From: Mangrovimonas sp. YM274
GTDB taxonomy: Bacteria > Bacteroidota > Bacteroidia > Flavobacteriales > Flavobacteriaceae
Reading direction: 5' to 3'
NCBI RefSeq assembly: GCF_030908385.1
Contig: NZ_CP133091.1
Span: forward strand, 2,156,128-2,220,127
Length of the DNA stretch: 64,000 bases
The position numbers and the translations under genes were made by a program. The notes beneath the pieces were generated by a model. It was not told the origin of the DNA, made no database searches, and saw only the letters and a program-made list of their open reading frames with translations. Position 1 is the first letter of the stretch, and every line of letters starts with the position of its first letter. Shown here in pieces: positions 1 through 64,000 of this stretch.

Positions 1-1
1 T

Positions 2-424
2 GAATTTAACATAGAATTAGAGATTGAATCTTATGACGATGCCGAAGATATTGTTGTTACCAAAGATGATGGCTATATCTACATTGAATTGGAGAATATT
101 TATTTTGATTTTGGTAAGTGGGATATAAAACCACAAGCCGCGAGTATTTTGGATATCATGGTAGGTTTGCTAAAAAAATACCCGAGAATGGAGGTACAAT
201 TAGGAGCGCATACCGATTCTAGAAGTAGTGAAGAATACAACTTGAATTTATCATTGAATAGAGCAAAATCTACACTTGAATACCTTGTTGCCAATGGTAT
301 TGAGCGTTCCCGATTAAGATCTAAAGGATATGGCGAAAGTCAACCTTTGGTAGATTGTAAAGACGATTGTACGGAAGAAGAGCATTCTATCAATAGACGC
401 TGTGAGTTTTTAATTTTGAAATAA
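2..424 (+). CDS. OmpA-family outer-membrane protein, C-terminal part (5' truncated by window)
   Basis: The reading frame is open from the left edge, so only the last 140 residues are visible. They form an OmpA C-terminal peptidoglycan-binding domain. It begins with the strand segment IYFDFGKWDIKP, then has the diagnostic HTDSR, NLNLSLNRA and GYGESQP blocks, and ends with the NRRCEF strand. The TD...R residues are those that bind diaminopimelate in peptidoglycan in this family. A TTG codon at 89 is internal to the domain and is not a believable start. In Bacteroidota such domains usually end long proteins with TPR or PD40/WD40 repeats, but the N-terminal part lies outside the window. A strong hairpin terminator follows 36 bases after the stop. 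Confidence 0.93.
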   Translation, partial: EFNIELEIESYDDAEDIVVTKDDGYIYIELENIYFDFGKWDIKPQAASILDIMVGLLKKYPRMEVQLGAHTDSRSSEEYNLNLSLNRAKSTLEYLVANGIERSRLRSKGYGESQPLVDCKDDCTEEEHSINRRCEFLILK

Positions 425-460
425 ATTTGGACTATCTAGAACTAATTCAATAGCAATCAA

Positions 461-495
461 AAAAAAGCTGTTTCGTCCATGAAACAGCTTTTTTT
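461..495. terminator. Rho-independent terminator, bidirectional
   Basis: An A-rich inverted repeat (AAAAAAGCTGTTTC / GAAACAGCTTTTTTT, loop GTCCAT) gives a G+C-anchored stem with a T-run on the plus strand. The complement also has a T-run. It ends the OmpA-family gene and may also stop transcription of the convergent EamA gene. Confidence 0.85.
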
Positions 496-542
496 AATTT
501 ATAAATCTTCTTTCTACTCCTATTTGATCTTGCAGAAGCATA

Positions 543-1460
543 TCATCTTTTAAACCTGGAAAATATTTCCAACGTCTTTTTAGTATTGATAAAATACACT
601 CCCGTAAGTAATACTACTGCAGCTACAATAGACTGAGCAGTGATATGTTCGTTTAAAAAATACCACCCTAAAACCAAGGCCACTATAGGATTGACATAAG
701 TGGACGTAGCTACCTTTTCTGGAGACACGGTTTTTAGCAAATAATTAAAGGATGTAAACGCCACAATACTTCCCAATAAAATTAAAAGTACCATAGAAAC
801 TGTCACAGAACTCTCCCATTGTGCTGGCATTACCCATTGCTCCTGAAAAATCAAACTGGCCAATAGCAACATAATCCCTCCCGTAAACATTTGGTAGCCC
901 GTGTTTACAAAATAGTTTTTTGGCAAATCTGCCTTTCCAACAAATAAACTACCATAAGCCCAACTCAGCATACAACATAAAATCATAAGCATTCCTAAAA
1001 CCGAACCTTCCTGACTAATTATTTCATTTTGGCTTACCAACAAATAAATTCCCACCACACCAAGAATCACTCCAACTACAGACATTGGCTGTATTTTTTT
1101 TCCTTGTAAAATGCGCATTAAAATCAGAACTATTAAGGGCTGCGCCGAAATTTCCAAAGCCGCAAAACCACTATCTACGTATTTCAAGGCCCACACCACA
1201 ACACCATTTCCAAAGGTCAAAAAAAGAAAACCAGCAAAAATGGTATTCATTAGTTGCCGGGAGGAAATCTTTAATGAAATCCCCATAATTTTTGAGATGA
1301 TAAAAATCAATATTCCCGCCGATATAAATCTTACAGAGGCCAACATAAAAGGAGGCAATTGCGCCACAGCAATTTTATTCAACAGATACGTGGAGCCCCA
1401 AATGACATATATTGCAAAGAAAGCGAGAATAATTAAGGTAGTATTACGCGATGTGCTCAT
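543..1460 (-). CDS. EamA-family (DMT superfamily) transporter
   Basis: 305 residues of very hydrophobic sequence, with about ten predicted transmembrane helices in two EamA repeats (roughly residues 5-135 and 145-290). Early motifs VIWGSTYLLNKIAV and RFISAGIL are typical of RhaT/YdcZ-like drug/metabolite exporters. A TTG 21 bases further upstream could extend it, but the ATG at 1460 gives MSTSRNTT directly before the first helix and is preferred. It is an inner-membrane permease that probably exports small metabolites or amino acids. The substrate cannot be read from sequence. It stands alone between the OmpA-family gene (convergent) and the FAD oxidoreductase (same strand, 74 bases upstream). 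Confidence 0.9.
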   Translation of the reverse strand: MSTSRNTTLIILAFFAIYVIWGSTYLLNKIAVAQLPPFMLASVRFISAGILIFIISKIMGISLKISSRQLMNTIFAGFLFLTFGNGVVVWALKYVDSGFAALEISAQPLIVLILMRILQGKKIQPMSVVGVILGVVGIYLLVSQNEIISQEGSVLGMLMILCCMLSWAYGSLFVGKADLPKNYFVNTGYQMFTGGIMLLLASLIFQEQWVMPAQWESSVTVSMVLLILLGSIVAFTSFNYLLKTVSPEKVATSTYVNPIVALVLGWYFLNEHITAQSIVAAVVLLTGVYFINTKKTLEIFSRFKR

Positions 1461-1534
1461 TGTGATAATTTGAAACCGCAATATTACGCATAATCTACTA
1501 TAAATCTGCCCTTAAACTTATTTATCAAATCGCC

Positions 1535-2917
1535 TTAGGGGACAATATTTTGATTTACATGAAACAGATTGTTTGGATCGTATTTTTGTTTTATTTCAGT
1601 TAACCTAGTATAGTTATGTTTATAACTAGCTTTCACCCGTTCCTGCCCTTCATCCATCATGAAATTTGAATAAGCTCCACCAGATGAATATGGATGAAGT
1701 GCACCCCAGTAGGCCTTACACCAATCTGTAATTTTCGATGCATTGGATGGACTTGGATCTACCCCCACAATTACCCCCGCATATTTCGCATCTCTATAAG
1801 CCCAAGGTGTATCTTCTTTACCCGGTTTTGAAGCCGCACCACTTATGGGGTACATATGCATTTGTGACAAGGGAGTTGGGATTTCAGAACCAAACTTTTT
1901 ATGTTGACTTGCTGCTTCAGGTTGTATTTCATTATAAAAATCGGCTCTCCAGTACCACTGTAGTCCCGGAGGCATCATGCCATCAAAAAGTGTCTGTATG
2001 GAAGGATAAGGCATTTCGCCTACATGTTCAAAAAAAGGCTGCTGTTCCCTTACAGGAGCAAACACTTCTTCAAATTTATCAGGATCACCTGTATAGCACC
2101 AAACAATACCGCAAAACTGTTTATTGTGTAAATGCTCAGGAAAAGGAGGCCCAGGTACAACCAAGGTGGCAATAAACCCATTTAAATCTTCTGGAGCTTT
2201 ATGAATAAAGCTATCGTACCAAGCCATTATGGTTTCCGTTTCCTCGATAGGCCAAAATGTAGGTCCTCCAATGACCGTTTTAAGCGGGTGAGCCTGAAAT
2301 TTAAAGGCTGTAACAATACCATAATTTCCACCTCCACCTCTAATTGCCCAAAATAAATCAGGGTGCTGTGTTGCATTTACCGTTACAAAACTCCCATCTG
2401 CCAAAACCATATCAGCTTCCAATAAGTTATCTATAGTCAAGCCGAATTTTCTGGACAAATATCCGACTCCTCCTCCCAATGTCAATCCACCAACACCAGT
2501 AGTAGAAATTATTCCAGCAGGAATAACCAAGCCAAAAGGGTGCGTTGCGTGGTCCACCTCTCCCCAAAGATTGCCGCCGCCAACCCTAACCGTATTGTTG
2601 GAAGTATCCACCCTTACAAATTTAATTCCGGAGAGATCAATCACTAGACCATCATTGCAAAGCCCTAATCCTCCTCCATTATGGCCTCCTCCTCTAACGG
2701 CAATTTCTAACCTATTGGCTCTACCAAAATTTACAGCAGCCATAACATCAGCAACATCTACACACATCACAAAAAGACCCGGTTTTTTATCTATCATACC
2801 GTTGTACACCTTCCTAATTTCATCATAATTGGAACTATAAGGAAGCACGACATTCCCTCTAAGCTGCGACTTTAAATCCTCAATTAAAGACAGATCTAAA
2901 TCCTTGATTGTTTTCAT
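1535..2917 (-). CDS. FAD-binding oxidoreductase, PCMH/VAO fold with BBE C-terminus
   Basis: 460 residues. The N-terminal half is a PCMH-type FAD domain with RGGGHN (His79, the residue that usually carries the 8-alpha-linked flavin), GVGGLTLGGG near 145-155 and the RGGGGNYG block near 195. The C-terminus ends in a berberine-bridge-enzyme-like BBE motif (KYDPNNLFHVNQN). In bicovalent family members a Cys stands two residues after PAG. Here that stretch reads PAGIISTTGVGG, so the second flavin link is probably missing. No signal peptide is seen, so it is likely cytosolic. These enzymes oxidise alcohols, sugars or similar small molecules, but the substrate here is unknown. The gene lies 122 bases downstream of the DUF4242/AraC regulator on the same strand, a likely regulatory pairing. 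Confidence 0.9.
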   Translation of the reverse strand: MKTIKDLDLSLIEDLKSQLRGNVVLPYSSNYDEIRKVYNGMIDKKPGLFVMCVDVADVMAAVNFGRANRLEIAVRGGGHNGGGLGLCNDGLVIDLSGIKFVRVDTSNNTVRVGGGNLWGEVDHATHPFGLVIPAGIISTTGVGGLTLGGGVGYLSRKFGLTIDNLLEADMVLADGSFVTVNATQHPDLFWAIRGGGGNYGIVTAFKFQAHPLKTVIGGPTFWPIEETETIMAWYDSFIHKAPEDLNGFIATLVVPGPPFPEHLHNKQFCGIVWCYTGDPDKFEEVFAPVREQQPFFEHVGEMPYPSIQTLFDGMMPPGLQWYWRADFYNEIQPEAASQHKKFGSEIPTPLSQMHMYPISGAASKPGKEDTPWAYRDAKYAGVIVGVDPSPSNASKITDWCKAYWGALHPYSSGGAYSNFMMDEGQERVKASYKHNYTRLTEIKQKYDPNNLFHVNQNIVP

Positions 2918-3039
2918 AATAAATTAAAATTGATTAACACCTTTAAAATTAACACTATACAATTCAATTAAGCATAAGGAATCTGCCTAAAATTTTCAAT
3001 TTTGGGTCATATAGAAAATTTAATAGGATTGGATTTAGG

Positions 3040-4119
3040 CTATTTGTTGTAAGCTGAAGGTAGGATACCGTAGGCTTCTTGAAAACATTTAGTGAAGTAC
3101 GCTGGACTATTAAATCCTGTTTCAAAAGCAATTTCAGAAATATTGCCCGTTTTCTTTTCTAAAAATTCGCAAGCTTTCTTTAACCTGTAATCCTTGATAA
3201 AAACATTCAATGATTTATTGGTTAACCTTTGCATTTTACGATATAGCTGAGATTTACTAAAGCCCAATTGTTTACTAAACGACTCTACCGTTAAGTTGGT
3301 ATCATTCCATGTTTTCTCTGTCAAATCCATTAAAACAGACAGAAATTTCTCCTCAGAAGGGGTCAAACTATGTGTTTGCTCATCCATTACAATTACATTC
3401 AAATTTTCACCTTCAAATAAATTCCTTACTTCGGAGGACAGCACAATTGGCCCTTTTACAAACTCACACATCCATTCAGCAAACTTGACTGTCTCATCGA
3501 AAATACCCCCTTTGTCATTAAAAGGAACTCCTGTGCACAGGCCGATATTCAATTTTAAATTATTGGCGTTATTGTGTTCTAAAATATATGTTTTGAATTT
3601 GTTCTGTAACTCAATAGCACACATTACAGCATTAGTTACAGAAGAGAATGATACTAACGCACAATTTTTATTTTGCTTTACAATGCTACCATCAAAACGT
3701 AAAATAAGTTCTTTAAAATACTTTTGAAGTGCTATTGTCATTGAATTGTCTAGAGAGTGTTTGTGGTCAATTCCACTTACCATTATTACGCGATATGCTG
3801 ATTCTGAAATCACATGTAATTCTCCTTCTTGACCAGTAAATTCAGGATCTTTAATACGTCCTAAAAAGGCTTCTACTATTTTAGGATCCACCTCTATTAT
3901 AGCATGCGGTAATGCGCCATGCGCATGATCGTGCATTTTTTTTAAGGCTTCTTTATTAGGAGCTTCAATAAGGCAAAATGCTGTAGTTTCATCACACCAA
4001 TAAGTCATTCCCTTACAGCCATACAAATGCTGAACCTTAAGGTCTTCTTGATGCATCCTTGCCACGTGTTGCGAAGTTAACTCTGCAGGAATGTTATGAC
4101 GGTCCATATAAATGGGCAT
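3040..4119 (-). CDS. AraC-type regulator with N-terminal DUF4242 (nickel-binding-like) and cyclase-like domains
   Basis: 359 residues in three parts. Residues 1-92 match DUF4242, the SCO4226 nickel-binding fold: MPIYMDRHNIP, CDETTAFCLIEAP, HDHAHG. Residues about 105-235 look like a degenerate class III nucleotide-cyclase domain: DGSIVKQNKNCALVSF, a LQNKF helix, LNIGLCTG and VKGPIVLSSEVR. The metal-binding aspartates of active cyclases are not evident. Residues about 262-358 are an AraC/XylS double helix-turn-helix (FSKQLGFSKSQLYRKMQRLT, IAFETGFNSPAYFTKCF). Family knowledge makes the C-terminus DNA-binding and the N-terminus a ligand or metal sensor. The function is inferred. It most likely controls the FAD oxidoreductase gene just downstream. 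Start ATG at 4119. Confidence 0.85.
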   Translation of the reverse strand: MPIYMDRHNIPAELTSQHVARMHQEDLKVQHLYGCKGMTYWCDETTAFCLIEAPNKEALKKMHDHAHGALPHAIIEVDPKIVEAFLGRIKDPEFTGQEGELHVISESAYRVIMVSGIDHKHSLDNSMTIALQKYFKELILRFDGSIVKQNKNCALVSFSSVTNAVMCAIELQNKFKTYILEHNNANNLKLNIGLCTGVPFNDKGGIFDETVKFAEWMCEFVKGPIVLSSEVRNLFEGENLNVIVMDEQTHSLTPSEEKFLSVLMDLTEKTWNDTNLTVESFSKQLGFSKSQLYRKMQRLTNKSLNVFIKDYRLKKACEFLEKKTGNISEIAFETGFNSPAYFTKCFQEAYGILPSAYNK

Positions 4120-4244
4120 AACGGATGGTTTTTATGCAATTTAATGATTTTACAACAATTTAACAATAAACATAAATTATATACACTTAAAGTCCGTTTG
4201 AATGATTAATTTTAAGTGATGTGAATAAAATTAAAACATAAGGA

Positions 4245-4376
4245 ATGAAAAATCTTCTAAGAGCTCTACTTGCTGGTTTTGGCGCGAAAAAGATAGGAGG
4301 AGGCAAATGTGGTTGTATCGGCGTTATTATTGTATTCGTCATCTTATATTGGCTATTGGGTTATGTTATTAAGTAA
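4245..4376 (+). CDS. Small single-span membrane protein (43 aa)
   Basis: A short ORF starting MKNLLRALLAGFGAKK, then a Gly/Cys turn (GGGKCGC) and one strongly hydrophobic segment (VIIVFVILYWLLGYVI). A basic, amphipathic N-terminus followed by a single helix suggests an inner-membrane miniprotein. It has its own intergenic space, an ATG with purines just upstream, and a hairpin shortly after the stop, all consistent with a real gene. I recognise no named family and assign no function. Confidence 0.6.
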   Translation: MKNLLRALLAGFGAKKIGGGKCGCIGVIIVFVILYWLLGYVIK

Positions 4377-4390
4377 CCCTTAAACACAAA

Positions 4391-4420
4391 GAAAGGGCTA
4401 ACACACTGTTGCCCTTTCCA
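4391..4420. terminator. Hairpin between convergent genes
   Basis: GAAAGGGC and GCCCTTTC flank a 12-base loop that can itself pair (AACA/TGTT). The T-tracts on either side are short and interrupted, so this is a moderate terminator. It would serve the 43-aa gene (plus) and the helicase gene (minus). Confidence 0.5.
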
Positions 4421-4444
4421 TCTTTTGTATAAGTTTACTATAAA

Positions 4445-6001
4445 TTAATCTTCTGGTGGATAACCATGAATATCTTCAAAAACTTCATCGAAATTCTTTC
4501 TTAAATAGGTTTTTAACCTCATGCGATAATCTTCATGTAACCATTTTACAAAATTATGGGTACTATTGCTTATGCACTGCGTATAGCGTTCCAATCTATG
4601 ATTGATATCTCCATCCAACAGCTTTACCAAAGCCAAAGCATCATAAACATCTTCACTGTTTTCAATACAAATTTTAGCATGGTGCTCTATAGAGCGCTCT
4701 AATAGCACTTTAGAAGATTCCCCATTGTTTACAGAGTCTATATAGGCCTGTTTTACATCAAAATATACATCTTCAGACTTTGCAAACTCTGCTCTGATAT
4801 CATCTGGCATTTCATACCTGAAATTGCTTTCAATATCTTCATCATTCACAATATTATCCAAGTAGTATCCAGGCGAACTAAATATTTTTTGCCAATCTAT
4901 GTCTGCTCCCCAAGGTCCAAAACGATGTAGGTTGTTCCCCAAATCGATAATGCTAAATTTGCTCTTGTTTTTATAAATCCTAGAGCCACGCCCTACCATT
5001 TGGTAATACAACGCCAACGATTTGGTTGCTCGGTTCAAAATAATAGTCTCTACAGATGGTTCATCAAAACCAGTGGTCAAGATACTTACCGAGGTTAGAA
5101 TGGCATCTGGGGTTTCCTTAAACCACTTCAATATTTTCTTACGGTCTTTTTTTGAAGCCGTGTTATCTAGGTGAGCAATAGGATATCCCGCCCTTTTAAA
5201 CGTATCGTATACATACAAAGACGTGTTGATACCATTGTTAAAAATCAAGGTTTTCTTTCCTTTGGAGTGCGCCTCATAAGCATACAACAGCTTTTTAAGC
5301 ATGTCTGTATTGGTATATAAATCTTCTGACGATTTAACGGTATAATCGCCGTTAGAACCAATTTCCAAAGTAGTTAACCCAACATTGTAAGCATATGTTT
5401 CTGCACGGGCCAAGAATTCATTTTCAACAAGCGATTCAATGGTTTCCCCAGTAATCAGCTCATTATAGTTCTTCTTCATTGGAAAATCCTTATTGGAACT
5501 AAGTGGTGTAGCCGTTACCCCTAAAATGAAAGACTTCTCAAAATATTTAAACAACTTAGTAAACGAGTTGTAATGCGCCTCATCAATAATCACCAAACCA
5601 ACGTCAGAAATATCAAGCATATCTTCCTGTAAACGGTTGTTTAAGGTTTCTACCATGGCCACAAAACAACTATACTCTTGTTGGTCATCAAGATTCGCCT
5701 TACTATGTATCACCTTGTTGGTAACCTTAAACTCTGTTAACATTTTAGAAGTTTGCTTACACAACTCTATACGGTGGGTTAACACCAATACTTTTTTGTC
5801 ATGGTTTTTAAGATATTGGCGAACCAATTCCGAGAAAATTACAGTCTTCCCACCACCCGTAGGCAACTGGTACAAAAGGTGGTAATCATCTGGTGCTTCA
5901 TCAAATCGCTTGAATACTTTTTCAATCGCTTTTTTCTGGTAACTGTATAAGTCTTTCTCAACGGTATTCTCCTTCACTTCTAAAACGTTAGTATCAGACA
6001 T
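4445..6001 (-). CDS. SF2 DEAD/DEAH-box helicase, paralog A
   Basis: 518 residues from the ATG at 6001; a TTG nine bases upstream would add three residues. The SF2 helicase core is complete. It has a Walker A LPTGGGKT near residue 50, LTHR (motif Ia), DEAH at about 140-143, TATPL (motif III), a C-terminal RecA-like domain with TTGFDEP and the arginine-finger motif VI (QMVGRGSR). The layout resembles the XPB/SSL2/Irc3-like group often annotated as 'DEAD/DEAH box helicase family protein'. The last 140 residues form an uncharacterised helical tail shared with paralog B at 13102-14625. It is likely an ATP-dependent nucleic-acid translocase, but DNA versus RNA preference cannot be told. Confidence 0.9.
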   Translation of the reverse strand: MSDTNVLEVKENTVEKDLYSYQKKAIEKVFKRFDEAPDDYHLLYQLPTGGGKTVIFSELVRQYLKNHDKKVLVLTHRIELCKQTSKMLTEFKVTNKVIHSKANLDDQQEYSCFVAMVETLNNRLQEDMLDISDVGLVIIDEAHYNSFTKLFKYFEKSFILGVTATPLSSNKDFPMKKNYNELITGETIESLVENEFLARAETYAYNVGLTTLEIGSNGDYTVKSSEDLYTNTDMLKKLLYAYEAHSKGKKTLIFNNGINTSLYVYDTFKRAGYPIAHLDNTASKKDRKKILKWFKETPDAILTSVSILTTGFDEPSVETIILNRATKSLALYYQMVGRGSRIYKNKSKFSIIDLGNNLHRFGPWGADIDWQKIFSSPGYYLDNIVNDEDIESNFRYEMPDDIRAEFAKSEDVYFDVKQAYIDSVNNGESSKVLLERSIEHHAKICIENSEDVYDALALVKLLDGDINHRLERYTQCISNSTHNFVKWLHEDYRMRLKTYLRKNFDEVFEDIHGYPPED

Positions 6002-6073
6002 TGATATCAATTTATTGTTTAAATATTACACATTAACATATTGAAAAATAATAAATTACAAAGAAATAATCTA

Positions 6074-6247
6074 TTAAAAAGGGCTGTAAGATGTTTTGCT
6101 ATAAACAAATGCCAAACGGCTCTGCTTATGAAACATAAATGGAATTGTCACTTCTTCAGTTTGGGCTAAATAATAAGCCTGTAACGACTTGAAGAACTTT
6201 TTGAAAAGTGGATTACGGATTCCTAGATCTAAAAATGCAAACATCAT
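6074..6247 (-). CDS. Possible 57-aa protein upstream of helicase A
   Basis: An intact ORF of 57 codons begins with two consecutive ATGs (MMFAFLDLG), directly preceded in frame by TAA, and ends 73 bases before the helicase A start on the same strand. Its composition is protein-like, with basic/aromatic segments such as NPLFKKFFKSLQAYY and FMFHKQSRLAFVYSK. It occupies most of the 330-base gap between the divergent helicase and DUF1853 genes. No family is recognised. It may be a small gene co-transcribed with the helicase, or a relic. Confidence 0.45.
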   Translation of the reverse strand: MMFAFLDLGIRNPLFKKFFKSLQAYYLAQTEEVTIPFMFHKQSRLAFVYSKTSYSPF

Positions 6248-6340
6248 TTACGCAATTGGTTTGCAAAGGTAAAGTTATTATGGATGTTTTTAGAATTAAA
6301 ACTCTAAAAGTTATCGTAAATTCGAATTTTAACACTTGTA

Positions 6341-7150
6341 ATGGACTACAAAAAGTTGAAATTACGCTATATCGGTTATTGGAATACACCATTGCTTTGG
6401 CAGGGCAACCTTATATATGGTTTACAACAATTGGAACTTCCCAATCTCTCCTTACAACCATTCAATGAAACTATTGAGGGTCATTTGCGATTAGGAAAAC
6501 TTGTCGAACGCTTTGTTTTGTATAGTTTTAAGGCAAATGAGAATATTCAAATAATTGCTTCTGGCGCCCAAATCCAAAAAGACCAAAGAACCCTTGGAGA
6601 ACTGGATGCAATCATCAACTTCAATAGCACTCCTATCCACCTTGAAATTATTTACAAGTTCTATTTATATAATGAACACACAGGAAGCGGAGACCTTGAG
6701 CATTGGATTGGCCCCAATAAAAAGGACAGTCTTGTTCAAAAACTCAAAAAACTGAAAGAGAAGCAGCTTCCTTTATTACATCGTCCCGAAACTCAAAATT
6801 TCCTGAAACAGTTATCTATCAATCCAAAACGCATTAAGCAGCATGTTTTATTCAAAGCACAGCTATTCATACCTTGGACTAGAGAAGCTAGTGGGTTTAC
6901 CAAAATCAATCAAGATTGTATTCAAGGGTTTTATATCAAGGAAAAGGAATTTTCCAATTTTAAACATTGTAAGTTTTACATACCCTCCAAGTTAGATTGG
7001 CTCATTATCCCTCATTCTAATGTCGACTGGCACACCTATGCCGATATTCAGCCAATACTTTTAAACCTATTACACCAACAAACCTCCCCTCTTATTTGGA
7101 TCAAACATCCCAACGGAATGATTTCAAAATGCTTTGTCGTTTGGTGGTGA
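6341..7150 (+). CDS. DUF1853-family protein
   Basis: 269 residues. The central block GELDAIINFNSTPIHLEIIYKFYL matches the DUF1853 signature (usually GE.D.....LHLE.A.KFYL). It has the spacing of an acidic/Lys triad like that of PD-(D/E)XK nucleases, with E/D in GELD and E...K in LEIIYK. Downstream LGPNKKD-type residues (WIGPNKKDSL) and KLKKLKEKQLPLL also fit the family. The biochemical role is not established. It sits 85 bases upstream of recQ on the same strand, and the nearby RecQ/TopB genes suggest DNA metabolism, which is inference only. The ATG at 6341 directly precedes the first conserved block. Confidence 0.75.
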   Translation: MDYKKLKLRYIGYWNTPLLWQGNLIYGLQQLELPNLSLQPFNETIEGHLRLGKLVERFVLYSFKANENIQIIASGAQIQKDQRTLGELDAIINFNSTPIHLEIIYKFYLYNEHTGSGDLEHWIGPNKKDSLVQKLKKLKEKQLPLLHRPETQNFLKQLSINPKRIKQHVLFKAQLFIPWTREASGFTKINQDCIQGFYIKEKEFSNFKHCKFYIPSKLDWLIIPHSNVDWHTYADIQPILLNLLHQQTSPLIWIKHPNGMISKCFVVWW

Positions 7151-7235
7151 GTGTTTATTAAATTTGATAACTCTTACCTATTTCGTTTCAATTGCAATCA
7201 CGATTTATCTAATTTGCGCAACTCTTATCCATACT

Positions 7236-9329
7236 ATGCAAAGCACCTTAATTTCCACACTAAAAACCTATTTTGGCTATGATTCATTCAGAAGTGAACA
7301 ACAGCAAATCATAGAAACTGTTGTTGCAGGAGAAGACTGTTTGGTTATTATGCCAACTGGAGGCGGAAAATCTATCTGTTACCAGCTGCCGGCCTTACTT
7401 TTTGAGGGAATAACTTTAGTGGTTTCTCCCTTAATTGCATTAATGAAGGATCAAGTGGACGGTTTATTAGCCAATGGTATTTCTGCAGCTTATTTTAACA
7501 GTAGCCAAAGCAGCGAGGAACAGCAGCAAATTCTTGAAAAGGTCTATACAAAGGAGCTCAAATTATTATATGTAGCTCCGGAAAGCCTTGCTGGAATACA
7601 ACCTATTTTAAGCAAGAACCATTTAAGTTGTATTGCCATTGATGAAGCCCACTGTATCTCAAGTTGGGGACATGACTTTAGACCTTCCTATCAAGCGTTG
7701 GGATTTTTAAAAACCTCTTTGCCCAAAATCCCAATCATAGCTCTTACAGCAACAGCAGATAAGGCCACGCGAGAAGACATTATAACGCAACTAAACATTC
7801 CCTCTGCAAAACAATTTATATCCTCCTTTGACCGCAAAAATATAGCGTTGGATGTGAGACCTGCCAACAACAGAATAAATCAGATTGTCAAATACGTTAC
7901 CGATAGACCTAATCAATCTGGAATTATTTATTGTTTAAGCCGAAAAACAACCGAAAGCATATCCAAAAAACTAAATGACTTCGGCTTTTCATCCTGCGCC
8001 TATCATGCAGGCTTGAGCCACGAGGAGCGAGAGAGGGTTCAAGAGGATTTCATTTACGATAACATTAAAATAGTTTGTGCCACCATAGCTTTTGGAATGG
8101 GAATTGACAAATCCAATGTCCGCTTTGTCATCCATTATAATATGCCTAAAAACATAGAAGGCTATTATCAGGAAATTGGTCGTGCAGGACGTGACGGACT
8201 GGAATCCAACGCCATTTTATTCCACAGTTATGCAGATGTGATCCAATTGCGAAATTTTGCTCAAGGCGCCAGCAATGAAGAGGTGCAAATTGCAAAATTG
8301 GAGCGTATGAAACAGTTTTCCGAAGCTACTAGTTGCCGCCGAAAAATTTTGTTAAGTTACTTTGGAGAACTGCTTTCTGAAAATTGCAATAATTGCGATG
8401 TCTGCAATAATCCACCACAGTTTTTTGACGGAACCATCATTGCCCAAAAAGCATTGTCAACCATTGCAAGGTTGAAAGAAACTGAAGCTATTGGAACCGT
8501 AATCGACGTTTTAAGAGGTGCCCAAAACGCCACTGTTATAGACAAAGGCTACCACCAACAGAAAACCTATGGTATTGGAAAAGACATCCCTTGGAACCAT
8601 TGGCAAAGCTACATCATCCAACTCATTAACCAAGGGTATTGTGAAATTGCTTTTCATGAATTTAACGCCCTTAAACTTACGGCGTTTTCAAAAAACGTCC
8701 TATTCCAAAACGAAACGGTACTGCTAACAAAAGTTCAAGAAATCACTTCGAAAAAAACGGCTAAAAAAGTTACTTCTCAAACTGGTCCCACAAATAGTGC
8801 CCTATTTGAGCATTTACGCCAATTACGTCATCAAATTTCCAAAACCAAAGGCATTCCTCCTTATCAAGTATTTAGTGATGCTGCTTTAAAAGACATGGTG
8901 AGACTCGAACCAACTACAGAAACCGATTTTCTGGAGGTCAGTGGCGTTGGACAATACAAACTAAATGCCTATGGTGAAGATTTTATAAATGGCATCATCA
9001 CATTTAAAAATCAGAAAAAGAACAATAAAAAGGACACATACTTAGCTACTTTCAACCTATATAAGCAAGGAAAATCAGTTGAGGAAATAGCCGAAGAACG
9101 GCAATTGCATCGCAACACCATCTTTTCTCATTTGGCAAAATTGTATCAAGAAGGCAAGGAAATAAACATGTATGATTTTGTGTCCAAAAGTGAAGTGAAA
9201 GATGTCAAAAACGCAAAGGAGCAACTCAATGCCCCCAAAGCCTTAAAGCCCTATTTCGAGCATTTTAATGAACAAATGGACTATTTTAAAATTAGAATAG
9301 CATTAAGTATATTGGAGAAGGAGGCGTAA
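7236..9329 (+). CDS. recQ: ATP-dependent DNA helicase RecQ
   Basis: 697 residues from the ATG at 7236. The core has Walker A TGGGKS (41-46), DEAH (136-139), SWGHDFRPSY, and GRAGRDG (motif VI). The RQC zinc site follows (CRRKILLSYF, then CNNCDVC), then a winged helix, and an HRDC domain near residues 540-610 (LRQLRHQISK...PPYQVFSDAAL). The C-terminal about 90 residues look like a helix-turn-helix (HTH_40-like: EIAEERQLHRNTIFSHL), common in Bacteroidota RecQ. The frame runs 102 bases further upstream, but that stretch encodes a hydrophobic peptide foreign to RecQ and is left out. RecQ unwinds recombination intermediates and works with topoisomerase III, whose gene follows 105 bases later. Confidence 0.95.
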   Translation: MQSTLISTLKTYFGYDSFRSEQQQIIETVVAGEDCLVIMPTGGGKSICYQLPALLFEGITLVVSPLIALMKDQVDGLLANGISAAYFNSSQSSEEQQQILEKVYTKELKLLYVAPESLAGIQPILSKNHLSCIAIDEAHCISSWGHDFRPSYQALGFLKTSLPKIPIIALTATADKATREDIITQLNIPSAKQFISSFDRKNIALDVRPANNRINQIVKYVTDRPNQSGIIYCLSRKTTESISKKLNDFGFSSCAYHAGLSHEERERVQEDFIYDNIKIVCATIAFGMGIDKSNVRFVIHYNMPKNIEGYYQEIGRAGRDGLESNAILFHSYADVIQLRNFAQGASNEEVQIAKLERMKQFSEATSCRRKILLSYFGELLSENCNNCDVCNNPPQFFDGTIIAQKALSTIARLKETEAIGTVIDVLRGAQNATVIDKGYHQQKTYGIGKDIPWNHWQSYIIQLINQGYCEIAFHEFNALKLTAFSKNVLFQNETVLLTKVQEITSKKTAKKVTSQTGPTNSALFEHLRQLRHQISKTKGIPPYQVFSDAALKDMVRLEPTTETDFLEVSGVGQYKLNAYGEDFINGIITFKNQKKNNKKDTYLATFNLYKQGKSVEEIAEERQLHRNTIFSHLAKLYQEGKEINMYDFVSKSEVKDVKNAKEQLNAPKALKPYFEHFNEQMDYFKIRIALSILEKEA

Positions 9330-9434
9330 CAATGTTACGTTTCTTCAATTCTGTTTTTCCTTTATAAATAAGAATGAAAAGCTCATAAAATATTACCTTG
9401 CGCCTATATAATTACAAAGCATAAAATTTAGCCC

Positions 9435-11726
9435 GTGAAAGTCTGTATTGCCGAGAAACCTAGTGTAGCCCGTGAAATTGCTTCTGTTTTAGGAGCCAAT
9501 ACAAAGCATGATGGTTATTTTGAAGGCAACGGCTATGCTGTTACCTACACGTTTGGGCATTTATGCACTTTAATGGAACCCAATGACTACAAACCTCATT
9601 GGAAAAGCTGGGACCTGAATAACCTTCCTATGCTGCCGGAGAAGTTTAAAACTAAAGTGGTTTCCAATTCCGGGATTCAAAAACAATTCAAAATTGTAAA
9701 AAAACTGTTCGACCAAGCCGATGTAGTCATAAATTGTGGCGATGCCGGCCAAGAGGGAGAATTGATACAGCGTTGGGTGTTGGACCAAGCTAACTACAAA
9801 GGTGAAGTACAACGCTTATGGATTTCGTCTTTGACCACGGAAGCAATCAAAGAAGGTTTTGACAACTTAAAACCTTCTACGCTATATGACAACCTATATT
9901 ACGCAGGCTTTTCTAGGGCTATTGGAGATTGGCTTTTAGGAATGAATGCCACAAGACTCTACACCCTAAAACACGGGGGCTACAAACAAGTGCTTTCTAT
10001 TGGGCGGGTGCAAACCCCTACCCTTGCCATGGTAGTAAACCGCTTCAAGGAAATTGAAAACTTCAAACCACAACCTTATTGGGAATTACAAACCCTTTAT
10101 AGGGAAACGCTCTTTAGTTATGAAGAGGGCCGGTTCCTTAAGATGGAAGAGGGAGAAGCTTTAGCCAACAAGGTGAAAGAGGATGAATTTGAAATAGAAT
10201 CCATCACTAAAAAGAAGGGAAAGGAATATGCCCCCAAACTTTTCGATTTAACAGGGCTCCAGGTTTATTGCAACACCAAATTTGGTTTTTCGGCAGAAGA
10301 AACGCTTAAAATTGTTCAGCGTTTATATGAAATGAAAGTCGTTACCTACCCAAGGGTAGACACCACCTTCTTACCAACAGATATTTACCCAAAGGTGCCC
10401 GGCATCCTTCAAAAACTGACTAATTACAGCTCTTTGGTTCAACCCCTGCTGGGTAAGAAAATAAAGAAATCCAGCAAGGTGTTTAACGATAAAAAAGTTA
10501 CCGATCACCATGCAATTATCCCCACAGGGATACAAAGCCAATTGCAATATAACCAACAACAGGTATATGACATTATAACAAGACGCTTTATCGCGGTTTT
10601 TTATGATGAATGTGAGGTTTCCAATACCACAGTAATAGGGAAAGCCGCTGAAGTAAACTTTAAAACCACTGGAAAGGAGATTTTAAAAAAAGGGTGGCGT
10701 GTTGTTTTTGAAAATCCGGATAAACCAGAAAAAGAATCAGGGATTCTTCCAGTATTTACCAAAGGCGAAAAAGGACCACATGAACCTTCTTTTTTAGAAA
10801 AGCAAACCAAGCCACCTAACCAATACACGGAAGCAACATTGCTTCGAGCTATGGAAACTGCCGGCAAACAGGTAGATGATGATGAGATGCGGGAATTAAT
10901 GAAAGAAAATGGTATTGGACGTCCGTCTACCCGGGCAAACATCATTGAAACCTTATTTAAAAGGCAGTACATTAAAAGAAACAAGAAACAGATATTACCT
11001 ACGGTAACGGGAATTGCACTGATAGATATTATTCAAAATGAATTATTAAAATCGGCAGAACTTACGGGTCTATGGGAAAGACAGCTGAAAGACATTGAAA
11101 AGGGAAGCTATAGCGCCAGCCTATTCATTAAAAACATGAAGCGCATGGTTGATGAATTGGTTTATGAAGTTAGAAGCGAAACCAGGCGTGCCAATCTGTC
11201 TCAAGCTGCAGTTGCCAAACAACGCGAGGTAAAAGCCGTCAACAAAAAAAAGGCTGGCATTACAGCTGAATCTTGCCCTAAATGTGAAAAAGGACAACTT
11301 ATCAAAGGAAAATCAGCCTATGGTTGCAGCAATTACAAATCTGGCTGTAAGCTTGTATTGCCATTTAAAGTTCACGGAAAAACTATCTCGGAAAAGCAGT
11401 TTATCAGATTACTTAAAAAAGGGTCGACTGTCAATTTAAAAGGCTTTAAAACCGATGCCGGAACCGTAGAAGGATTACTACGTTTTGACGATAACTTCAA
11501 TTTGATATTGGAACCCAAAAAGACAAAGAAAAAGGAAGTTCCCGAAGTTCTAACTTGCCCAAAATGTAAAAAAGGCACAATCCTAAAAGGTAAAACGGCT
11601 TACGGATGTAGTGCTCACAAAGAAGGATGTGATTTTAGGATTTCCTACGAAGATATTAGAAATAAAGCTAAGGGACAGCAGCTTACCAAAGAGTTGGTTT
11701 TTAAAATTATAAATGAGTCAGTCTAA
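9435..11726 (+). CDS. topB: DNA topoisomerase III (type IA)
   Basis: 763 residues. The N-terminal TOPRIM domain (CIAEKPSVAREIA; NCGDAGQEGELI) is followed by the type IA gate with SIGRVQTPTLAMV and the catalytic tyrosine in VVTYPRVDT (Tyr305). GIGRPSTRANIIETL lies further on. The C-terminus carries two four-cysteine zinc-ribbon-like units (CPKCEKG...YGCSNYKSGC and CPKCKKG...YGCSAHKEGC). The enzyme relaxes and decatenates single-stranded DNA crossings and partners RecQ. Its 3' end overlaps the pseudouridine synthase gene by 14 bases, so the two are co-transcribed. Confidence 0.95.
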   Translation: MKVCIAEKPSVAREIASVLGANTKHDGYFEGNGYAVTYTFGHLCTLMEPNDYKPHWKSWDLNNLPMLPEKFKTKVVSNSGIQKQFKIVKKLFDQADVVINCGDAGQEGELIQRWVLDQANYKGEVQRLWISSLTTEAIKEGFDNLKPSTLYDNLYYAGFSRAIGDWLLGMNATRLYTLKHGGYKQVLSIGRVQTPTLAMVVNRFKEIENFKPQPYWELQTLYRETLFSYEEGRFLKMEEGEALANKVKEDEFEIESITKKKGKEYAPKLFDLTGLQVYCNTKFGFSAEETLKIVQRLYEMKVVTYPRVDTTFLPTDIYPKVPGILQKLTNYSSLVQPLLGKKIKKSSKVFNDKKVTDHHAIIPTGIQSQLQYNQQQVYDIITRRFIAVFYDECEVSNTTVIGKAAEVNFKTTGKEILKKGWRVVFENPDKPEKESGILPVFTKGEKGPHEPSFLEKQTKPPNQYTEATLLRAMETAGKQVDDDEMRELMKENGIGRPSTRANIIETLFKRQYIKRNKKQILPTVTGIALIDIIQNELLKSAELTGLWERQLKDIEKGSYSASLFIKNMKRMVDELVYEVRSETRRANLSQAAVAKQREVKAVNKKKAGITAESCPKCEKGQLIKGKSAYGCSNYKSGCKLVLPFKVHGKTISEKQFIRLLKKGSTVNLKGFKTDAGTVEGLLRFDDNFNLILEPKKTKKKEVPEVLTCPKCKKGTILKGKTAYGCSAHKEGCDFRISYEDIRNKAKGQQLTKELVFKIINESV

Positions 11727-12300
11727 AGAAAAACATAAACACTTCAAAATCTATAAACCCTTTGGATATCTAAGTCAGTTCATGAGTAATGCCAAGCATG
11801 AACAAAAGAAAAAATTCCTTGGGGAACTATATGAATTTCCTGAAGACATAATGGCTATTGGACGCTTAGACAAAAACTCAGAAGGATTACTGCTTTTAAC
11901 TACAGACGGCCAATTGAGTTACGATATTTGCAGTTCAAAAATTGATAAGGAGTATTACGTGCAGGTTGATGGATTGATTAATCAAGAAGCCATTAACAAG
12001 CTACAAAAGGGTGTTGAAATTGGTTTTAAAGGCATTAAATATATTACCAAACCTTGTGATGTAACTTTATTGCAGACGCCTCCAAATTTACCAGACCCTA
12101 TACAAAAAATAAGAGATGACAGGCACGGCCCTACTTCTTGGATTTCTGTAATAATTAATGAAGGAAAGTATCGTCAAGTGAGAAAAATGACTTCTGCAGT
12201 TGGTTTCCCTACGCTGCGCTTGGTAAGAGTTCGTGTTGGGAATTATACTATTGACAACATGCAACCAGGCGACGTAGTTCCCACGGAAGTATCTGTTTAA
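11713..12300 (+). CDS. rRNA pseudouridine synthase, RsuA/RluB/RluE family
   Basis: 195 residues without an S4 RNA-binding domain, as in RluE-type enzymes. The catalytic loop GRLDKNSEGLLLLTTDG contains the invariant Asp. KEYYVQVDG, INEGKYRQVRKM and LRLVRVRVG are the other family blocks. It isomerises a uridine in rRNA (RluE acts on 23S rRNA near position 2457 in E. coli; the exact target here is inferred). The start overlaps the end of topB by 14 bases in another frame, a translational-coupling arrangement. Confidence 0.92.
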   Translation: MSQSKEKHKHFKIYKPFGYLSQFMSNAKHEQKKKFLGELYEFPEDIMAIGRLDKNSEGLLLLTTDGQLSYDICSSKIDKEYYVQVDGLINQEAINKLQKGVEIGFKGIKYITKPCDVTLLQTPPNLPDPIQKIRDDRHGPTSWISVIINEGKYRQVRKMTSAVGFPTLRLVRVRVGNYTIDNMQPGDVVPTEVSV

Positions 12301-12310
12301 AAAGAGGGTA

Positions 12311-13006
12311 TTAAGGAGTTTCTTTTATTACAATAATACTGGCTTTTACCCCTGTTAGCAAATTCCACTCTTTTGCAGATACCAAAGTTCCATTATCATC
12401 GAACACTTTGAACTCGGCTGTATTTGGACCAGATTGCCCTTGATTTAAGGCCAAAAACACTATTCTATTAAAGCCTTCTACCAAAGGGATGTCAAAGGAC
12501 TTATAATTAGAGGTCAATACTAATCTAGGCACTACAATTTCATCATTTACAAACACGCGCACCATATCTCCGTCCGGATACTCATGGTCCCGACACATGA
12601 TATTTACAAATTTTCCGTTGCTCTTATAATCTCCCAAAAATTGGTCGGACATCGCTTCAGGCTTAATACCCGTATCTGCCGCAGCTTTATTCCAACGTTG
12701 TTCATAAATGGTTCCTGGATTGATAAGGGTACTATTGTCAATCATAGAAAATTCATTCTTCATTTCCCTAATTTCAACCTTACTTTTCAAAGGAATACCA
12801 TTGATATTATCATCTGTTTTGGTAAGTGACGGACTATCGGAACTTGGTTTAATTTTTAATTCTGAAGGTATCGTATCCTTTTCCTTGGTTTCTTTAGCAG
12901 GAATCTTAATGGATCTATTCTCCTTTTTATCCCCTACTTGCGCATAGGTTTGAGAATAGGCCACAAACAGAAAAGCAATTAAAAACAGAATTCTTGGATT
13001 GATCAT
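12311..13006 (-). CDS. Secreted protein of unknown function
   Basis: 231 residues. MINPRILFLIAFLFVAYSQTYAQ is a clear signal peptide with cleavage after TYA-Q. A Lys/Ser/Thr-rich low-complexity linker runs over residues 24-85. The C-terminal about 130 residues look like a beta-sandwich (CRDHEYPDGDMVRVFVNDEIV, FDIPLVEGFNRIVFLALNQG). It probably works in the periplasm or on the surface. No named domain is recognised, and the function is unknown. It converges with the pseudouridine synthase gene, only 10 bases between stops, and has no obvious terminator there. Confidence 0.8.
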   Translation of the reverse strand: MINPRILFLIAFLFVAYSQTYAQVGDKKENRSIKIPAKETKEKDTIPSELKIKPSSDSPSLTKTDDNINGIPLKSKVEIREMKNEFSMIDNSTLINPGTIYEQRWNKAAADTGIKPEAMSDQFLGDYKSNGKFVNIMCRDHEYPDGDMVRVFVNDEIVVPRLVLTSNYKSFDIPLVEGFNRIVFLALNQGQSGPNTAEFKVFDDNGTLVSAKEWNLLTGVKASIIVIKETP

Positions 13007-13101
13007 AAATCTAAATATTTCTTTATCTCTTGACAGAAATCAAAGACTATACCTTTTTGCCGAAATTAAGATGTTTTCGTTTAAAAAAAATTAAACTTTA
13101 G

Positions 13102-14625
13102 TTAAAACTTTCCATTAAAACTCAGTCGTAGCTTTCGGTTATACTCCTCGTGCAACCAATCTTTATAATTATCGGTACAATTCATAATACAGTAGGAATA
13201 TTGCTTAATACGATAGGCAATATCGTCCTGAAGGTGCTTTATGAGAGAACGAGCTTCATAAACATCTTTACTGCTATTTATACACATTTGTGAATGTTGC
13301 TGGATGGAACGCTCAATGGCCACAATCGACTTCTGCCCTTCTTTTACCGCCTTTTGGTATTCAGCTTTCATATCAAAATCAAAGCTTTTAACACCCTTAA
13401 ATTTTTGTTTGATGAGTTCTGGCATGGTATACACAAAGTCCCGCTCTATATCTTCATCATTTCTAATATTCTCCAAATACAAATCTGGATACTTAAAAAT
13501 ATGTTGCCAATCTACCCGCTGGTCCCAAGGGCCAAACCTGATGATATTGTTCCCTAGATCCAATACTAAGAAATCCTTTTTATTGCCAAGTACCCTTGAT
13601 CCCCTTCCTATCATCTGAAAGTATAACGTCAATGATCGCGTAGCTCGATTCAAAATAACCGATTCTACAGTAGGCTCATCAAATCCGGTCGTTAAAATAC
13701 TTACTGAGGTTAAAATACCATCTGGTGTATTTTTAAACCATTTTAAGATATCCTTTCGTTCTTGCTTTGAAGCCGTATTGTCCAGGTGTCTTATATTTTG
13801 ATACCCTGCCCGTTTAAAAGAATAATATACTTCTTTTGAAGTATTGATACCATTGTTAAAAATCAAGGTCTTTTTTCCTTTAGACATTTCTTCGTAGGCA
13901 TACAACAGCTTACTCTGCATTATTGAATTGGTATACAGTGCTTCGGAAGATTTAACGGTATAGTCGCCATTTACACCTATTTTAAGCGTGCTCAGCTCTA
14001 CATCGTAATTATAAATTTCAGCCTTGGCCAAAAACCCATTTTTTATTAATGTTGAAATATCATCCCCTACAATAAGTTCATCATAATTATCCTTCATAGG
14101 AAGTTTAATATTGGAACTCAATGGTGTTGCCGTTACCCCAAGGATAAAACAATCCTTGAAAAACTTAAATAATTTTCGAAATGAATTGTAATGCGCCTCA
14201 TCTATAATGACCAATCCAATATCCTCCAACTTCAGTTTTTCGTCATTTAGTCTATTATTAAGGGTCTCAACCATCGCCACAAAACAGCTAAATTCATCTT
14301 GGTCATGAAGCTCCTTAACCTTACTGTTAATCACCTTATTATGAACACCAAATCCAGAGAGCATTCTAGAGGTTTGCTTACACAACTCAATGCGGTGTGT
14401 TAAAATAACCACCTTCTTTTGATGGTGCTGTATATAGCGTCTCACTATTTCAGAAAAAATAACCGTCTTCCCTCCTCCTGTTGGCAGTTGATACAACAAG
14501 TTATAATTATCAGACTGGGTTTCAATCACATCAAAAATCCGATTGAGATCTGCCAATTGATAATCGTATAAACGTTTCTTGTTTCTCTGTTCCTGGGTGA
14601 GTTGTAGAGTTTGAGACATAGACAT
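13102..14625 (-). CDS. SF2 DEAD/DEAH-box helicase, paralog B
   Basis: 507 residues, a close paralog of the protein at 4445-6001. Long blocks are identical or nearly so: YQLPTGGGKTVIFSE, THRIELCKQTS, FVAMVETLNNRL, IIDEAHYNSF, GVTATPLSSN, SILTTGFDEP. All SF2 motifs are intact (GRGSR as motif VI), so both copies should be active. It lacks the last ~14 acidic residues of paralog A. The shared helical tail (ERSIQQHSQMC...WLHEEY) marks a distinct subfamily. Function in DNA or RNA metabolism is inferred. The ATG at 14625 is chosen; a second ATG two codons later is possible. Confidence 0.9.
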   Translation of the reverse strand: MSMSQTLQLTQEQRNKKRLYDYQLADLNRIFDVIETQSDNYNLLYQLPTGGGKTVIFSEIVRRYIQHHQKKVVILTHRIELCKQTSRMLSGFGVHNKVINSKVKELHDQDEFSCFVAMVETLNNRLNDEKLKLEDIGLVIIDEAHYNSFRKLFKFFKDCFILGVTATPLSSNIKLPMKDNYDELIVGDDISTLIKNGFLAKAEIYNYDVELSTLKIGVNGDYTVKSSEALYTNSIMQSKLLYAYEEMSKGKKTLIFNNGINTSKEVYYSFKRAGYQNIRHLDNTASKQERKDILKWFKNTPDGILTSVSILTTGFDEPTVESVILNRATRSLTLYFQMIGRGSRVLGNKKDFLVLDLGNNIIRFGPWDQRVDWQHIFKYPDLYLENIRNDEDIERDFVYTMPELIKQKFKGVKSFDFDMKAEYQKAVKEGQKSIVAIERSIQQHSQMCINSSKDVYEARSLIKHLQDDIAYRIKQYSYCIMNCTDNYKDWLHEEYNRKLRLSFNGKF

Positions 14626-14694
14626 AATTCCTAGAAAAAATTCTAGTAAAGTTAAGATTTTACATGATTTAAAGGAATAGTTGTTAAAAACATT

Positions 14695-14727
14695 TGAAAA
14701 AAATAGGGAGGCTTTAAAACCTCCCTT
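14695..14727 (-). terminator. Terminator of the hsp20 gene
   Basis: On the minus strand GGGAGG and CCTCCC pair around TTTTAAAG, followed by TATTTTTTTC. It lies about 20 bases after the hsp20 stop codon. Confidence 0.85.
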
Positions 14728-14748
14728 AAAATTTGTTGTAATCCAAAA

Positions 14749-15237
14749 TTAAGAAACCTCAATGCGTTTCGCAGGCTTCTGTTTTGCTTCATCCCGTTTA
14801 GGCAAGTTAACTTCCAAAATACCATCTTGATAAGTAGCCTTTATATTTTCTGGCTCTACAGCATCTGGCAGAGTAAATGTTCTTTTAAAGGAAGAATACC
14901 CAAATTCACGTCTTGTATAATGGTCATTTTTTTCTTCATCCAGAGTTTTGACTTCAGAGGAAATAGTTAGAATTTTATTTTCCACATTTATATCAAAATC
15001 AGATTTCTTCATTCCCGGAATCGCCAATTCCAAATGGAAAGCTTCATTAGTTTCCTTTATGTTTACTGCTGGTGCCGTAATACCTGTATTAAAATTAGAC
15101 AAAAATTCTGTACCAAAATTATGGTCAAATAGATTGTCAACCCAAGATGAAAAACTTGGCAATGTTGCAACGCTTCTTTTGTTGGAAGTTGTTTTACCTG
15201 GTTTAGGCATTGTTACTAAAGTACTCATGTTGTTCAT
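14749..15237 (-). CDS. Hsp20 / alpha-crystallin small heat-shock protein
   Basis: 162 residues. The alpha-crystallin domain spans about 55-150 (VNIKETNEAFHLELAIPGMKKSDFDINVEN, RREFGYSSFKRTFTLPDAV, YQDGILEVNLPK). The C-terminal tail has the KPAKRIEVS end with an I-x-V-like oligomerisation motif. It is an ATP-independent holdase that binds unfolding proteins in the cytosol. The gene is monocistronic with its own terminator. A second ATG three codons in (MSTLV) could also serve. No CIRCE element was seen upstream. Confidence 0.95.
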   Translation of the reverse strand: MNNMSTLVTMPKPGKTTSNKRSVATLPSFSSWVDNLFDHNFGTEFLSNFNTGITAPAVNIKETNEAFHLELAIPGMKKSDFDINVENKILTISSEVKTLDEEKNDHYTRREFGYSSFKRTFTLPDAVEPENIKATYQDGILEVNLPKRDEAKQKPAKRIEVS

Positions 15238-15483
15238 ATTTTAAGTTAAACAAAAATTCATTTAATAATAAACAAAACAAGTACCAAAGCAGCTTTTATG
15301 TTAAAAAACTGACATTTCTACATTTGAAAAAGTCAATTTGTCGCCTTTAAGCCACATAAACGACTCCAAAACAACACTTTGACTGTTAAAATCTGTTAAA
15401 AACCATAACTTCAACACTTTTAGCGTAACAAATTTAAATTGTGGGCGTCTATTAAGTAAATCATCAATCATTAAAAACGAACA
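15238..15483. other. Upstream region of hsp20 and of the tiny-ORF transcript
   Basis: The AT-rich stretch between the hsp20 start (minus) and the first tiny ORF (plus) should hold two promoters. I find no exact TAnnTTTG element on either strand. A loose match (TAAATTGT near 15434) could drive the plus-strand unit. No other gene is supported here. Confidence 0.4.
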
Positions 15484-15647
15484 ATCATGAGAACTTTAAA
15501 CACAAATCAATTATCGGAAACCTTAAACGGAAGTAAAAGCAATTCTTGGCACAACAAGAGACGATTTAGAATAACATTCTAAAAGCGAAAAGAAAAATTA
15601 CCAATTACATCATCAATCATCAACCAACAGATATCAATCATTAAAAA
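15463..15647 (+). repeat. Two copies of a 15-base leader repeat
   Basis: ATCAATCATTAAAAA occurs at 15463-15477 and again at 15633-15647, exactly 170 bases apart. Each copy starts 23-24 bases before the ATG of a tiny ORF (15487 and 15656). Shorter variants (CATCAATCAATCATCA at 15738, CATCATCAATCATCA at 15609) lie between and after them. Confidence 0.7.
15487..15582 (+). CDS. Possible 31-aa peptide
   Basis: MRTLNTNQLSETLNGSKSNS then a basic end (WHNKRRFRITF). It has its own A-rich leader with the 15-base repeat and is the first ORF of a short unit that ends in a strong terminator. The basic, aromatic C-terminus is not random-looking. No known family is recognised. It might encode a short secreted or modified peptide, or only a leader peptide. 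Confidence 0.35.
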   Translation: MRTLNTNQLSETLNGSKSNSWHNKRRFRITF

Positions 15648-15655
15648 TTAAAGCT

Positions 15656-15724
15656 ATGAAAGCGTTATCTAAAATTATTGACAGTACTCACAGTCGAGAA
15701 GATGATTTGGAAACGTTGAAGTGA
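15656..15724 (+). CDS. Possible 22-aa peptide
   Basis: MKALSKIIDSTHSREDDLETLK, preceded by the same 15-base leader repeat as the upstream tiny ORF and followed 29 bases later by a terminator. It is very short, so coding status rests only on the repeated leader and the context. Confidence 0.28.
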   Translation: MKALSKIIDSTHSREDDLETLK

Positions 15725-15753
15725 CAACAAAATTTTCATCAATCAATCATCAG

Positions 15754-15796
15754 GAAAATCAGCATAAATCTATTATTTATGCTGATTTTCTTTTTT
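15754..15796 (+). terminator. Strong rho-independent terminator of the tiny-ORF unit
   Basis: A perfect 16-base-pair stem (GAAAATCAGCATAAAT / ATTTATGCTGATTTTC, 15754-15769 with 15775-15790), five-base loop and six Ts. There is no conventional gene in front of it, so a transcript ending here must come from the tiny-ORF/ncRNA region. Confidence 0.9.
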
Positions 15797-15855
15797 AACA
15801 AAATTTTGTGGTATCGTTTTTGTGAAGGGTTCATTAAACCATAAATCCTTGACAC

Positions 15856-16416
15856 ATGAAAACTTCACGACACGTCGCACCCCAAGTAAATGCTGGCTCC
15901 ATGGCCGACATAGCGTTTTTATTGCTTATCTTCTTTTTGGTTACTACCACCATTTCTATGGATTCAGGTTTAAGTAGAAAACTTCCGCCACATTGCCCTC
16001 CAAATACGGATTGCAATGCAGATATTAAGGAAAGGAACCTTCTTAGAATAATGATAAACGCAAACAATGAAATTCTGGTGAACGAGAAATTAGTTGCCAT
16101 TCAAGACTTAAAGCAGGTTGCCACCAACTTTATAGATAACAATGGCGCAAACACTTGCGACTACTGCCATGGAAAATCCGAAAATACATCTTCAGAAACC
16201 CCACAAAAAGCAGTTATTTCCTTACAAACAGCAGCTAAAACAAATTATGAATTTTACATTGAAGTTCAGGATGAAATCACAAAAGCTTATTATGATTTAA
16301 GACAAACCTACGCACGGGAAATTCTAAAAAAGCCCAGTAATAATTTATCAGAAAAAGACCTCAAGGAAGTAAAAGCGGCCTATCCGTTTTTTTTATCTGA
16401 AGCTCAGACGGAATAG
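15856..16416 (+). CDS. ExbD/TolR-family biopolymer transport protein (orphan)
   Basis: 186 residues. The N-terminus has the ExbD signature: a short cytoplasmic tail, then one membrane helix starting MADIAFLLLIFFLV with the proton-path aspartate. The periplasmic part is unusually Cys-rich, with PPHCPPNTDC after the helix and a CDYCHGK (CxxCH) segment near residue 98. ExbD works with ExbB to power TonB or gliding/secretion machinery at the inner membrane. No ExbB or TonB gene is adjacent here. The last 56 bases overlap tail-to-tail with the 3D-domain lipoprotein gene. Confidence 0.85.
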   Translation: MKTSRHVAPQVNAGSMADIAFLLLIFFLVTTTISMDSGLSRKLPPHCPPNTDCNADIKERNLLRIMINANNEILVNEKLVAIQDLKQVATNFIDNNGANTCDYCHGKSENTSSETPQKAVISLQTAAKTNYEFYIEVQDEITKAYYDLRQTYAREILKKPSNNLSEKDLKEVKAAYPFFLSEAQTE

Positions 16417-16840
16417 AATCTTGCTTAACCTCTACCTGATATTTGATTTTCACCTTTTTTCGCCCCCAATTTCTAGCAGAATCCACATCCACCCCCATAT
16501 AGATATCAATTCTGTTGGACCAACGGGTGTGCATTTTGTCCTTTACCAAAAACAAATCATCAAACCCTTCAATCATTACTGGGGTATTGTGTTTAAGCCC
16601 CTTTTTCAGTAAATCTCTGGACACTGCTATATATTTTAATCCAGGCTTTAAACTATCACCAAAAGCTGTAATATGCGGATTGGAATTGGTCTGACTTTCC
16701 AGAGAATTGTATGCTGTCGCCGTAACCTTCAACGTTTTCCACTCATGTGTTTTGGGTGGATCAACTTCCTTTTTACAAGATATTGCAAACACCAAAAACA
16801 GAGCACCCAAAACTTTTATAATACTAGTGTTGGATAGCAT
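16361..16840 (-). CDS. 3D-domain lipoprotein (MltA/RlpA-like double-psi barrel)
   Basis: 159 residues. A signal with lipobox FAISC-KK makes this a lipoprotein. The body is a 3D domain: TATAYNS, TAFGDSLKPG, YIAVSRDLL, then MHTRWSNRIDIYMG with the conserved acidic residues, and ARNWGRKKV. Such domains bind or cleave peptidoglycan glycan strands in MltA-like proteins, though the activity of this small family is not established. The C-terminal 18 codons overlap the end of the convergent exbD gene. Confidence 0.85.
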   Translation of the reverse strand: MLSNTSIIKVLGALFLVFAISCKKEVDPPKTHEWKTLKVTATAYNSLESQTNSNPHITAFGDSLKPGLKYIAVSRDLLKKGLKHNTPVMIEGFDDLFLVKDKMHTRWSNRIDIYMGVDVDSARNWGRKKVKIKYQVEVKQDSIPSELQIKKTDRPLLLP

Positions 16841-16871
16841 AATTTAAATTTTCAACAATGAACTTTTCAAC

Positions 16872-18872
16872 TTAATAAGCAATCAATTCCTTTAGAGCCT
16901 CTTCAAACCTAGCTTTAGCCAAATATTGATTTTCCAATTGGGAAATAAATGGAATTGGGGTTTCCAAACTAGCCACACGCTTTACAGGCGCATCCAAAGC
17001 CTCAAAACACGCCTCCATAATCATTGCCGATAAATCGCTGGCAATTCCTCCAAACAAGGAATCTTCCTGCAAAATAATCACTCGCCCTGTTTTTTTCACC
17101 GAAGCAAACACAGTCTCTATATCTAAAGGTTGTAACGTTCTTAAGTCTATTAAATCAGCCTTAATATTCGGGTTGCTTTCTAAAGTCTCCAAGGCCCAAT
17201 GTACCGCCGCTCCATAACTAATGATAGTAACATCCAATCCTTCTTTCAGCACAGCAGCCTTCCCTAATGGCAATGTAAAATAATTAGTAGGAACGTCCTG
17301 TTTCACGCTTCTATACAAAGCTTTGTGCTCAAAAAACAGAACCGGATTGGGATCGTTTATCGCTGTTGCCAATAAGCCTTTGGCATCATACGGAAACGCT
17401 GGATACACCACTTTTAACCCTGGTGTTTTAGTAAACCATGCCTCATTGGTTTGCGAGTGAAATGGACCTGCTGCAACCCCCGCTCCACAAGGCATTCTCA
17501 CAACAACATCGGCCTGTTGTCCCCAACGGTAATGCGATTTGGCCAAATAATTGACAATTGGATTGAAACCGGAACTCACAAAATCAGCAAACTGCATTTC
17601 TACAACAGCCTTCATTCCTGCTATTGATAACCCCATCCCTACTTCCACAATGGCCGATTCGCAAATCGGTGTATTTCTAACACGCTCCTTTCCAAACGCT
17701 TCCACAAAGCCTTCCGTGATTTTAAACACACCTCCATACTCCGCAATGTCCTGGCCCATAATCACCAAATCATTATGGCGTTCCATAGATTGTTTTAAGC
17801 CTTCAGCAACCGCATCGACAAAACGAATTTCAGCAACCTCTAAACCGGCTGCAACATCTTCATATTTAAAATCTTTATAGACATCTCCTAATTCTTTTTG
17901 AACATTAGGTTCTATAGGCAATTCGTCATATGCCTTTTGCAAATGTTCATTGATTTCTTCTATAATACTTTCTCTAGCAGCAGTAATTTGCTTTTCGGTA
18001 ATGACATTGGTTTCCTTTAAGTATATTTCAAAATTGCTCAAAGGGTCTTTTGCGGCCCATTCATCCATTAATTTTTGTGGAACATATTTGGTTCCACTAG
18101 CCTCCTCATGACCACGCATTCTAAAGGTTTTGAACTCAATAAGAATTGGACGCGGGCGTTTACGGATACTTTCAGCCAATTTGGAAACTTTGGTATACAC
18201 CTCAAGAATATTGTTTCCATCTATAATGAAAGATTCCATACCATAGCCTTTTCCCCTATCAGCAATATCCTTGCAGTTATACTGCTCATTCGTAGGTGTT
18301 GAAAGGCCATAACCATTGTTCTCTACACAAAAAATAACAGGCAGTTGCCACACCGAAGCCACATTAAGGGCTTCGTGAAAATCTCCTTCACTGGTCCCTC
18401 CTTCTCCTGTAAATACGGCAGTAACCTGTTTTTTCTTTTTCAGTAAACTTGACAACGCAATACCATCGGCCACTCCCAATTGAGGTCCCAAATGAGAAAT
18501 CATCCCCACTATATTATACTCTTGTGTACCAAAATGAAAAGAGCGATCTCGACCATTGGTAAAGCCGCTGGCTTTTCCTTGCCATTGATTAAATAAACGA
18601 TGTAACGGAATATCTCTAGACGTAAACACCCCTAGATTTCTATGCATTGGCAATATATATTCATCCTTTTGCAACGCCATAGTAACACCCACAGAAATAG
18701 CTTCCTGACCAATGCCCGAAAACCATTTTGAAATTTTACCCTGACGCAATAAAATCAGCATTTTTTCCTCTATCAAACGCGGTTTAAGCATCTGCTTGTA
18801 GAGTTGGATTAATTTTTTAGAATCCAAATTCTTTTTATCGTAAATAATGTTGCTTTTTATGGATGTTAGCAT
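16872..18872 (-). CDS. 2-oxoacid dehydrogenase E1, alpha and beta fused (branched-chain type)
   Basis: 666 residues from the ATG at 18872. The N-terminal half is the TPP-binding E1-alpha: GQEAISVGV, GEGGTSEGDFHEALN and ENNGYGLSTP, the TPP/Mg site. The C-terminal half is the E1-beta transketolase-like domain: GQDIAEYGGVFKITEGF, VEMQFADF, and PGLKVVYPAFPYDAKGLL. It decarboxylates 2-oxoisovalerate-type acids for the BCKDH complex, feeding branched-chain fatty acid synthesis typical of these bacteria. E2 and E3 are not in the window. A TTG at 18899 would extend it, but a -7 element (18897-18904) overlaps that codon, which supports the ATG. Confidence 0.93.
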   Translation of the reverse strand: MLTSIKSNIIYDKKNLDSKKLIQLYKQMLKPRLIEEKMLILLRQGKISKWFSGIGQEAISVGVTMALQKDEYILPMHRNLGVFTSRDIPLHRLFNQWQGKASGFTNGRDRSFHFGTQEYNIVGMISHLGPQLGVADGIALSSLLKKKKQVTAVFTGEGGTSEGDFHEALNVASVWQLPVIFCVENNGYGLSTPTNEQYNCKDIADRGKGYGMESFIIDGNNILEVYTKVSKLAESIRKRPRPILIEFKTFRMRGHEEASGTKYVPQKLMDEWAAKDPLSNFEIYLKETNVITEKQITAARESIIEEINEHLQKAYDELPIEPNVQKELGDVYKDFKYEDVAAGLEVAEIRFVDAVAEGLKQSMERHNDLVIMGQDIAEYGGVFKITEGFVEAFGKERVRNTPICESAIVEVGMGLSIAGMKAVVEMQFADFVSSGFNPIVNYLAKSHYRWGQQADVVVRMPCGAGVAAGPFHSQTNEAWFTKTPGLKVVYPAFPYDAKGLLATAINDPNPVLFFEHKALYRSVKQDVPTNYFTLPLGKAAVLKEGLDVTIISYGAAVHWALETLESNPNIKADLIDLRTLQPLDIETVFASVKKTGRVIILQEDSLFGGIASDLSAMIMEACFEALDAPVKRVASLETPIPFISQLENQYLAKARFEEALKELIAY

Positions 18873-18896
18873 ATTGATGTTGTTTCTTCTCTCAGC

Positions 18897-18904
18897 CAAA
18901 TTTA
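18897..18904 (-). promoter_or_regulatory. -7 element for the E1 dehydrogenase gene
   Basis: Minus-strand TAAATTTG fits the Bacteroidota TAnnTTTG -7 consensus, 24 bases before the ATG at 18872. No clear -33 TTG is seen. Confidence 0.4.
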
Positions 18905-18985
18905 ATCAAAAAAAATATCCACCTTTCTGAAACCTATTTTTTTTTACTCGTGGCCATTTCCTCTAATTTTTAGCGAGGTTTTCGT

Positions 18986-18993
18986 TATTTTTG
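18986..18993 (+). promoter_or_regulatory. -7 element for the 2OG-Fe oxygenase operon
   Basis: TATTTTTG matches TAnnTTTG 29 bases before the ATG at 19023. A short palindrome (GTATT-ATTAC-AATAC, 18993-19007) lies at the expected start point. A -33 box is not evident. Confidence 0.4.
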
Positions 18994-19022
18994 TATTATT
19001 ACAATACGAAAAAACCTTAATA

Positions 19023-19973
19023 ATGAACGCAATACCAAGTGTTGACCTTCAGGATTTTATTTCAGAAGACCCAATTAGAAAACAAAAATTCGTGGATGAA
19101 ATAGGAAAAGCTTATGAAAATATAGGATTTGTTGCCCTTAAAGGTCATTTCTTGGACGATAAGTTAGTGGAGTCTCTTTATTCCGAAGTAAAACTTTTTT
19201 TCGAGTTGCCTTTGGATATAAAGCAGAAATATGAAATTCCTGGAATTGGAGGACAACGTGGCTATGTTTCCTTTGGAAAAGAAAGTGCCAAAGGCAGAAA
19301 AGAAGGCGATTTGAAAGAGTTTTGGCATTTTGGTCAATATGTGGAAGACAACCCCAAATTGGCCGAAACATACCCCAACAATGTTACCGTTGAGGAAGTT
19401 CCTGAATTCAATGTAGTTGGAAAAGAAGCTTACAAGATGCTGGAGAAAACCGCCAAATACGTATTGCGAGCACTAGCCCTTAGATTAGGGCTTGAGGAAA
19501 CCTATTTTGACGATTATATCCACAATGGCAATTCCATTTTAAGACCTATCCACTACCCGCCCATAGTAGAAGAACCAAAGGACGCCGTGAGAGCTGCTGC
19601 GCATGGGGACATCAATTTAATTACATTGTTAATGGGCGCCCAAGGTCGAGGCCTTCAGGTACAAAATCATAAAGGCGAATGGATTGATGCCATAGCCCAA
19701 CCTGACGAACTAATGATCAATGTGGGAGACATGCTATCAAGACATACCAATAATAAACTAAAATCTACTATTCACCGTGTGGTGAATCCTCCAAAAGAAC
19801 TTTGGGGAACGTCTCGTTATTCCATTCCATTTTTTATGCATCCCGTTTCCGAAATGAAATTGGATGTTTTGGATACTTGTGTGGACGAAGAACACCCTAA
19901 ATTATATGAAGATACCACTGCTGGAGAATTCCTTCACGAACGTCTAGTAGAATTAGGACTCATTAAACAATAA
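19023..19973 (+). CDS. 2-oxoglutarate/Fe(II) oxygenase, isopenicillin N synthase-like
   Basis: 316 residues with the DIOX_N and 2OG-FeII_Oxy domains. The iron ligands are visible: His194 and Asp196 in AAHGDINLITLL and His251 in STIHRVVNP. The 2-oxoglutarate-binding Arg265 is in RYSIPFF. Family members hydroxylate or desaturate small molecules, with soluble cytosolic location. The substrate is unknown. First gene of a five-gene operon; the SUI1 gene starts 7 bases after its stop. Confidence 0.92.
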   Translation: MNAIPSVDLQDFISEDPIRKQKFVDEIGKAYENIGFVALKGHFLDDKLVESLYSEVKLFFELPLDIKQKYEIPGIGGQRGYVSFGKESAKGRKEGDLKEFWHFGQYVEDNPKLAETYPNNVTVEEVPEFNVVGKEAYKMLEKTAKYVLRALALRLGLEETYFDDYIHNGNSILRPIHYPPIVEEPKDAVRAAAHGDINLITLLMGAQGRGLQVQNHKGEWIDAIAQPDELMINVGDMLSRHTNNKLKSTIHRVVNPPKELWGTSRYSIPFFMHPVSEMKLDVLDTCVDEEHPKLYEDTTAGEFLHERLVELGLIKQ

Positions 19974-19980
19974 TTACTTT

Positions 19981-20310
19981 ATGGATTTACAGGATCAATT
20001 AAAAAACCTTTTCCCAGATCACACACCTGAACCTGAAACCGAAACTGCCTCCCCAGAAAATGATATCTGGATGCAGGACGACCCCATTATTTGCAAATAC
20101 GAAAAGCGTAAAGGAAAACCTATTACTATCCTTGAAGGCTATACGGGTGCTACCGAAGATTTTAAACTCTTGGCCAAAGAACTCAAAACCAAACTTAGTG
20201 TTGGAGGCAGTTTTAAAGACGATAAAATTATCATTCAAGGAGATTACAGAGATAAAATCATGCAAATCCTAAAAGAAAAAGGGTTTGCCGTAAAACGTGT
20301 AGGAGGATAA
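19981..20310 (+). CDS. SUI1/eIF1-like translation initiation factor
   Basis: 109 residues. The C-terminal ~75 residues are a SUI1 domain: KRKGKPITILEGYTGATEDFKLLAKELKTKLSVGG, then KIIIQGDYRDKIMQILKEKGF. Bacterial YciH-type proteins resemble eIF1 and may monitor start-codon choice, which is family knowledge and weakly established. It sits inside the oxygenase-DUF1835 operon, 7 bases after the first gene and 4 before the next. Its last codons include AGGAGG, a Shine-Dalgarno-like match ahead of the DUF1835 ATG. Confidence 0.92.
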   Translation: MDLQDQLKNLFPDHTPEPETETASPENDIWMQDDPIICKYEKRKGKPITILEGYTGATEDFKLLAKELKTKLSVGGSFKDDKIIIQGDYRDKIMQILKEKGFAVKRVGG

Positions 20311-20314
20311 TATT

Positions 20315-21250
20315 ATGGAGACGCTTCACATTACAAATGGTGGACAACTCACCAAAAAACTGCTCGAGCACGACATTACTGGCGATATCCTCACTTGGGA
20401 CGAAATGCTTTGTGAAGGTCCTACCACCCAAGATATAGACTCTAAGGAATTTGTTCAATTACGAAAAGAATTCTTTAGAGACATATACGACTTGGAATTT
20501 GATGAAAAGAAATTCTATATAGACATCAACAAACTTAACCAGCCGGAAAACTATTCGGAAATCATCTTGTGGTTTGAATACGATTTGTTTTGCCACATCA
20601 ATCTTATTGCGGTACTGAGTCTTATTCTTCAAAAAAAAATGAACCTTCCGCTCTACCTTGTATGTAGTGGCCGCGTAGAAGGTGAAAAAAATCTTAAGGG
20701 ATTGTCTGAACTTACTCAAGACCAACTTTTTGAACATTATGACTCAAGAGTCAAACTTAAAGATTTCGATATTAATCTAGGAGATACTTTATGGAGCATC
20801 TATTGTGGAAAAGACCACAATCTGCTAAAACCATTTATCACCACCAATTCTTCATTTGAATATTTGAGTAATTGCCTCAAAGCTCATTTGGAGCGTTTTC
20901 CCGATTCTAAAAGTGGGTTAAGTGTACTAGAACAAAATATCTTGATTATTGTTCGGGATAACACTATCAAGTCTAGACATCATCTTTTAGGCTATATTTT
21001 GAATTACCAAGGGTATTATGGATTTGGAGACATTCAAATTAACCGATTGATCGAACATTTATCAATGTTTTTTGATGAAAAGGAAAGCGGTATTTCCCTT
21101 AACCGCAAAGGCCATGAAGCTATTTTGAACCAATATAATTTTGCTATGGACATTAACAACAATATTTGGTATGGCGGAGTAAATAGATTGGATTTTCAAT
21201 TTAGTAAACAGGAGAACAAACTCATCAAAACTCCCATAAATGCCCTTTAA
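20315..21250 (+). CDS. DUF1835 domain-containing protein
   Basis: 311 residues. The start METLHITNGGQLTKKLLEHDITGDILTWDEMLCEGP is the DUF1835 signature (HITNG...G....W.E.L.EGP), and the remainder is the linked C-terminal helical domain. The biochemical role of DUF1835 is unknown. Its ATG lies 8 bases after an AGGAGG at 20301-20306, unusual for this phylum, though this may simply be codons of the SUI1 gene. It overlaps the next gene by 11 bases, so they are co-transcribed. Confidence 0.85.
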   Translation: METLHITNGGQLTKKLLEHDITGDILTWDEMLCEGPTTQDIDSKEFVQLRKEFFRDIYDLEFDEKKFYIDINKLNQPENYSEIILWFEYDLFCHINLIAVLSLILQKKMNLPLYLVCSGRVEGEKNLKGLSELTQDQLFEHYDSRVKLKDFDINLGDTLWSIYCGKDHNLLKPFITTNSSFEYLSNCLKAHLERFPDSKSGLSVLEQNILIIVRDNTIKSRHHLLGYILNYQGYYGFGDIQINRLIEHLSMFFDEKESGISLNRKGHEAILNQYNFAMDINNNIWYGGVNRLDFQFSKQENKLIKTPINAL

Positions 21251-22115
21251 AGCTTCTGAACTTATTTTAAACCCTGATGGTTCCGTTTACCATTTAAATT
21301 TATTGCCAGAAAACGTCGCCACAACCATAATACTTGTGGGTGACCCAGATCGCGTTGACCAGGTAACACAACAGTTTGATGTCATTGAATTCAAAAAAAG
21401 AAAGCGGGAATTTCATACGCAAACCGGCACATATAAAAACAAGCGTATCACGGTTATCTCCACAGGTATTGGCACCGATAATATTGATATTGTTCTTAAT
21501 GAACTGGATGCTTTGGTTAACATTGATTTTTCCAAAAAAGATATCAAAGAAAACCTTACTTCATTAGAAATCGTTAGAATTGGGACTTCGGGATCCATAC
21601 AAAAACATATTCCTGTAGACAGTTTTGTTATCAGCAAACAAGCCATAGGTTTTGATAATCTTTTGACGTTTTATAATACAACGGGAATAAGCCTTTTGGA
21701 TGATGTTTCTGAAAGCTTTGTCAAACACAGCAATTGGTCTAAAGACAAATCAAAACCCTATGTTATAGAATGCAGCAACTCTTTGTATGAACGCTTACAA
21801 TCAGGCACAACCATTGATGGTTTTACAGGCACAAATGTTGGCTTTTATGGCCCACAGGGAAGAATATTACGATTAAGCATTGAAGATCGAGATTTGAACA
21901 GTAAATTAGCAACCTTTAAGCATGATGGATTATCGATTACCAATTTAGAAATGGAAACTTCTGCTATCTATGGGTTATCGAGCTTATTGAATCACAAGGC
22001 AGTTTCTATGAACGCCATTATTGCAAATAGAGCAACGGGTGAATTCAGTAACAATCCTAAAGAAACTATAAAACGCTTAATACGTTATACTTTAGATAAA
22101 TTAACGGAGAATTAA
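21240..22115 (+). CDS. Nucleoside phosphorylase (uridine/purine phosphorylase family)
   Basis: 291 residues of the PNP_UDP_1 fold. GDPDRVDQV is the phosphate-binding loop, ISTGIGTDNIDIVLNEL and RIGTSGSIQ are core blocks, and LEMETSAIYGLSSLL is the ribose/base-binding ExE segment. It splits nucleosides with phosphate into base and ribose-1-phosphate in the cytosol. Uridine specificity is likely from the overall match but not proved. The start overlaps the DUF1835 stop. Confidence 0.9.
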   Translation: MPFKASELILNPDGSVYHLNLLPENVATTIILVGDPDRVDQVTQQFDVIEFKKRKREFHTQTGTYKNKRITVISTGIGTDNIDIVLNELDALVNIDFSKKDIKENLTSLEIVRIGTSGSIQKHIPVDSFVISKQAIGFDNLLTFYNTTGISLLDDVSESFVKHSNWSKDKSKPYVIECSNSLYERLQSGTTIDGFTGTNVGFYGPQGRILRLSIEDRDLNSKLATFKHDGLSITNLEMETSAIYGLSSLLNHKAVSMNAIIANRATGEFSNNPKETIKRLIRYTLDKLTEN

Positions 22116-22117
22116 AG

Positions 22118-22975
22118 ATGAAAACCGTAAAAATAGGAGGCGTACCAGAACATTTCAATTTGGCATGGTACCTAACTTTAAAAAAAGGAGAATATAAAGA
22201 TGTTGGCATCAACCTAAGATGGAAAGATTATTTTGGTGGTACTGGCGAAATGTGCAATGCCTTGCGGGAAGGAGAAATTGATTTGGCCGTTATTTTAACC
22301 GAAGGCATCATAAAGGATATCATTGAAGGAAACCCCAGCAAAATAGTGCAAACCTTTGTAGCCTCTCCCCTAATTTGGGGTATTCATGTAGCCCAAAATT
22401 CAAAATATAAAACTATTGAAGACCTCAAAGGCTCCAAAGCAGCCATTAGCCGTTTTGGTTCAGGCTCCCACTTAATGGCCTATATCAACGCTCAGGACAA
22501 TGGCTGGGACACCGCAAAGGATCTAGATTTTGAAGTAATTGACAACTTGGATGGCGCCATCAAAGGACTTACCAACGGGGCTGCTGACTACTTTATGTGG
22601 GAGAAATTTACCACAAAACCCATTGTAGACAACGGTACTTTTAGACGTGTGGGTAATTGCCCAACCCCTTGGCCTTGTTTTGTAATTGCGGTAAGAAATG
22701 AATTTTTGGAAGCAAACCAAGAAACGGTTAAAACTATTTTGGACATCATCAATAATACCACTAAAGACTTCAAAGACATTCCAAATATAGACCAAACTAT
22801 TTCCAAACGATATGATCAAAAATTAGAAGATGTTCAGGAATGGCTAAGCTTAACCGAATGGTCTCAAAGCAATTTGGATAAGAATACCGTTGAAGTGGTT
22901 CAAAATAAATTATTGGATCTTAATATCATTGATTCCAAATTGGATTATGATGCGCTTGTAGAAAATGTTAATTAA
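22118..22975 (+). CDS. NMT1/THI5-like substrate-binding protein without export signal
   Basis: 285 residues of a type II periplasmic-binding-protein fold of the SsuA/THI5 sort: GVPEHFNLAWYL, GGTGEMCNALREGEIDLAVIL, SPLIWGIHVA, SRFGSGSHLMAYI. It starts at MKTVKIGG with no signal peptide or lipobox, so it should stay in the cytosol. There is no ABC permease or ATPase gene nearby. It follows the phosphorylase by 2 bases. Its ligand is unknown. A cytosolic ligand-sensing or, as with yeast Thi5, enzymatic role is conceivable but speculative. Confidence 0.85.
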   Translation: MKTVKIGGVPEHFNLAWYLTLKKGEYKDVGINLRWKDYFGGTGEMCNALREGEIDLAVILTEGIIKDIIEGNPSKIVQTFVASPLIWGIHVAQNSKYKTIEDLKGSKAAISRFGSGSHLMAYINAQDNGWDTAKDLDFEVIDNLDGAIKGLTNGAADYFMWEKFTTKPIVDNGTFRRVGNCPTPWPCFVIAVRNEFLEANQETVKTILDIINNTTKDFKDIPNIDQTISKRYDQKLEDVQEWLSLTEWSQSNLDKNTVEVVQNKLLDLNIIDSKLDYDALVENVN

Positions 22976-23064
22976 AAGTTAACAGTATTTTCTTTATTAA
23001 ACATTAGGTGCTTTCTCAGATTAATGTGTTAATTTTACGTAACCAAAAATCACCCAACCAACCT

Positions 23065-23244
23065 ATGTTTTTTACCATTGTTTATATTTTAGCGTTTTTA
23101 GTGGCCGTAAATTTTGCCTTGCTTTTCTTCAGCTGTAATAAAACCACAAAAAAAGAACCAACTCAAAAGCACAAACCTGTACAATTAAAAAAAGAACCTA
23201 CCACTCAATCGGTTCCTTCCCATTTGTCTCGAGCAGCAAGTTAG
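23065..23244 (+). CDS. Small membrane-anchored protein (59 aa)
   Basis: MFFTIVYILAFLVAVNFALLFFSC forms one membrane segment, then a Lys/Pro/Thr-rich hydrophilic tail. The frame extends upstream to 23008, but the ATG at 23065 places the membrane segment at the N-terminus and is preferred. The Cys after LLFFS could be lipid-modified, though it lacks a clean lipobox. The last 47 bases overlap the convergent ung gene. Function unknown. Confidence 0.55.
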   Translation: MFFTIVYILAFLVAVNFALLFFSCNKTTKKEPTQKHKPVQLKKEPTTQSVPSHLSRAAS

Positions 23245-23863
23245 TTTTACTGAAGTGTTTATTACCAAACCAATACCCTCTATTGGCGCTTAAAGGAGAT
23301 GGATGCCCCGATGTTAATACGTGATGTTTGGATTGGTCTATAAGCTTGACTTTCTTTTTGGCATAGCCTCCCCAAAGTAAAAACACGACCCCCTCTCTTT
23401 CCTCACTGATATGTTTTATAATTTGGTCTGTAAAAGTTTCCCAACCTTTATTTTGATGACTTCCTGCTTGATGGGCTCTCACCGTTAATGTAGCGTTTAG
23501 AAGCAAAACCCCTTGTTGGGCCCAACGTTCCAAATTACCAGAAACGGGATAAGGTTTTCCCAAATCACTTTCAATCTCTTTAAAAATATTGATCAAGGAT
23601 GGTGGATGAGCTACCCCATCTGTAACCGAAAAACACAAACCATTGGCTTGTTTTGGCCCGTGATATGGATCTTGACCTATAATTACAACTTTGGTCTTGT
23701 CCAAAGGGCACCATTCAAAAGCAGAGAAAATCTTATTTTCAGGAGGATAGCAAGTATGTTTATTATATTCATCTTTAACAAACTCGCTTAGATTTTCAAA
23801 ATAAGATTTATTAAACTCATCCTTTAAAGATGCTTTCCAAGTAGGTTCTAATTGTAAGTCCAT
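23198..23863 (-). CDS. ung: Uracil-DNA glycosylase, family 1
   Basis: 221 residues. The water-activating GQDPYHGP (Asp65), the uracil-pocket LLLNATLTVRAHQAGSH and the HPSPLSANRG DNA-minor-groove loop (His187) are all present. It removes uracil from DNA to start base-excision repair. Length is normal for bacterial Ung. The gene is 32 bases downstream of the alpha/beta hydrolase on the same strand. Confidence 0.97.
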   Translation of the reverse strand: MDLQLEPTWKASLKDEFNKSYFENLSEFVKDEYNKHTCYPPENKIFSAFEWCPLDKTKVVIIGQDPYHGPKQANGLCFSVTDGVAHPPSLINIFKEIESDLGKPYPVSGNLERWAQQGVLLLNATLTVRAHQAGSHQNKGWETFTDQIIKHISEEREGVVFLLWGGYAKKKVKLIDQSKHHVLTSGHPSPLSANRGYWFGNKHFSKTNLLLETNGKEPIEW

Positions 23864-23895
23864 TTGTATTTTGTTGAATTTAGGGGAGCATTCTC

Positions 23896-24873
23896 CTATT
23901 TTTCCTTTGGTTCCAAATCTAAAAACTCCACTATTTTACGGTTGACCGTCTCTGCTTGATCGATAGATAAAAAATGGCCTGCATTCGGAATGATTTCAGC
24001 AGCAATATTAGAAATATTTTCTTTAGCAACCTCCAAACTCTTTTCATTATTTATTAAATCATCGTCACCAATTAATACCAAAACAGGCATGCCTAAAGTA
24101 TTGAGTTCGGTTTTGGAATAAGGTTTCATTTCGACCATAAATTTATTGATGGTATCCATTTGACTTCCCAAAAGATATTGATCTTTGTACTTTCTATCGA
24201 TCTTCTTCACATTTGCTGACATAGATTCCAAAACATCCTCTAAACGCTTTTGGTCTGGAGATAAGGCATAAATGATATTTTTCAACAAACCTGTACTTGG
24301 CGATATCCACTTAAAGGTTTGAGCAGGGCTCAACAATACCATTTTCTTTATCCTTGTATTATCATGTAGAGCTATTGCTACCGATAGCCAACCACCTCTT
24401 GAAGCTCCAATTATACTAAACTGATCAAGTTTTAACTTTTCAAATATTTCAAAATACCAAGACACCACAGCCTCAATATTTTCCACTTCTCCAACCAAAT
24501 CAGACTTTCCTGGTTCTATCAACAAATCAATAGCAAACACCCGATGTTTTCTAGACAAGGCCTTAGCATTGGGATACCAACTGGTGGAACTAGCATTCAT
24601 GCCATGCAATAAAATAATAGGCTCTCCATTTTCAGGACCACTTACAAGCACATGAGCCGTACCAAAAGTAGTAGGAATGTAAAGTTCCTCGTAGTCTGTT
24701 CCCCATAAACTTAACGTTTTATCATAAGCTTCAAAATAAGGACGCTGTACATCGCTTACATCCAACACATATGGCGGTATTTTTGCAAACTCATCGTAGT
24801 CATTTATACTGCTTCGGCATTGCATAAACAACAGCGCTACCAAGAGTCCCCAATAAAACGTTTTAACTTTCAT
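23896..24873 (-). CDS. Alpha/beta-hydrolase lipoprotein
   Basis: 325 residues from the ATG at 24873. MKVKTFYWGLLVALLFMQC-RSS is a lipoprotein signal. The fold is an alpha/beta hydrolase: HGMNASSTSW (oxyanion loop), GASRGGW with the nucleophile serine, the acid in GDDDL, and the catalytic His in NAGHFLS. It is probably a periplasmic or outer-membrane-facing esterase. The substrate is unknown. A TTG start 14 codons upstream is disfavoured because a -7 element at 24892-24899 would lie inside it. Confidence 0.85.
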   Translation of the reverse strand: MKVKTFYWGLLVALLFMQCRSSINDYDEFAKIPPYVLDVSDVQRPYFEAYDKTLSLWGTDYEELYIPTTFGTAHVLVSGPENGEPIILLHGMNASSTSWYPNAKALSRKHRVFAIDLLIEPGKSDLVGEVENIEAVVSWYFEIFEKLKLDQFSIIGASRGGWLSVAIALHDNTRIKKMVLLSPAQTFKWISPSTGLLKNIIYALSPDQKRLEDVLESMSANVKKIDRKYKDQYLLGSQMDTINKFMVEMKPYSKTELNTLGMPVLVLIGDDDLINNEKSLEVAKENISNIAAEIIPNAGHFLSIDQAETVNRKIVEFLDLEPKEK

Positions 24874-24891
24874 TATTTCAATTGTTATTCT

Positions 24892-24899
24892 CAAATCTA
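24892..24899 (-). promoter_or_regulatory. -7 element for the alpha/beta-hydrolase gene
   Basis: Minus-strand TAGATTTG fits TAnnTTTG, 18 bases before the ATG at 24873. Confidence 0.4.
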
Positions 24900-24949
24900 A
24901 ACATTTAAAATTCAATTATGGCGAAAATAAATCACGATCAGGCATACGG

Positions 24950-24978
24950 TTGCTTTTAAAACATAATACGTAACTTTG
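24950..24978 (+). promoter_or_regulatory. Promoter of mutS2
   Basis: TTG at 24950-24952, an 18-base spacer, then TAACTTTG at 24971-24978, a full match to the Bacteroidota TTG-N18-21-TAnnTTTG primary-sigma promoter. The leader to the ATG would be about 45 bases. Confidence 0.6.
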
Positions 24979-25031
24979 CATTCTTATAAAATTTAGATAG
25001 TTTCGTCTGCCCTTAATATTGCAGAAGCTCC

Positions 25032-27200
25032 ATGATAAGCATTCATAAAAAAACATTACAGGACATAGAGTTTAATGTTGTACTCTCTCAGGTATCTGAA
25101 CATTGCATTACAGAATTAGGTAAAGCTGACGCCTTACAAATTGTGCCGTCTCCAGATCGAGAAACCTTACTATTAGAATTAGGCTTTACAAACGAATACC
25201 TTTCATCTTTTTATAATGAAAATAGAATTCCAAATCATGGTTTCGACTCCATTGCAAAAGAATTAAAGTTTTTAAATTTAGAAGGCGCATTTTTGGATCC
25301 TTATGGTTTCAAAAAAATTGTGAATATCTCTGTAACCACAAACGAAATCTTGACCTTCCTGAAAAAGTTTGAAGAGTATTACCCGAGCCTTAGTAAAAAT
25401 GCAGCCTCTATTGAAATCACTAAAATCCTAATTGATAAAATAAATACAATTATTGATCGATTTGGTGACATTAAGGACAGTGCCAGTGACCAGCTTCACG
25501 CAATCAGACAAGCTATTAATTTGGTTAGGGGAAAGATAAACCAAAGTTTTGTTACCGCTCTAAACGCCTATTCCAGCCAAGATTACTTGGATGACATTAG
25601 AGAAAGCGTTATTGAAAACAAGCGTGTTTTAGCGGTTAAGGCTATGTACCGCAGAAAGGTTAAAGGCAGTATTTTAGGTACCAGCAAAACAGGAAGTATT
25701 ATCTACATCCAACCTGAGGCCACATTTCAACATGTTAGAGAACTTAACAATCTTGAGTTTGATGAAAAAGAGGAAATAGAACGCATTTTAAAATCGCTTA
25801 CAGAATTTACCAGACCCTTTGCCAATCTATTAAGCCAATACCAAACATTTCTTGTAAAAATGGACGTTGTGTATGCAAAAGCAAAATACGCCCAATCCAT
25901 GAACGCCGTTTTACCAGAAATTAACGATACAAAAGTCTACAATGTCAAAGATGCCTTTCACCCTTTATTACTGCTATCTAATAACAAAAAAGGCTTAAAA
26001 ACATTTCCGCAAAGTATTGAATTGAATCCAGAAAACAGGATTATTGTGATTTCTGGGCCAAATGCCGGGGGTAAAAGTATTACGCTTAAAACCATTGGTA
26101 TCCTTCAAGCAATGCTACAAAGCGGAATGCTTATTCCTGTACACGAGCGTAGCTCCGTTTGCCTGTTTGACAGAATACTAACGGATATTGGAGACAACCA
26201 ATCCATAGAAAACCATTTAAGCACTTACAGCTACCGCTTAAAACAAATGAATTACTTCCTCAAAAAATGCAACAAAAACACCTTGTTTTTGATTGATGAA
26301 TTTGGAACCGGAAGTGATCCAGAATTGGGAGGAGCATTAGCCGAAACCTTCTTGGAGGAATTCTACCACCGGGAAGCTTATGGTATCATAACTACCCACT
26401 ACTCCAACTTAAAAATATTGGCCAATGAATTGCCATACATGCAAAACGCCAATATGATGTTTGATGAAAGAAGTTTGGAACCCATGTTTAAACTGGTTTT
26501 AGGGCAAGCAGGTAGCTCCTTTACTTTTGAAGTAGCTCAAAAAAATGGCATTCCCTACAGTTTAATCAACAGAGCAAAGAAAAAAATTGAACGTGGCAAA
26601 GTAAGATTCGACCAAACTATAGCCAAACTTCAAAAAGAGCGGTCAAAGCTAGAAAAAACAGAACGATCCCTAAAAGTCAATGAACAGAAAAAGCTGAATG
26701 AAGCTGAAAGACTTGAGGAAATCAATACCAGAATTCAGAAAAAACTAGAAAGTTATCAAGAACTTTACGATAGCAACCAACGACTAATCTACTTGGGCCA
26801 AAAGGTAAACGAATTGTCTGAAGCCTATTTTGAAAACAAAAAGAAGCGTGTTCTTATGGACGAATTGTTTAAATTGGTTCAAATAGAAAACTCGAAGCGC
26901 AAAAAGGTTTCTGCCAAAAAGAAAAAGGCCATAAAAGCAAAAGAGCAAAAAGTTAATCAAGAGGTCGAAAAGAAGGTGGAAGAAATCCGACAAAAGAAAA
27001 AAGAAGAAAAACAAAAGGCTGCCAAACAACCAGCCAAGCCAAAAGTGATTTTAAAAGTTGGTGACCGTGTTAGAATGGAAGATGGTAAAGCTGTTGGCAG
27101 TATTGATAAGATCGAAAAAAACAAGGCTACCGTTAATTATGGCATTTTTACAACAAGTGTAAATATTGACCAGCTAGAACTTGTTCAAAGAAAAAAATGA
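25032..27200 (+). CDS. mutS2: MutS2-family ATPase lacking the Smr domain
   Basis: 722 residues. The MutS lever/clamp region spans residues ~1-320. The ATPase has Walker A SGPNAGGKS (about 341-349), an IDEFGTGSDPELGGALAE Walker B/ABC block and the THYSNLK switch. A Lys/Glu-rich coiled coil (about 510-670) and a short KOW-like barrel (GDRVRMEDGKAVGSI) end the protein. The Smr endonuclease domain found at the C-terminus of classical MutS2 is absent. MutS2 proteins act on recombination intermediates or collided ribosomes. Which applies here is unknown. The stop overlaps the DCC gene in an ATGA. Confidence 0.92.
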   Translation: MISIHKKTLQDIEFNVVLSQVSEHCITELGKADALQIVPSPDRETLLLELGFTNEYLSSFYNENRIPNHGFDSIAKELKFLNLEGAFLDPYGFKKIVNISVTTNEILTFLKKFEEYYPSLSKNAASIEITKILIDKINTIIDRFGDIKDSASDQLHAIRQAINLVRGKINQSFVTALNAYSSQDYLDDIRESVIENKRVLAVKAMYRRKVKGSILGTSKTGSIIYIQPEATFQHVRELNNLEFDEKEEIERILKSLTEFTRPFANLLSQYQTFLVKMDVVYAKAKYAQSMNAVLPEINDTKVYNVKDAFHPLLLLSNNKKGLKTFPQSIELNPENRIIVISGPNAGGKSITLKTIGILQAMLQSGMLIPVHERSSVCLFDRILTDIGDNQSIENHLSTYSYRLKQMNYFLKKCNKNTLFLIDEFGTGSDPELGGALAETFLEEFYHREAYGIITTHYSNLKILANELPYMQNANMMFDERSLEPMFKLVLGQAGSSFTFEVAQKNGIPYSLINRAKKKIERGKVRFDQTIAKLQKERSKLEKTERSLKVNEQKKLNEAERLEEINTRIQKKLESYQELYDSNQRLIYLGQKVNELSEAYFENKKKRVLMDELFKLVQIENSKRKKVSAKKKKAIKAKEQKVNQEVEKKVEEIRQKKKEEKQKAAKQPAKPKVILKVGDRVRMEDGKAVGSIDKIEKNKATVNYGIFTTSVNIDQLELVQRKK

Positions 27201-27613
27201 CAACACTGCCCAAAAATAAAGAATTGATTTTGTTTGATGGTGTCTGCAATTTATGCAATACCTCCATCCAATACGTGATTAAACATGATAAACAGAATCG
27301 GTTTATGTTTGCGGCCTTACAAAGCGATATTGGTAAATCCATAATAGAAAAACACGGTATTGACACCGCTAAAATAGACTCTATTTTACTGCACACTCCT
27401 AGTCAAAAAATATATTACAAATCTACAGCTGCTCTTAAAATTGCTTCAAAGCTGGGCTTTCCAACAACCCTATTGGCTGTCTTTTTAATTGTTCCTTCCT
27501 TTATAAGAAATTGGGTTTACGATATCATAGCTAAAAACCGCTACAAATGGTTTGGCAAACAAGACTCCTGCATGATTCCTACACCAGAACTCACTTCAAA
27601 GTTTCTCAGTTAG
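27197..27613 (+). CDS. DCC1-family thiol-disulfide-like protein (DUF393)
   Basis: 138 residues. LILFDGVCNLCN (residues 11-21) is the D.VC.LC motif that names the DCC family, with a thioredoxin-like CxxC. A hydrophobic stretch near residue 95 may touch the membrane. The redox role is predicted only from the CxxC. It starts inside the mutS2 stop (ATGA overlap), so they share an mRNA. Confidence 0.88.
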   Translation: MTTLPKNKELILFDGVCNLCNTSIQYVIKHDKQNRFMFAALQSDIGKSIIEKHGIDTAKIDSILLHTPSQKIYYKSTAALKIASKLGFPTTLLAVFLIVPSFIRNWVYDIIAKNRYKWFGKQDSCMIPTPELTSKFLS

Positions 27614-27696
27614 AAAATAACGAGGTTAATAAAATTCGGACATTAAGCCTTTACACACCTGATTATTAAAATTTTATTGTAATTTTAATACACCGT

Positions 27697-27710
27697 GTAA
27701 TTTGAATTAC
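27697..27710. promoter_or_regulatory. Palindrome upstream of the DUF4136-like gene
   Basis: GTAATT-TG-AATTAC is a perfect six-base inverted repeat, 45 bases before the next ATG. It could be an operator for a small dimeric regulator; this is a pattern only. Confidence 0.3.
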
Positions 27711-27754
27711 GGCGAAACCTAAACCACATTATTAATCCATTATTTTAGTCTCTT

Positions 27755-28426
27755 ATGAAAAATACCTTAAAAATTTCTTACGTATTAATGCTGTTAATTG
27801 TAGTTACAAGTTGCTCCAGCAGTATCAAAGTATTGGATTCTTGGAAATCTGACAGCGTAACACAAATTAAGGACAACAATATTTTGGTTATTGCCAGAAC
27901 AGCCAACAATCAGGCGCGTATAGCTTTTGAACGTGATATCGCAGATAAATTAATTAGTAATGGCACAAAGGCCACCCCAAGCTATTCCGTACTGCCCACC
28001 TCCTTTAAAGTGGAAGAAAAGCACACGGAAGAGGAACTTGAAAATTTTAAAAATTTCCTGAAAAATGAAGGCTACAATGGGGTTGTTTTAACAGTTATTA
28101 AAGACTTTCAAGAGTCCTCAAAAACCTATACCGATGGCGGCTACTATGCGGGCGCTGCTTACCCAAATTACTACCCAGGGTATTACGGAGGTTTTTACGG
28201 CTACTACATGCACCCTATGTCTTACTCCACCTATGGCAGCTATGTCCCAATGACTTCGACTACAGTTACTCAAAAAACATTCATTTTGGAAACCGTTGCC
28301 TATGATTTAGATCAACCAGATGGCAAACAATTGGTAGCTGTAGTAACCACCAAAATAGAAGATCCCCAAAGCGTCACTAAGAACGCCGAACAGTACACGG
28401 AAGAAATAGCCAAAGCACTTAAATAA
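27755..28426 (+). CDS. DUF4136-like lipoprotein
   Basis: 223 residues. The lipobox is VTSC-SSS after a hydrophobic signal. The body has the DUF4136-type pattern (VLDSWKSD, LVIARTANNQARIAFERDIADKL) and a Tyr/Gly-rich loop (residues ~128-160), then VTQKTFILETVAYDL. It is probably an outer-membrane lipoprotein of unknown role. A terminator follows 28 bases after the stop. Confidence 0.75.
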   Translation: MKNTLKISYVLMLLIVVTSCSSSIKVLDSWKSDSVTQIKDNNILVIARTANNQARIAFERDIADKLISNGTKATPSYSVLPTSFKVEEKHTEEELENFKNFLKNEGYNGVVLTVIKDFQESSKTYTDGGYYAGAAYPNYYPGYYGGFYGYYMHPMSYSTYGSYVPMTSTTVTQKTFILETVAYDLDQPDGKQLVAVVTTKIEDPQSVTKNAEQYTEEIAKALK

Positions 28427-28454
28427 AGTAGAGGTTATAGTCACTCCAATTAAT

Positions 28455-28488
28455 AAAAAAGGTCTTGATGTTTATCAAGACCTTTTTT
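28455..28488. terminator. Rho-independent terminator
   Basis: A perfect stem (AAAAAAGGTCTTGAT / ATCAAGACCTTTTTT) with loop GTTT, running into TTTTTT. Confidence 0.92.
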
Positions 28489-28795
28489 AACAATTAACAA
28501 CTAATTAAAAACTAATTTAACTCTATAAATTACTTTATAAATAATGCTTAAAACCAACCTCTTGAGAAATAAGGCATTACTTTTTAACCATTTTAAAATT
28601 ACACAATCATCCTCTTTTTGGTTAAAAATATCGTTTAGTGGCAAAAAAAATTGTTTAACACATTAAAACTGCAAATATCCTCTATGAATAACCATTTATA
28701 GTTCTTTAGTAAAGGTATTTGCCTAACCAAGAACATCATTTCACAGCTCCAAACACCTCCTTAACTCATTTACCTTTTCCCACATTCCCCATCCG
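28489..28795. other. Intergenic stretch without a recognised gene
   Basis: About 300 AT-rich bases between a terminator and the MuiA-like gene. I see no ORF with coding character, no tRNA and no exact TAnnTTTG element. Confidence 0.5.
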
Positions 28796-28829
28796 TGATA
28801 GTTTTATAATACTTTAAAAACCACTATCA
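28796..28829 (+). promoter_or_regulatory. Hairpin reaching the start codon of the MuiA/plug gene
   Basis: TGATAGT at 28796-28802 pairs with ACTATCA at 28823-28829, whose last base is the A of the ATG. A partial TTT/AAA inner stem extends it. It could limit ribosome access. No ligand motif is recognised. Confidence 0.35.
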
Positions 28830-30979
28830 TGAAAACATATCTTATACTTTGCCTGTTCTTATCTTCTATTTGCTTTGCAAACACAAACGAAACAGAGTCT
28901 TCATTAAAGGAAGTCACCGTCTACCTTGATGGTGCCCAAATAACCAGAACTGCCACTATACAATTGCCTGTTGGCACTTCGGAATATACCTTTCACAAAC
29001 TGTCTCCTTATATTCAAGAAAGTAGCATTCAAGTCTCAGGCTTGCAAAATGCTTCTATTCTCTCAATCAACTATGGTATTAACTACCTTTCCAAACAGCC
29101 AAAAACCAAAGAGATAGAAACCCTTCAAGAACAAATTAAATCCATCAATGACCAAATTCAATTTGAAGATGATTTAATTGCTGGGTATAAAGAAGAATTG
29201 TCCATCATTCAACAAAATCGCCACTTGGGCAGCGACACGCAAGTGGTTTCTTTGGAAAAACTAAAGCAATTTGCCGCCTATTACAGGCAGCGAATTACCG
29301 AAGTGAATACATTGATCTATGAATCCTACAAAAAGAAAAGAGATTACGAAGACGAAATCAATGACATTAGAAAACAACTCCAAGAATACAATGTTGAAGA
29401 AAAAGTTCAGACTGGGGAAATCAAAGTGAAATTCAACACCGCTAAACCAACCTCCCTTAATATTACCTTGAAATACAATGTCAGCAATGCAGGATGGTTC
29501 CCTACTTACGATTTAAAAGCGAACAGTATCAATACTCCCATCGACATGCAATATAAAGCACATGTATACCAAAACACGGGTGTAGATTGGAACGATATAA
29601 AAGTGACGCTTTCCACAAGTGACCCCAACACCAACAACGAAAAACCAGATCTAGATCCTAAGTACCTAAACTTTATTTCCAGAAACAGTCATTACGAAAG
29701 AACACGGGCCACAAAAAGCTATAATTACAAATACAACCCAATGGTACAAACTGTATCTGGTATTGTAACTTCAGCTGCTGATGGATTACCTCTACCAGGC
29801 GTAAATGTTGTAGAAAAAGGAACCAACAATGGTGTCCAAACCGATTTTGATGGTAAATATACCCTGCGAACCACTGGAGGCAAAGAGCTTGTATATTCCT
29901 TTGTGAGTATGATGATAGAAGAACTCCCGATTCATTCCAGCATTATGAATGTAGCCTTGAAAGAAGATGTTGCAGCCCTTGAGGAAGTCGTGGTGGTTGG
30001 TTATGGAGTTCAGCCAAAATCTGATAATACTCCTGGTTATCAAAACAAAGTACAGGCCATGATGGATGCCGAAAATTTTGATGATGCTGCATACACGGGA
30101 GCAGTTAGTACCCTAGAAGGCAAAGTTGCCGGCCTAAATGTAAACATCAGAGGTATTAATTCAATCTCAAATTATAGTGAACCGTTATATGTACTTGACG
30201 GAGTCCCTGTCTCCAAAAAGGAATTTGAAAATATTTCACCAAATAGTATTGGTTCTGTTGAAATCTTAAAGGGCAATGAGGCTTCAGGACTCTATGGAAG
30301 CAGAGCTTCAGATGGTGTCATTTTGATTTCAACAAAAAACCTTACCGCTACAGGAGAAGTCATTGAAGAAGGCGTTACCAACAAACGTTTCGAAATACAA
30401 AAGGCCTACAGCATGCCTTCCAACGGAGACATCACAGTAATTGAAATTGATAAATTCTCGATTCCTGCAAGCTATTCCTATTATGCGGCACCTATTTTAA
30501 ACGAAAATGTTTTTCTAACCGCCAAAATTGGGAATTGGGAACAGTACAACTTACTGCCCGCCGAAGCGAATATCTATTTTGAAGGCAGTTACTCAGGGAA
30601 AACCAATATCAACCCACAAACTACTACAGATACCTTAACCGTATCCCTGGGGGTTGATCCTAACGTGGTGGTGAAACGAAATCAAGTGAATGATTTTAAA
30701 AAGACTAATTTTATAGGGAACAATAGAATTATCAATAAAATGTATGAATTGGAACTAAAAAACAACAAACAGACGCCTATCGATATTGTAATTATGGACC
30801 GTATTCCAATCAGTCAAAACAAGGACATTAAAGTTGAGGACATCGAAACCGGAACCTCTCAGTACAATGATGACAAAGGATTGATGGAATGGAAAACGGT
30901 TCTTTCCCCTGGCGCTTCAGATACTTTCAAATTTTCATACTCGGTAAAATATCCTAAGTACAGGCAAGTCAACCTATAA
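28829..30979 (+). CDS. MuiA/DUF4139 protein with inserted SusC-type CarboxypepD_reg and TonB plug
   Basis: 716 residues. The signal peptide MKTYLILCLFLSSICFA is followed by a DUF4140 domain (~25-115), a coiled coil (~95-190) and the first half of DUF4139 (~195-280, NVSNAGWFPTYDLKA). Residues ~310-380 are a carboxypeptidase-regulatory-like repeat (SGIVTSAADGLPLPGVNVVEKGT). EEVVVVGYG (385-393) is a TonB-box-like SusC segment, and ~420-506 is a plug domain (VAGLNVNIRG, YVLDGVPVS, GLYGSRASDGVILISTKN). DUF4139 resumes (~515-716, AKIGNWEQYNLLPAEANIYF). There is no beta-barrel. The normal MuiA role is unknown. The insert suggests docking to TonB-type or SusD-like partners in the periplasm; that is inference. 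Confidence 0.9.
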   Translation: MKTYLILCLFLSSICFANTNETESSLKEVTVYLDGAQITRTATIQLPVGTSEYTFHKLSPYIQESSIQVSGLQNASILSINYGINYLSKQPKTKEIETLQEQIKSINDQIQFEDDLIAGYKEELSIIQQNRHLGSDTQVVSLEKLKQFAAYYRQRITEVNTLIYESYKKKRDYEDEINDIRKQLQEYNVEEKVQTGEIKVKFNTAKPTSLNITLKYNVSNAGWFPTYDLKANSINTPIDMQYKAHVYQNTGVDWNDIKVTLSTSDPNTNNEKPDLDPKYLNFISRNSHYERTRATKSYNYKYNPMVQTVSGIVTSAADGLPLPGVNVVEKGTNNGVQTDFDGKYTLRTTGGKELVYSFVSMMIEELPIHSSIMNVALKEDVAALEEVVVVGYGVQPKSDNTPGYQNKVQAMMDAENFDDAAYTGAVSTLEGKVAGLNVNIRGINSISNYSEPLYVLDGVPVSKKEFENISPNSIGSVEILKGNEASGLYGSRASDGVILISTKNLTATGEVIEEGVTNKRFEIQKAYSMPSNGDITVIEIDKFSIPASYSYYAAPILNENVFLTAKIGNWEQYNLLPAEANIYFEGSYSGKTNINPQTTTDTLTVSLGVDPNVVVKRNQVNDFKKTNFIGNNRIINKMYELELKNNKQTPIDIVIMDRIPISQNKDIKVEDIETGTSQYNDDKGLMEWKTVLSPGASDTFKFSYSVKYPKYRQVNL

Positions 30980-30988
30980 AGGCCCCCA

Positions 30989-31125
30989 AAATCCCAGCAC
31001 GATTACATCAACTTAAGCCTGTCTTCCGTTAGGCAGGAGCCTCTTAAGTTCCCAAGTGAGACATGTCTAATCTCCCTTGGGTAGCAAAAAAAATGCTAGA
31101 AGCCTCGTGTTGGGATTTCTTTTTT
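30989..31125 (+). ncRNA. Multi-stem structured RNA-like element ending in a T-run
   Basis: A 14-base-pair outer stem (30989-31002 with 31105-31118, one G-T wobble) is followed by C then six Ts, like a terminator. Its ~100-base interior folds into three more hairpins: AACTTAAG/CTTAAGTT (31010-31017/31043-31050) capped by CCTGTCT/AGGCAGG, CCCAAG/CTTGGG (31051-31056/31076-31081) with GAGA/TCTC inside, and TAGCA/TGCTA (31082-31086/31094-31098). It begins 9 bases after the MuiA/plug stop. It may be an elaborate terminator, a stable 3' RNA or a palindromic repeat unit. Confidence 0.6.
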
Positions 31126-31159
31126 ATCAAAATTCAGACTGGATTTTGAAAGCTGGAAA

Positions 31160-31993
31160 TTAAGCTTCCGTTAACGAACCCCATTCCGTCCAAGAGCCAT
31201 CATATACCGAAATATTATCATATCCAGACAGTTCCGCGCCCAAAGCCAAAATACAGGCCGTAATGCCTGATCCACAGGAAAACGTAATGCCATCTTCAGG
31301 TTTAGCTAAAGTAGAAAATAGATTTTTCAAGGATTCTACATCTTTAAAAACTCCATTTTCTAGCAAGTCTGTATATGGTAAATTCACAGAATTAGGAATA
31401 GAACCACTTCGTAAACCTGCTCTTGGCTCCACTTCCAAGCCTTTGAATCTACTTTCCGAACGGGCATCAATGATTGTTTGAGTACCTTCTCTGGATTCCT
31501 TCAACATATCCTGAAAAAACTTCATGTATCTTGGATGGTAACTTCCTGTAAAATTCCCTTTAACGCCCGTATAAGCTTCCTTAGGCTCCACTACAAAACC
31601 TGACTTAATCCATTCGGGAAGTCCCCCGTTCAACACGGCTACATTATCATAACCAAAAGCTTTAAAAAGCCACCATGCCCTTGCACTTGAATAGATCCCT
31701 TGATCGTCATAGACCACAATAGCACTATCGCTGTTGATTCCCAAGCTTTGGGCTTCCAAAACAAACTGTGCTTCGGAAGGAAAGGTATTTGGAAATTCCC
31801 CATATACATCACTGAATTTCTGTTTCAAATCAAAAAATCGCGCTTGAGGAATTTGCACTCCTGATTCCGCTAAAGAATCGGCTGCCACAGCCTTTGGAAT
31901 GGTTGCGTCCAAAACTACCAAATTAGGCGCTTCCAAATGCGCATTTAGCCATTCAGCCGACACCAAAGGGCTCGGTATTATAATAGGTTTCAT
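31160..31993 (-). CDS. Sulfurtransferase, mercaptopyruvate/thiosulfate type (two rhodanese domains)
   Basis: 277 residues from the ATG at 31993. There are two rhodanese domains (~1-135 and ~150-275). Only the second has the catalytic cysteine, Cys240 in CGSGITA, the loop type of 3-mercaptopyruvate sulfurtransferases rather than the CRKGVT of rhodanese. GLPEWIKSG and DARSESRFKG are family blocks. It moves sulfur from mercaptopyruvate to thiols or cyanide. The frame is open a further 141 bases into the symporter gene, but that piece is not rhodanese-like. It is the last gene of a symporter-sulfurtransferase pair, 8 bases apart. Confidence 0.92.
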   Translation of the reverse strand: MKPIIIPSPLVSAEWLNAHLEAPNLVVLDATIPKAVAADSLAESGVQIPQARFFDLKQKFSDVYGEFPNTFPSEAQFVLEAQSLGINSDSAIVVYDDQGIYSSARAWWLFKAFGYDNVAVLNGGLPEWIKSGFVVEPKEAYTGVKGNFTGSYHPRYMKFFQDMLKESREGTQTIIDARSESRFKGLEVEPRAGLRSGSIPNSVNLPYTDLLENGVFKDVESLKNLFSTLAKPEDGITFSCGSGITACILALGAELSGYDNISVYDGSWTEWGSLTEA

Positions 31994-32001
31994 AATTACA
32001 A

Positions 32002-33318
32002 TTACATTGATGTTTGTTGTTTGCTGTAGATATCGTCCCAATTCCTTACATGAGGCTCCCCAAGTTTTCCAACCGATTTGGCGACAATCATGGAAACTGC
32101 AGCATCCCCAGTCACATTTACTGTAGTGCGACACATGTCCAAAGGTCTGTCCACCGCAAAAATCAATGCTAAACCGGCTTCAGGAATGCCTGCTTGTGCC
32201 AATACAATCACCAACATTACCATACCCGCTCCGGGAACTGCAGCACTCCCTATAGAGGCTAAAGTGGCCGTAGCAATGATTCCTAGCTGAACTCCAAAAC
32301 TTAAGTCCATTCCAAAGGTTTGCGCAATAAAAACTGCCGCAACTGCTTGATACAAACTGGTTCCATCCATATTGATAGTCGCCCCAATAGGCAACACAAA
32401 ACTGGTTACCTCTTCTTCCACACCCAAATGTTCTTCTACTCGCTCCATAGTTACTGGAAGCGTGGCAGCACTACTACTAGTTGAAAATCCGAGTAATTGG
32501 GCTGGTGCAATTCCATTTAAAAAGAACAGCGGTGATTTTTTAGTGAAAATAAAAACTAGCAGCGTATACACCAACATCATTAATAATAATCCCAACACCA
32601 CACAAAAGGCATACCATCCCAAAGCCGCAAACAAATCGGTGCTAGGAGATTCCACCACTAAAGCAGCCAAAAGCGCAAATACACCGTATGGAGCAAATAG
32701 CATGATCAAGTCAATGAGTTTAAGAATGACTTCGTTAAAACTATCGAAGAATAATTTGACAGGTTGGGCTTTTTCCTCAGGAATCAGAATAAGGCCTATC
32801 CCAAAAATTATAGCGAAAAAAATCACTTGAAGCATGTTACCATTATCACTAGCTGCGCTAAAAATGTTACTAGGGACGATATCCTCCAAGGCTTGCAAAG
32901 GACCTGCATTTTTCTGCTTTTCAGCAGCAGCAATTTTAGAGTCGGCATCACCTTTATAACTTTCCACAAGTTCCATTCGCGTTGCCTCTGTTATAGAAGC
33001 CCCTGGTTTTATAAAATTCACCACCAAAAGCCCAATAGAAACAGCGATGACAGTAGTAAAAATATAAAGCCCAATGGTACGCCCCCCCATTTTTGACAAT
33101 TTGGAAATATCTTTTAAATCGGATACGCCTTTAATCAATGATGCCAAAATTAAAGGCACCGCAATTAGTTTTAGCAAATTGATAAAAATGGTTCCAAAGG
33201 GTTTGATCCAATCGGTAATGAAGCCACTACCCCACTCAAATTTAGCCATTACTAGGGCAAAGACTACCCCTAAAACCATTCCTAAAATTATTTGCCAATG
33301 CAATGCCAGTTTCTTCAT
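32002..33318 (-). CDS. Dicarboxylate/amino acid:cation symporter (DAACS, GltP/DctA-like)
   Basis: 438 residues, eight helices with two re-entrant loops. The serine-rich SSSAATLP hairpin and GATINMDG are the family signatures, and DRPLDMCRTTVNVTGDAA binds the substrate carboxylate. A hydrophilic insertion with GDADSKIAAAEKQKN lies near residue 125. It imports dicarboxylates or acidic/neutral amino acids with sodium or protons at the inner membrane. Substrate undetermined. It is 15 bases downstream of aroC and 8 upstream of the sulfurtransferase start, so likely one operon. Confidence 0.95.
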   Translation of the reverse strand: MKKLALHWQIILGMVLGVVFALVMAKFEWGSGFITDWIKPFGTIFINLLKLIAVPLILASLIKGVSDLKDISKLSKMGGRTIGLYIFTTVIAVSIGLLVVNFIKPGASITEATRMELVESYKGDADSKIAAAEKQKNAGPLQALEDIVPSNIFSAASDNGNMLQVIFFAIIFGIGLILIPEEKAQPVKLFFDSFNEVILKLIDLIMLFAPYGVFALLAALVVESPSTDLFAALGWYAFCVVLGLLLMMLVYTLLVFIFTKKSPLFFLNGIAPAQLLGFSTSSSAATLPVTMERVEEHLGVEEEVTSFVLPIGATINMDGTSLYQAVAAVFIAQTFGMDLSFGVQLGIIATATLASIGSAAVPGAGMVMLVIVLAQAGIPEAGLALIFAVDRPLDMCRTTVNVTGDAAVSMIVAKSVGKLGEPHVRNWDDIYSKQQTSM

Positions 33319-33333
33319 AGAATCATTGAGTAT

Positions 33334-34398
33334 TTAGTTTTTATAAGATTTGTTCAGCAGCATAAAATCGGCCAAGACCAAAGCAGCCATAGCCTCTACA
33401 ATTGGGATGGCTCTTGGCACCACACAGGGGTCGTGACGTCCTTTCCCTTGCATTTCAACAATATCACCATCGGCGTTTAAGGCTTCCTGCTTTTGCATTA
33501 CCGTTGCCACAGGTTTAAAAGCCACCCTGAAATAAATATCCATGCCATTACTGATACCACCTTGAATACCACCTGAAAGGTTACTTTTAGTAGAACCATC
33601 AGGATTAAACAAATCGTTATGCTCACTACCTTTCATTTTGGTACCACAAAACCCGCTTCCATATTCAAATCCTTTAACAGCATTAATGGACAGCATGGCT
33701 TTACCCAATTCGGCGTGAAGTTTGTCAAAAACAGGCTCTCCCAGACCAACAGGTACATTTTGTATCACGCAGGTCACAGTACCTCCAATGGTATCTCCTT
33801 CTTTTCTAATTTCCTTGATTCTAGCGATCATTTTTTCTGCTACTTCGGCATCAGGGCAACGAACCGCATTGCTTTCAGTTTTGGAGAAATCAAGCGCTTG
33901 GTAAGGCTGTTCCAAATAGATATCTCCCACAGAAGACGTATAGGCATTTATCGTAATTTCGCCCAAAACTTGTTTAGCAATAGCCCCTGCTACTACTCTT
34001 GACGCTGTTTCACGAGCAGAACTCCTTCCTCCTCCACGATAATCGCGAGTTCCATATTTTTGTTGATAGGTATAATCAGCGTGACTAGGACGATAAACAT
34101 CCTTGATATGACTGTAATCCTTTGATTTTTGATTGGTATTACGAATAGTGAAGCCAATAGGAGTTCCCGTAGTAACCCCTTCAAAAATACCCGACAAAAA
34201 TTCTACCGTATCCGGCTCCTTTCTTTGGGTAACAATATCTGACTGCCCCGGTTTTCTTCTGTCTAATTCCTGTTGAATCGCCTCAAAATCCAATTGAATT
34301 CCAGGAGGACAGCCATCTATAATACCACCAATTGCAATACCGTGTGACTCACCAAATGTGGTAAGTTTAAATAGATTTCCAAAGGAGTTTCCTGCCAT
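33334..34398 (-). CDS. aroC: Chorismate synthase
   Basis: 354 residues, full length. [18 protein letters not shown] opens the protein, [15 protein letters not shown] and the [19 protein letters not shown] block are the chorismate synthase signatures, and KGFEYGSGF and [11 protein letters not shown] bind FMN/EPSP. It makes chorismate from EPSP, the last shared step to aromatic amino acids and menaquinone. First gene of the aroC-symporter-sulfurtransferase run. Confidence 0.98.
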
Positions 34399-34583
34399 AA
34401 CACTATTATTTTATGCTAATGTAAATGTATTCTTAGAGAATCAAAAAATTAAATTCACAAAGGCCCAATTTTATTCATTTCACATAACAATATCTTAACA
34501 GAATGCTCATAGTTAATTAATTACAGGATAATCTTTAAGTAATATTGAATGGAGTAATTTGTATTAATCAATCCTGAACGCTC

Positions 34584-35426
34584 TTGAAGATTAAAAGAAA
34601 AGTAGAAATAGCCGTTATCTCTGATGTCCATTTGGGAACTTATGGATGCCATGCAAAGCAATTATTGACCTATCTAAACAGCATTCAACCAAAAAAACTC
34701 ATCTTGAATGGTGACATTATTGATATTTGGCAGTTCAGCAAACGGTACTTCCCTAAATCCCATTTAAGAGTTATCAAGAAAATTATGGACATGTCTGCCG
34801 ATGGTGTAGAAATCATCTATGTTACGGGCAACCATGACGAAATGCTGCGTAAATTTAGCGATATGACCATTGGCAATATTTCTATTGTTGATAAGGCGGT
34901 TTTGGAATTGGATGGCAAAAAGGCTTGGATTTTCCATGGTGATGTGTTTGATGTTTCAATTCAAAATGCTAAATGGCTAGCCAAGTTGGGAGGCTACGGT
35001 TACGATTTGTTGATTTTATTAAATCGTCTTAGCAATTGGTTTTTGGAAAAATTGGGAAAAGAGAAATATTCCTTGTCCAAAAAGATAAAAAATAGCGTAA
35101 AGCGGGCCGTGAAGTACATTAGCGATTTTGAACAGGTTGCTTCTGACCTTGCTATTGAAAATGGCTACGACTATGTAATTTGCGGTCATATCCATCAACC
35201 TAAAATGGTGGTCAAGGAAAATAAATACGGAAAAACAGTGTATTTAAACTCTGGTGACTGGGTGGAGAACTTTACCGCCTTAGAATACCAGTTTAAACGT
35301 TGGAAGGTCTATAGCTACAGTAAAGACAAGTTATCTCCCTTTTATGCCGATGAAGATATCAAAGACATGGAAGTAAAGGATTTAATAGCAGCCATCACTA
35401 TCGTTGAACAAAACTCAAAACGCTAA
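34584..35426 (+). CDS. Metallophosphoesterase, UDP-2,3-diacylglucosamine diphosphatase-like (LpxH/LpxG type)
   Basis: 280 residues. Metal-site motifs in order: SDVHLGT, NGDIIDIW, GNHDE, HGDVFD, CGHIHQP. The layout matches the calcineurin-like LpxH group that cuts UDP-diacylglucosamine in lipid A synthesis. The exact substrate is inferred. The only usable start is TTG at 34584, since TGA lies three codons upstream in frame and the next ATG is beyond the first motifs. Its stop overlaps that of the convergent FAD/Fe-S oxidoreductase. Confidence 0.85.
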   Translation: MKIKRKVEIAVISDVHLGTYGCHAKQLLTYLNSIQPKKLILNGDIIDIWQFSKRYFPKSHLRVIKKIMDMSADGVEIIYVTGNHDEMLRKFSDMTIGNISIVDKAVLELDGKKAWIFHGDVFDVSIQNAKWLAKLGGYGYDLLILLNRLSNWFLEKLGKEKYSLSKKIKNSVKRAVKYISDFEQVASDLAIENGYDYVICGHIHQPKMVVKENKYGKTVYLNSGDWVENFTALEYQFKRWKVYSYSKDKLSPFYADEDIKDMEVKDLIAAITIVEQNSKR

Positions 35427-38344
35427 TTCCTGGCTAATGCCTGTTTTAAAATTGTTATAGGATGCAGTGCTTCTACCGCTGTTCCATCCTTAATTTGATG
35501 CCTACAGCTTGTTCCATTTGCTGCAATAATCACGTCTTTTTCGGCATTTCGAACAGCAGGAAACAACGTTTGCTCACCAATGTCCATGCTCACTTTATAA
35601 TGTTCTTTTTCATAACCGAAACTTCCCGCCATCCCACAGCAACCACTTGGAATTATGGTTACCTTATAGTTTTTAGGGAAGTTCAATACATCAAAACTCG
35701 CTTTTTGATTACTCAAAGCCTTTTGATGACAATGTCCATGAAACTTTATAGTCCTTGGTTCTCGGGTGAACTGCTCTTCTTTTATATTCCCCAAATTGAT
35801 TTCACTTTGGATAAATTCTTCAAATAAAAATGTATTAGAGGCAATAGATTTTGCAGCTTCCTTATCGTCAACCAATGTTAAATATTCATCCCTGAAAGTC
35901 AAAATTGCCGAAGGTTCAATCCCCACCAAAGGGGATTCCACTGAAATTTTTCCCTTAAACAAGTCTACATTTTGATTCGCTACTTTTTTAGCTTGCTCCA
36001 ATAGACCTTTAGACAAAAAACTCCTTCCCGATTCTACATTCTCCAAAATGATTACTTCATAATTTAGACACTCCATCAATTCCAAAAAATCAACGCCTAT
36101 ACTGGTATCCAAATAGTTAACAAATTCATCATTAAACAAATATATCGACTTCACATATTCACTTTTAACTAATTGATTTTTAATTAATTCAAACTCTTTA
36201 CTTAAACTTTTTGAAGAGATTAATGGAAGTACTCTCTCTGGAGCAACTTGCATGATTTTCTTTAAACTTGAGGCAATGATTTCATTAGAAAACATAAAGT
36301 TGGCTAAACTAGGAAATGTACTCCCTAATTTGTTCATGGCATTATTGTAGGCGAACAATTTTGTACGCCAAGAAATACCGTTTGCTTTTTGAAATTGGTA
36401 TAAAAACTCAGCTTTTAAACGAGCCATATCAACACTACTAGGGCACTCACTGGCACAGGCCTTACAGCTCAAACATAAATCAAAAACCTCCTTTAGTTCC
36501 TCATGATTAAATCTGTTTGGCTTAGCACTATTGGTTAAAAACTCCCTCAAAGCATTTGCCCTGGCTCTTGTGGTGTCTTTTTCGTTTTTGGTCGCACGAT
36601 AACTTGGGCACATGGTCCCTCCAAATTCAGGTAGTTTTCTACAATCGCCCGAACCGTTACATTTTTCGGCCTCTCGAAGGATACCTTGGGACTCCGAAAA
36701 ATCCAAAAAGGTCTCTATTTCTGGTTCCTTTCTATCGGCAACATAACGCAATGATTGATCCATTGGAAAGGCATCAACAATCTTTCCTGGGTTTAATATT
36801 CCATTGGGATCGAAGGCCGTTTTTATGCATTTTAAAAGTTGATAATTTTCATCGCCAATCATCAATGGGATAAACTCCCCTCTGACAATGCCTTCACCAT
36901 GCTCTCCACTCATTGCTCCATTGTATTTTTTCACCAAATGAGCCACATCCGTCGTGATTTTCCGAAACAACAACACATCGTTACTTAATTTCAAATTTAA
37001 AATCGGGCGCAAATGCAATTCCCCTGCTCCGGCATGCGCATAATAAATGGCCTTTTGGTCATACCCTTCCATCAACTGTGTAAACTCGCTAATATAGGCA
37101 TCCAAATCTCCCAAAGCCACTGCCGTATCTTCAATACAGGCTGCCGACTTTTTATCGCCAACCATATTTCCCAAAAGTCCCAATCCAGCTTTACGCAAGT
37201 CAATGGCCTTATCCATCTCATCACCGTACAACAAGGCATTTGCATAGCTTTTGGTTTCTAATTCAATAGCTTTCAAAAAATGTGAAGCCATTTCCTCTAC
37301 TTCCTTTTTGCTATTTGCCCTTACTTCGCACATCAAAATAGCCTTTGGATCTCCTTCTATAAATTGCCTGTTTTCTTGTTGGGTTTTGTTGTGCTTGGTC
37401 AAATCCAAAATGGTTTTATCCATCATTTCACAACTGTATAAATCATGATTCATTACAGGTACAACGGCCTTCATGCAATCTGCTATTGAATTAAAATGAA
37501 GCGCAACCATGATACTTTCCACGGGAGGTAATGCATCCAACTGTAAAGTGATTTCTGTTGAAAAAGCCAAAGTCCCTTCACTTCCTGCCAAAAGTCTAGA
37601 CATATTGAACTTCTCTTCCGTTTCCGTAAATACTTCACACTTTAATACTTCGTCTATTGCATATCCTGTGTTTCTCCTGTGAATCTCTGGTTTAGGGTAT
37701 GCAGCAATAATTCGCTGCTGAACCTCCTTAGACTCCAATTCGTCATAAATTGTTCGATAAATATATCCTTCTAAATCATTTTGTTCTTTTTTATTGGAGA
37801 ACTCGCCCTTGGACATGGAATTAAACATTACCGTACTGCCATCACTTAAAATGGTTTTTATAGCCAATACTTTATCCCTGGTCACCCCGTATTTTATGGA
37901 GGTAGATCCAGAAGAATTATTTCCCACCATACCTCCAATCATACAACGGTTGGACGTAGACGTATTGGGGGCAAAAAAAAGTCCGAAAGGTTTCAGAAAA
38001 TTATTCAACTGGTCCCTAACAACTCCTGGCTGTACGGTAACTGTACGTTGCTTTTCATTGATGCTTACAATCTTTGTAAAATACTTGGACACATCTACCA
38101 CAATACCAGGTCCCACACATTGCCCAGCTAAAGAAGTTCCAGCAGTACGCGGAATCAAGGAGGTTTTATTAGAATTTGCGAAAGCTATAAGTCTTTGGAT
38201 ATCCCGCTCCGATTTAGGATAGGCCACAGCCAAAGGCAACATTCTGTAAACTGAAGCATCCGTGGCATACATGGCCTTCATTAAATCATCATAAAATAAT
38301 TCACCATCTAATTGAGCCTGTAATATTTGCAAATCGCTAGTCAT
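35423..38344 (-). CDS. FAD-linked oxidase fused to Fe-S and CCG domains (YdiJ-like)
   Basis: 973 residues. The N-terminal PCMH FAD domain (PRTAGTSLAGQCVGPGIVVD) is followed by the FAD-oxidase C domain (YYAHAGAGELHLRP, GEHGEGIVRGEF). A 4Fe-4S region with CNGSGDCRK and CLSCKACASECPSSVDM comes next, then a GlcF-like part with HGHCHQKAL and a CCG motif (IPSGCCGMAGSFG). The whole matches the single-chain E. coli YdiJ / D-2-hydroxyacid dehydrogenase class, passing electrons to the respiratory chain. D-lactate versus D-2-hydroxyglutarate is not resolved. It is monocistronic. Confidence 0.93.
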   Translation of the reverse strand: MTSDLQILQAQLDGELFYDDLMKAMYATDASVYRMLPLAVAYPKSERDIQRLIAFANSNKTSLIPRTAGTSLAGQCVGPGIVVDVSKYFTKIVSINEKQRTVTVQPGVVRDQLNNFLKPFGLFFAPNTSTSNRCMIGGMVGNNSSGSTSIKYGVTRDKVLAIKTILSDGSTVMFNSMSKGEFSNKKEQNDLEGYIYRTIYDELESKEVQQRIIAAYPKPEIHRRNTGYAIDEVLKCEVFTETEEKFNMSRLLAGSEGTLAFSTEITLQLDALPPVESIMVALHFNSIADCMKAVVPVMNHDLYSCEMMDKTILDLTKHNKTQQENRQFIEGDPKAILMCEVRANSKKEVEEMASHFLKAIELETKSYANALLYGDEMDKAIDLRKAGLGLLGNMVGDKKSAACIEDTAVALGDLDAYISEFTQLMEGYDQKAIYYAHAGAGELHLRPILNLKLSNDVLLFRKITTDVAHLVKKYNGAMSGEHGEGIVRGEFIPLMIGDENYQLLKCIKTAFDPNGILNPGKIVDAFPMDQSLRYVADRKEPEIETFLDFSESQGILREAEKCNGSGDCRKLPEFGGTMCPSYRATKNEKDTTRARANALREFLTNSAKPNRFNHEELKEVFDLCLSCKACASECPSSVDMARLKAEFLYQFQKANGISWRTKLFAYNNAMNKLGSTFPSLANFMFSNEIIASSLKKIMQVAPERVLPLISSKSLSKEFELIKNQLVKSEYVKSIYLFNDEFVNYLDTSIGVDFLELMECLNYEVIILENVESGRSFLSKGLLEQAKKVANQNVDLFKGKISVESPLVGIEPSAILTFRDEYLTLVDDKEAAKSIASNTFLFEEFIQSEINLGNIKEEQFTREPRTIKFHGHCHQKALSNQKASFDVLNFPKNYKVTIIPSGCCGMAGSFGYEKEHYKVSMDIGEQTLFPAVRNAEKDVIIAANGTSCRHQIKDGTAVEALHPITILKQALARN

Positions 38345-38497
38345 TCCTGTGCTTAAATTTCGCTTTTGTATTGTTTTAGATTCCCGACTAAATTAGAATA
38401 AGAAATCCAATTTTAACATAATTTAAACGTTATTCTTTACAAGTCGAATTCCAAAAGTCGTAATTTCGATTTAACAAATCTTAAACTTAAATTACTT

Positions 38498-38998
38498 ATG
38501 AAGAAATTATTTTTAGTGGCATTAGCTCTTGTTGGCTTTTCGTTTGCTAGTCAGGCCCAATTAATCTCTCCAAACGCCATTGGTTTGCGTTTAGGAGACA
38601 GTGATGGTATGGGGGCTGAAATCTCTTATCAGAGAGCTTTAGGCCTTGACAACCGATTAGAAATTGACTTTGGTTGGCGTGACGGTAACCATCATGATGG
38701 TGTTAAACTAACAGGGATTTACCAATGGGTTTGGAACATCGATGGTGGCTTTAATTGGTACGCAGGACCAGGAGCTGGATTAGCTTCTTATGACGAACAC
38801 CACGCAAATGGTCATGATCACTACGACGATCACGATACCTTTTTGTTTATTGGTGGAGATATTGGAATTGAGTATAGCTTTGACTTCCCCCTTCTCCTCT
38901 CTTTAGACTTGCGTCCAGAATGGGGATTTGGCGACAGTGCCCATGACAATAACGACTTAGACTTTGATTTGGCCATTGGTGTACGCTACCAATTCTAA
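38498..38998 (+). CDS. Small outer-membrane beta-barrel protein
   Basis: 166 residues. Signal peptide MKKLFLVALALVGFSFASQAQ, then alternating beta strands ending in the outer-membrane C-terminal signature (DLAIGVRYQF, aromatic last residue). One loop (residues ~106-122) is unusually rich in His and Asp (DEHHANGHDHYDDHD), a possible divalent-metal or pH-responsive site. Function unknown. A terminator follows. Confidence 0.85.
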   Translation: MKKLFLVALALVGFSFASQAQLISPNAIGLRLGDSDGMGAEISYQRALGLDNRLEIDFGWRDGNHHDGVKLTGIYQWVWNIDGGFNWYAGPGAGLASYDEHHANGHDHYDDHDTFLFIGGDIGIEYSFDFPLLLSLDLRPEWGFGDSAHDNNDLDFDLAIGVRYQF

Positions 38999-39023
38999 GC
39001 CCAAACTGCCACCTTATATAAAA

Positions 39024-39051
39024 CAAAAACCACCTTCAAAGGTGGTTTTTG
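39024..39051. terminator. Bidirectional rho-independent terminator
   Basis: CAAAAACCACCT / AGGTGGTTTTTG hairpin with loop TCAA between the OMP gene and convergent bshA. Short T-runs on both strands. Confidence 0.85.
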
Positions 39052-39081
39052 TTTTATATCCTATCACGAGAAAGCTTCCGT

Positions 39082-40218
39082 TTATATAAGCACGCTATTC
39101 TTAAGTGTTTTTTCATAAATGGCTTCATACTGAGGTACAATTTCATGAATATCGAAATTAGCAGCCTGCTCCTTCGCTTGTTTTTTGAACAACTTAAGAG
39201 TTGATGGATCTCTAAGAATTGTCAAGGCGTTTTTACTCATACCTTCCACATCACCCACAGGGCTTAAAAATCCAGAAAAACCATTGATGTTGACTTCTGG
39301 AATCCCTCCCGAATTACTAGATATAACAGGAACTCCTGCAGCCATAGCTTCCAAAGCGGCCAACCCAAAACTTTCGGTCTCTGAGGGCAATAAAAACAAA
39401 TCTGAAAAACACAAAATCCTGTCAATCTCATTACTATTTCCAAAAAAGACCACTTTCTCTGGGATACCCAACTCTTCACATAGTCTTTCTGCAGGTTCCT
39501 TTTCTGGTCCCTGACCAACCATCATAAGCTTTGCTGGAATTTCCTTTTGAATATTATAAAAAATCTTCACCACATCTGTGATACGTTTTACCTTTCTGAA
39601 ATTACTTATGTGGGTAACAATACGCTCATTCTCATTGGCCATCATACCACGTTGACAATCGGTAAAACTATTTTTCTGCTTATCCAAATCTATAAAATTG
39701 GTAACAACCTCAATGTCCTTTTTTATATCGAATAAACGCAGTGTGTCCTGCTTTAAATCTTCAGAAACAGACGTTACGGCATCTGATTTATTGATACTAA
39801 AGGTTACTGCAGGTTTATAAAACGGGTGGCTTCCAACCAAAGTAATATCTGTCCCGTGCAAAGTGGTCACGATAGGCACATAAATACCTTCCTCAATCAG
39901 CATTTTCTTTGCCATATAAGCTGCATAGGCGTGCGGAATGGCATAATGCACATGCAGTATTTCAATACCGTGCAACTTCACCATATCCACCAATTTACTG
40001 GAAAGTGCCAACTCATATGGCTGGTAATGGAATAAAGGATATTCTGGGACATTTACCTCATGGAAGTGCACATGACTTCCCAACAGCTCTAACCTAACCG
40101 GTTGCTTATAAGTTATAAAATGAACTTCATGTCCTCGTTTGGACAATTCTATACCTAATTCGGTAGCTACAACCCCACTTCCTCCAAACGTAGGGTAACA
40201 TACAATACCTATTTTCAT
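39082..40218 (-). CDS. bshA: N-acetyl-alpha-D-glucosaminyl L-malate synthase (bacillithiol synthesis)
   Basis: 378 residues, GT4 GT-B glycosyltransferase. The N-terminal CYPTFGGSGVVATELG and the malate/UDP-GlcNAc region (VHYAIPHAYAAYMAKK, TTLHGTDITLVGSHP) are typical of BshA, and the C-terminal ESFGLAALEAMAAGVPVI binds UDP-sugar. It joins GlcNAc to L-malate, first step of bacillithiol. Its start lies 3 bases after the stop of the GH3/serine-hydrolase gene, so the two share a transcript. bshB and bshC are not in the window. Confidence 0.95.
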   Translation of the reverse strand: MKIGIVCYPTFGGSGVVATELGIELSKRGHEVHFITYKQPVRLELLGSHVHFHEVNVPEYPLFHYQPYELALSSKLVDMVKLHGIEILHVHYAIPHAYAAYMAKKMLIEEGIYVPIVTTLHGTDITLVGSHPFYKPAVTFSINKSDAVTSVSEDLKQDTLRLFDIKKDIEVVTNFIDLDKQKNSFTDCQRGMMANENERIVTHISNFRKVKRITDVVKIFYNIQKEIPAKLMMVGQGPEKEPAERLCEELGIPEKVVFFGNSNEIDRILCFSDLFLLPSETESFGLAALEAMAAGVPVISSNSGGIPEVNINGFSGFLSPVGDVEGMSKNALTILRDPSTLKLFKKQAKEQAANFDIHEIVPQYEAIYEKTLKNSVLI

Positions 40219-40221
40219 GAT

Positions 40222-43167
40222 TTAATCTTCAATAATGGCTTCGTAAATGAAGCGTTGTATTTCCGTTCGAATATTTTCCCTCAACAATAGATTCTTCCCT
40301 GCTGTGGGGTATGTTCTATTTGCCAAAAATACATATACTATTTCTTCTTCTGGGTCTGCCCAAGCATAAGTTCCCGTAAATCCCGAATGTCCAAAACTAG
40401 TCATGGATAAACATCCGCAAGTGGGACCGTTGTCTCCCAACTGAGGCTTATCAAACCCTACGCCCCTTCTGTTATCATCATCACAGTAATAACAGGTGTT
40501 GAATTTTTCTATCGTCTCTGGCTTAAAATAGCGCCGTCCTCCATAAAATCCTTTTTGGAGGTACATTTGCATAATCTTGGCCACATCATTGGCATTACTA
40601 AACAAGCCTGCATGTCCACCTACCCCATTTTCCATAGCGGCGCCCATATCGTGTACATAACCATGAATGGTTTGATAACGATAATAATCATCCACTTCAG
40701 TAGGTACTATTTGTGAATTACTAAACAGTTTTGATGGGTTGTATGTGGTATGATTTGCTCCCAAAGCTTTATAAAGATGGTCCTGAGCCAACTCGTCCAA
40801 AGGTTTGTCGTAAAACCCTTCAATATATTTCTTCAAAATATAATAAGGCATATCACTATATCGGTAACCGGCTTTGGTAAGCAGGTCACTTTCCAATATT
40901 ATTTTCTGCATCGTATCCGGGTAATCGTACCTTAAATATACTTCATCGGCTACCTTGATATTAAATTTAGGGCTTGGCTTTCGCCTGTAATACTTGGCAC
41001 TAGGTTTCTTTAGAGAATCTAAAGTAGCCGCATAAAAGGGAATCCAAGGTTTTAATCGCGCACAATGCGATAGCATTTCCTTAATGGTAATATTCTTTTT
41101 ATTCGAATTTTTAAACTCCGGAAGGATTTTTGACAATTTAGTGTCCAAGCTAATTTCGCCGCGCTCTTCCAATTCCATTATCAAAGGTAGGGTCACCAAA
41201 ATCTTAGTCAATGAAGCCAAATCATAGATGTCACCAGATTTCACCGCTTGTTCCCCTTCATAGGTGTGTTTTCCAAAATTCTTATTGTAAATTACTTTCC
41301 CTTTTCTGGCTACCAATAATTGAATACCCGGTGTCATTTCATTATAAACAGCATAGTTGGCAATAGAATCCAGTTTCTTCAATTTTTCTGAACTCATCCC
41401 TACACTTTCCGGCAAAGCATACCCCAACAACTCAATATCGGTGTATTCCATTCCATCTCCTTCTTTAAAATATTCTCCTGCCGACACTGGCAAATGTCCC
41501 TTTGCAGGTAGGGCACCAAACAGTATTTGTGCCGATTTTTCTTGGGCAATATCACTATTTTGATAACTTACAACAATACTTTCGATATTTTCAATTGATT
41601 GTAAGCCCATCAACGCATAAGGTCTGGCAAATACATCTAAAATCACATTATTAGTACGTGCAATTTCATATAACCAAACTAACTCCTGATTACTAAACTC
41701 GTAAGATTTCCACGGAGAGGCATTGGATTTATGTAAGCCAATTATTACCGTATTATAATTTTGAAGCTTAGTAAGTAACTCATCTAATTTGTCAGCTTTC
41801 ACTTCATGTACCCTAGTATACTTTTGAAGCTCATTAAAAAACACCGATCCATCATCATCACCAAATTTTACATAGGCAATCTTCTTTGTGTCCAAATGTC
41901 TAATCGGTAATAGTTGCTGCTTGTTGCGTACAACAGTAACGGCCGACTCCATTAATTGACTGTATAATAAATCGTCTTTTAAACGGTTTAAATCTTCCAC
42001 CAAATGATCGGTTTCAATAGGTTTGTAATGATCTAGCCCTACTTTGTACTTGGCCATTAAAATTTTCTTGACAGAATGTGCCAAGCGCTCTTCCGAAATA
42101 ATGCCCTTGGCATAGGCCTCTCCCAACTTAGTAACTCCTGTGGGCACATCTTCAGACATCAACAACACATCATTTCCCGCCAAAAATGCAGCGAGATCCA
42201 CATCGCCAGAATCACTGTAATTGGAAACTCCTTTCATTTCTAAAGCATCTGTAAATATCAAACCTTGAAATTGAAGACGCTCTCGCAAGATATCGGTAAC
42301 AATGCGTTCAGACAAAGATGAGGGGTAACCTTGTCTAGGTTCCAAGCTAGGAACATTTAAATGAGCTACCATCACGCTGGACAATCCTTCCTTGATCAAT
42401 CTTTTATATGGATATAACTCAATGGAATCAATACGTTTTTCATCAAACCCTATAGTAGGCAAGGTTTTATGGGAATCACCTTCAGTATCGCCATGACCTG
42501 GGAAATGTTTGGCGTTTGCCAAAACGCCCGCACTCTGCATTCCTCTCATAAATGCCAACGCTTTGACCGTTACATTATCGCGGTCTTCCCCAAAAGAACG
42601 ATTTCCAATAATTGGGTTGCCTGGATTGGTATTAATATCTACCACAGGTGCAAAATTGAAGTGTACACCCAAACGCTTACAATGTTCCCCAACCTGATAA
42701 CCGGTTTGCTGCACCAATGCATTATCCTTGATAGCACCTAAAGTCATATTCCAAGGAAAGGCATACGTTGAATCCAAACGCATGCTAAGCCCCCACTCTG
42801 CATCCATACCAATGAGCATCGGTACTTTTGACAAGGCCTGTAAATCGTTGTTTAATTTGGCTTGTCTAACTGGACCTCCTTTGGAATAGATAATACCTCC
42901 TATATGATGTTCTGTAATTAAATTTTCAATCTTTTCCCTAGTCTTGGCATCCTGACTTGAAAATACTTGCACCATAAACAGCTGACCAAGCTTTTCCTCC
43001 AAGGTCATTTTATTATAAATACTGTCTACCCATTTTTGTTGAGCAACAACATTTTCTACCAATAAGGGATTAATCGGGGCATCAATAGATATTGGCTTGG
43101 ACTGTGCCCAAGCATAATAAAAACAGGATAATAAAATGATAGAAGTTAGGGAATATATATATTTCAT
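40222..43167 (-). CDS. GH3 beta-N-acetylglucosaminidase fused to a class C beta-lactamase-like serine hydrolase
   Basis: 981 residues, exported (MKYIYSLTSIILLSCFYYAWAQ). Residues ~45-380 are a NagZ-type GH3 domain: KHFPGHGDTEGDSH with its catalytic His (about 233) and FTDALEMKG with the nucleophile Asp. A GH3 C-like middle follows (~420-580). From ~590 comes a beta-lactamase/DD-peptidase-like domain with DLASLTKI (SxxK), YSDMPYY in place of the usual YSN, and GHSGFTGTY (HxG). It probably trims GlcNAc from muropeptides outside the cytoplasm and may act on the peptide or ester. Co-transcribed with bshA. Confidence 0.92.
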   Translation of the reverse strand: MKYIYSLTSIILLSCFYYAWAQSKPISIDAPINPLLVENVVAQQKWVDSIYNKMTLEEKLGQLFMVQVFSSQDAKTREKIENLITEHHIGGIIYSKGGPVRQAKLNNDLQALSKVPMLIGMDAEWGLSMRLDSTYAFPWNMTLGAIKDNALVQQTGYQVGEHCKRLGVHFNFAPVVDINTNPGNPIIGNRSFGEDRDNVTVKALAFMRGMQSAGVLANAKHFPGHGDTEGDSHKTLPTIGFDEKRIDSIELYPYKRLIKEGLSSVMVAHLNVPSLEPRQGYPSSLSERIVTDILRERLQFQGLIFTDALEMKGVSNYSDSGDVDLAAFLAGNDVLLMSEDVPTGVTKLGEAYAKGIISEERLAHSVKKILMAKYKVGLDHYKPIETDHLVEDLNRLKDDLLYSQLMESAVTVVRNKQQLLPIRHLDTKKIAYVKFGDDDGSVFFNELQKYTRVHEVKADKLDELLTKLQNYNTVIIGLHKSNASPWKSYEFSNQELVWLYEIARTNNVILDVFARPYALMGLQSIENIESIVVSYQNSDIAQEKSAQILFGALPAKGHLPVSAGEYFKEGDGMEYTDIELLGYALPESVGMSSEKLKKLDSIANYAVYNEMTPGIQLLVARKGKVIYNKNFGKHTYEGEQAVKSGDIYDLASLTKILVTLPLIMELEERGEISLDTKLSKILPEFKNSNKKNITIKEMLSHCARLKPWIPFYAATLDSLKKPSAKYYRRKPSPKFNIKVADEVYLRYDYPDTMQKIILESDLLTKAGYRYSDMPYYILKKYIEGFYDKPLDELAQDHLYKALGANHTTYNPSKLFSNSQIVPTEVDDYYRYQTIHGYVHDMGAAMENGVGGHAGLFSNANDVAKIMQMYLQKGFYGGRRYFKPETIEKFNTCYYCDDDNRRGVGFDKPQLGDNGPTCGCLSMTSFGHSGFTGTYAWADPEEEIVYVFLANRTYPTAGKNLLLRENIRTEIQRFIYEAIIED

Positions 43168-43290
43168 AAGGATTTTTAGGCCAAAGAATTAATTATTAGC
43201 CAAAATAATACTTTTAAAAGGAAGTGTAAAAAACTTTAAGAGAGTTTTATAAAGAAGCTACTAACAAGTCTCACTTAACATTAAATGAAT

Positions 43291-43335
43291 AAAGAAAAAA
43301 GCTGCGTTTGGATTAAAACTGCAGCTTCTTTTCAT
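43291..43335 (-). terminator. Terminator after the conserved hypothetical at 43363
   Basis: Minus-strand GAAGCTGC...GCAGCTTTTTTC hairpin with a 15-base loop, 28 bases past the stop. Confidence 0.75.
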
Positions 43336-43362
43336 TTTATAAATCTTTATTTCAATATCACT

Positions 43363-43845
43363 TTACAGAAACCGTGCATGCCAACTATCCTTGGCTGGCA
43401 CCTCCCAACTTTCGTTAAACTCAGCTATATTGGTAACCAAATTATTAAACACAATGGTATTTTTGGACACCGCTTTGTCTTTAGCCATCTTTTTGAAATC
43501 GGTTAAACTTTTATATGCAATGAATTCCCCTTGTTTATAGGATACATTCATTTTATCCATTAAATCCACTCCATATTCTTTCTCCAATTCTTGAATAAAA
43601 TGAACTGAGGCGTCGATAGAACATCCCGTAGCTTTATTTAAGTTTTGATTTAAGCCTAATACAATAAAACGCTTATAAACAATTTTATACCCAGCGTGTA
43701 AATCACTTCCGTGAGCAGTCCAATTAAGGACAAACTCATCCAATTTCTGCTTTAATTCTTGTACTTCTGCATCAGTAAAAGTTCTATTGGCTTGGTAAAT
43801 CCAAACTCGCGATTCTTCGGGTAGCGTATCAAAATCAACTAACAT
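43363..43845 (-). CDS. Conserved hypothetical (often mislabelled 'ABC transporter ATPase')
   Basis: 160 residues, starting MLVDFDTLPEESRVWIYQANRTF. It has no Walker A or B motif or ABC signature, so an ATPase label would be unjustified even though similar flavobacterial proteins often carry that name. It is soluble and mixed alpha/beta, with a single Cys in ATGCSIDAS. Function unknown. A -7 element lies 23 bases upstream and a terminator follows, suggesting its own transcript. Confidence 0.8.
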   Translation of the reverse strand: MLVDFDTLPEESRVWIYQANRTFTDAEVQELKQKLDEFVLNWTAHGSDLHAGYKIVYKRFIVLGLNQNLNKATGCSIDASVHFIQELEKEYGVDLMDKMNVSYKQGEFIAYKSLTDFKKMAKDKAVSKNTIVFNNLVTNIAEFNESWEVPAKDSWHARFL

Positions 43846-43867
43846 AGCTTATTATTTTTTATGCTTA

Positions 43868-43875
43868 CAAAAGTA
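43868..43875 (-). promoter_or_regulatory. -7 element for the 160-aa gene
   Basis: Minus-strand TACTTTTG fits TAnnTTTG, 22 bases before the ATG at 43845. No -33 TTG at the usual spacing. Confidence 0.35.
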
Positions 43876-43880
43876 CAATT

Positions 43881-45392
43881 TTACATCCAATGTCTATCTT
43901 CAGATTCTACTTTAAACAATAGAAAATCGACAATTGTCTTGGCATCATTTTCCTTAATAAATGGAATGGTCAAAGCTTTTGAAGCTGTATAAATTTTCAC
44001 CGATGCTATACCTCTATATTTTTGAAAAATATTCTGTTTAAATTGTACCCCCTGAAGTTTGTGAAGCTCGGCCATATCGGTATTGACCTCAATCAATCCT
44101 CCGCTTCCTATGACAATATAATTTTCATCAATACTATAATAGGCCTTTTTATAGCTTTGTCTGACAACTAAAACAGCAAAAACTATCAAAGGAATGTTCC
44201 ATAGAAAATATAAATAGGACGAGTTGAAGACTATTAAGCCATTCACTCCCATGATCAACACCAAAACCTGCAAAGCTTTTATCCTTTTAAAATAGACCTC
44301 TGGCTTATGCTTTGTGATCCCCTCAAGGATATTGGCATAAAATTTTTCAATTAAATTTTTTGATTCCGATTTGGACAGGCCAATAATGGAGAAATTCTTT
44401 AACTGTTTTGCATCCACCATAGCTTGAGTGAAAAACATTTGATACAGTCCCAAAGCTTTTTTGAATCTATTAGTAGACAATGTAATTGTTTGAATGCGGC
44501 TGGTCACCAAACCCAAAGACACCTTGTTCAACAACCCTTTAGAAATTTCCAGTCCCTTGTTGTTTTCTGTAACCTTGAGATCAAAATTAATCAAAACCGT
44601 TTTTACCAACGAGAAAGCAAATGCCACGAGTAATAATACGGTTATAATGGCAAAATTAAATATCACAAACTGCATCATTTGACTCTTCTCACTATATTGA
44701 AAATAGGAAGCTTCCAAATCTGCTAGTTTAACATCTCCTAAAGCGTCTTTAAAGTTTCCGTAAAGGCCAAAAAAGAAAGCAAAAATAAAGACCAGACTTT
44801 TTAAATGATTCTCAGAAATACCTTCAAGAAACAGACGCTTCATAGATACTTGATAAAAGGTTTTATCTTCTCTTAAAACCTCCAAAGTCTCTTGAGATTC
44901 CTTATTGTTTGACTCTTGTGTATTATTAGAAATCAACAACGTCTTCAAGGCTTGCGCTGTAGGCTTATCAAGAGCTTTTATTTCAATCTCCGTCTTTTTG
45001 TCCCCTGCACTTTCTACCGATAGCGACACCACATCAATAATTTGTTGCAAGAGGTTTTGTTTAATGTAGACATTTTGAATTTTAGACTTTGATATAGCGG
45101 TTTCCTCCTTTTTTAAAACACCTTGTTGTAAAACGAAATAATCGTTAATAATATGGAATTTAAAATTCCTGTACTTTAAAATTGAAATGATCAAAACCAA
45201 CAAAAGTAGCAAAAGAAGACCGAGGCCTAGCCAAACAATCTTTTCTGAATCTGCCTTCCGTATAAACAGATATAAGGAAACAAATATGATTGCCATTTGT
45301 TGTTTAACCAACTTATACAGTTGGAAACCAAATAATACTATAATACCTTTTGCCGATTGCCTTGTAGGAATACTAAAATTAGGACTGCTCAT
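43881..45392 (-). CDS. PH-domain membrane protein, YdbT-like
   Basis: 503 residues with several paired hydrophobic helices and three bacterial PH (bPH2/DUF304) units: FHIINDYFVLQQGVLKKEETAISKSKIQNVYIKQ, GLEISKGLLNKVSLGLVTSRIQTI, and YYSIDENYIVIGSGG. YdbS/YdbT pairs sit in the inner membrane; YdbT-type proteins have been linked to resistance to some bacteriocins in other phyla, but no role is established here. It overlaps the YdbS-like gene by 14 bases. Confidence 0.88.
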   Translation of the reverse strand: MSSPNFSIPTRQSAKGIIVLFGFQLYKLVKQQMAIIFVSLYLFIRKADSEKIVWLGLGLLLLLLLVLIISILKYRNFKFHIINDYFVLQQGVLKKEETAISKSKIQNVYIKQNLLQQIIDVVSLSVESAGDKKTEIEIKALDKPTAQALKTLLISNNTQESNNKESQETLEVLREDKTFYQVSMKRLFLEGISENHLKSLVFIFAFFFGLYGNFKDALGDVKLADLEASYFQYSEKSQMMQFVIFNFAIITVLLLVAFAFSLVKTVLINFDLKVTENNKGLEISKGLLNKVSLGLVTSRIQTITLSTNRFKKALGLYQMFFTQAMVDAKQLKNFSIIGLSKSESKNLIEKFYANILEGITKHKPEVYFKRIKALQVLVLIMGVNGLIVFNSSYLYFLWNIPLIVFAVLVVRQSYKKAYYSIDENYIVIGSGGLIEVNTDMAELHKLQGVQFKQNIFQKYRGIASVKIYTASKALTIPFIKENDAKTIVDFLLFKVESEDRHWM

Positions 45393-45897
45393 TCAGTTTG
45401 TTGGTTAAAAATGTTTTAAGAGATTGAGCAACCTCAAAAGGTAAGCCTTTAATTGATAAATCGCTACCGTTTTGTCCTGCTGAATATAAATGCAGTGTGG
45501 CCAAACCAAACTTTCTTGCTAAAAACGTCCTAGAGATTTCAACGTGTTGGATTCTATTAAAGGGAAGTGTTGTCACGGAATGCACCAAAACTCCTTTAGA
45601 ATATGTGATATCCTTATCCCTTAAACCATATTGGCGGGATTTAAATGACAAATCGGCAAATACCAAACTTAACACAAAAACCAAACACCAAGCTACTGTT
45701 ATAGTCCAGAATACAGTTACTGGAAAGCTTTCGTCTACTACAAAAGTGTCAAGGATTAAAAAGATTATTAGAAACCCTACAAATCCCACAATTCTGTTTA
45801 CAACTAAAATGGTTTTATATTTGGAAGCTATACCTAAAAGTTCAAGATTTTCTATTCTTGGAAGATTTTCCAGAGCAATTTGATTATTTGTAAACAC
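45379..45897 (-). CDS. PH-domain membrane protein, YdbS-like
   Basis: 172 residues, two transmembrane helices (IVGFVGFLIIFLILDTFV; TVFWTITVAWCLVFVLSLVFA) then a bPH2 unit (RDKDITYSKGVLVHSVTTLPFNRIQHVEISRTFLARKFGLATLHLYSAG). The start is GTG at 45897, with a TAG codon immediately before it in frame, so no longer start exists. Partner of the YdbT-like protein encoded downstream with a 14-base overlap. Confidence 0.88.
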   Translation of the reverse strand: MFTNNQIALENLPRIENLELLGIASKYKTILVVNRIVGFVGFLIIFLILDTFVVDESFPVTVFWTITVAWCLVFVLSLVFADLSFKSRQYGLRDKDITYSKGVLVHSVTTLPFNRIQHVEISRTFLARKFGLATLHLYSAGQNGSDLSIKGLPFEVAQSLKTFLTNKLNEQS

Positions 45898-45937
45898 CTA
45901 GCTAAATTTAAATATTAAAATGTCATTATTGAATCTC

Positions 45938-46132
45938 TTAATTTTTGGTGTATTTAAACCGAAACGCCAAAGACATCCATAAGGCATTCCCTAAGAATAA
46001 GAACATAAAGTTGAATAATGAAATTGGATCACCTAAATAAAAACAATATAAAGCTGTAGATCCAGCTATAAATAATCCTCCAAAAAAACCAATTGACAAA
46101 ATCTTTCTTAAAGGGAGTAATTCTCGATTCAT
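45938..46132 (-). CDS. Small two-helix membrane protein (64 aa)
   Basis: MNRELLPLRKILSIGFFGGLFIAGSTALYCF and a second hydrophobic stretch (ISLFNFMFLFLGNALWMSLAF) form a helical hairpin with basic ends. It is 40 bases upstream of the YdbS-like gene on the same strand. No known family; function unknown. Confidence 0.6.
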   Translation of the reverse strand: MNRELLPLRKILSIGFFGGLFIAGSTALYCFYLGDPISLFNFMFLFLGNALWMSLAFRFKYTKN

Positions 46133-46228
46133 TATTATTGTTGAAATTTATTTCTAAAAATAGATTGCAGAATGTAATTTACTAAATAAATGTAAGGCCA
46201 CTGTATAAAATGGATTTAATAAAAAAAA

Positions 46229-47452
46229 CTAGCTCACCAAATCTATATGTCTGTCGTGATAACCCAATAAATACAAAACACCATCCAGACCAATACTTGA
46301 TATGGCACTTTGAGCATTGTTTTTCACGGTTGGTTTGGCATGGAAGGCAATTCCCAAACCTGCTAAGTTTAGCATGGGCAAATCATTGGCCCCATCACCA
46401 ACAGCAATAGTTTGACTAATATTGATTCCCTCTTCTTCTGCTATTTTTTTGAGGTATTCTGCCTTTTTTTCACCATCCACTATTTCCCCAAGATAACCTC
46501 CAGTTAAGACACCATTCTTAATCTCCAATTGATTGGCATACACATAATCTATCCCTAACTCCTTTTGCAGATAATGCCCAAAATAGGTAAAGCCTCCAGA
46601 TAAAATAGCGGTTTTAAATCCGTAACTTTTTAAGGTGTCTATCAATCGTCTCGCGCCTTTGGTAATCGGTAAATTTACCGCTACAGATTGAAGCACTTCC
46701 TCGCTCAAACCTTCAAGGAGCTTCATGCGTTTGGTAAAACTTTCCTTAAAATCAATCTCTCCTTGCATGGCAGACTCGGTAATAGCTTTTACCTGATCAC
46801 CTACTCCAGCCAAAACTGCCAATTCATCAATTACCTCCGTTTGTATGAGTGTAGAATCCATATCGAAACACACCAAACGTCTATTTCTTCTATAGATATT
46901 ATCTTCTTGAAACGCAATGTCTACGTCCAAGTCATGAGAAATTTCCATAAACTTTCTGGTAAATTCAGATTTGTCATCGATCTGTCCACGTATGGATAAC
47001 TCAATACATGCTCTTGGATATTCCTCTTCTTTCGATAGCGAAATCCTACCGGTAAGTCTTTTTATTGCATCAATGTTCAGATTCTTTTCTGAAATTACTT
47101 CTGTGACTTTTGCAATCTGCTCGGCACTCAGTTTTTCACCTAAAATGGTTACTATATACCGATCCTTTCCCTGCAAACCAACCCACTTTTCGTAATTGTC
47201 CAAAGTAATTGGGGTGAATTTTGCGGTAATGCCAAGCTCATAGGCTTTGAAAAGCAAATCCTTTAAAACGGCTGCAGATTTCGCCTTGGATTTAATCTCG
47301 AATAAAATTCCCAGAGATAAGGTGTCATGGATATTTGCTTGACCAATATCTAATACTTTAGCTCCATATTCTGCTAACACAGTTGTTAAGCTAGAGGTCA
47401 AACCTGGTTTATCTGGCCCTGAAATATTTAAAAGGAAAATCTCATTGGTCAT
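46229..47452 (-). CDS. serB: Phosphoserine phosphatase
   Basis: 407 residues. Two N-terminal ACT-like regulatory domains (~1-90 and ~95-180), then a HAD phosphatase: DMDST (Asp197/Asp199), AILSGGFTYFG, and GDGANDLPML. It converts phosphoserine to serine in the serine pathway; the ACT part probably senses an amino acid. Length matches the ACT-containing SerB class. It stands between the Fe-S subunit genes (179 bases) and the PH-domain genes. Confidence 0.95.
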   Translation of the reverse strand: MTNEIFLLNISGPDKPGLTSSLTTVLAEYGAKVLDIGQANIHDTLSLGILFEIKSKAKSAAVLKDLLFKAYELGITAKFTPITLDNYEKWVGLQGKDRYIVTILGEKLSAEQIAKVTEVISEKNLNIDAIKRLTGRISLSKEEEYPRACIELSIRGQIDDKSEFTRKFMEISHDLDVDIAFQEDNIYRRNRRLVCFDMDSTLIQTEVIDELAVLAGVGDQVKAITESAMQGEIDFKESFTKRMKLLEGLSEEVLQSVAVNLPITKGARRLIDTLKSYGFKTAILSGGFTYFGHYLQKELGIDYVYANQLEIKNGVLTGGYLGEIVDGEKKAEYLKKIAEEEGINISQTIAVGDGANDLPMLNLAGLGIAFHAKPTVKNNAQSAISSIGLDGVLYLLGYHDRHIDLVS

Positions 47453-47513
47453 AACATTGTATTTTAAGCCTAATAAGCCCTAAAATTCACTATTCTTTTT
47501 GAATAATAAAAGC

Positions 47514-47528
47514 TTTGTTTTAAACAAA
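47514..47528. promoter_or_regulatory. Palindrome upstream of serB
   Basis: TTTGTTT-T-AAACAAA is a perfect inverted repeat, about 62 bases before the serB start on the minus strand. AT-only palindromes are common by chance, so regulator binding is only possible. Confidence 0.25.
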
Positions 47529-47631
47529 ACTTGATATTTAAAGATTCAATAGTTTTTCAAAAGATTTACTAATCTTTCATCAAAAAATTGACCAACATCA
47601 TCTTTTAAATGAGAATTTTCAAAGGATGGTA

Positions 47632-48423
47632 TTATAAGTCCTCTGCATTTGCTAACAACTCCGCCACATCCATAACTTGAACAGCTCCCTCTTTTTCTTT
47701 AGCCTTTACACCATCGGTCATCATGGTATTGCAGTATGGGCAACCCGTTGCTATAATTGAGGGCTCAGTTTTTAGGGCATCTTCTGTTCTTAATACATTG
47801 ATGTCTTTATCTCCCTTTTCAGGCTCTTTAAACATTTGTGCGCCACCCGCACCGCAGCACAAAGCCGTTTGCTTATGGCGTTTCATTTCAACCAAATCAA
47901 CTCCTAAAGTCCTCAATAAGTTTCTTGGCGCTTCATAAACTTCATTGGCACGACCTAAATAGCAAGGATCATGAAACGTGATGCGCTTTCCATTTAATTT
48001 GGAACTAGTTTCTATTTTTAAACGACCAGCTTGTATGAGCTCTTCTATATATTCTGTATGATGCTGAACCTGATATTGCCCGCCCAAAGCTGGGTATTCA
48101 TTTTTAAGGGTATTGTAAGAATGTGGACAAGCTGTTACTATGCGCTTAACTTCATAACCATTTAACAGTTCTATATTCATCATAGCCTGCATCTGAAAGA
48201 GAAACTCATTACCGGCGCGTTTTGCCACATCGCCAGTACAGCTTTCTTCTGTGCCTAAAACAGCAAACTCTACTTGAGCTTTGTTTAACAACTTTACAAA
48301 AGCTCTAGTTATTTTTTTGGCTCTATCGTCATAACTTCCAGCAGACCCTACCCAAAACAAAATTTCAGGTTGTTTACCTTCGGCCATATAGTCTGCCATC
48401 GTTTTTACTATAAGTTGATCCAT
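47632..48423 (-). CDS. CCG-domain Fe-S oxidoreductase subunit (HdrB/GlcF-like)
   Basis: 263 residues with two cysteine-rich CCG motifs: the first with HDPCYLGR after a distant Cys, the second with CCGAGGAQM and a final TGCPYC. This is the HdrB / LutA / GlcF domain that holds a non-cubane 4Fe-4S cluster or acts as a thiol reductase. It follows the membrane Fe-S subunit by 55 bases and probably forms a two-subunit complex with it. The electron donor and substrate are unknown. Confidence 0.9.
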   Translation of the reverse strand: MDQLIVKTMADYMAEGKQPEILFWVGSAGSYDDRAKKITRAFVKLLNKAQVEFAVLGTEESCTGDVAKRAGNEFLFQMQAMMNIELLNGYEVKRIVTACPHSYNTLKNEYPALGGQYQVQHHTEYIEELIQAGRLKIETSSKLNGKRITFHDPCYLGRANEVYEAPRNLLRTLGVDLVEMKRHKQTALCCGAGGAQMFKEPEKGDKDINVLRTEDALKTEPSIIATGCPYCNTMMTDGVKAKEKEGAVQVMDVAELLANAEDL

Positions 48424-48478
48424 CTTATTATTCGTTATGTAGTTTATGTATTCCTATTACCAAAATTAGAATACCATA

Positions 48479-49789
48479 CTATTTTTCGTCTACCCAGTTT
48501 AATCGATCCATTTGGTTATAAGGCCATGGAGCTCCATTATTCTCAATATTGCTCATCATGTTATTTAACTCCATTGGTGCCGCACTCTGTTCCATCACCA
48601 AATAACGTCGCATTTCTAAAATAATGGACAGCGGGTCGATACTTACCGGACAAGCTTCCACACAGGCATTACAAGTTGTACACGCCCAAATTTCCTCATG
48701 ACTAATGTAATCTCCCAATAACTGTTTGCCATCATCTTTAAATTCACCATTGTTGGCATCCATATTTTTTCCAACTTCTTCCAAACGATCACGGGTATCC
48801 ATCATAATTTTACGAGGAGACAATTGCTTCCCTGTCAAATTAGCAGGACACTCACTAGTACATCGTCCACATTCTGTACAGGTATAAGCATTTAACAATT
48901 GTACCCAACTCAAATCTTGAACATCACTAGCTCCAAATTTTGCAGGTACTTCTTCCTCTACTCCTTCTTCTGGCATTGCAAAAGGATCAGCATCTGGATC
49001 CATCATCATTTTTACTTCATTGGTAACGGCTTCTAGGTTATTAAATTCACCTTTAGGCTTTATTTTTCCAAAGTAAGTATTTGGGAATGCCAATAAAATA
49101 TGAAGGTGTTTTGAATAATATAAATAGTTTAGAAATACCAATATTCCTAAAATATGTAACCACCAAGCACTGCGTTCTACAAGATGCAATGTTCCCTCCG
49201 ACATTCCTGAGAACAATGGCGTTATAAATTGACTAATCACATTCCCTGATTGCATCTCTTGTAAATGCATATCAGTGGCGTTCATAACCAAAAATAAGGT
49301 CATAAGAACCATTTCAAAATAAAGAATGAAATTCCCATCATTTTTTGGCCAACTGGTCATTTCTGGTTTCCAGAATCTTTGCAACTTGATAACGTTGCGT
49401 CGTATCCAAAATATCACTACAGATACAAACACCAATAAGGCCAACACTTCAAAAGATCCTATTAAAAATCCGTAGAACCCTCCCATAAATGAAAACAGAC
49501 GGTGTTGTCCCGTAAGACCGTCCAGGATAATTTCAAGGACTTCAATATTGATAATAATAAACCCTAGATATACTATAATATGAAGAATTCCCGCTACTGG
49601 ACGACGGACCATTTTTCCTTGTCCCAAGGCAATACGAATCATGTTTTGCCAACGTTGATCTTTATGATCGCTGACATCTACATCTTGACCCAATTTAATG
49701 TTACGGACTAATTTCTTGACATTTTTAACAAAATAGCCAATGCCCAATACCAAGGCAGCAGCAAAAAGTATGTTTGGAATATAGTTCAT
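48479..49789 (-). CDS. Membrane 4Fe-4S protein (HdrC/DsrMK-like)
   Basis: 436 residues. Five or so helices in the first ~235 residues resemble a NarI/DsrM-type cytochrome b membrane anchor (paired His in helices is plausible). The C-terminal soluble part has two 4Fe-4S binding motifs: CTECGRCTSECP and CTTCNACVEACPV. It would pass electrons between the quinone pool and the neighbouring CCG subunit. It sits between the MCE/MlaD gene (18 bases upstream) and the CCG gene. Confidence 0.9.
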   Translation of the reverse strand: MNYIPNILFAAALVLGIGYFVKNVKKLVRNIKLGQDVDVSDHKDQRWQNMIRIALGQGKMVRRPVAGILHIIVYLGFIIINIEVLEIILDGLTGQHRLFSFMGGFYGFLIGSFEVLALLVFVSVVIFWIRRNVIKLQRFWKPEMTSWPKNDGNFILYFEMVLMTLFLVMNATDMHLQEMQSGNVISQFITPLFSGMSEGTLHLVERSAWWLHILGILVFLNYLYYSKHLHILLAFPNTYFGKIKPKGEFNNLEAVTNEVKMMMDPDADPFAMPEEGVEEEVPAKFGASDVQDLSWVQLLNAYTCTECGRCTSECPANLTGKQLSPRKIMMDTRDRLEEVGKNMDANNGEFKDDGKQLLGDYISHEEIWACTTCNACVEACPVSIDPLSIILEMRRYLVMEQSAAPMELNNMMSNIENNGAPWPYNQMDRLNWVDEK

Positions 49790-49807
49790 TTGTGTTAGTG
49801 TAGTAAG

Positions 49808-50779
49808 TTATTCCTTAGACTCGGAATCTTTGATAAGGTTTCCTTCGGCATCATATTGATCGGCTTTCTTTCCAAAAACCGAAAAATGTACATAACGCTT
49901 AGGGTTTAATTTTAAATCTTGTAATAATTCTTCCAGCTGTTTGGTTGCTCCTTCCAGATTATCATAAAGCTGTTCATCTTTTAAAAATTTGCCCATCGTT
50001 CCATTACCCTGTTCAATTCCACTTAGTAATTGGTTAAGGTTATCCATTGAACTCTGCAAATCTCTCGCTGCACCAGCCAAATCAACCTGAGCAATAGAAT
50101 CTGATATTTTCGAAAAGTTACCAAATGTATTCTCGGCACTCGATAAGGTGCTTTGCAAACTTTCCTGATTATCTGCTATCATTTTATTTAGGCCATTCGC
50201 TGTTGCTTTGTAGGAAATAATAGTCCCCTCCAATTGTGCAAGGGCTTTCGTTAAATTCTCCTTATTTTGTGGACTAAACAACGAATTAATATTTCTTATG
50301 GCCTCATCGGCACTTACCATCACCATTTCTATTTTTTCTTGAAGTGGCGTTAAGCGTTGGTTTACCAATTCAGAAAGTCCCTCTTTGGTTTTTGCGGTTA
50401 AATAACTACCACTCTTTGCAGGAGAAGCTCCATCAAAAGCAGGGACAATTGCTACAGCTTTTCCGCCTATCAAACCGGCTTCATACAATTCGGCTGTACT
50501 ATTTTTAGAGAATTCAAAATCGTTGGTAATAAGCAATTTCACCACAAGTTTTCCAGAACCATCTTCTTTAAATTCAATACTTTGAACTTTACCTACATTT
50601 TGTCCATTAATAGTGACCGGGGCTGAAGGTGCCAAACCTTCCACGTTATCATAAACGGCGTAATAGGTTCTTGAAGAATCCAAAAGGTTTTCTCCTTTCA
50701 GGTAGTTAAATAAGAATATTAGTAAGGCTATTCCGGAGATAACCAGTATTGCGGTTTTTACTTCTCTTGAGATTTTCAA
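49808..50779 (-). CDS. MCE/MlaD-family lipid-transport protein
   Basis: 323 residues. One N-terminal membrane helix (TAILVISGIALLIFLFNYL), then the MCE domain (YAVYDNVEGLAPSAPVTINGQNVGKVQSIEF, residues ~42-120) and a long helical tail (~130-300). MlaD-like rings carry phospholipids between the membranes. No adjacent MlaE/MlaF genes are seen. The gene heads the operon with the two Fe-S subunits and follows the amidase on the same strand (57 bases), a grouping that suggests envelope work. Confidence 0.92.
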   Translation of the reverse strand: MKISREVKTAILVISGIALLIFLFNYLKGENLLDSSRTYYAVYDNVEGLAPSAPVTINGQNVGKVQSIEFKEDGSGKLVVKLLITNDFEFSKNSTAELYEAGLIGGKAVAIVPAFDGASPAKSGSYLTAKTKEGLSELVNQRLTPLQEKIEMVMVSADEAIRNINSLFSPQNKENLTKALAQLEGTIISYKATANGLNKMIADNQESLQSTLSSAENTFGNFSKISDSIAQVDLAGAARDLQSSMDNLNQLLSGIEQGNGTMGKFLKDEQLYDNLEGATKQLEELLQDLKLNPKRYVHFSVFGKKADQYDAEGNLIKDSESKE

Positions 50780-50804
50780 TGTGTACTTGATATTTGGTTG
50801 ATCA

Positions 50805-50812
50805 CAAAATTA
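50805..50812 (-). promoter_or_regulatory. -7 element for the MCE gene
   Basis: Minus-strand TAATTTTG fits TAnnTTTG, 25 bases before the ATG at 50779. It would give the MCE/Fe-S genes a promoter separate from the amidase. Confidence 0.4.
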
Positions 50813-50836
50813 GTGATAAATATATTAAGAATACTT

Positions 50837-51958
50837 TTAATTGGTAGCAGTTTTAAGGGCTTCGGAAAGATCGATACGGACTCCATTTTTATAGGCTACA
50901 ATAAAACTACCACTGTACCCCTTTTGTTTTGCCACCTCCTGAAACTTTTGGATTTCATTATAGTCTGAAGTTTCTCCGTAAAAATATTTGTATACATTAC
51001 CCGCTTGCTCCACCGAGCTTACTTCAAGCCCATTAAAGTTATAAGCTTTTAATTTCAATCGTTTCGAACTTGCGGCTATCTGCACTTTAAAGGTTATGTC
51101 TTTGTAAACTTCTGGTAATTCCACTTTGGTTTCTAGTTCTGATTCTCCAACCATAGCCAAGTCATCATCGCTAAAAATATTTTCGCCCACATTTTGTTCC
51201 AAGAACTTCTTATAGCTAATCACAGCGTTTTTTATGGAATTAGCCATTTCACCTTGCCCTCTTCCAGAATTTAAATACTGCCCTTCTGGCTTATAGGTCA
51301 AAAAACCTACCTCAATCAATACACTTGGCATATATGTATTGTGCAACACCCACAAACTAGCTTGTTTGATGCCACGGCTCTTACGTTTAAGTATATGTGA
51401 AAAGTTATCCTCAATCATCCGTGCCAAACGAATACTATTCTCTGTGTACTCTTCCTGCATAATGGAAATACCAATCATAGACTCTGGTGAATTGGGGTCA
51501 AACCCTTCATAATGCTTCTCATGATTACTCTCCAAAAAGATTACTTCATTCTCTTTTTTGGCAATTTCAAAATTTCGTTGATCATTAGCCACCCCCAACA
51601 CAAAGGTTTCTGTACCATGGGCAGAGGATCCGTGTGCATTACAGTGCACCGACACAAACAAATCGGCATCGGCCCTGTTGGCAATAGCTGCACGCTCTCT
51701 CAATTCAACAAACACGTCCGTTTTACGTGTATAGATAACCTTAACATTGGGCAACTTCTCCAAGGTGGCGCCTAAATCCAAAACAATTTTAAGGGCAATA
51801 TCCTTTTCCTTATATCCATTTCCCAAGTTGCCAGGGTCATGCCCTCCATGCCCAGCATCCAAGACCACTACAAATTTGTCCCGATCCTTTCTTGGACTTG
51901 CAGCAAATGTTAAAGAAATTGTAAATAATACGATTATTGATAATAAGTACGTTCTCAT
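50837..51958 (-). CDS. N-acetylmuramoyl-L-alanine amidase (Amidase_3)
   Basis: 373 residues. Signal peptide (MRTYLLSIIVLFTISLTFA), then the zinc amidase domain with LDAGHGGHDPGN (first His), SVHCNAHGSSAHGTET (second His) and VLIEVGFLTYKPEG (catalytic Glu). The C-terminal ~110 residues look like a SPOR-type murein-binding unit (FKVQIAASSKRL). It cleaves the amide between MurNAc and the stem peptide during cell separation or growth. It is in the periplasm. Confidence 0.95.
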   Translation of the reverse strand: MRTYLLSIIVLFTISLTFAASPRKDRDKFVVVLDAGHGGHDPGNLGNGYKEKDIALKIVLDLGATLEKLPNVKVIYTRKTDVFVELRERAAIANRADADLFVSVHCNAHGSSAHGTETFVLGVANDQRNFEIAKKENEVIFLESNHEKHYEGFDPNSPESMIGISIMQEEYTENSIRLARMIEDNFSHILKRKSRGIKQASLWVLHNTYMPSVLIEVGFLTYKPEGQYLNSGRGQGEMANSIKNAVISYKKFLEQNVGENIFSDDDLAMVGESELETKVELPEVYKDITFKVQIAASSKRLKLKAYNFNGLEVSSVEQAGNVYKYFYGETSDYNEIQKFQEVAKQKGYSGSFIVAYKNGVRIDLSEALKTATN

Positions 51959-52063
51959 AAATGTTTTTAACGACAGAATATCTTTATTTATTACCTAAAA
52001 AATTGAGCCTGAGTTTATTTTTAAATTTTATTTGAATAATAATTAATCCCGAAAAAATATATG

Positions 52064-52071
52064 TAATTTTG
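52064..52071 (+). promoter_or_regulatory. -7 element of the LptD-like gene
   Basis: TAATTTTG fits TAnnTTTG but overlaps the TTG at 52069 that opens the longest frame. If functional, transcription starts near 52078 and translation must start further on. Confidence 0.4.
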
Positions 52072-54828
52072 GCTTTTCAAAAACCGAGCCATACTTTTAC
52101 AAAAATACATTTAAAAGCGTTGCGTACAAACATCTTTCAAATACTTTTTACCCTAAGTTTTACAGTGCTTATTAACACTTTGGCGTTCGCTCAGGAGCTA
52201 CCAAAACCAACCGAAACCATTAAACCAAAAGTAGAAAGAGACACCCTAAATGTGCTTGCCGATTCCCTTGTGGCAGCCCCCTTAAATATCAAGGAATCAG
52301 ACTCCATTGAAACCGATTCCCTCCCAAAGAAAAAAGAGTTCCTAACGGGCATAGTAAAGTATAAAGCTCAGGACTATGTTTCCATGAACCAAAAAACACA
52401 AAAAATCACTTTATACAATAAAGCTGAAATATCGTATCAAGATATGGAGATAAAGTCTGGTGTTATTGTCATTGACTATAGTAAAAATTTAGTCTATGCC
52501 GGTAGACTAAAAGACTCAACTGGAGCCTATACACAACCCCCAATTTTTAAGCAAGGAAGCAACGTAGTGGAACCGGATTCCATTATTTTCAATACTGAAA
52601 CCAAAAAGGCACTAATTTTCAATTCTAAGACTGAGCAAAGCGGGGGAACCATCATTGCCGATGTCACCAAAAAAGAAAATGATTCCGTTTATTTTATTAA
52701 ACGCGGAAAGTTTACAACCTCAGAAAACTTAGATGATCCTGAGTACTACTTTTTAATGCGTAAAGCCAAAATTGTTCCGAACAAAAAAGTGGTAACTGGT
52801 TTTACCAACATGTTTATATATGATGTTCCTACGCCAATTGGACTTCCTTTTGCGTATTTTCCCATGACAAAAAAACAAACCTCTGGTATAATATTTCCTT
52901 CTTTTGGAGAACAAAATGACCGAGGCTACTTCTTACAAAATGGAGGATATTATTTTGCAATAAGTGATTATGCAGATTTAGCTGTTTTAGGAGACTATTA
53001 CACCAACGGTAGTTATGGGTTGCGGGTGGAGACCAATTATGCCCTGCGATATAAATTTAGAGGAAACCTTAGTTTTAGATATGAAAACCTCATAAGCAGT
53101 GAACGCGGTTTCCCGGACTATTCAAGGTCTACCATATATAATTTAAGATGGTCACACAGTCAAGATGCTAAAGCTAACCCAAACTCAAGGTTTTCCGCCT
53201 CGGTTAACTTAGGAAGTAGTACTTATTATCAACAGTCGATCAACCAAAACAACGCCGCAAACTTCTTGAACAATACGATGGCCTCCTCCATCTCTTATTC
53301 GAAAACATTTCAAGGCGAACCGCAAACCAACCTAAGTGTTACAGCTACACACTCACAAAACACACAAACCCAACAAATAAATATGACACTTCCTACCTTT
53401 CAAGGAAGTGTAAGCCGTATTTTTCCGTTCGCACCAAAAGAAGGCACAAAAAAAGGAGCGCTGCACAATATCAACTTGCAGTACAATGTGAGAGGAGAAA
53501 ATAGAATCCAAACTACTGATAGTTTGTTCTTCAAATCGGGAATGTTTGATGATGCCAAGGTGGGTATGAAACACAGTATTCCTTTAAGTACCAACTGGAA
53601 ACTATTTAAATACTTCAGCATGAGTGCCAGTACCAATTTTGAAGAAAACTGGACACTAAATACTGTGAAGAAATATTATGACGAATTTGAAGATGAAGTA
53701 GTTACTATTGACCGAAAAGGCTTTGACAGTTTTAGAACCTACAACTTTGGGACCAGTTTAGGGACGACGATTTATGGAATGTATGATTTTAAACTGAAAG
53801 ATAAGGATCCTAAAATACAAGCCATAAGGCACGTAATGCGACCTTCCATCAGTTATAACATTAATCCAGCTTTCGACCAATATTACGAGACTTACGAAGT
53901 GGTTTCAGCAGACGGACTAACCTCTAGAGAAGTAGAATACAGCCGTTTTGAAGGCTCAATTTTTGGATCGCCAAACAAAACTTACGGAAGCTCTGTAGGT
54001 ATTTCACTTTCAAATAATTTAGAAGCAAAAGTAAAGGATAAGGATTCCACAGCTACCGAGGCTAAAAAGGTAATTTTATTAAACAACCTAAACTTCTCTA
54101 CCTCCTACAACATTGCTGGAGATTCCCTAAATTGGAGTCCTGTAAGAGTATCTGGTGGAACACAGATTTTAAACAACAAAATGAGCATTAATTTTGGAAT
54201 GACCTTAGATCCCTATGCTCTAGATAATAACAATCGTAAAATAGACAAGTTCAATATTGAAAATGGAGGAAGCCTGTTCCGAATGACCTCGGCGAGCATG
54301 AACATGAGCTATACATTGTCAAGCGACTCGTTTAAAGGACAAACCGAAGAAGACAAACAGGCTATAGATGAAAATGTGAGAAGCGGTGGACGTGCGGATG
54401 ACCTTTTTGGAAAAAATGAAGACTTTGCCGATAAGCGTTTAACTGACGACAGTGGCGGCTCCAAAGCCGACGAAAACTCCGAACTATACAAATACGAAAT
54501 TCCTTGGAGCTTACGTTTGGCCTATGCCGTGAATTATTCCAATTCCGCTAGGCAAAACGAAATCTCATCACATTCCTTAATGTTTTCTGGAGACATTGAT
54601 TTGTCACCTCGCTGGACCGTTGGTGCGTCGTCCGGTTATGATTTCAAAAATAATGGTTTCACCTATACCCAATTACGCTTTGAACGTGATCTTTTAAGTT
54701 GGCGAATGAACTTTAGCTGGATTCCATTCAGTAATCGTAGTTCTTGGAATTTCTTCATCGGGATAAAATCCAGCTTGCTTAAAGACCTTAAATACGATAA
54801 ACGTAAACAACGTGACCAACAATTATAA
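52069..54828 (+). CDS. LptD-like LPS assembly outer-membrane protein
   Basis: 919 residues in the longest frame. Both possible early starts are TTG: 52069, or 52120, which gives MRTNIFQILFTLSFTVLINTLAFAQ, a compact signal peptide. The latter also fits the -7 element at 52064. A jellyroll-like OstA segment (residues ~100-240: VSMNQKTQKITLYNKAEISYQD) is followed by a long beta-barrel region (~260-905) with the LptD block GLPFAYFPMTKKQTSGIIFPSFGE. It would insert lipopolysaccharide into the outer leaflet with LptE. The N-terminal Bacteroidota extension is normal. Confidence 0.85.
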   Translation: MAFQKPSHTFTKIHLKALRTNIFQILFTLSFTVLINTLAFAQELPKPTETIKPKVERDTLNVLADSLVAAPLNIKESDSIETDSLPKKKEFLTGIVKYKAQDYVSMNQKTQKITLYNKAEISYQDMEIKSGVIVIDYSKNLVYAGRLKDSTGAYTQPPIFKQGSNVVEPDSIIFNTETKKALIFNSKTEQSGGTIIADVTKKENDSVYFIKRGKFTTSENLDDPEYYFLMRKAKIVPNKKVVTGFTNMFIYDVPTPIGLPFAYFPMTKKQTSGIIFPSFGEQNDRGYFLQNGGYYFAISDYADLAVLGDYYTNGSYGLRVETNYALRYKFRGNLSFRYENLISSERGFPDYSRSTIYNLRWSHSQDAKANPNSRFSASVNLGSSTYYQQSINQNNAANFLNNTMASSISYSKTFQGEPQTNLSVTATHSQNTQTQQINMTLPTFQGSVSRIFPFAPKEGTKKGALHNINLQYNVRGENRIQTTDSLFFKSGMFDDAKVGMKHSIPLSTNWKLFKYFSMSASTNFEENWTLNTVKKYYDEFEDEVVTIDRKGFDSFRTYNFGTSLGTTIYGMYDFKLKDKDPKIQAIRHVMRPSISYNINPAFDQYYETYEVVSADGLTSREVEYSRFEGSIFGSPNKTYGSSVGISLSNNLEAKVKDKDSTATEAKKVILLNNLNFSTSYNIAGDSLNWSPVRVSGGTQILNNKMSINFGMTLDPYALDNNNRKIDKFNIENGGSLFRMTSASMNMSYTLSSDSFKGQTEEDKQAIDENVRSGGRADDLFGKNEDFADKRLTDDSGGSKADENSELYKYEIPWSLRLAYAVNYSNSARQNEISSHSLMFSGDIDLSPRWTVGASSGYDFKNNGFTYTQLRFERDLLSWRMNFSWIPFSNRSSWNFFIGIKSSLLKDLKYDKRKQRDQQL

Positions 54829-54832
54829 CACT

Positions 54833-55213
54833 ATGAAAACAATCATCAACACTCCTAAAGCCCCAGCTCCAATTGGTCCATACAACCAAGCGGTATTAAC
54901 GGGAAACACGCTTTATACGTCAGGGCAAATTGCCTTAAACCCCGACACAATGGAATTGGTAATGGACGATATTCAAACCGAAACTAAACAGGTAATGGAA
55001 AACCTGAAAGCGGTTTTAGCTGCGGCCGATATGGATTTTAATAATGTGATTAAATCTTCCATTTTTATTAGTGACATGGACAATTTCTCCAAAATCAATG
55101 AGGTATATGGAAGCTATTTTAATGAAGCTACAGCTCCAGCAAGGGAAACAGTTCAAGTAGCAAAATTACCAAAGGCGGTGAATGTAGAAATAAGTATGAT
55201 TGCAGTTAGATAA
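54833..55213 (+). CDS. RidA-family enamine/imine deaminase
   Basis: 126 residues from the ATG at 54833, standard length. APAPIGPYNQAV, LYTSGQIALNP (Arg-site variant), GSYF and APARETVQVAKLPKAVNVEI are the RidA core. It hydrolyses reactive enamine/imine intermediates of PLP enzymes. A GTG seven codons upstream overlaps the LptD-like stop but is less likely. The 4-base gap to the LptD-like gene suggests co-transcription. Confidence 0.95.
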   Translation: MKTIINTPKAPAPIGPYNQAVLTGNTLYTSGQIALNPDTMELVMDDIQTETKQVMENLKAVLAAADMDFNNVIKSSIFISDMDNFSKINEVYGSYFNEATAPARETVQVAKLPKAVNVEISMIAVR

Positions 55214-55225
55214 GCAACGAAAATT

Positions 55226-55256
55226 AAAAAAGGGCTATAATTTATAGCCCTTTTTT
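55226..55256. terminator. Bidirectional rho-independent terminator
   Basis: AAAAAAGGGCTATAA / TTATAGCCCTTTTTT hairpin between ridA and the convergent DUF885 gene, with T-runs on both strands. Confidence 0.92.
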
Positions 55257-55277
55257 ATATCTAAAATTTTCTGCACA

Positions 55278-57062
55278 TCACGAGTAGGATGCTATCCAAT
55301 CATTAATTTTCTTCTCCAATAATTCCAAAGGCACACAACCCGTTTCTAAAACTTGCTTGTGGAATTCTTTAATATCAAATTTATCACCCAAAAGTTTTTG
55401 GCTTCTCTCACGTAATTCAATGATTTTTAATTGTCCTATTTTATAGGACAAAGCTTGCCCAGGATTAGCCATATAACGTTCAATTTCACTAATGATTTTA
55501 GACTCGGACTTTGCTTCATTTTGAAGGGAATATTCAATAGCTTCTTCCCTAGTCCATCCTTTGGCATGAATCCCTGTATCAACCACCAAACGAATAGCCC
55601 TGTGAATTTCAGCACCCAACATACCCAAGTATTGATAAGGATCTTTATACAAACCTAATTCCTCTCCCATGGACTCTGCATAAAGAGCCCATCCTTCACC
55701 AAAAGCACTATACCACAAGGTTCTTCTAAACTCGGGAAGCGCTTTGTTTTCCTGAGCCAAAGAAATCTGGAAATGATGTCCTGGAATGGCTTCATGTAAA
55801 AACAAATCTTCCTTATCAAAAATATTATATTCCTCAACGTTGGGAATAGGTGTATAAAAAATTCCCGGACGTGTCCCATCCAATGAGCCTGAACTATAAT
55901 TAGCAGCGGCCGATTTTTCTCTGAACGGCTCTGTTCGTCTTACCTCAAATGGTGTTATTGGCTGTTTTGAAAACAATTTGTCCAATTGGGGCTTCATTAC
56001 ATTATGAATACTGTCATAAAAAGCAATCACTTGAGAGCGCTCCGTAAATGGCATTAAATTTTTATTTGTTCTTACAAAATCAAAAAAGGCATTCAAATTC
56101 CCTTTAAAACCAACCTGCTCTTTCACCTTTTCCATTTCCTTTCGGATTCGAGCAACTTCATCCAAGCCAATTTGATGAATTTCATCTGCGGTTAAACTGG
56201 TTGTTGTATAGAATTTAATTTGATGACTATAATAGGCCGTATCCAACGGCGTTGCGGCTATACCACTACTTTCTCTTCCTGCTGGCAAATAAGTTTCCTT
56301 AAAAAATTTAGCCATATCATTATAAGCAGGAATCACCTTGTCGTTAATCATTGATTTATACTCTTCGGTCAGACGATCTTTCGCAGTTTTATCAAAGGAA
56401 TCAGGCATCAAGTTTATGGGGCCAAAAAACAAATGCGCTTCCTCAGGCCCATTTACCAAGGATTCGAACTGCGGAATAACCTTTACTATCAATGATTTTG
56501 GAAGCACATAGCCTTCTGCAATTCCCTGCTCCATATTGGTCTTTGCCGATGTAAGCCAAGCTAAATAACCATCTACTCTTTTCAACCAATTATCATAGTC
56601 CTCAACCGTTTTAAAAGGTTGCGCTGTTGAACCACTAGCCAATTGGTTAAAATCTAAATTCAATGACCACATCTGGTCTATTGGCATCAAATCTTTCTTA
56701 AAGCCTAAAGCCTCCAATTTAATATTACAATCCCATAACAACACTGCTTTACTCATTTGCTCCGATGGACTCAGCAAGGAATCGGCAATATCACCAAAAG
56801 CAGCCTTATATTTTTCATAAAAGGCCTTTTCCTTTGCCTTATAGGCTTCCGAAAGATAATTGGGAAACTGATCATTGTAACGGTTGTCTCCTGCTTGTGT
56901 GGCCAACAATGGATCCAAAATGAGTTTTTCTTCATTATAATTGGTTAATAATTCTGAAAAAACGTCACTTGTAGACTCTTTCACTTCCAAACCTTTATTG
57001 ACTTCTTTTTTACACCCTTGAAGTGCGAAAAAAGCGGCACAGCAAATAATAATTTTCTTCAT
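55278..57062 (-). CDS. DUF885 lipoprotein (peptidase-like)
   Basis: 594 residues. Lipobox LQGC-KK after MKKIIICCAAFFA. The DUF885 body includes the HEAIPGHHFQ motif, a HExxxHH-like zinc-binding arrangement, with a distal FGEGWALYAE (Glu ligand). Such proteins are predicted metallopeptidases of the cell envelope, activity not shown here. It is a single gene between terminators. Confidence 0.9.
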   Translation of the reverse strand: MKKIIICCAAFFALQGCKKEVNKGLEVKESTSDVFSELLTNYNEEKLILDPLLATQAGDNRYNDQFPNYLSEAYKAKEKAFYEKYKAAFGDIADSLLSPSEQMSKAVLLWDCNIKLEALGFKKDLMPIDQMWSLNLDFNQLASGSTAQPFKTVEDYDNWLKRVDGYLAWLTSAKTNMEQGIAEGYVLPKSLIVKVIPQFESLVNGPEEAHLFFGPINLMPDSFDKTAKDRLTEEYKSMINDKVIPAYNDMAKFFKETYLPAGRESSGIAATPLDTAYYSHQIKFYTTTSLTADEIHQIGLDEVARIRKEMEKVKEQVGFKGNLNAFFDFVRTNKNLMPFTERSQVIAFYDSIHNVMKPQLDKLFSKQPITPFEVRRTEPFREKSAAANYSSGSLDGTRPGIFYTPIPNVEEYNIFDKEDLFLHEAIPGHHFQISLAQENKALPEFRRTLWYSAFGEGWALYAESMGEELGLYKDPYQYLGMLGAEIHRAIRLVVDTGIHAKGWTREEAIEYSLQNEAKSESKIISEIERYMANPGQALSYKIGQLKIIELRERSQKLLGDKFDIKEFHKQVLETGCVPLELLEKKINDWIASYS

Positions 57063-57117
57063 TGGTTAAATAGTTTAGGTTTCTAAAGATATTAAAATAT
57101 AAAAACTTCAATTGCTT

Positions 57118-57125
57118 TAAATTTG
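57118..57125 (+). promoter_or_regulatory. -7 element for guaC
   Basis: TAAATTTG fits TAnnTTTG; the leader to the ATG at 57203 would be about 70 bases. No clear -33 TTG. Confidence 0.35.
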
Positions 57126-57202
57126 TTAACAACTCATCTTTAATAAACTATCCCTCTAAGAAAACAAAACCTTAAATTTAAAACTAACCAAATTTTCTCT
57201 CC

Positions 57203-58243
57203 ATGCGTATAGAACAAGATCTTAAACTAGGCTTTAAAGATGTTATGATTAGACCAAAAAGATCAACACTTAAAAGTAGATCACAGGTCCACCTAGAGCG
57301 CGAATTCACTTTTTTGAACAGTAAAGTATCTTGGAAGGGCATCCCTATAATGGCTGCCAACATGGATACCGTGGGCACCTTTGAAATGGCTTTGGTTCTT
57401 CACAAAAAACAGCTCTTTACTGCGATACATAAACATTACTCAATTGAACAATGGACCAATTTCTTTAACATGGCTCCAAAAGGAATTGAAAATTACATTG
57501 CCATTAGTACTGGAACCGGTAAAAAAGATACGGAACGTTTACAGAGTGTTTTTGCCCAAAATCCACTAATAAAATTCATTTGTATTGATGTAGCCAATGG
57601 GTATTCTGAACATTTTGTGCATTTTGTTAAGCAAACTAGAGAAGCTTATCCAGATAAAGTTATTATTGCCGGAAATGTAGTAACAGGAGAAATGGTAGAA
57701 GAACTTCTTTTGGCTGGGGCAGATATTATAAAAGTAGGAATTGGCCCTGGAAGCGTGTGCACAACTAGAGTAAAAACAGGCGTTGGCTACCCTCAGCTAT
57801 CCGCCATTATTGAATGTGCCGATGCCGCTCATGGTTTGGGTGGCCAAATTATTAGTGATGGAGGTTGTGCCACTCCAGGGGATGTGGCTAAGGCCTTTGG
57901 AGCTGGGGCCGATTTTGTAATGCTTGGTGGCATGCTTGCTGGCCATGACGAAAGTGGGGGACAATTATTTGAACGGGATGGCAAGCAATACAAACAATTT
58001 TACGGCATGAGTTCCTCAACAGCTATGGAAAAACATGTTGGTGGTATTGCCGAATATCGTGCCAGCGAAGGTAAAACAGTAGAAGTTCCTTATCGCGGGC
58101 CTGTAAATTCAACACTACAAGATATTTTAGGAGGCTTGCGAAGTACCTGTACCTATGTAGGAGCCCAACGTTTAAAAGAGTTGACCAAACGTACCACTTT
58201 TATTAGAGTTGCCGAACAGGAGAACCAAGTATACAACGGATAA
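57203..58243 (+). CDS. guaC: GMP reductase
   Basis: 346 residues, the usual length. The active cysteine is Cys186 in [27 protein letters not shown] and [28 protein letters not shown] bind GMP, and [18 protein letters not shown] closes the barrel. There is no CBS pair, which separates it from IMP dehydrogenase. It turns GMP to IMP with NADPH. Single gene with its own promoter-like element and terminator. Confidence 0.97.
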
Positions 58244-58245
58244 TA

Positions 58246-58280
58246 AAAAAAGCCTTGAAATATCTCTTCAAGGCTTTTTT
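58246..58280. terminator. Bidirectional rho-independent terminator
   Basis: AAAAAGCCTTGAA / TTCAAGGCTTTTT hairpin, 3 bases after the guaC stop, with T-runs on both sides, shared with the convergent kinase gene. Confidence 0.9.
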
Positions 58281-58300
58281 ATTACTTTTTTTTCTTATTC

Positions 58301-59170
58301 TTATGCGTGTTTTAATCCTTTTACATGATAATCAACTAACCCTTCAATGGGTCTTCTCACAAAATTACCAACAGTAAAGCCCATTTCATCCGCAACTTCC
58401 TTGATATGCTCCTGAGTAAAGAAAGAAATTGATCCCGCGAAATGTACAGGAACCGTTTTCAATTCGTCCTTAAATTGCATTATCATATTTTTAGCAAAAG
58501 ATTTAAAACCTCTTACAATTAAATCATGCATATATTGGGACTCCTTATTTAAAATCATAAACTCAGCAAAAGTGGCCAAGTAAGCATTAGGATTAGGTTG
58601 CTTATATAGATTGTATTTTATATGATCGGCTTCCATATTATATTTATGATCAAAGGCCACCCTTAATGTAGAAGGCATGTGTTTATAGTAGTAATCCTTA
58701 ATGAGCTCCTTCCCATAATAATTACCGCTAGCCTCATCCATTAACGAATACCCTAAAGACACAACTCGTTGATGTAGTTTTTTACCATCGTAATAACTAC
58801 AATTTGAACCGGTTCCCATGATACATACTACTGCAGCTTCGTCATCATGGTTTATGGTGGATCTTACGGCTGCCATGGTATCCTCTTCAATCTCTATGTG
58901 CGTAGAGGTGAAAATTTCCTTCAAAACGTCGCGAAGCGCCAATTTAGGTTTTTCAGTACCACATCCTGCCCCGTAGAAATACAGGTGTGTTGCTTTATCT
59001 CTATAAGCCATAAGCTCCTCATTTTCCAGAATCCTAACTCGAAGCTCGTTGCGCTCCAGAATTGCCGGATTGAGACCTTGTGTTCTTATTTTTTCCGAAA
59101 GTTGGTTCCCATCCAAATCAACTGGCATCCAATCGCACTTTGTAGAACCGCTATCAACTATTAAAATCAT
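58301..59170 (-). CDS. BadF/BadG-type ATPase, N-acetylglucosamine-kinase-like
   Basis: 289 residues of the ASKHA fold: DSGSTKCDW (phosphate 1), GTGSNCSYYDGKK (phosphate 2) and GSISFF near the C-terminus. The BcrAD_BadFG family includes eukaryotic-type GlcNAc kinase and MurNAc/GlcNAc kinases. A role in amino-sugar recycling is likely but unproved. Another GH3 GlcNAc hydrolase is encoded in this window. It has its own terminator on the 3' side. Confidence 0.85.
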   Translation of the reverse strand: MILIVDSGSTKCDWMPVDLDGNQLSEKIRTQGLNPAILERNELRVRILENEELMAYRDKATHLYFYGAGCGTEKPKLALRDVLKEIFTSTHIEIEEDTMAAVRSTINHDDEAAVVCIMGTGSNCSYYDGKKLHQRVVSLGYSLMDEASGNYYGKELIKDYYYKHMPSTLRVAFDHKYNMEADHIKYNLYKQPNPNAYLATFAEFMILNKESQYMHDLIVRGFKSFAKNMIMQFKDELKTVPVHFAGSISFFTQEHIKEVADEMGFTVGNFVRRPIEGLVDYHVKGLKHA

Positions 59171-59186
59171 AAGAATAAAATAAAAA

Positions 59187-59236
59187 AAGACCGTAGCATT
59201 CCATTTAGTTTCCCAAATTTTATACTGCGGTCTTCT
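59187..59236 (-). terminator. Terminator of the pfkA-gap operon
   Basis: Minus-strand AAGACCGCAG pairs with CTACGGTCTT (one G-T) around a 28-base loop, followed by TTTTT, about 20 bases past the gap stop. Confidence 0.75.
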
Positions 59237-59255
59237 ATTCGTATATAAATTGTTA

Positions 59256-60266
<1,011 letters not shown>

Positions 60267-60273
60267 TTAATGT

Positions 60274-61260
60274 TTATGTGGTCATGATATCTGACACACG
60301 AAGTAATTCTAAATTTATTTTTGATTGGCCTTTGATGGCTTGATCCAATGGTGTTAATGCCATTTTATCATCCAACAACCCGACCATAAAGTTGGTTTTT
60401 CCTTCCATAAGACTTTCTACGGCTTTCACCCCCATCCTACTTGCCAATACACGATCGAAACAAGATGGTGAACCTCCACGCTGCATATGACCAAGTACAG
60501 ATACACGTACTTCATATTCTCCAAGGTTTTCTTCTACGTAATCCCTTAGTTCAAAAACGTTTTTACCTATTTTATCACCTTCGGCAACAATTACGATACT
60601 AGAAGTCTTTCCTGAACGCTTGCTACGTCTTAAAGATTCCAACAAACGATCCAATCCTAGATCTTCCTCTGGAATCAAGATTTCTTCAGCTCCAGCTCCA
60701 ACACCTACGTTTAAGGCAATGTGCCCAACATCGCGGCCCATAACTTCAATAAAGAACAATCTGTTATGTGAACTGGCCGTATCTCTAATTTTATCAATGG
60801 CATCTACGCCTGTATTCAAGGCTGTATCGTAACCTAAAGTATGAGACGTTCCGTAGATATCATTATCGATGGTTCCTGGAATCCCCATAATTGGCATATC
60901 AAACTCACTGCTAAAAATCATGGCTCCTGTAAAAGTTCCATCTCCGCCAATGGCTACTAAAGCATCTACACCTGCCTTTTTCAATTGTTCGTACGCTTGT
61001 TTTCTTCCTTCAGGTGTTCTGAACCTATCTGAGCGAGCCGACTTTAAAATTGTTCCCCCCTTATTAATAATGTCCTTAACACTACGGGCATTCATTTCTA
61101 CAAATTCGCCTTCAATCATACCTTCATATCCACGGTAAACACCAATAGATTGAATGTTGTGGTATGCACAAGTTCTCACAACTGATCTAATAGCAGCATT
61201 CATTCCAGGAGCATCTCCCCCTGAGGTAAATACAGCTATTTTTTTTATGCTTTTACTCAT
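60274..61260 (-). CDS. pfkA: 6-phosphofructokinase
   Basis: 328 residues. ATP site TSGGDAPGMNAAIR, GGDGTFTGA, the catalytic GTIDNDIYGTSHTLGYDTA (Asp), and VLGHMQRGGSPSCFDR for fructose-6-phosphate. ATP-dependent rather than pyrophosphate-dependent by the GGDGT Gly. First gene of the pfkA-gap operon, with a possible -7 element 31 bases upstream. Confidence 0.97.
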   Translation of the reverse strand: MSKSIKKIAVFTSGGDAPGMNAAIRSVVRTCAYHNIQSIGVYRGYEGMIEGEFVEMNARSVKDIINKGGTILKSARSDRFRTPEGRKQAYEQLKKAGVDALVAIGGDGTFTGAMIFSSEFDMPIMGIPGTIDNDIYGTSHTLGYDTALNTGVDAIDKIRDTASSHNRLFFIEVMGRDVGHIALNVGVGAGAEEILIPEEDLGLDRLLESLRRSKRSGKTSSIVIVAEGDKIGKNVFELRDYVEENLGEYEVRVSVLGHMQRGGSPSCFDRVLASRMGVKAVESLMEGKTNFMVGLLDDKMALTPLDQAIKGQSKINLELLRVSDIMTT

Positions 61261-61290
61261 TAATTTATATGTTTTGAAAAGTCAACATAA

Positions 61291-61298
61291 CAAAGATA
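61291..61298 (-). promoter_or_regulatory. -7 element for pfkA-gap
   Basis: Minus-strand TATCTTTG fits TAnnTTTG, 30 bases before the pfkA ATG. No -33 TTG at standard spacing. Confidence 0.35.
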
Positions 61299-61401
61299 AC
61301 CAATAAATACTACCATTTGCGATATTTTTATTGGAGTACGAAAATTCAAACGTTTTCGTTAATAAATAATTTAAAAGGCTAAAAAATCAGTACAAATAAT
61401 G

Positions 61402-63999
61402 CTATTTGTTGGTTGTTTTTTCTTTGACGTTAATAAAATCTGGGAAGTTGTTATCGATCTTTTTTACCTTATTTTCATCTTTCTTTTCTGAAGCTTTCTT
61501 TTTGTTTTTTCCTGAAAAGATGATTTGAAGCAATTCCTTAAAAGTATCAAATTCTACGTTATAAGACAAGCCCATGCCTTGGGTATACCCAATTTCTTCT
61601 CCAAAATTGCGAATACTGTTCTCTCTATTGAAAAATTTTGCTGATAATGTACCTTCGTCATTCAATAAAACCTGAATCTCCACGTCTCCTGCAATTACCG
61701 TTTGTTCAACCCCTCCAATGGGCACTCCAACCTTTCCGTTTATCAATACCTTATCACTTAGCTGTGTGCTCAGGGTAAGTCCCAAACGATCATCGGTTTC
61801 ATAATCTGGAGTAACTTCCCCCGGTTGCAGGTTCACCCCTATCTGCAATTTGCCATCTTCGTCTTCAAAAAGACTGTTAAAAAGGCTGTTTACACGATCG
61901 GCAATAGTACCATAGGCCTGTTGCCCTAAGCTAATTTCACTGGCAAAGGCTCCAAAAGACAACAAGTTTAAAGCCTGAAACTCTCGACTTTCCTTAGTCT
62001 CCAATCGATATTCCAACTCCGATTTGATGGTTGATCCTACATTTGGAAAATTAAAACTGAATTCTGGTTCAGGCTGTTCCAATTGTCCCTGTAAACTAAT
62101 TTCTACATTCACCGGGATACTTCTATTAATAGGATTGTCCAACAACACAGAAGGGTTGGCTTGGGTTTTATATACCGCGGTTAAATTAATTTGGGCCTTC
62201 ATTGGGTCTCCTTCCCATATAATACTCCCTCCTGGCTCAACTTCCAGCTCCTTTTGAATTAAACCTCCGTAAGCAAAATTGTATATCCCTTTAGTGACGG
62301 CAAAATCTCCCCACATATTAAACTTCCCTGTTGTATTTATTTCAAACAACAAGTTACCATTACCAGATCCTTGGATGGTACTACCAGAATTTCTATCAAT
62401 AACAATTTCAATATCCGCATCGGGAGTTACAATTAGGTCGAAATCCAATTCTAAGCCCTTAACTTCAGGAGCGACGTAGTCCTCTCCTTTTAAACGAGCT
62501 TCCTTTTCCTCTGGTGTTAAAAAATGTATATAGGAGTTATCTCCATAGGTTTCCAAGTCATTCAGCGGTACTTTAAATACGGTTCCTTTTTCGGTACTTC
62601 CATCAAAGGCTATGACCAATTCGTCGGCAGGCCCCTTTATGCTTGCCTCTCCTTCTACAAATCCTGTCCCATAATAAAGAGCCTCTTCAGAATCATCTGT
62701 ATCCAAAACTAAAAGGCGATCGGTCTCTAATTCCAAGCCCAAAACCCAATCGTCAAAATTAACGTGAGAAATGTACCCATTCAATAAAGCTCTCGAGAAA
62801 TATTTGGAATCGGTAAGCACAACATCCTGAAAAATGAACTTTTGCTGTTCCAGAGTCACCCTTGAATCAAAATCGAAACTATAGTCCACATTAAGATACG
62901 GAATAGTAATACCTGCATTGTCCAAATACAAATCTCCTCTAATATCCGGTTTTTTGAGGCTTCCAAGCACTTGCGCTTCCCCAGACACCATACCTCGTAT
63001 GTTAGTGATAATTCCTGCTCCTAATGGCGCCAACGGATCTAGGATAAACCGATCAAAATCTATATTGACATCTATATAGGAATTAGCTTCACTAACATCA
63101 ACTTCGCCATGGGCTTCCAAAGATCTTAAACGGTCACTTTTCAATATAAGATCTACACTGTAATTAGTAAGCGACCTATTCCCCTGGATTTCGGCTTTTA
63201 AATTGCCTAAATTGTGGTGGTTTGCTTTAAAATTATCTATGGTTATGCTTGAATTTGGTGTGTAGACACCTCCATCCTGAAGTAGGTGTAATTTTCCATT
63301 TACAACACCTTCCAAAAACAGACTATCAAGTCTAGGAGTAATCTTCATTAATTCTACTTCATTAAAATTCAAATTCAAATCCTTATAAGTAGAATCTCTT
63401 AGAACCCCAGAAAACTCAATTTGTTCATCCAAATTCGATAATACCAAGTTCTTAAAATTAAATTCCTTGAATTTACGATCAAACACAATTTTGTTTAAAG
63501 TGTCCTTTTCTTCGTTTATGAACCAGTTAAAATCCTTGAAGGTAGCTTTGGATTTTTGGAACCCCACAACAGATTTATCATGATCATCAATAGTATAAAA
63601 CATACTCAAGTCATACGTATCCCTATTATAGGTTCCTCCCCTAAAATTGGATTTGATAAACAACGTATCGTTTTGGGTAACATTAATCAAACTAAACCGT
63701 GAAACATCATAATGTTTGGTATGAAGAGAATCCAACTCTATAAATGTGTTGTAAACAGGGTTACTATTGTCTACGGATAAATTGACATTTTGCGCAAAAT
63801 AGTCAAACACCTTTATTTGAGGCGAACTAAAAGAAAGCTTAAAACCATTTTCGCTATTTTCAATTCGGCCTTTTATAAAAGTGTTTTCGGCCAATTCTAC
63901 TTCGTGGAAAAAGGCCTCTACAATCTTGTTGTAAATATTAAATTTGAAGTTAATGTACTGATGGCCTTTAACCTCATTGGGTTCGTATTTTGAATACAA
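61402..63999 (-). CDS. TamB-family translocation/assembly protein, C-terminal part (5' truncated by window)
   Basis: The last 865 codons of a protein whose frame is still open at the right edge, so no true start is present; the TTG at 63999 is arbitrary. The sequence is a long run of beta repeats of the AsmA/TamB kind, ending in the TamB C-terminal domain (DUF490), with LNLLSFGAFASEISLGQQAYGTI, DRLGLTLSTQLSDKVLINGKVG and a basic Lys-rich tail. TamB spans the periplasm to carry lipids or to help outer-membrane protein assembly. Bacteroidota versions are about 1500 residues, so roughly 600 are outside the window. Confidence 0.92.
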   Translation of the reverse strand: MYSKYEPNEVKGHQYINFKFNIYNKIVEAFFHEVELAENTFIKGRIENSENGFKLSFSSPQIKVFDYFAQNVNLSVDNSNPVYNTFIELDSLHTKHYDVSRFSLINVTQNDTLFIKSNFRGGTYNRDTYDLSMFYTIDDHDKSVVGFQKSKATFKDFNWFINEEKDTLNKIVFDRKFKEFNFKNLVLSNLDEQIEFSGVLRDSTYKDLNLNFNEVELMKITPRLDSLFLEGVVNGKLHLLQDGGVYTPNSSITIDNFKANHHNLGNLKAEIQGNRSLTNYSVDLILKSDRLRSLEAHGEVDVSEANSYIDVNIDFDRFILDPLAPLGAGIITNIRGMVSGEAQVLGSLKKPDIRGDLYLDNAGITIPYLNVDYSFDFDSRVTLEQQKFIFQDVVLTDSKYFSRALLNGYISHVNFDDWVLGLELETDRLLVLDTDDSEEALYYGTGFVEGEASIKGPADELVIAFDGSTEKGTVFKVPLNDLETYGDNSYIHFLTPEEKEARLKGEDYVAPEVKGLELDFDLIVTPDADIEIVIDRNSGSTIQGSGNGNLLFEINTTGKFNMWGDFAVTKGIYNFAYGGLIQKELEVEPGGSIIWEGDPMKAQINLTAVYKTQANPSVLLDNPINRSIPVNVEISLQGQLEQPEPEFSFNFPNVGSTIKSELEYRLETKESREFQALNLLSFGAFASEISLGQQAYGTIADRVNSLFNSLFEDEDGKLQIGVNLQPGEVTPDYETDDRLGLTLSTQLSDKVLINGKVGVPIGGVEQTVIAGDVEIQVLLNDEGTLSAKFFNRENSIRNFGEEIGYTQGMGLSYNVEFDTFKELLQIIFSGKNKKKASEKKDENKVKKIDNNFPDFINVKEKTTNK

Positions 64000-64000
64000 G

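Follow-up and report, generated by a model that had tools for sequence, protein, structure and literature searches.

A MuiA-like protein of Mangrovimonas carries the N-terminal part of a SusC-type transporter, without its barrel, inside DUF4139

TonB is best known for powering outer-membrane transporters, and Bacteroidota genomes carry many SusC genes. In the SusC transporter Bt1763, according to the available text of PMC7782687, the N-terminal extension (NTE) sits directly ahead of the Ton box. Ton-box mutants of this protein grew on levan as poorly as a SusD deletion, and Bt1763 without the NTE gave no growth after 24 h, which the authors termed dominant-negative; the same text reports SusC barrels in a closed state without plug density in vitro. 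Work cited in the accessible part of PMC12204202 implicated the Bacteroidetes NTE in TonB interaction. That part of the paper suggests such a role for PorE too and puts forward vWA proteins that are tethered to the inner membrane and share a YfbK-like fold as force transducers. MuiA of Pseudomonas aeruginosa has been tied to swarming and biofilm in the accessible parts of PMC7603352 and PMC10418997. The literature searched contained nothing on MuiA in Bacteroidota, and DUF4139 papers among the matches listed concerned, by their titles, Leishmania and Anisakis. No description of the architecture reported here was found in titles and abstract starts among the matches listed, subscription papers being mostly outside coverage.

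The window analyzed in this study is a stretch of 64,000 nucleotides from Mangrovimonas sp. YM274. An open reading frame at 28829-30979 of the forward strand encodes 716 aa in a single frame with no break, as the earlier note had described, and was divided into the following features.

28829..30979, + strand: MuiA-like protein with a SusC-derived insert (TIGR02231, DUF4140/DUF4139, 716 aa)
28829..28882, + strand: putative Sec signal peptide, about residues 1-18, no lipobox seen (sequence by eye; model helix 2-15)
28913..29203, + strand: DUF4140, residues 29-125 (Pfam)
29108..29389, + strand: helical hairpin, possible coiled coil, residues 94-187 (AlphaFold helices 94-129 and 142-187)
29462..29728, + strand: first part of DUF4139, from residue 212 to the insert-bearing loop (Pfam, AlphaFold)
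29753..29995, + strand: SusC-type NTE, CarbopepD_reg_2, Pfam 309-389 (Pfam, NCBIfam, solved-structure homologs; fold match to 9hfj and 6ytc)
29978..30007, + strand: Ton-box-like LEEVVVVGYG, residues 384-393, overlapping the Pfam end of the NTE (sequence, motif statistics)
30008..30103, + strand: variable linker, residues 394-425, containing NKVQAMMDAENFDD (loop comparison)
30116..30319, + strand: plug core, residues 430-497, equal to Pfam Plug positions 40-107 of 107 (Pfam, dN/dS, fold match)
30371..30958, + strand: second part of DUF4139, about residues 515-710 (Pfam)

Profile searches of the segments gave Pfam matches above the curated cut-offs for all four domains. DUF4140 was matched at residues 29-125 (E 7.6e-23, profile positions 1-96 of 98) and DUF4139 at residues 212-710 (E 1.6e-52). 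Because the DUF4139 profile was covered from position 1 to 205 of 205, both halves of this domain are present, in agreement with the earlier reading of the two ends of the protein. Within DUF4139 lay CarbopepD_reg_2 (residues 309-389, E 1.1e-13) and Plug (residues 430-497, E 2.5e-11). In NCBIfam, the protein scored 288.3 bits against the MuiA family TIGR02231 (cut-off 112.6, E 1.2e-85), and the SusC/RagA model TIGR04056 aligned at residues 307-504 only, with model positions 1-205 of 981 (E 2.8e-52). The score of the latter, 178 bits, was under the 368-bit cut-off, as expected without a barrel. The TIGR04057 signature at residues 474-503 was below its cut-off, and SusC homologs with a solved structure matched residues 308-504 (best 6e-27). 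Given these E-values, chance would be a negligible source of the domain matches. Pfam found no barrel family in the protein and TIGR04056 ended at model position 205, confirming that its middle corresponds to the N-terminal part of a SusC transporter without the barrel. The plug proposed for this region is present but not whole, because the second half alone was matched (profile 40-107 of 107). Being cut short here, as in many relatives, the plug cannot function as a complete SusC plug.

No SusD-like neighbor was seen by eye in the list of open reading frames of the window. The protein has no barrel and is not a transporter. Its signal-peptide-like start, read by eye, suggests export to the periplasm. 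The gene directly upstream (27755-28426) encodes a putative lipoprotein of 223 aa with no Pfam match, and tblastn detected it at the two other Mangrovimonas loci and at none of the remaining 31 named loci. The remaining neighbors, judged by eye, are presumably MutS2-, DCC-, sulfurtransferase- and transporter-like; the DCC gene lay upstream in 32 of 33 named loci, and the one other locus is truncated at that point. With no Pfam match for 27755-28426 and no other neighbor SusD-like by eye, the earlier suggestion of a contact with SusD or peptidoglycan gained no support. Rfam searches at gathering thresholds gave no match in the window.

In addition to the profile searches, AlphaFold models were examined. 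The full-length model (33 rows) had a mean pLDDT of 63.9 and a pTM of 0.40; DUF4140, the helical hairpin and the DUF4139 strands were mostly at pLDDT 65-90 and the NTE was fair, and values fell under 50 at residues 266-300 and 382-520, with the plug region at 28-44. In a model of the insert alone (26 rows), the NTE reached 78-88 and the plug core 51-60. The NTE matched the SusC NTE structure 9hfj with a TM-score of 0.81 in the full model and 0.84, normalized by target, in the insert-only model, for which NTE structures ranked first in Foldseek. The insert-only plug core showed weak matches to the SusC plugs 6sml_B (54 columns, rmsd 1.5 Å, 41% identity) and 8aa0_A (52 columns, rmsd 2.2 Å, 46% identity), both with E of about 0.01; the RagA match (54 columns, rmsd 1.5 Å) had an E of 0.014. 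Foldseek also uses sequence, so the fold match is not independent of the sequence match. Thus, modeling, which had been proposed as a check on the insert, clearly recovered the fold of the NTE, but the plug was modeled with low confidence and its core matched RagA weakly.

A fusion created by sequencing or assembly was rejected, because the same protein, with 90-93% identity, occurs in two other Mangrovimonas genomes. A recent copy of a resident SusC was also rejected for the window. A query of its own genome returned 23 places, namely, the protein itself and 22 that matched the insert or its surroundings only; the best-scoring SusC was 46% identical over the insert, and one 37-residue piece elsewhere was 54% identical. 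Among the three Mangrovimonas proteins, dN/dS was 0.066 to 0.086 for the plug core, 0.13 to 0.23 for the NTE, 0.18 to 0.61 for the linker, 0.06 to 0.10 for the DUF4140 side and about 0.03 for the C-terminal DUF4139 part. For eight pairs drawn from other genera, plug-core values were 0.21 to 0.41 in five and 0.055 to 0.10 in two, and one pair was not computable because synonymous sites were saturated. The plug is therefore clearly constrained in Mangrovimonas and less strongly so in some other lineages; by the same measure, a decaying relic was rejected for the Mangrovimonas plug core and less clearly elsewhere. These values bear out the earlier view that the insert is selected rather than decayed.

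Next, we examined the distribution of the insert. The N-terminal part of the protein (residues 21-305) was matched in at least 48 of 199 genomes of the family, and its profile was matched in at least 31 of 148 genomes from the order and at least 73 of 247 from the phylum, some weakly; the order and phylum samples overlap, and all of these counts are lower bounds, as part of the initial candidates was scored in many genomes. After short and identical rows were dropped and two damaged loci were left out, 163 Bacteroidota homologs remained, with the same flanks throughout. Both NTE and plug were recognized in 50 of them, the NTE alone in 41, the plug alone in 3 and neither in 69. The insert occupies the same position across the phylum; the earlier note had proposed to look for it at this point in other Flavobacteriaceae. 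The profiles for the NTE and the plug were derived from Flavobacteriaceae, which placed divergent forms (by eye, L138, L140, L141, and L187) in the group with neither. The loops measured 130 to 215 residues with NTE only, 184 to 248 with NTE and plug, and 46 to 82 in the 59 short loops without either, that is, those of the 69 rows under 90 residues, the 10 longer ones being excluded. The same insert between the same flanks, with or without plug, was found in Winogradskyella, Algibacter, Jejuia and Flavivirga. Because 69 of the 163 homologs showed neither part to the profiles, the core job of MuiA seems independent of the module. The two damaged loci were L073 (genome G117), a MuiA-like gene interrupted by a TAA stop, and L088 (G072), a 59-residue fragment, and they indicate that the gene seems broken or lost in some genomes.

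In a FastTree tree of the flanks of 77 Flavobacteriaceae rows, the NTE state changed twice and the plug state 13 times; in the 26 Winogradskyella-type rows, 18 of them with a plug, the plug state changed five times, gain and loss being indistinguishable in this tree. These 77 rows were collected with the window protein as query and are weighted toward Winogradskyella (26 rows); rows were excluded if their flanks were identical or too short (fewer than 200 residues in the N part or 140 in the C part). The insert is accordingly a recurrent element of the family, in which the NTE is old and the plug has been gained, lost and swapped. In other Bacteroidota families, the same place held, by eye, a bare EVVVxGY, an NTE with a plug scrap, or a plug without NTE. 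In L124, L126, L136, L140, L141, L186 and L187 from the order, the DUF4139 loop showed by eye an NTE-like domain with a plug scrap of the RGARxxEVFIDGVKVRG type, possibly acquired independently from another class of TonB receptor. The order appeared permuted by eye in L167 and L172, with a plug scrap (IRGxAS) ahead of the Ton-box-like motif.

The NTE of the window protein is followed by EEVVVVGYG, a candidate Ton box. A pattern written after viewing the loops ([DENSQAT]E[VIL][VIA][VIAT], up to two residues, then [GA][YF]) was found in 44 of 50 loops with NTE and plug, in 26 of 41 with the NTE alone and in 7 of the 59 short ones lacking both, compared with mean counts of 0.14, 0.08 and 0.04, respectively, in shuffled loops. 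The flanks, with 73,832 residues, contained none. As written, the motif was missing in 6 of the 50 and 15 of the 41 loops. The two nearest Mangrovimonas proteins have FEETVVVAY[A/G], compared with LEEVVVVGY in the window protein (67% identity over 9 codons), and the Ton box is thus not strictly kept.

The plug itself was then compared between relatives. In 20-column blocks, Winogradskyella thalassocola (L053) and Winogradskyella pacifica (L050) shared 90 to 100% identity ahead of the Ton box and again past the insert. Identity was 67% in the block that starts at the Ton-box end, 20 to 55% in the six plug blocks and 41% over the plug core. A comparison with L057 showed an equally different plug between flanks that were 65 to 100% alike per block. 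Judging from these alignments, the Winogradskyella plug was exchanged. A tree of 20 MuiA and 38 SusC-type plugs rejected a single MuiA clade (AU test, P = 6e-5), with just 69 columns and many forks unresolved, a result that counters a single origin of the whole insert. In this tree, L062 and L063 joined SusC L222 of the L062 genome (100/99), L071 joined SusC L264 of another Winogradskyella genome (100/99), and L051 and L055 joined SusC L221 of the L051 genome (93/94), while ten other Winogradskyella MuiA plugs grouped together (91/95), as did two Mangrovimonas plugs. Against 45 SusC-type plugs, which were those from profile matches and are perhaps incomplete, with a few that may not be SusC, the nearest plug lay in the same genome for three of five proteins tested and elsewhere for two, as a raw count. 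The own-genome identities were 70%, 81%, and 74% for L053, L062, and L051, compared with 66%, 64%, and 63% elsewhere, respectively. Between L062 and L222, similarity rose shortly past the Ton box and dropped at the plug end; plug DNA identity was 62 to 76% per 15 codons, mostly 71 to 76%, indicating that the exchange was old.

The linker motif of the window protein (NKVQAMMDAENFDD), also a pattern written after viewing the loops, was found in 7 of 41 NTE-only loops, all from Winogradskyella. Of the 50 loops with a plug, it was present in 2, from Mangrovimonas, one being that of the window protein. Its plug core thus stands behind a linker of the NTE-only type, as if the plug had been gained within an NTE-only ancestor. 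In a quick combined tree of NTE and plug, all 51 MuiA inserts were on one side of a branch with an SH-aLRT of 96. Because the plug alone rejects one MuiA clade, this result is considered to be carried by the NTE. An NTE-only tree that included distant families asked for five changes for MuiA, of which starred branches force one, and was poorly resolved.

The same module was also observed on other proteins. At least 29 of 120 family genomes encode a YfbK_C protein; a search of the window's own genome gave none. Among 31 vWA open reading frames of Flavobacteriaceae, at least 24 had an NTE, at least 20 had a Ton-box-like motif and at least 19 had a plug, these being lower bounds because many frames were cut at the locus edge. 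By Pfam, L281 contained NTE, plug, vWA and YfbK_C without a barrel, and L238 contained NTE, vWA and YfbK_C without a barrel or a Pfam plug match, its plug being found by a custom profile; the Pfam result on the barrel concerns these two proteins, and the others are open frames of 374 to 784 aa. L281, L238, L240 and others of L276-L304 are YfbK-like vWA proteins that range from NTE only to the full N-terminal module. In the combined tree, the L238 and L240 inserts were on the SusC side, with L238 beside SusC L222 of its own genome. The window's genome also encodes an M56/BlaR1 peptidase (L177:540-2555, C1:2847539-2849554) whose C-terminal half includes a marginal plug core (20.8 bits against a cut-off of 23.9, passing only together with its neighbors in the frame); no NTE was found and no Ton box was seen in it. 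A plug core also occurs late in a 788-aa frame of a Winogradskyella genome (L244). Altogether, the fusion in the window is real, conserved and, as far as the searched literature tells, undescribed, and it is one case of recurring barrel-less SusC N-terminal modules.

The window protein is, at our best guess, a periplasmic protein that touches TonB. We give roughly even chances to the reading that a periplasmic MuiA-like protein has domesticated a TonB-docking module (NTE and Ton box) whose plug is exchangeable. The DUF4139 loop would carry the NTE and the Ton-box-like strand, and by analogy with SusC, a TonB-ExbBD motor would most likely bind and pull the MuiA-like protein through them. The plug core behind the Ton box would be an exchangeable element that is either pulled by TonB or decides the partner, and the pull might act on MuiA itself or on whatever partner the plug binds. 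In favor of this reading are the intact frame and domains, the shared flanks, the NTE fold, the low plug-core dN/dS of Mangrovimonas, the steady NTE beside a changing plug, the persistence of the Ton-box-like motif, the published work on Bt1763 and on the Bacteroidetes NTE, and the copies on vWA proteins. Against it count the departures from a strict Ton box, the truncated plug, the looser plug constraint in several pairs outside Mangrovimonas, the 69 homologs with neither part and the low model confidence of the plug. A broader and more tentative proposal, which we consider rather improbable as it stands, is that soluble periplasmic MuiA-like and vWA/YfbK-like proteins of Bacteroidota, having borrowed the NTE and Ton box of SusC, form a set of barrel-less clients driven by TonB-ExbBD, in which a plug cassette refreshed from the SusC pool sets the partner or the force response.

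A less probable explanation, although the strongest competitor, is that the DUF4139 loop simply accepts inserts that the many-copy SusC genes donate by ectopic recombination, the NTE being an Ig-like spacer and the plug having no TonB-related role. The frequent gain, loss and swapping of the plug would fit this explanation, as would the fast linker, the plug dN/dS of 0.21 to 0.41 in five of eight pairs outside Mangrovimonas, the varied truncation of the plugs and the loops that hold scraps only (AGVxIRG, EVVVxGY) or, by eye, a permuted order (L167, L172). However, the Mangrovimonas plug core is as constrained as the DUF4140 side (0.066 to 0.086 compared with 0.06 to 0.10), and an unrelated vWA family shows the identical module order. 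The NTE also has a signature of its own: a PI[HY]SSxMN-like pattern, chosen after viewing the loops, was present in 62 of 73 MuiA rows and in none of 64 SusC or vWA rows, among which some SusC genes appear twice.

Unlikely to a greater degree is a module that competes with transporters for TonB or reports TonB load and so tunes down the resident SusC, with MuiA not being driven. Two observations are consistent with such a sink: Ton-box-like motifs occur in 7 of 59 short loops that have neither NTE nor plug, and plugs are nearest to a same-genome SusC plug in three of five Winogradskyella genomes. A sink, however, would need neither a plug core under selection nor the MuiA body, and the own-genome match is missing in two of the five genomes. 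Gating of a resident SusC barrel, or its SusD, by the fused plug in trans is very improbable, for all the own-genome plug similarity of L053, L062 and L051 and the closed barrels without plug density mentioned above, as many fused plugs lack the first plug part, the DNA identity of the best pair (71 to 76% over most of the plug) points to an old match, and the window insert is 46% identical to the best-scoring own-genome SusC, with 54% over one 37-residue piece elsewhere.

If a TonB-docking module does act on barrel-less proteins, the motor would also drive other envelope machines of Bacteroidota. Relatives keep the presumed motor-docking part and swap or lose the plug, and non-transporter proteins may thus be wired to the TonB motor. 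With plugs repeatedly exchanged behind an NTE and Ton box that vary less, nature has in effect run an experiment on what each part does, and this offers a direct route to testing the roles of NTE and DUF4139.

Finally, the window protein was compared with known systems. With MuiA/TIGR02231 proteins it shares nearly all of both domains above the cut-off, and it differs from them in the DUF4139 loop, which is enlarged by NTE, Ton-box-like motif and plug core. With SusC/RagA transporters (TIGR04056) it shares the succession of NTE, Ton-box-like motif and second plug half, but it has no beta-barrel, its plug is truncated and no SusD gene was seen beside it. Its LEEVVVVGYG resembles DEVVVTG, given as the Ton box of SusC Bt1763 in the available text of PMC7782687. 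PorE, by its description in the accessible part of PMC12204202, is likewise a non-transporter envelope protein with an NTE-like domain and was suggested to use a TolA/TonB-like transducer; in contrast to the window protein, it is described as a lipoprotein that tethers the outer membrane to peptidoglycan, and that part of the paper mentions no plug in it. The M56/BlaR1 protein resembles the window protein in having a plug core without a barrel and differs from it in that no NTE or Ton box was found. The vWA fusions are a loose parallel to the tethered YfbK-like vWA force transducers proposed in the same part of PMC12204202. In these YfbK-like vWA proteins, the module is N-terminal, whereas in the window MuiA it lies inside a domain loop, and the L238 and L240 inserts stand apart from the MuiA inserts; nevertheless, both carry the same module on a protein that is not a transporter.
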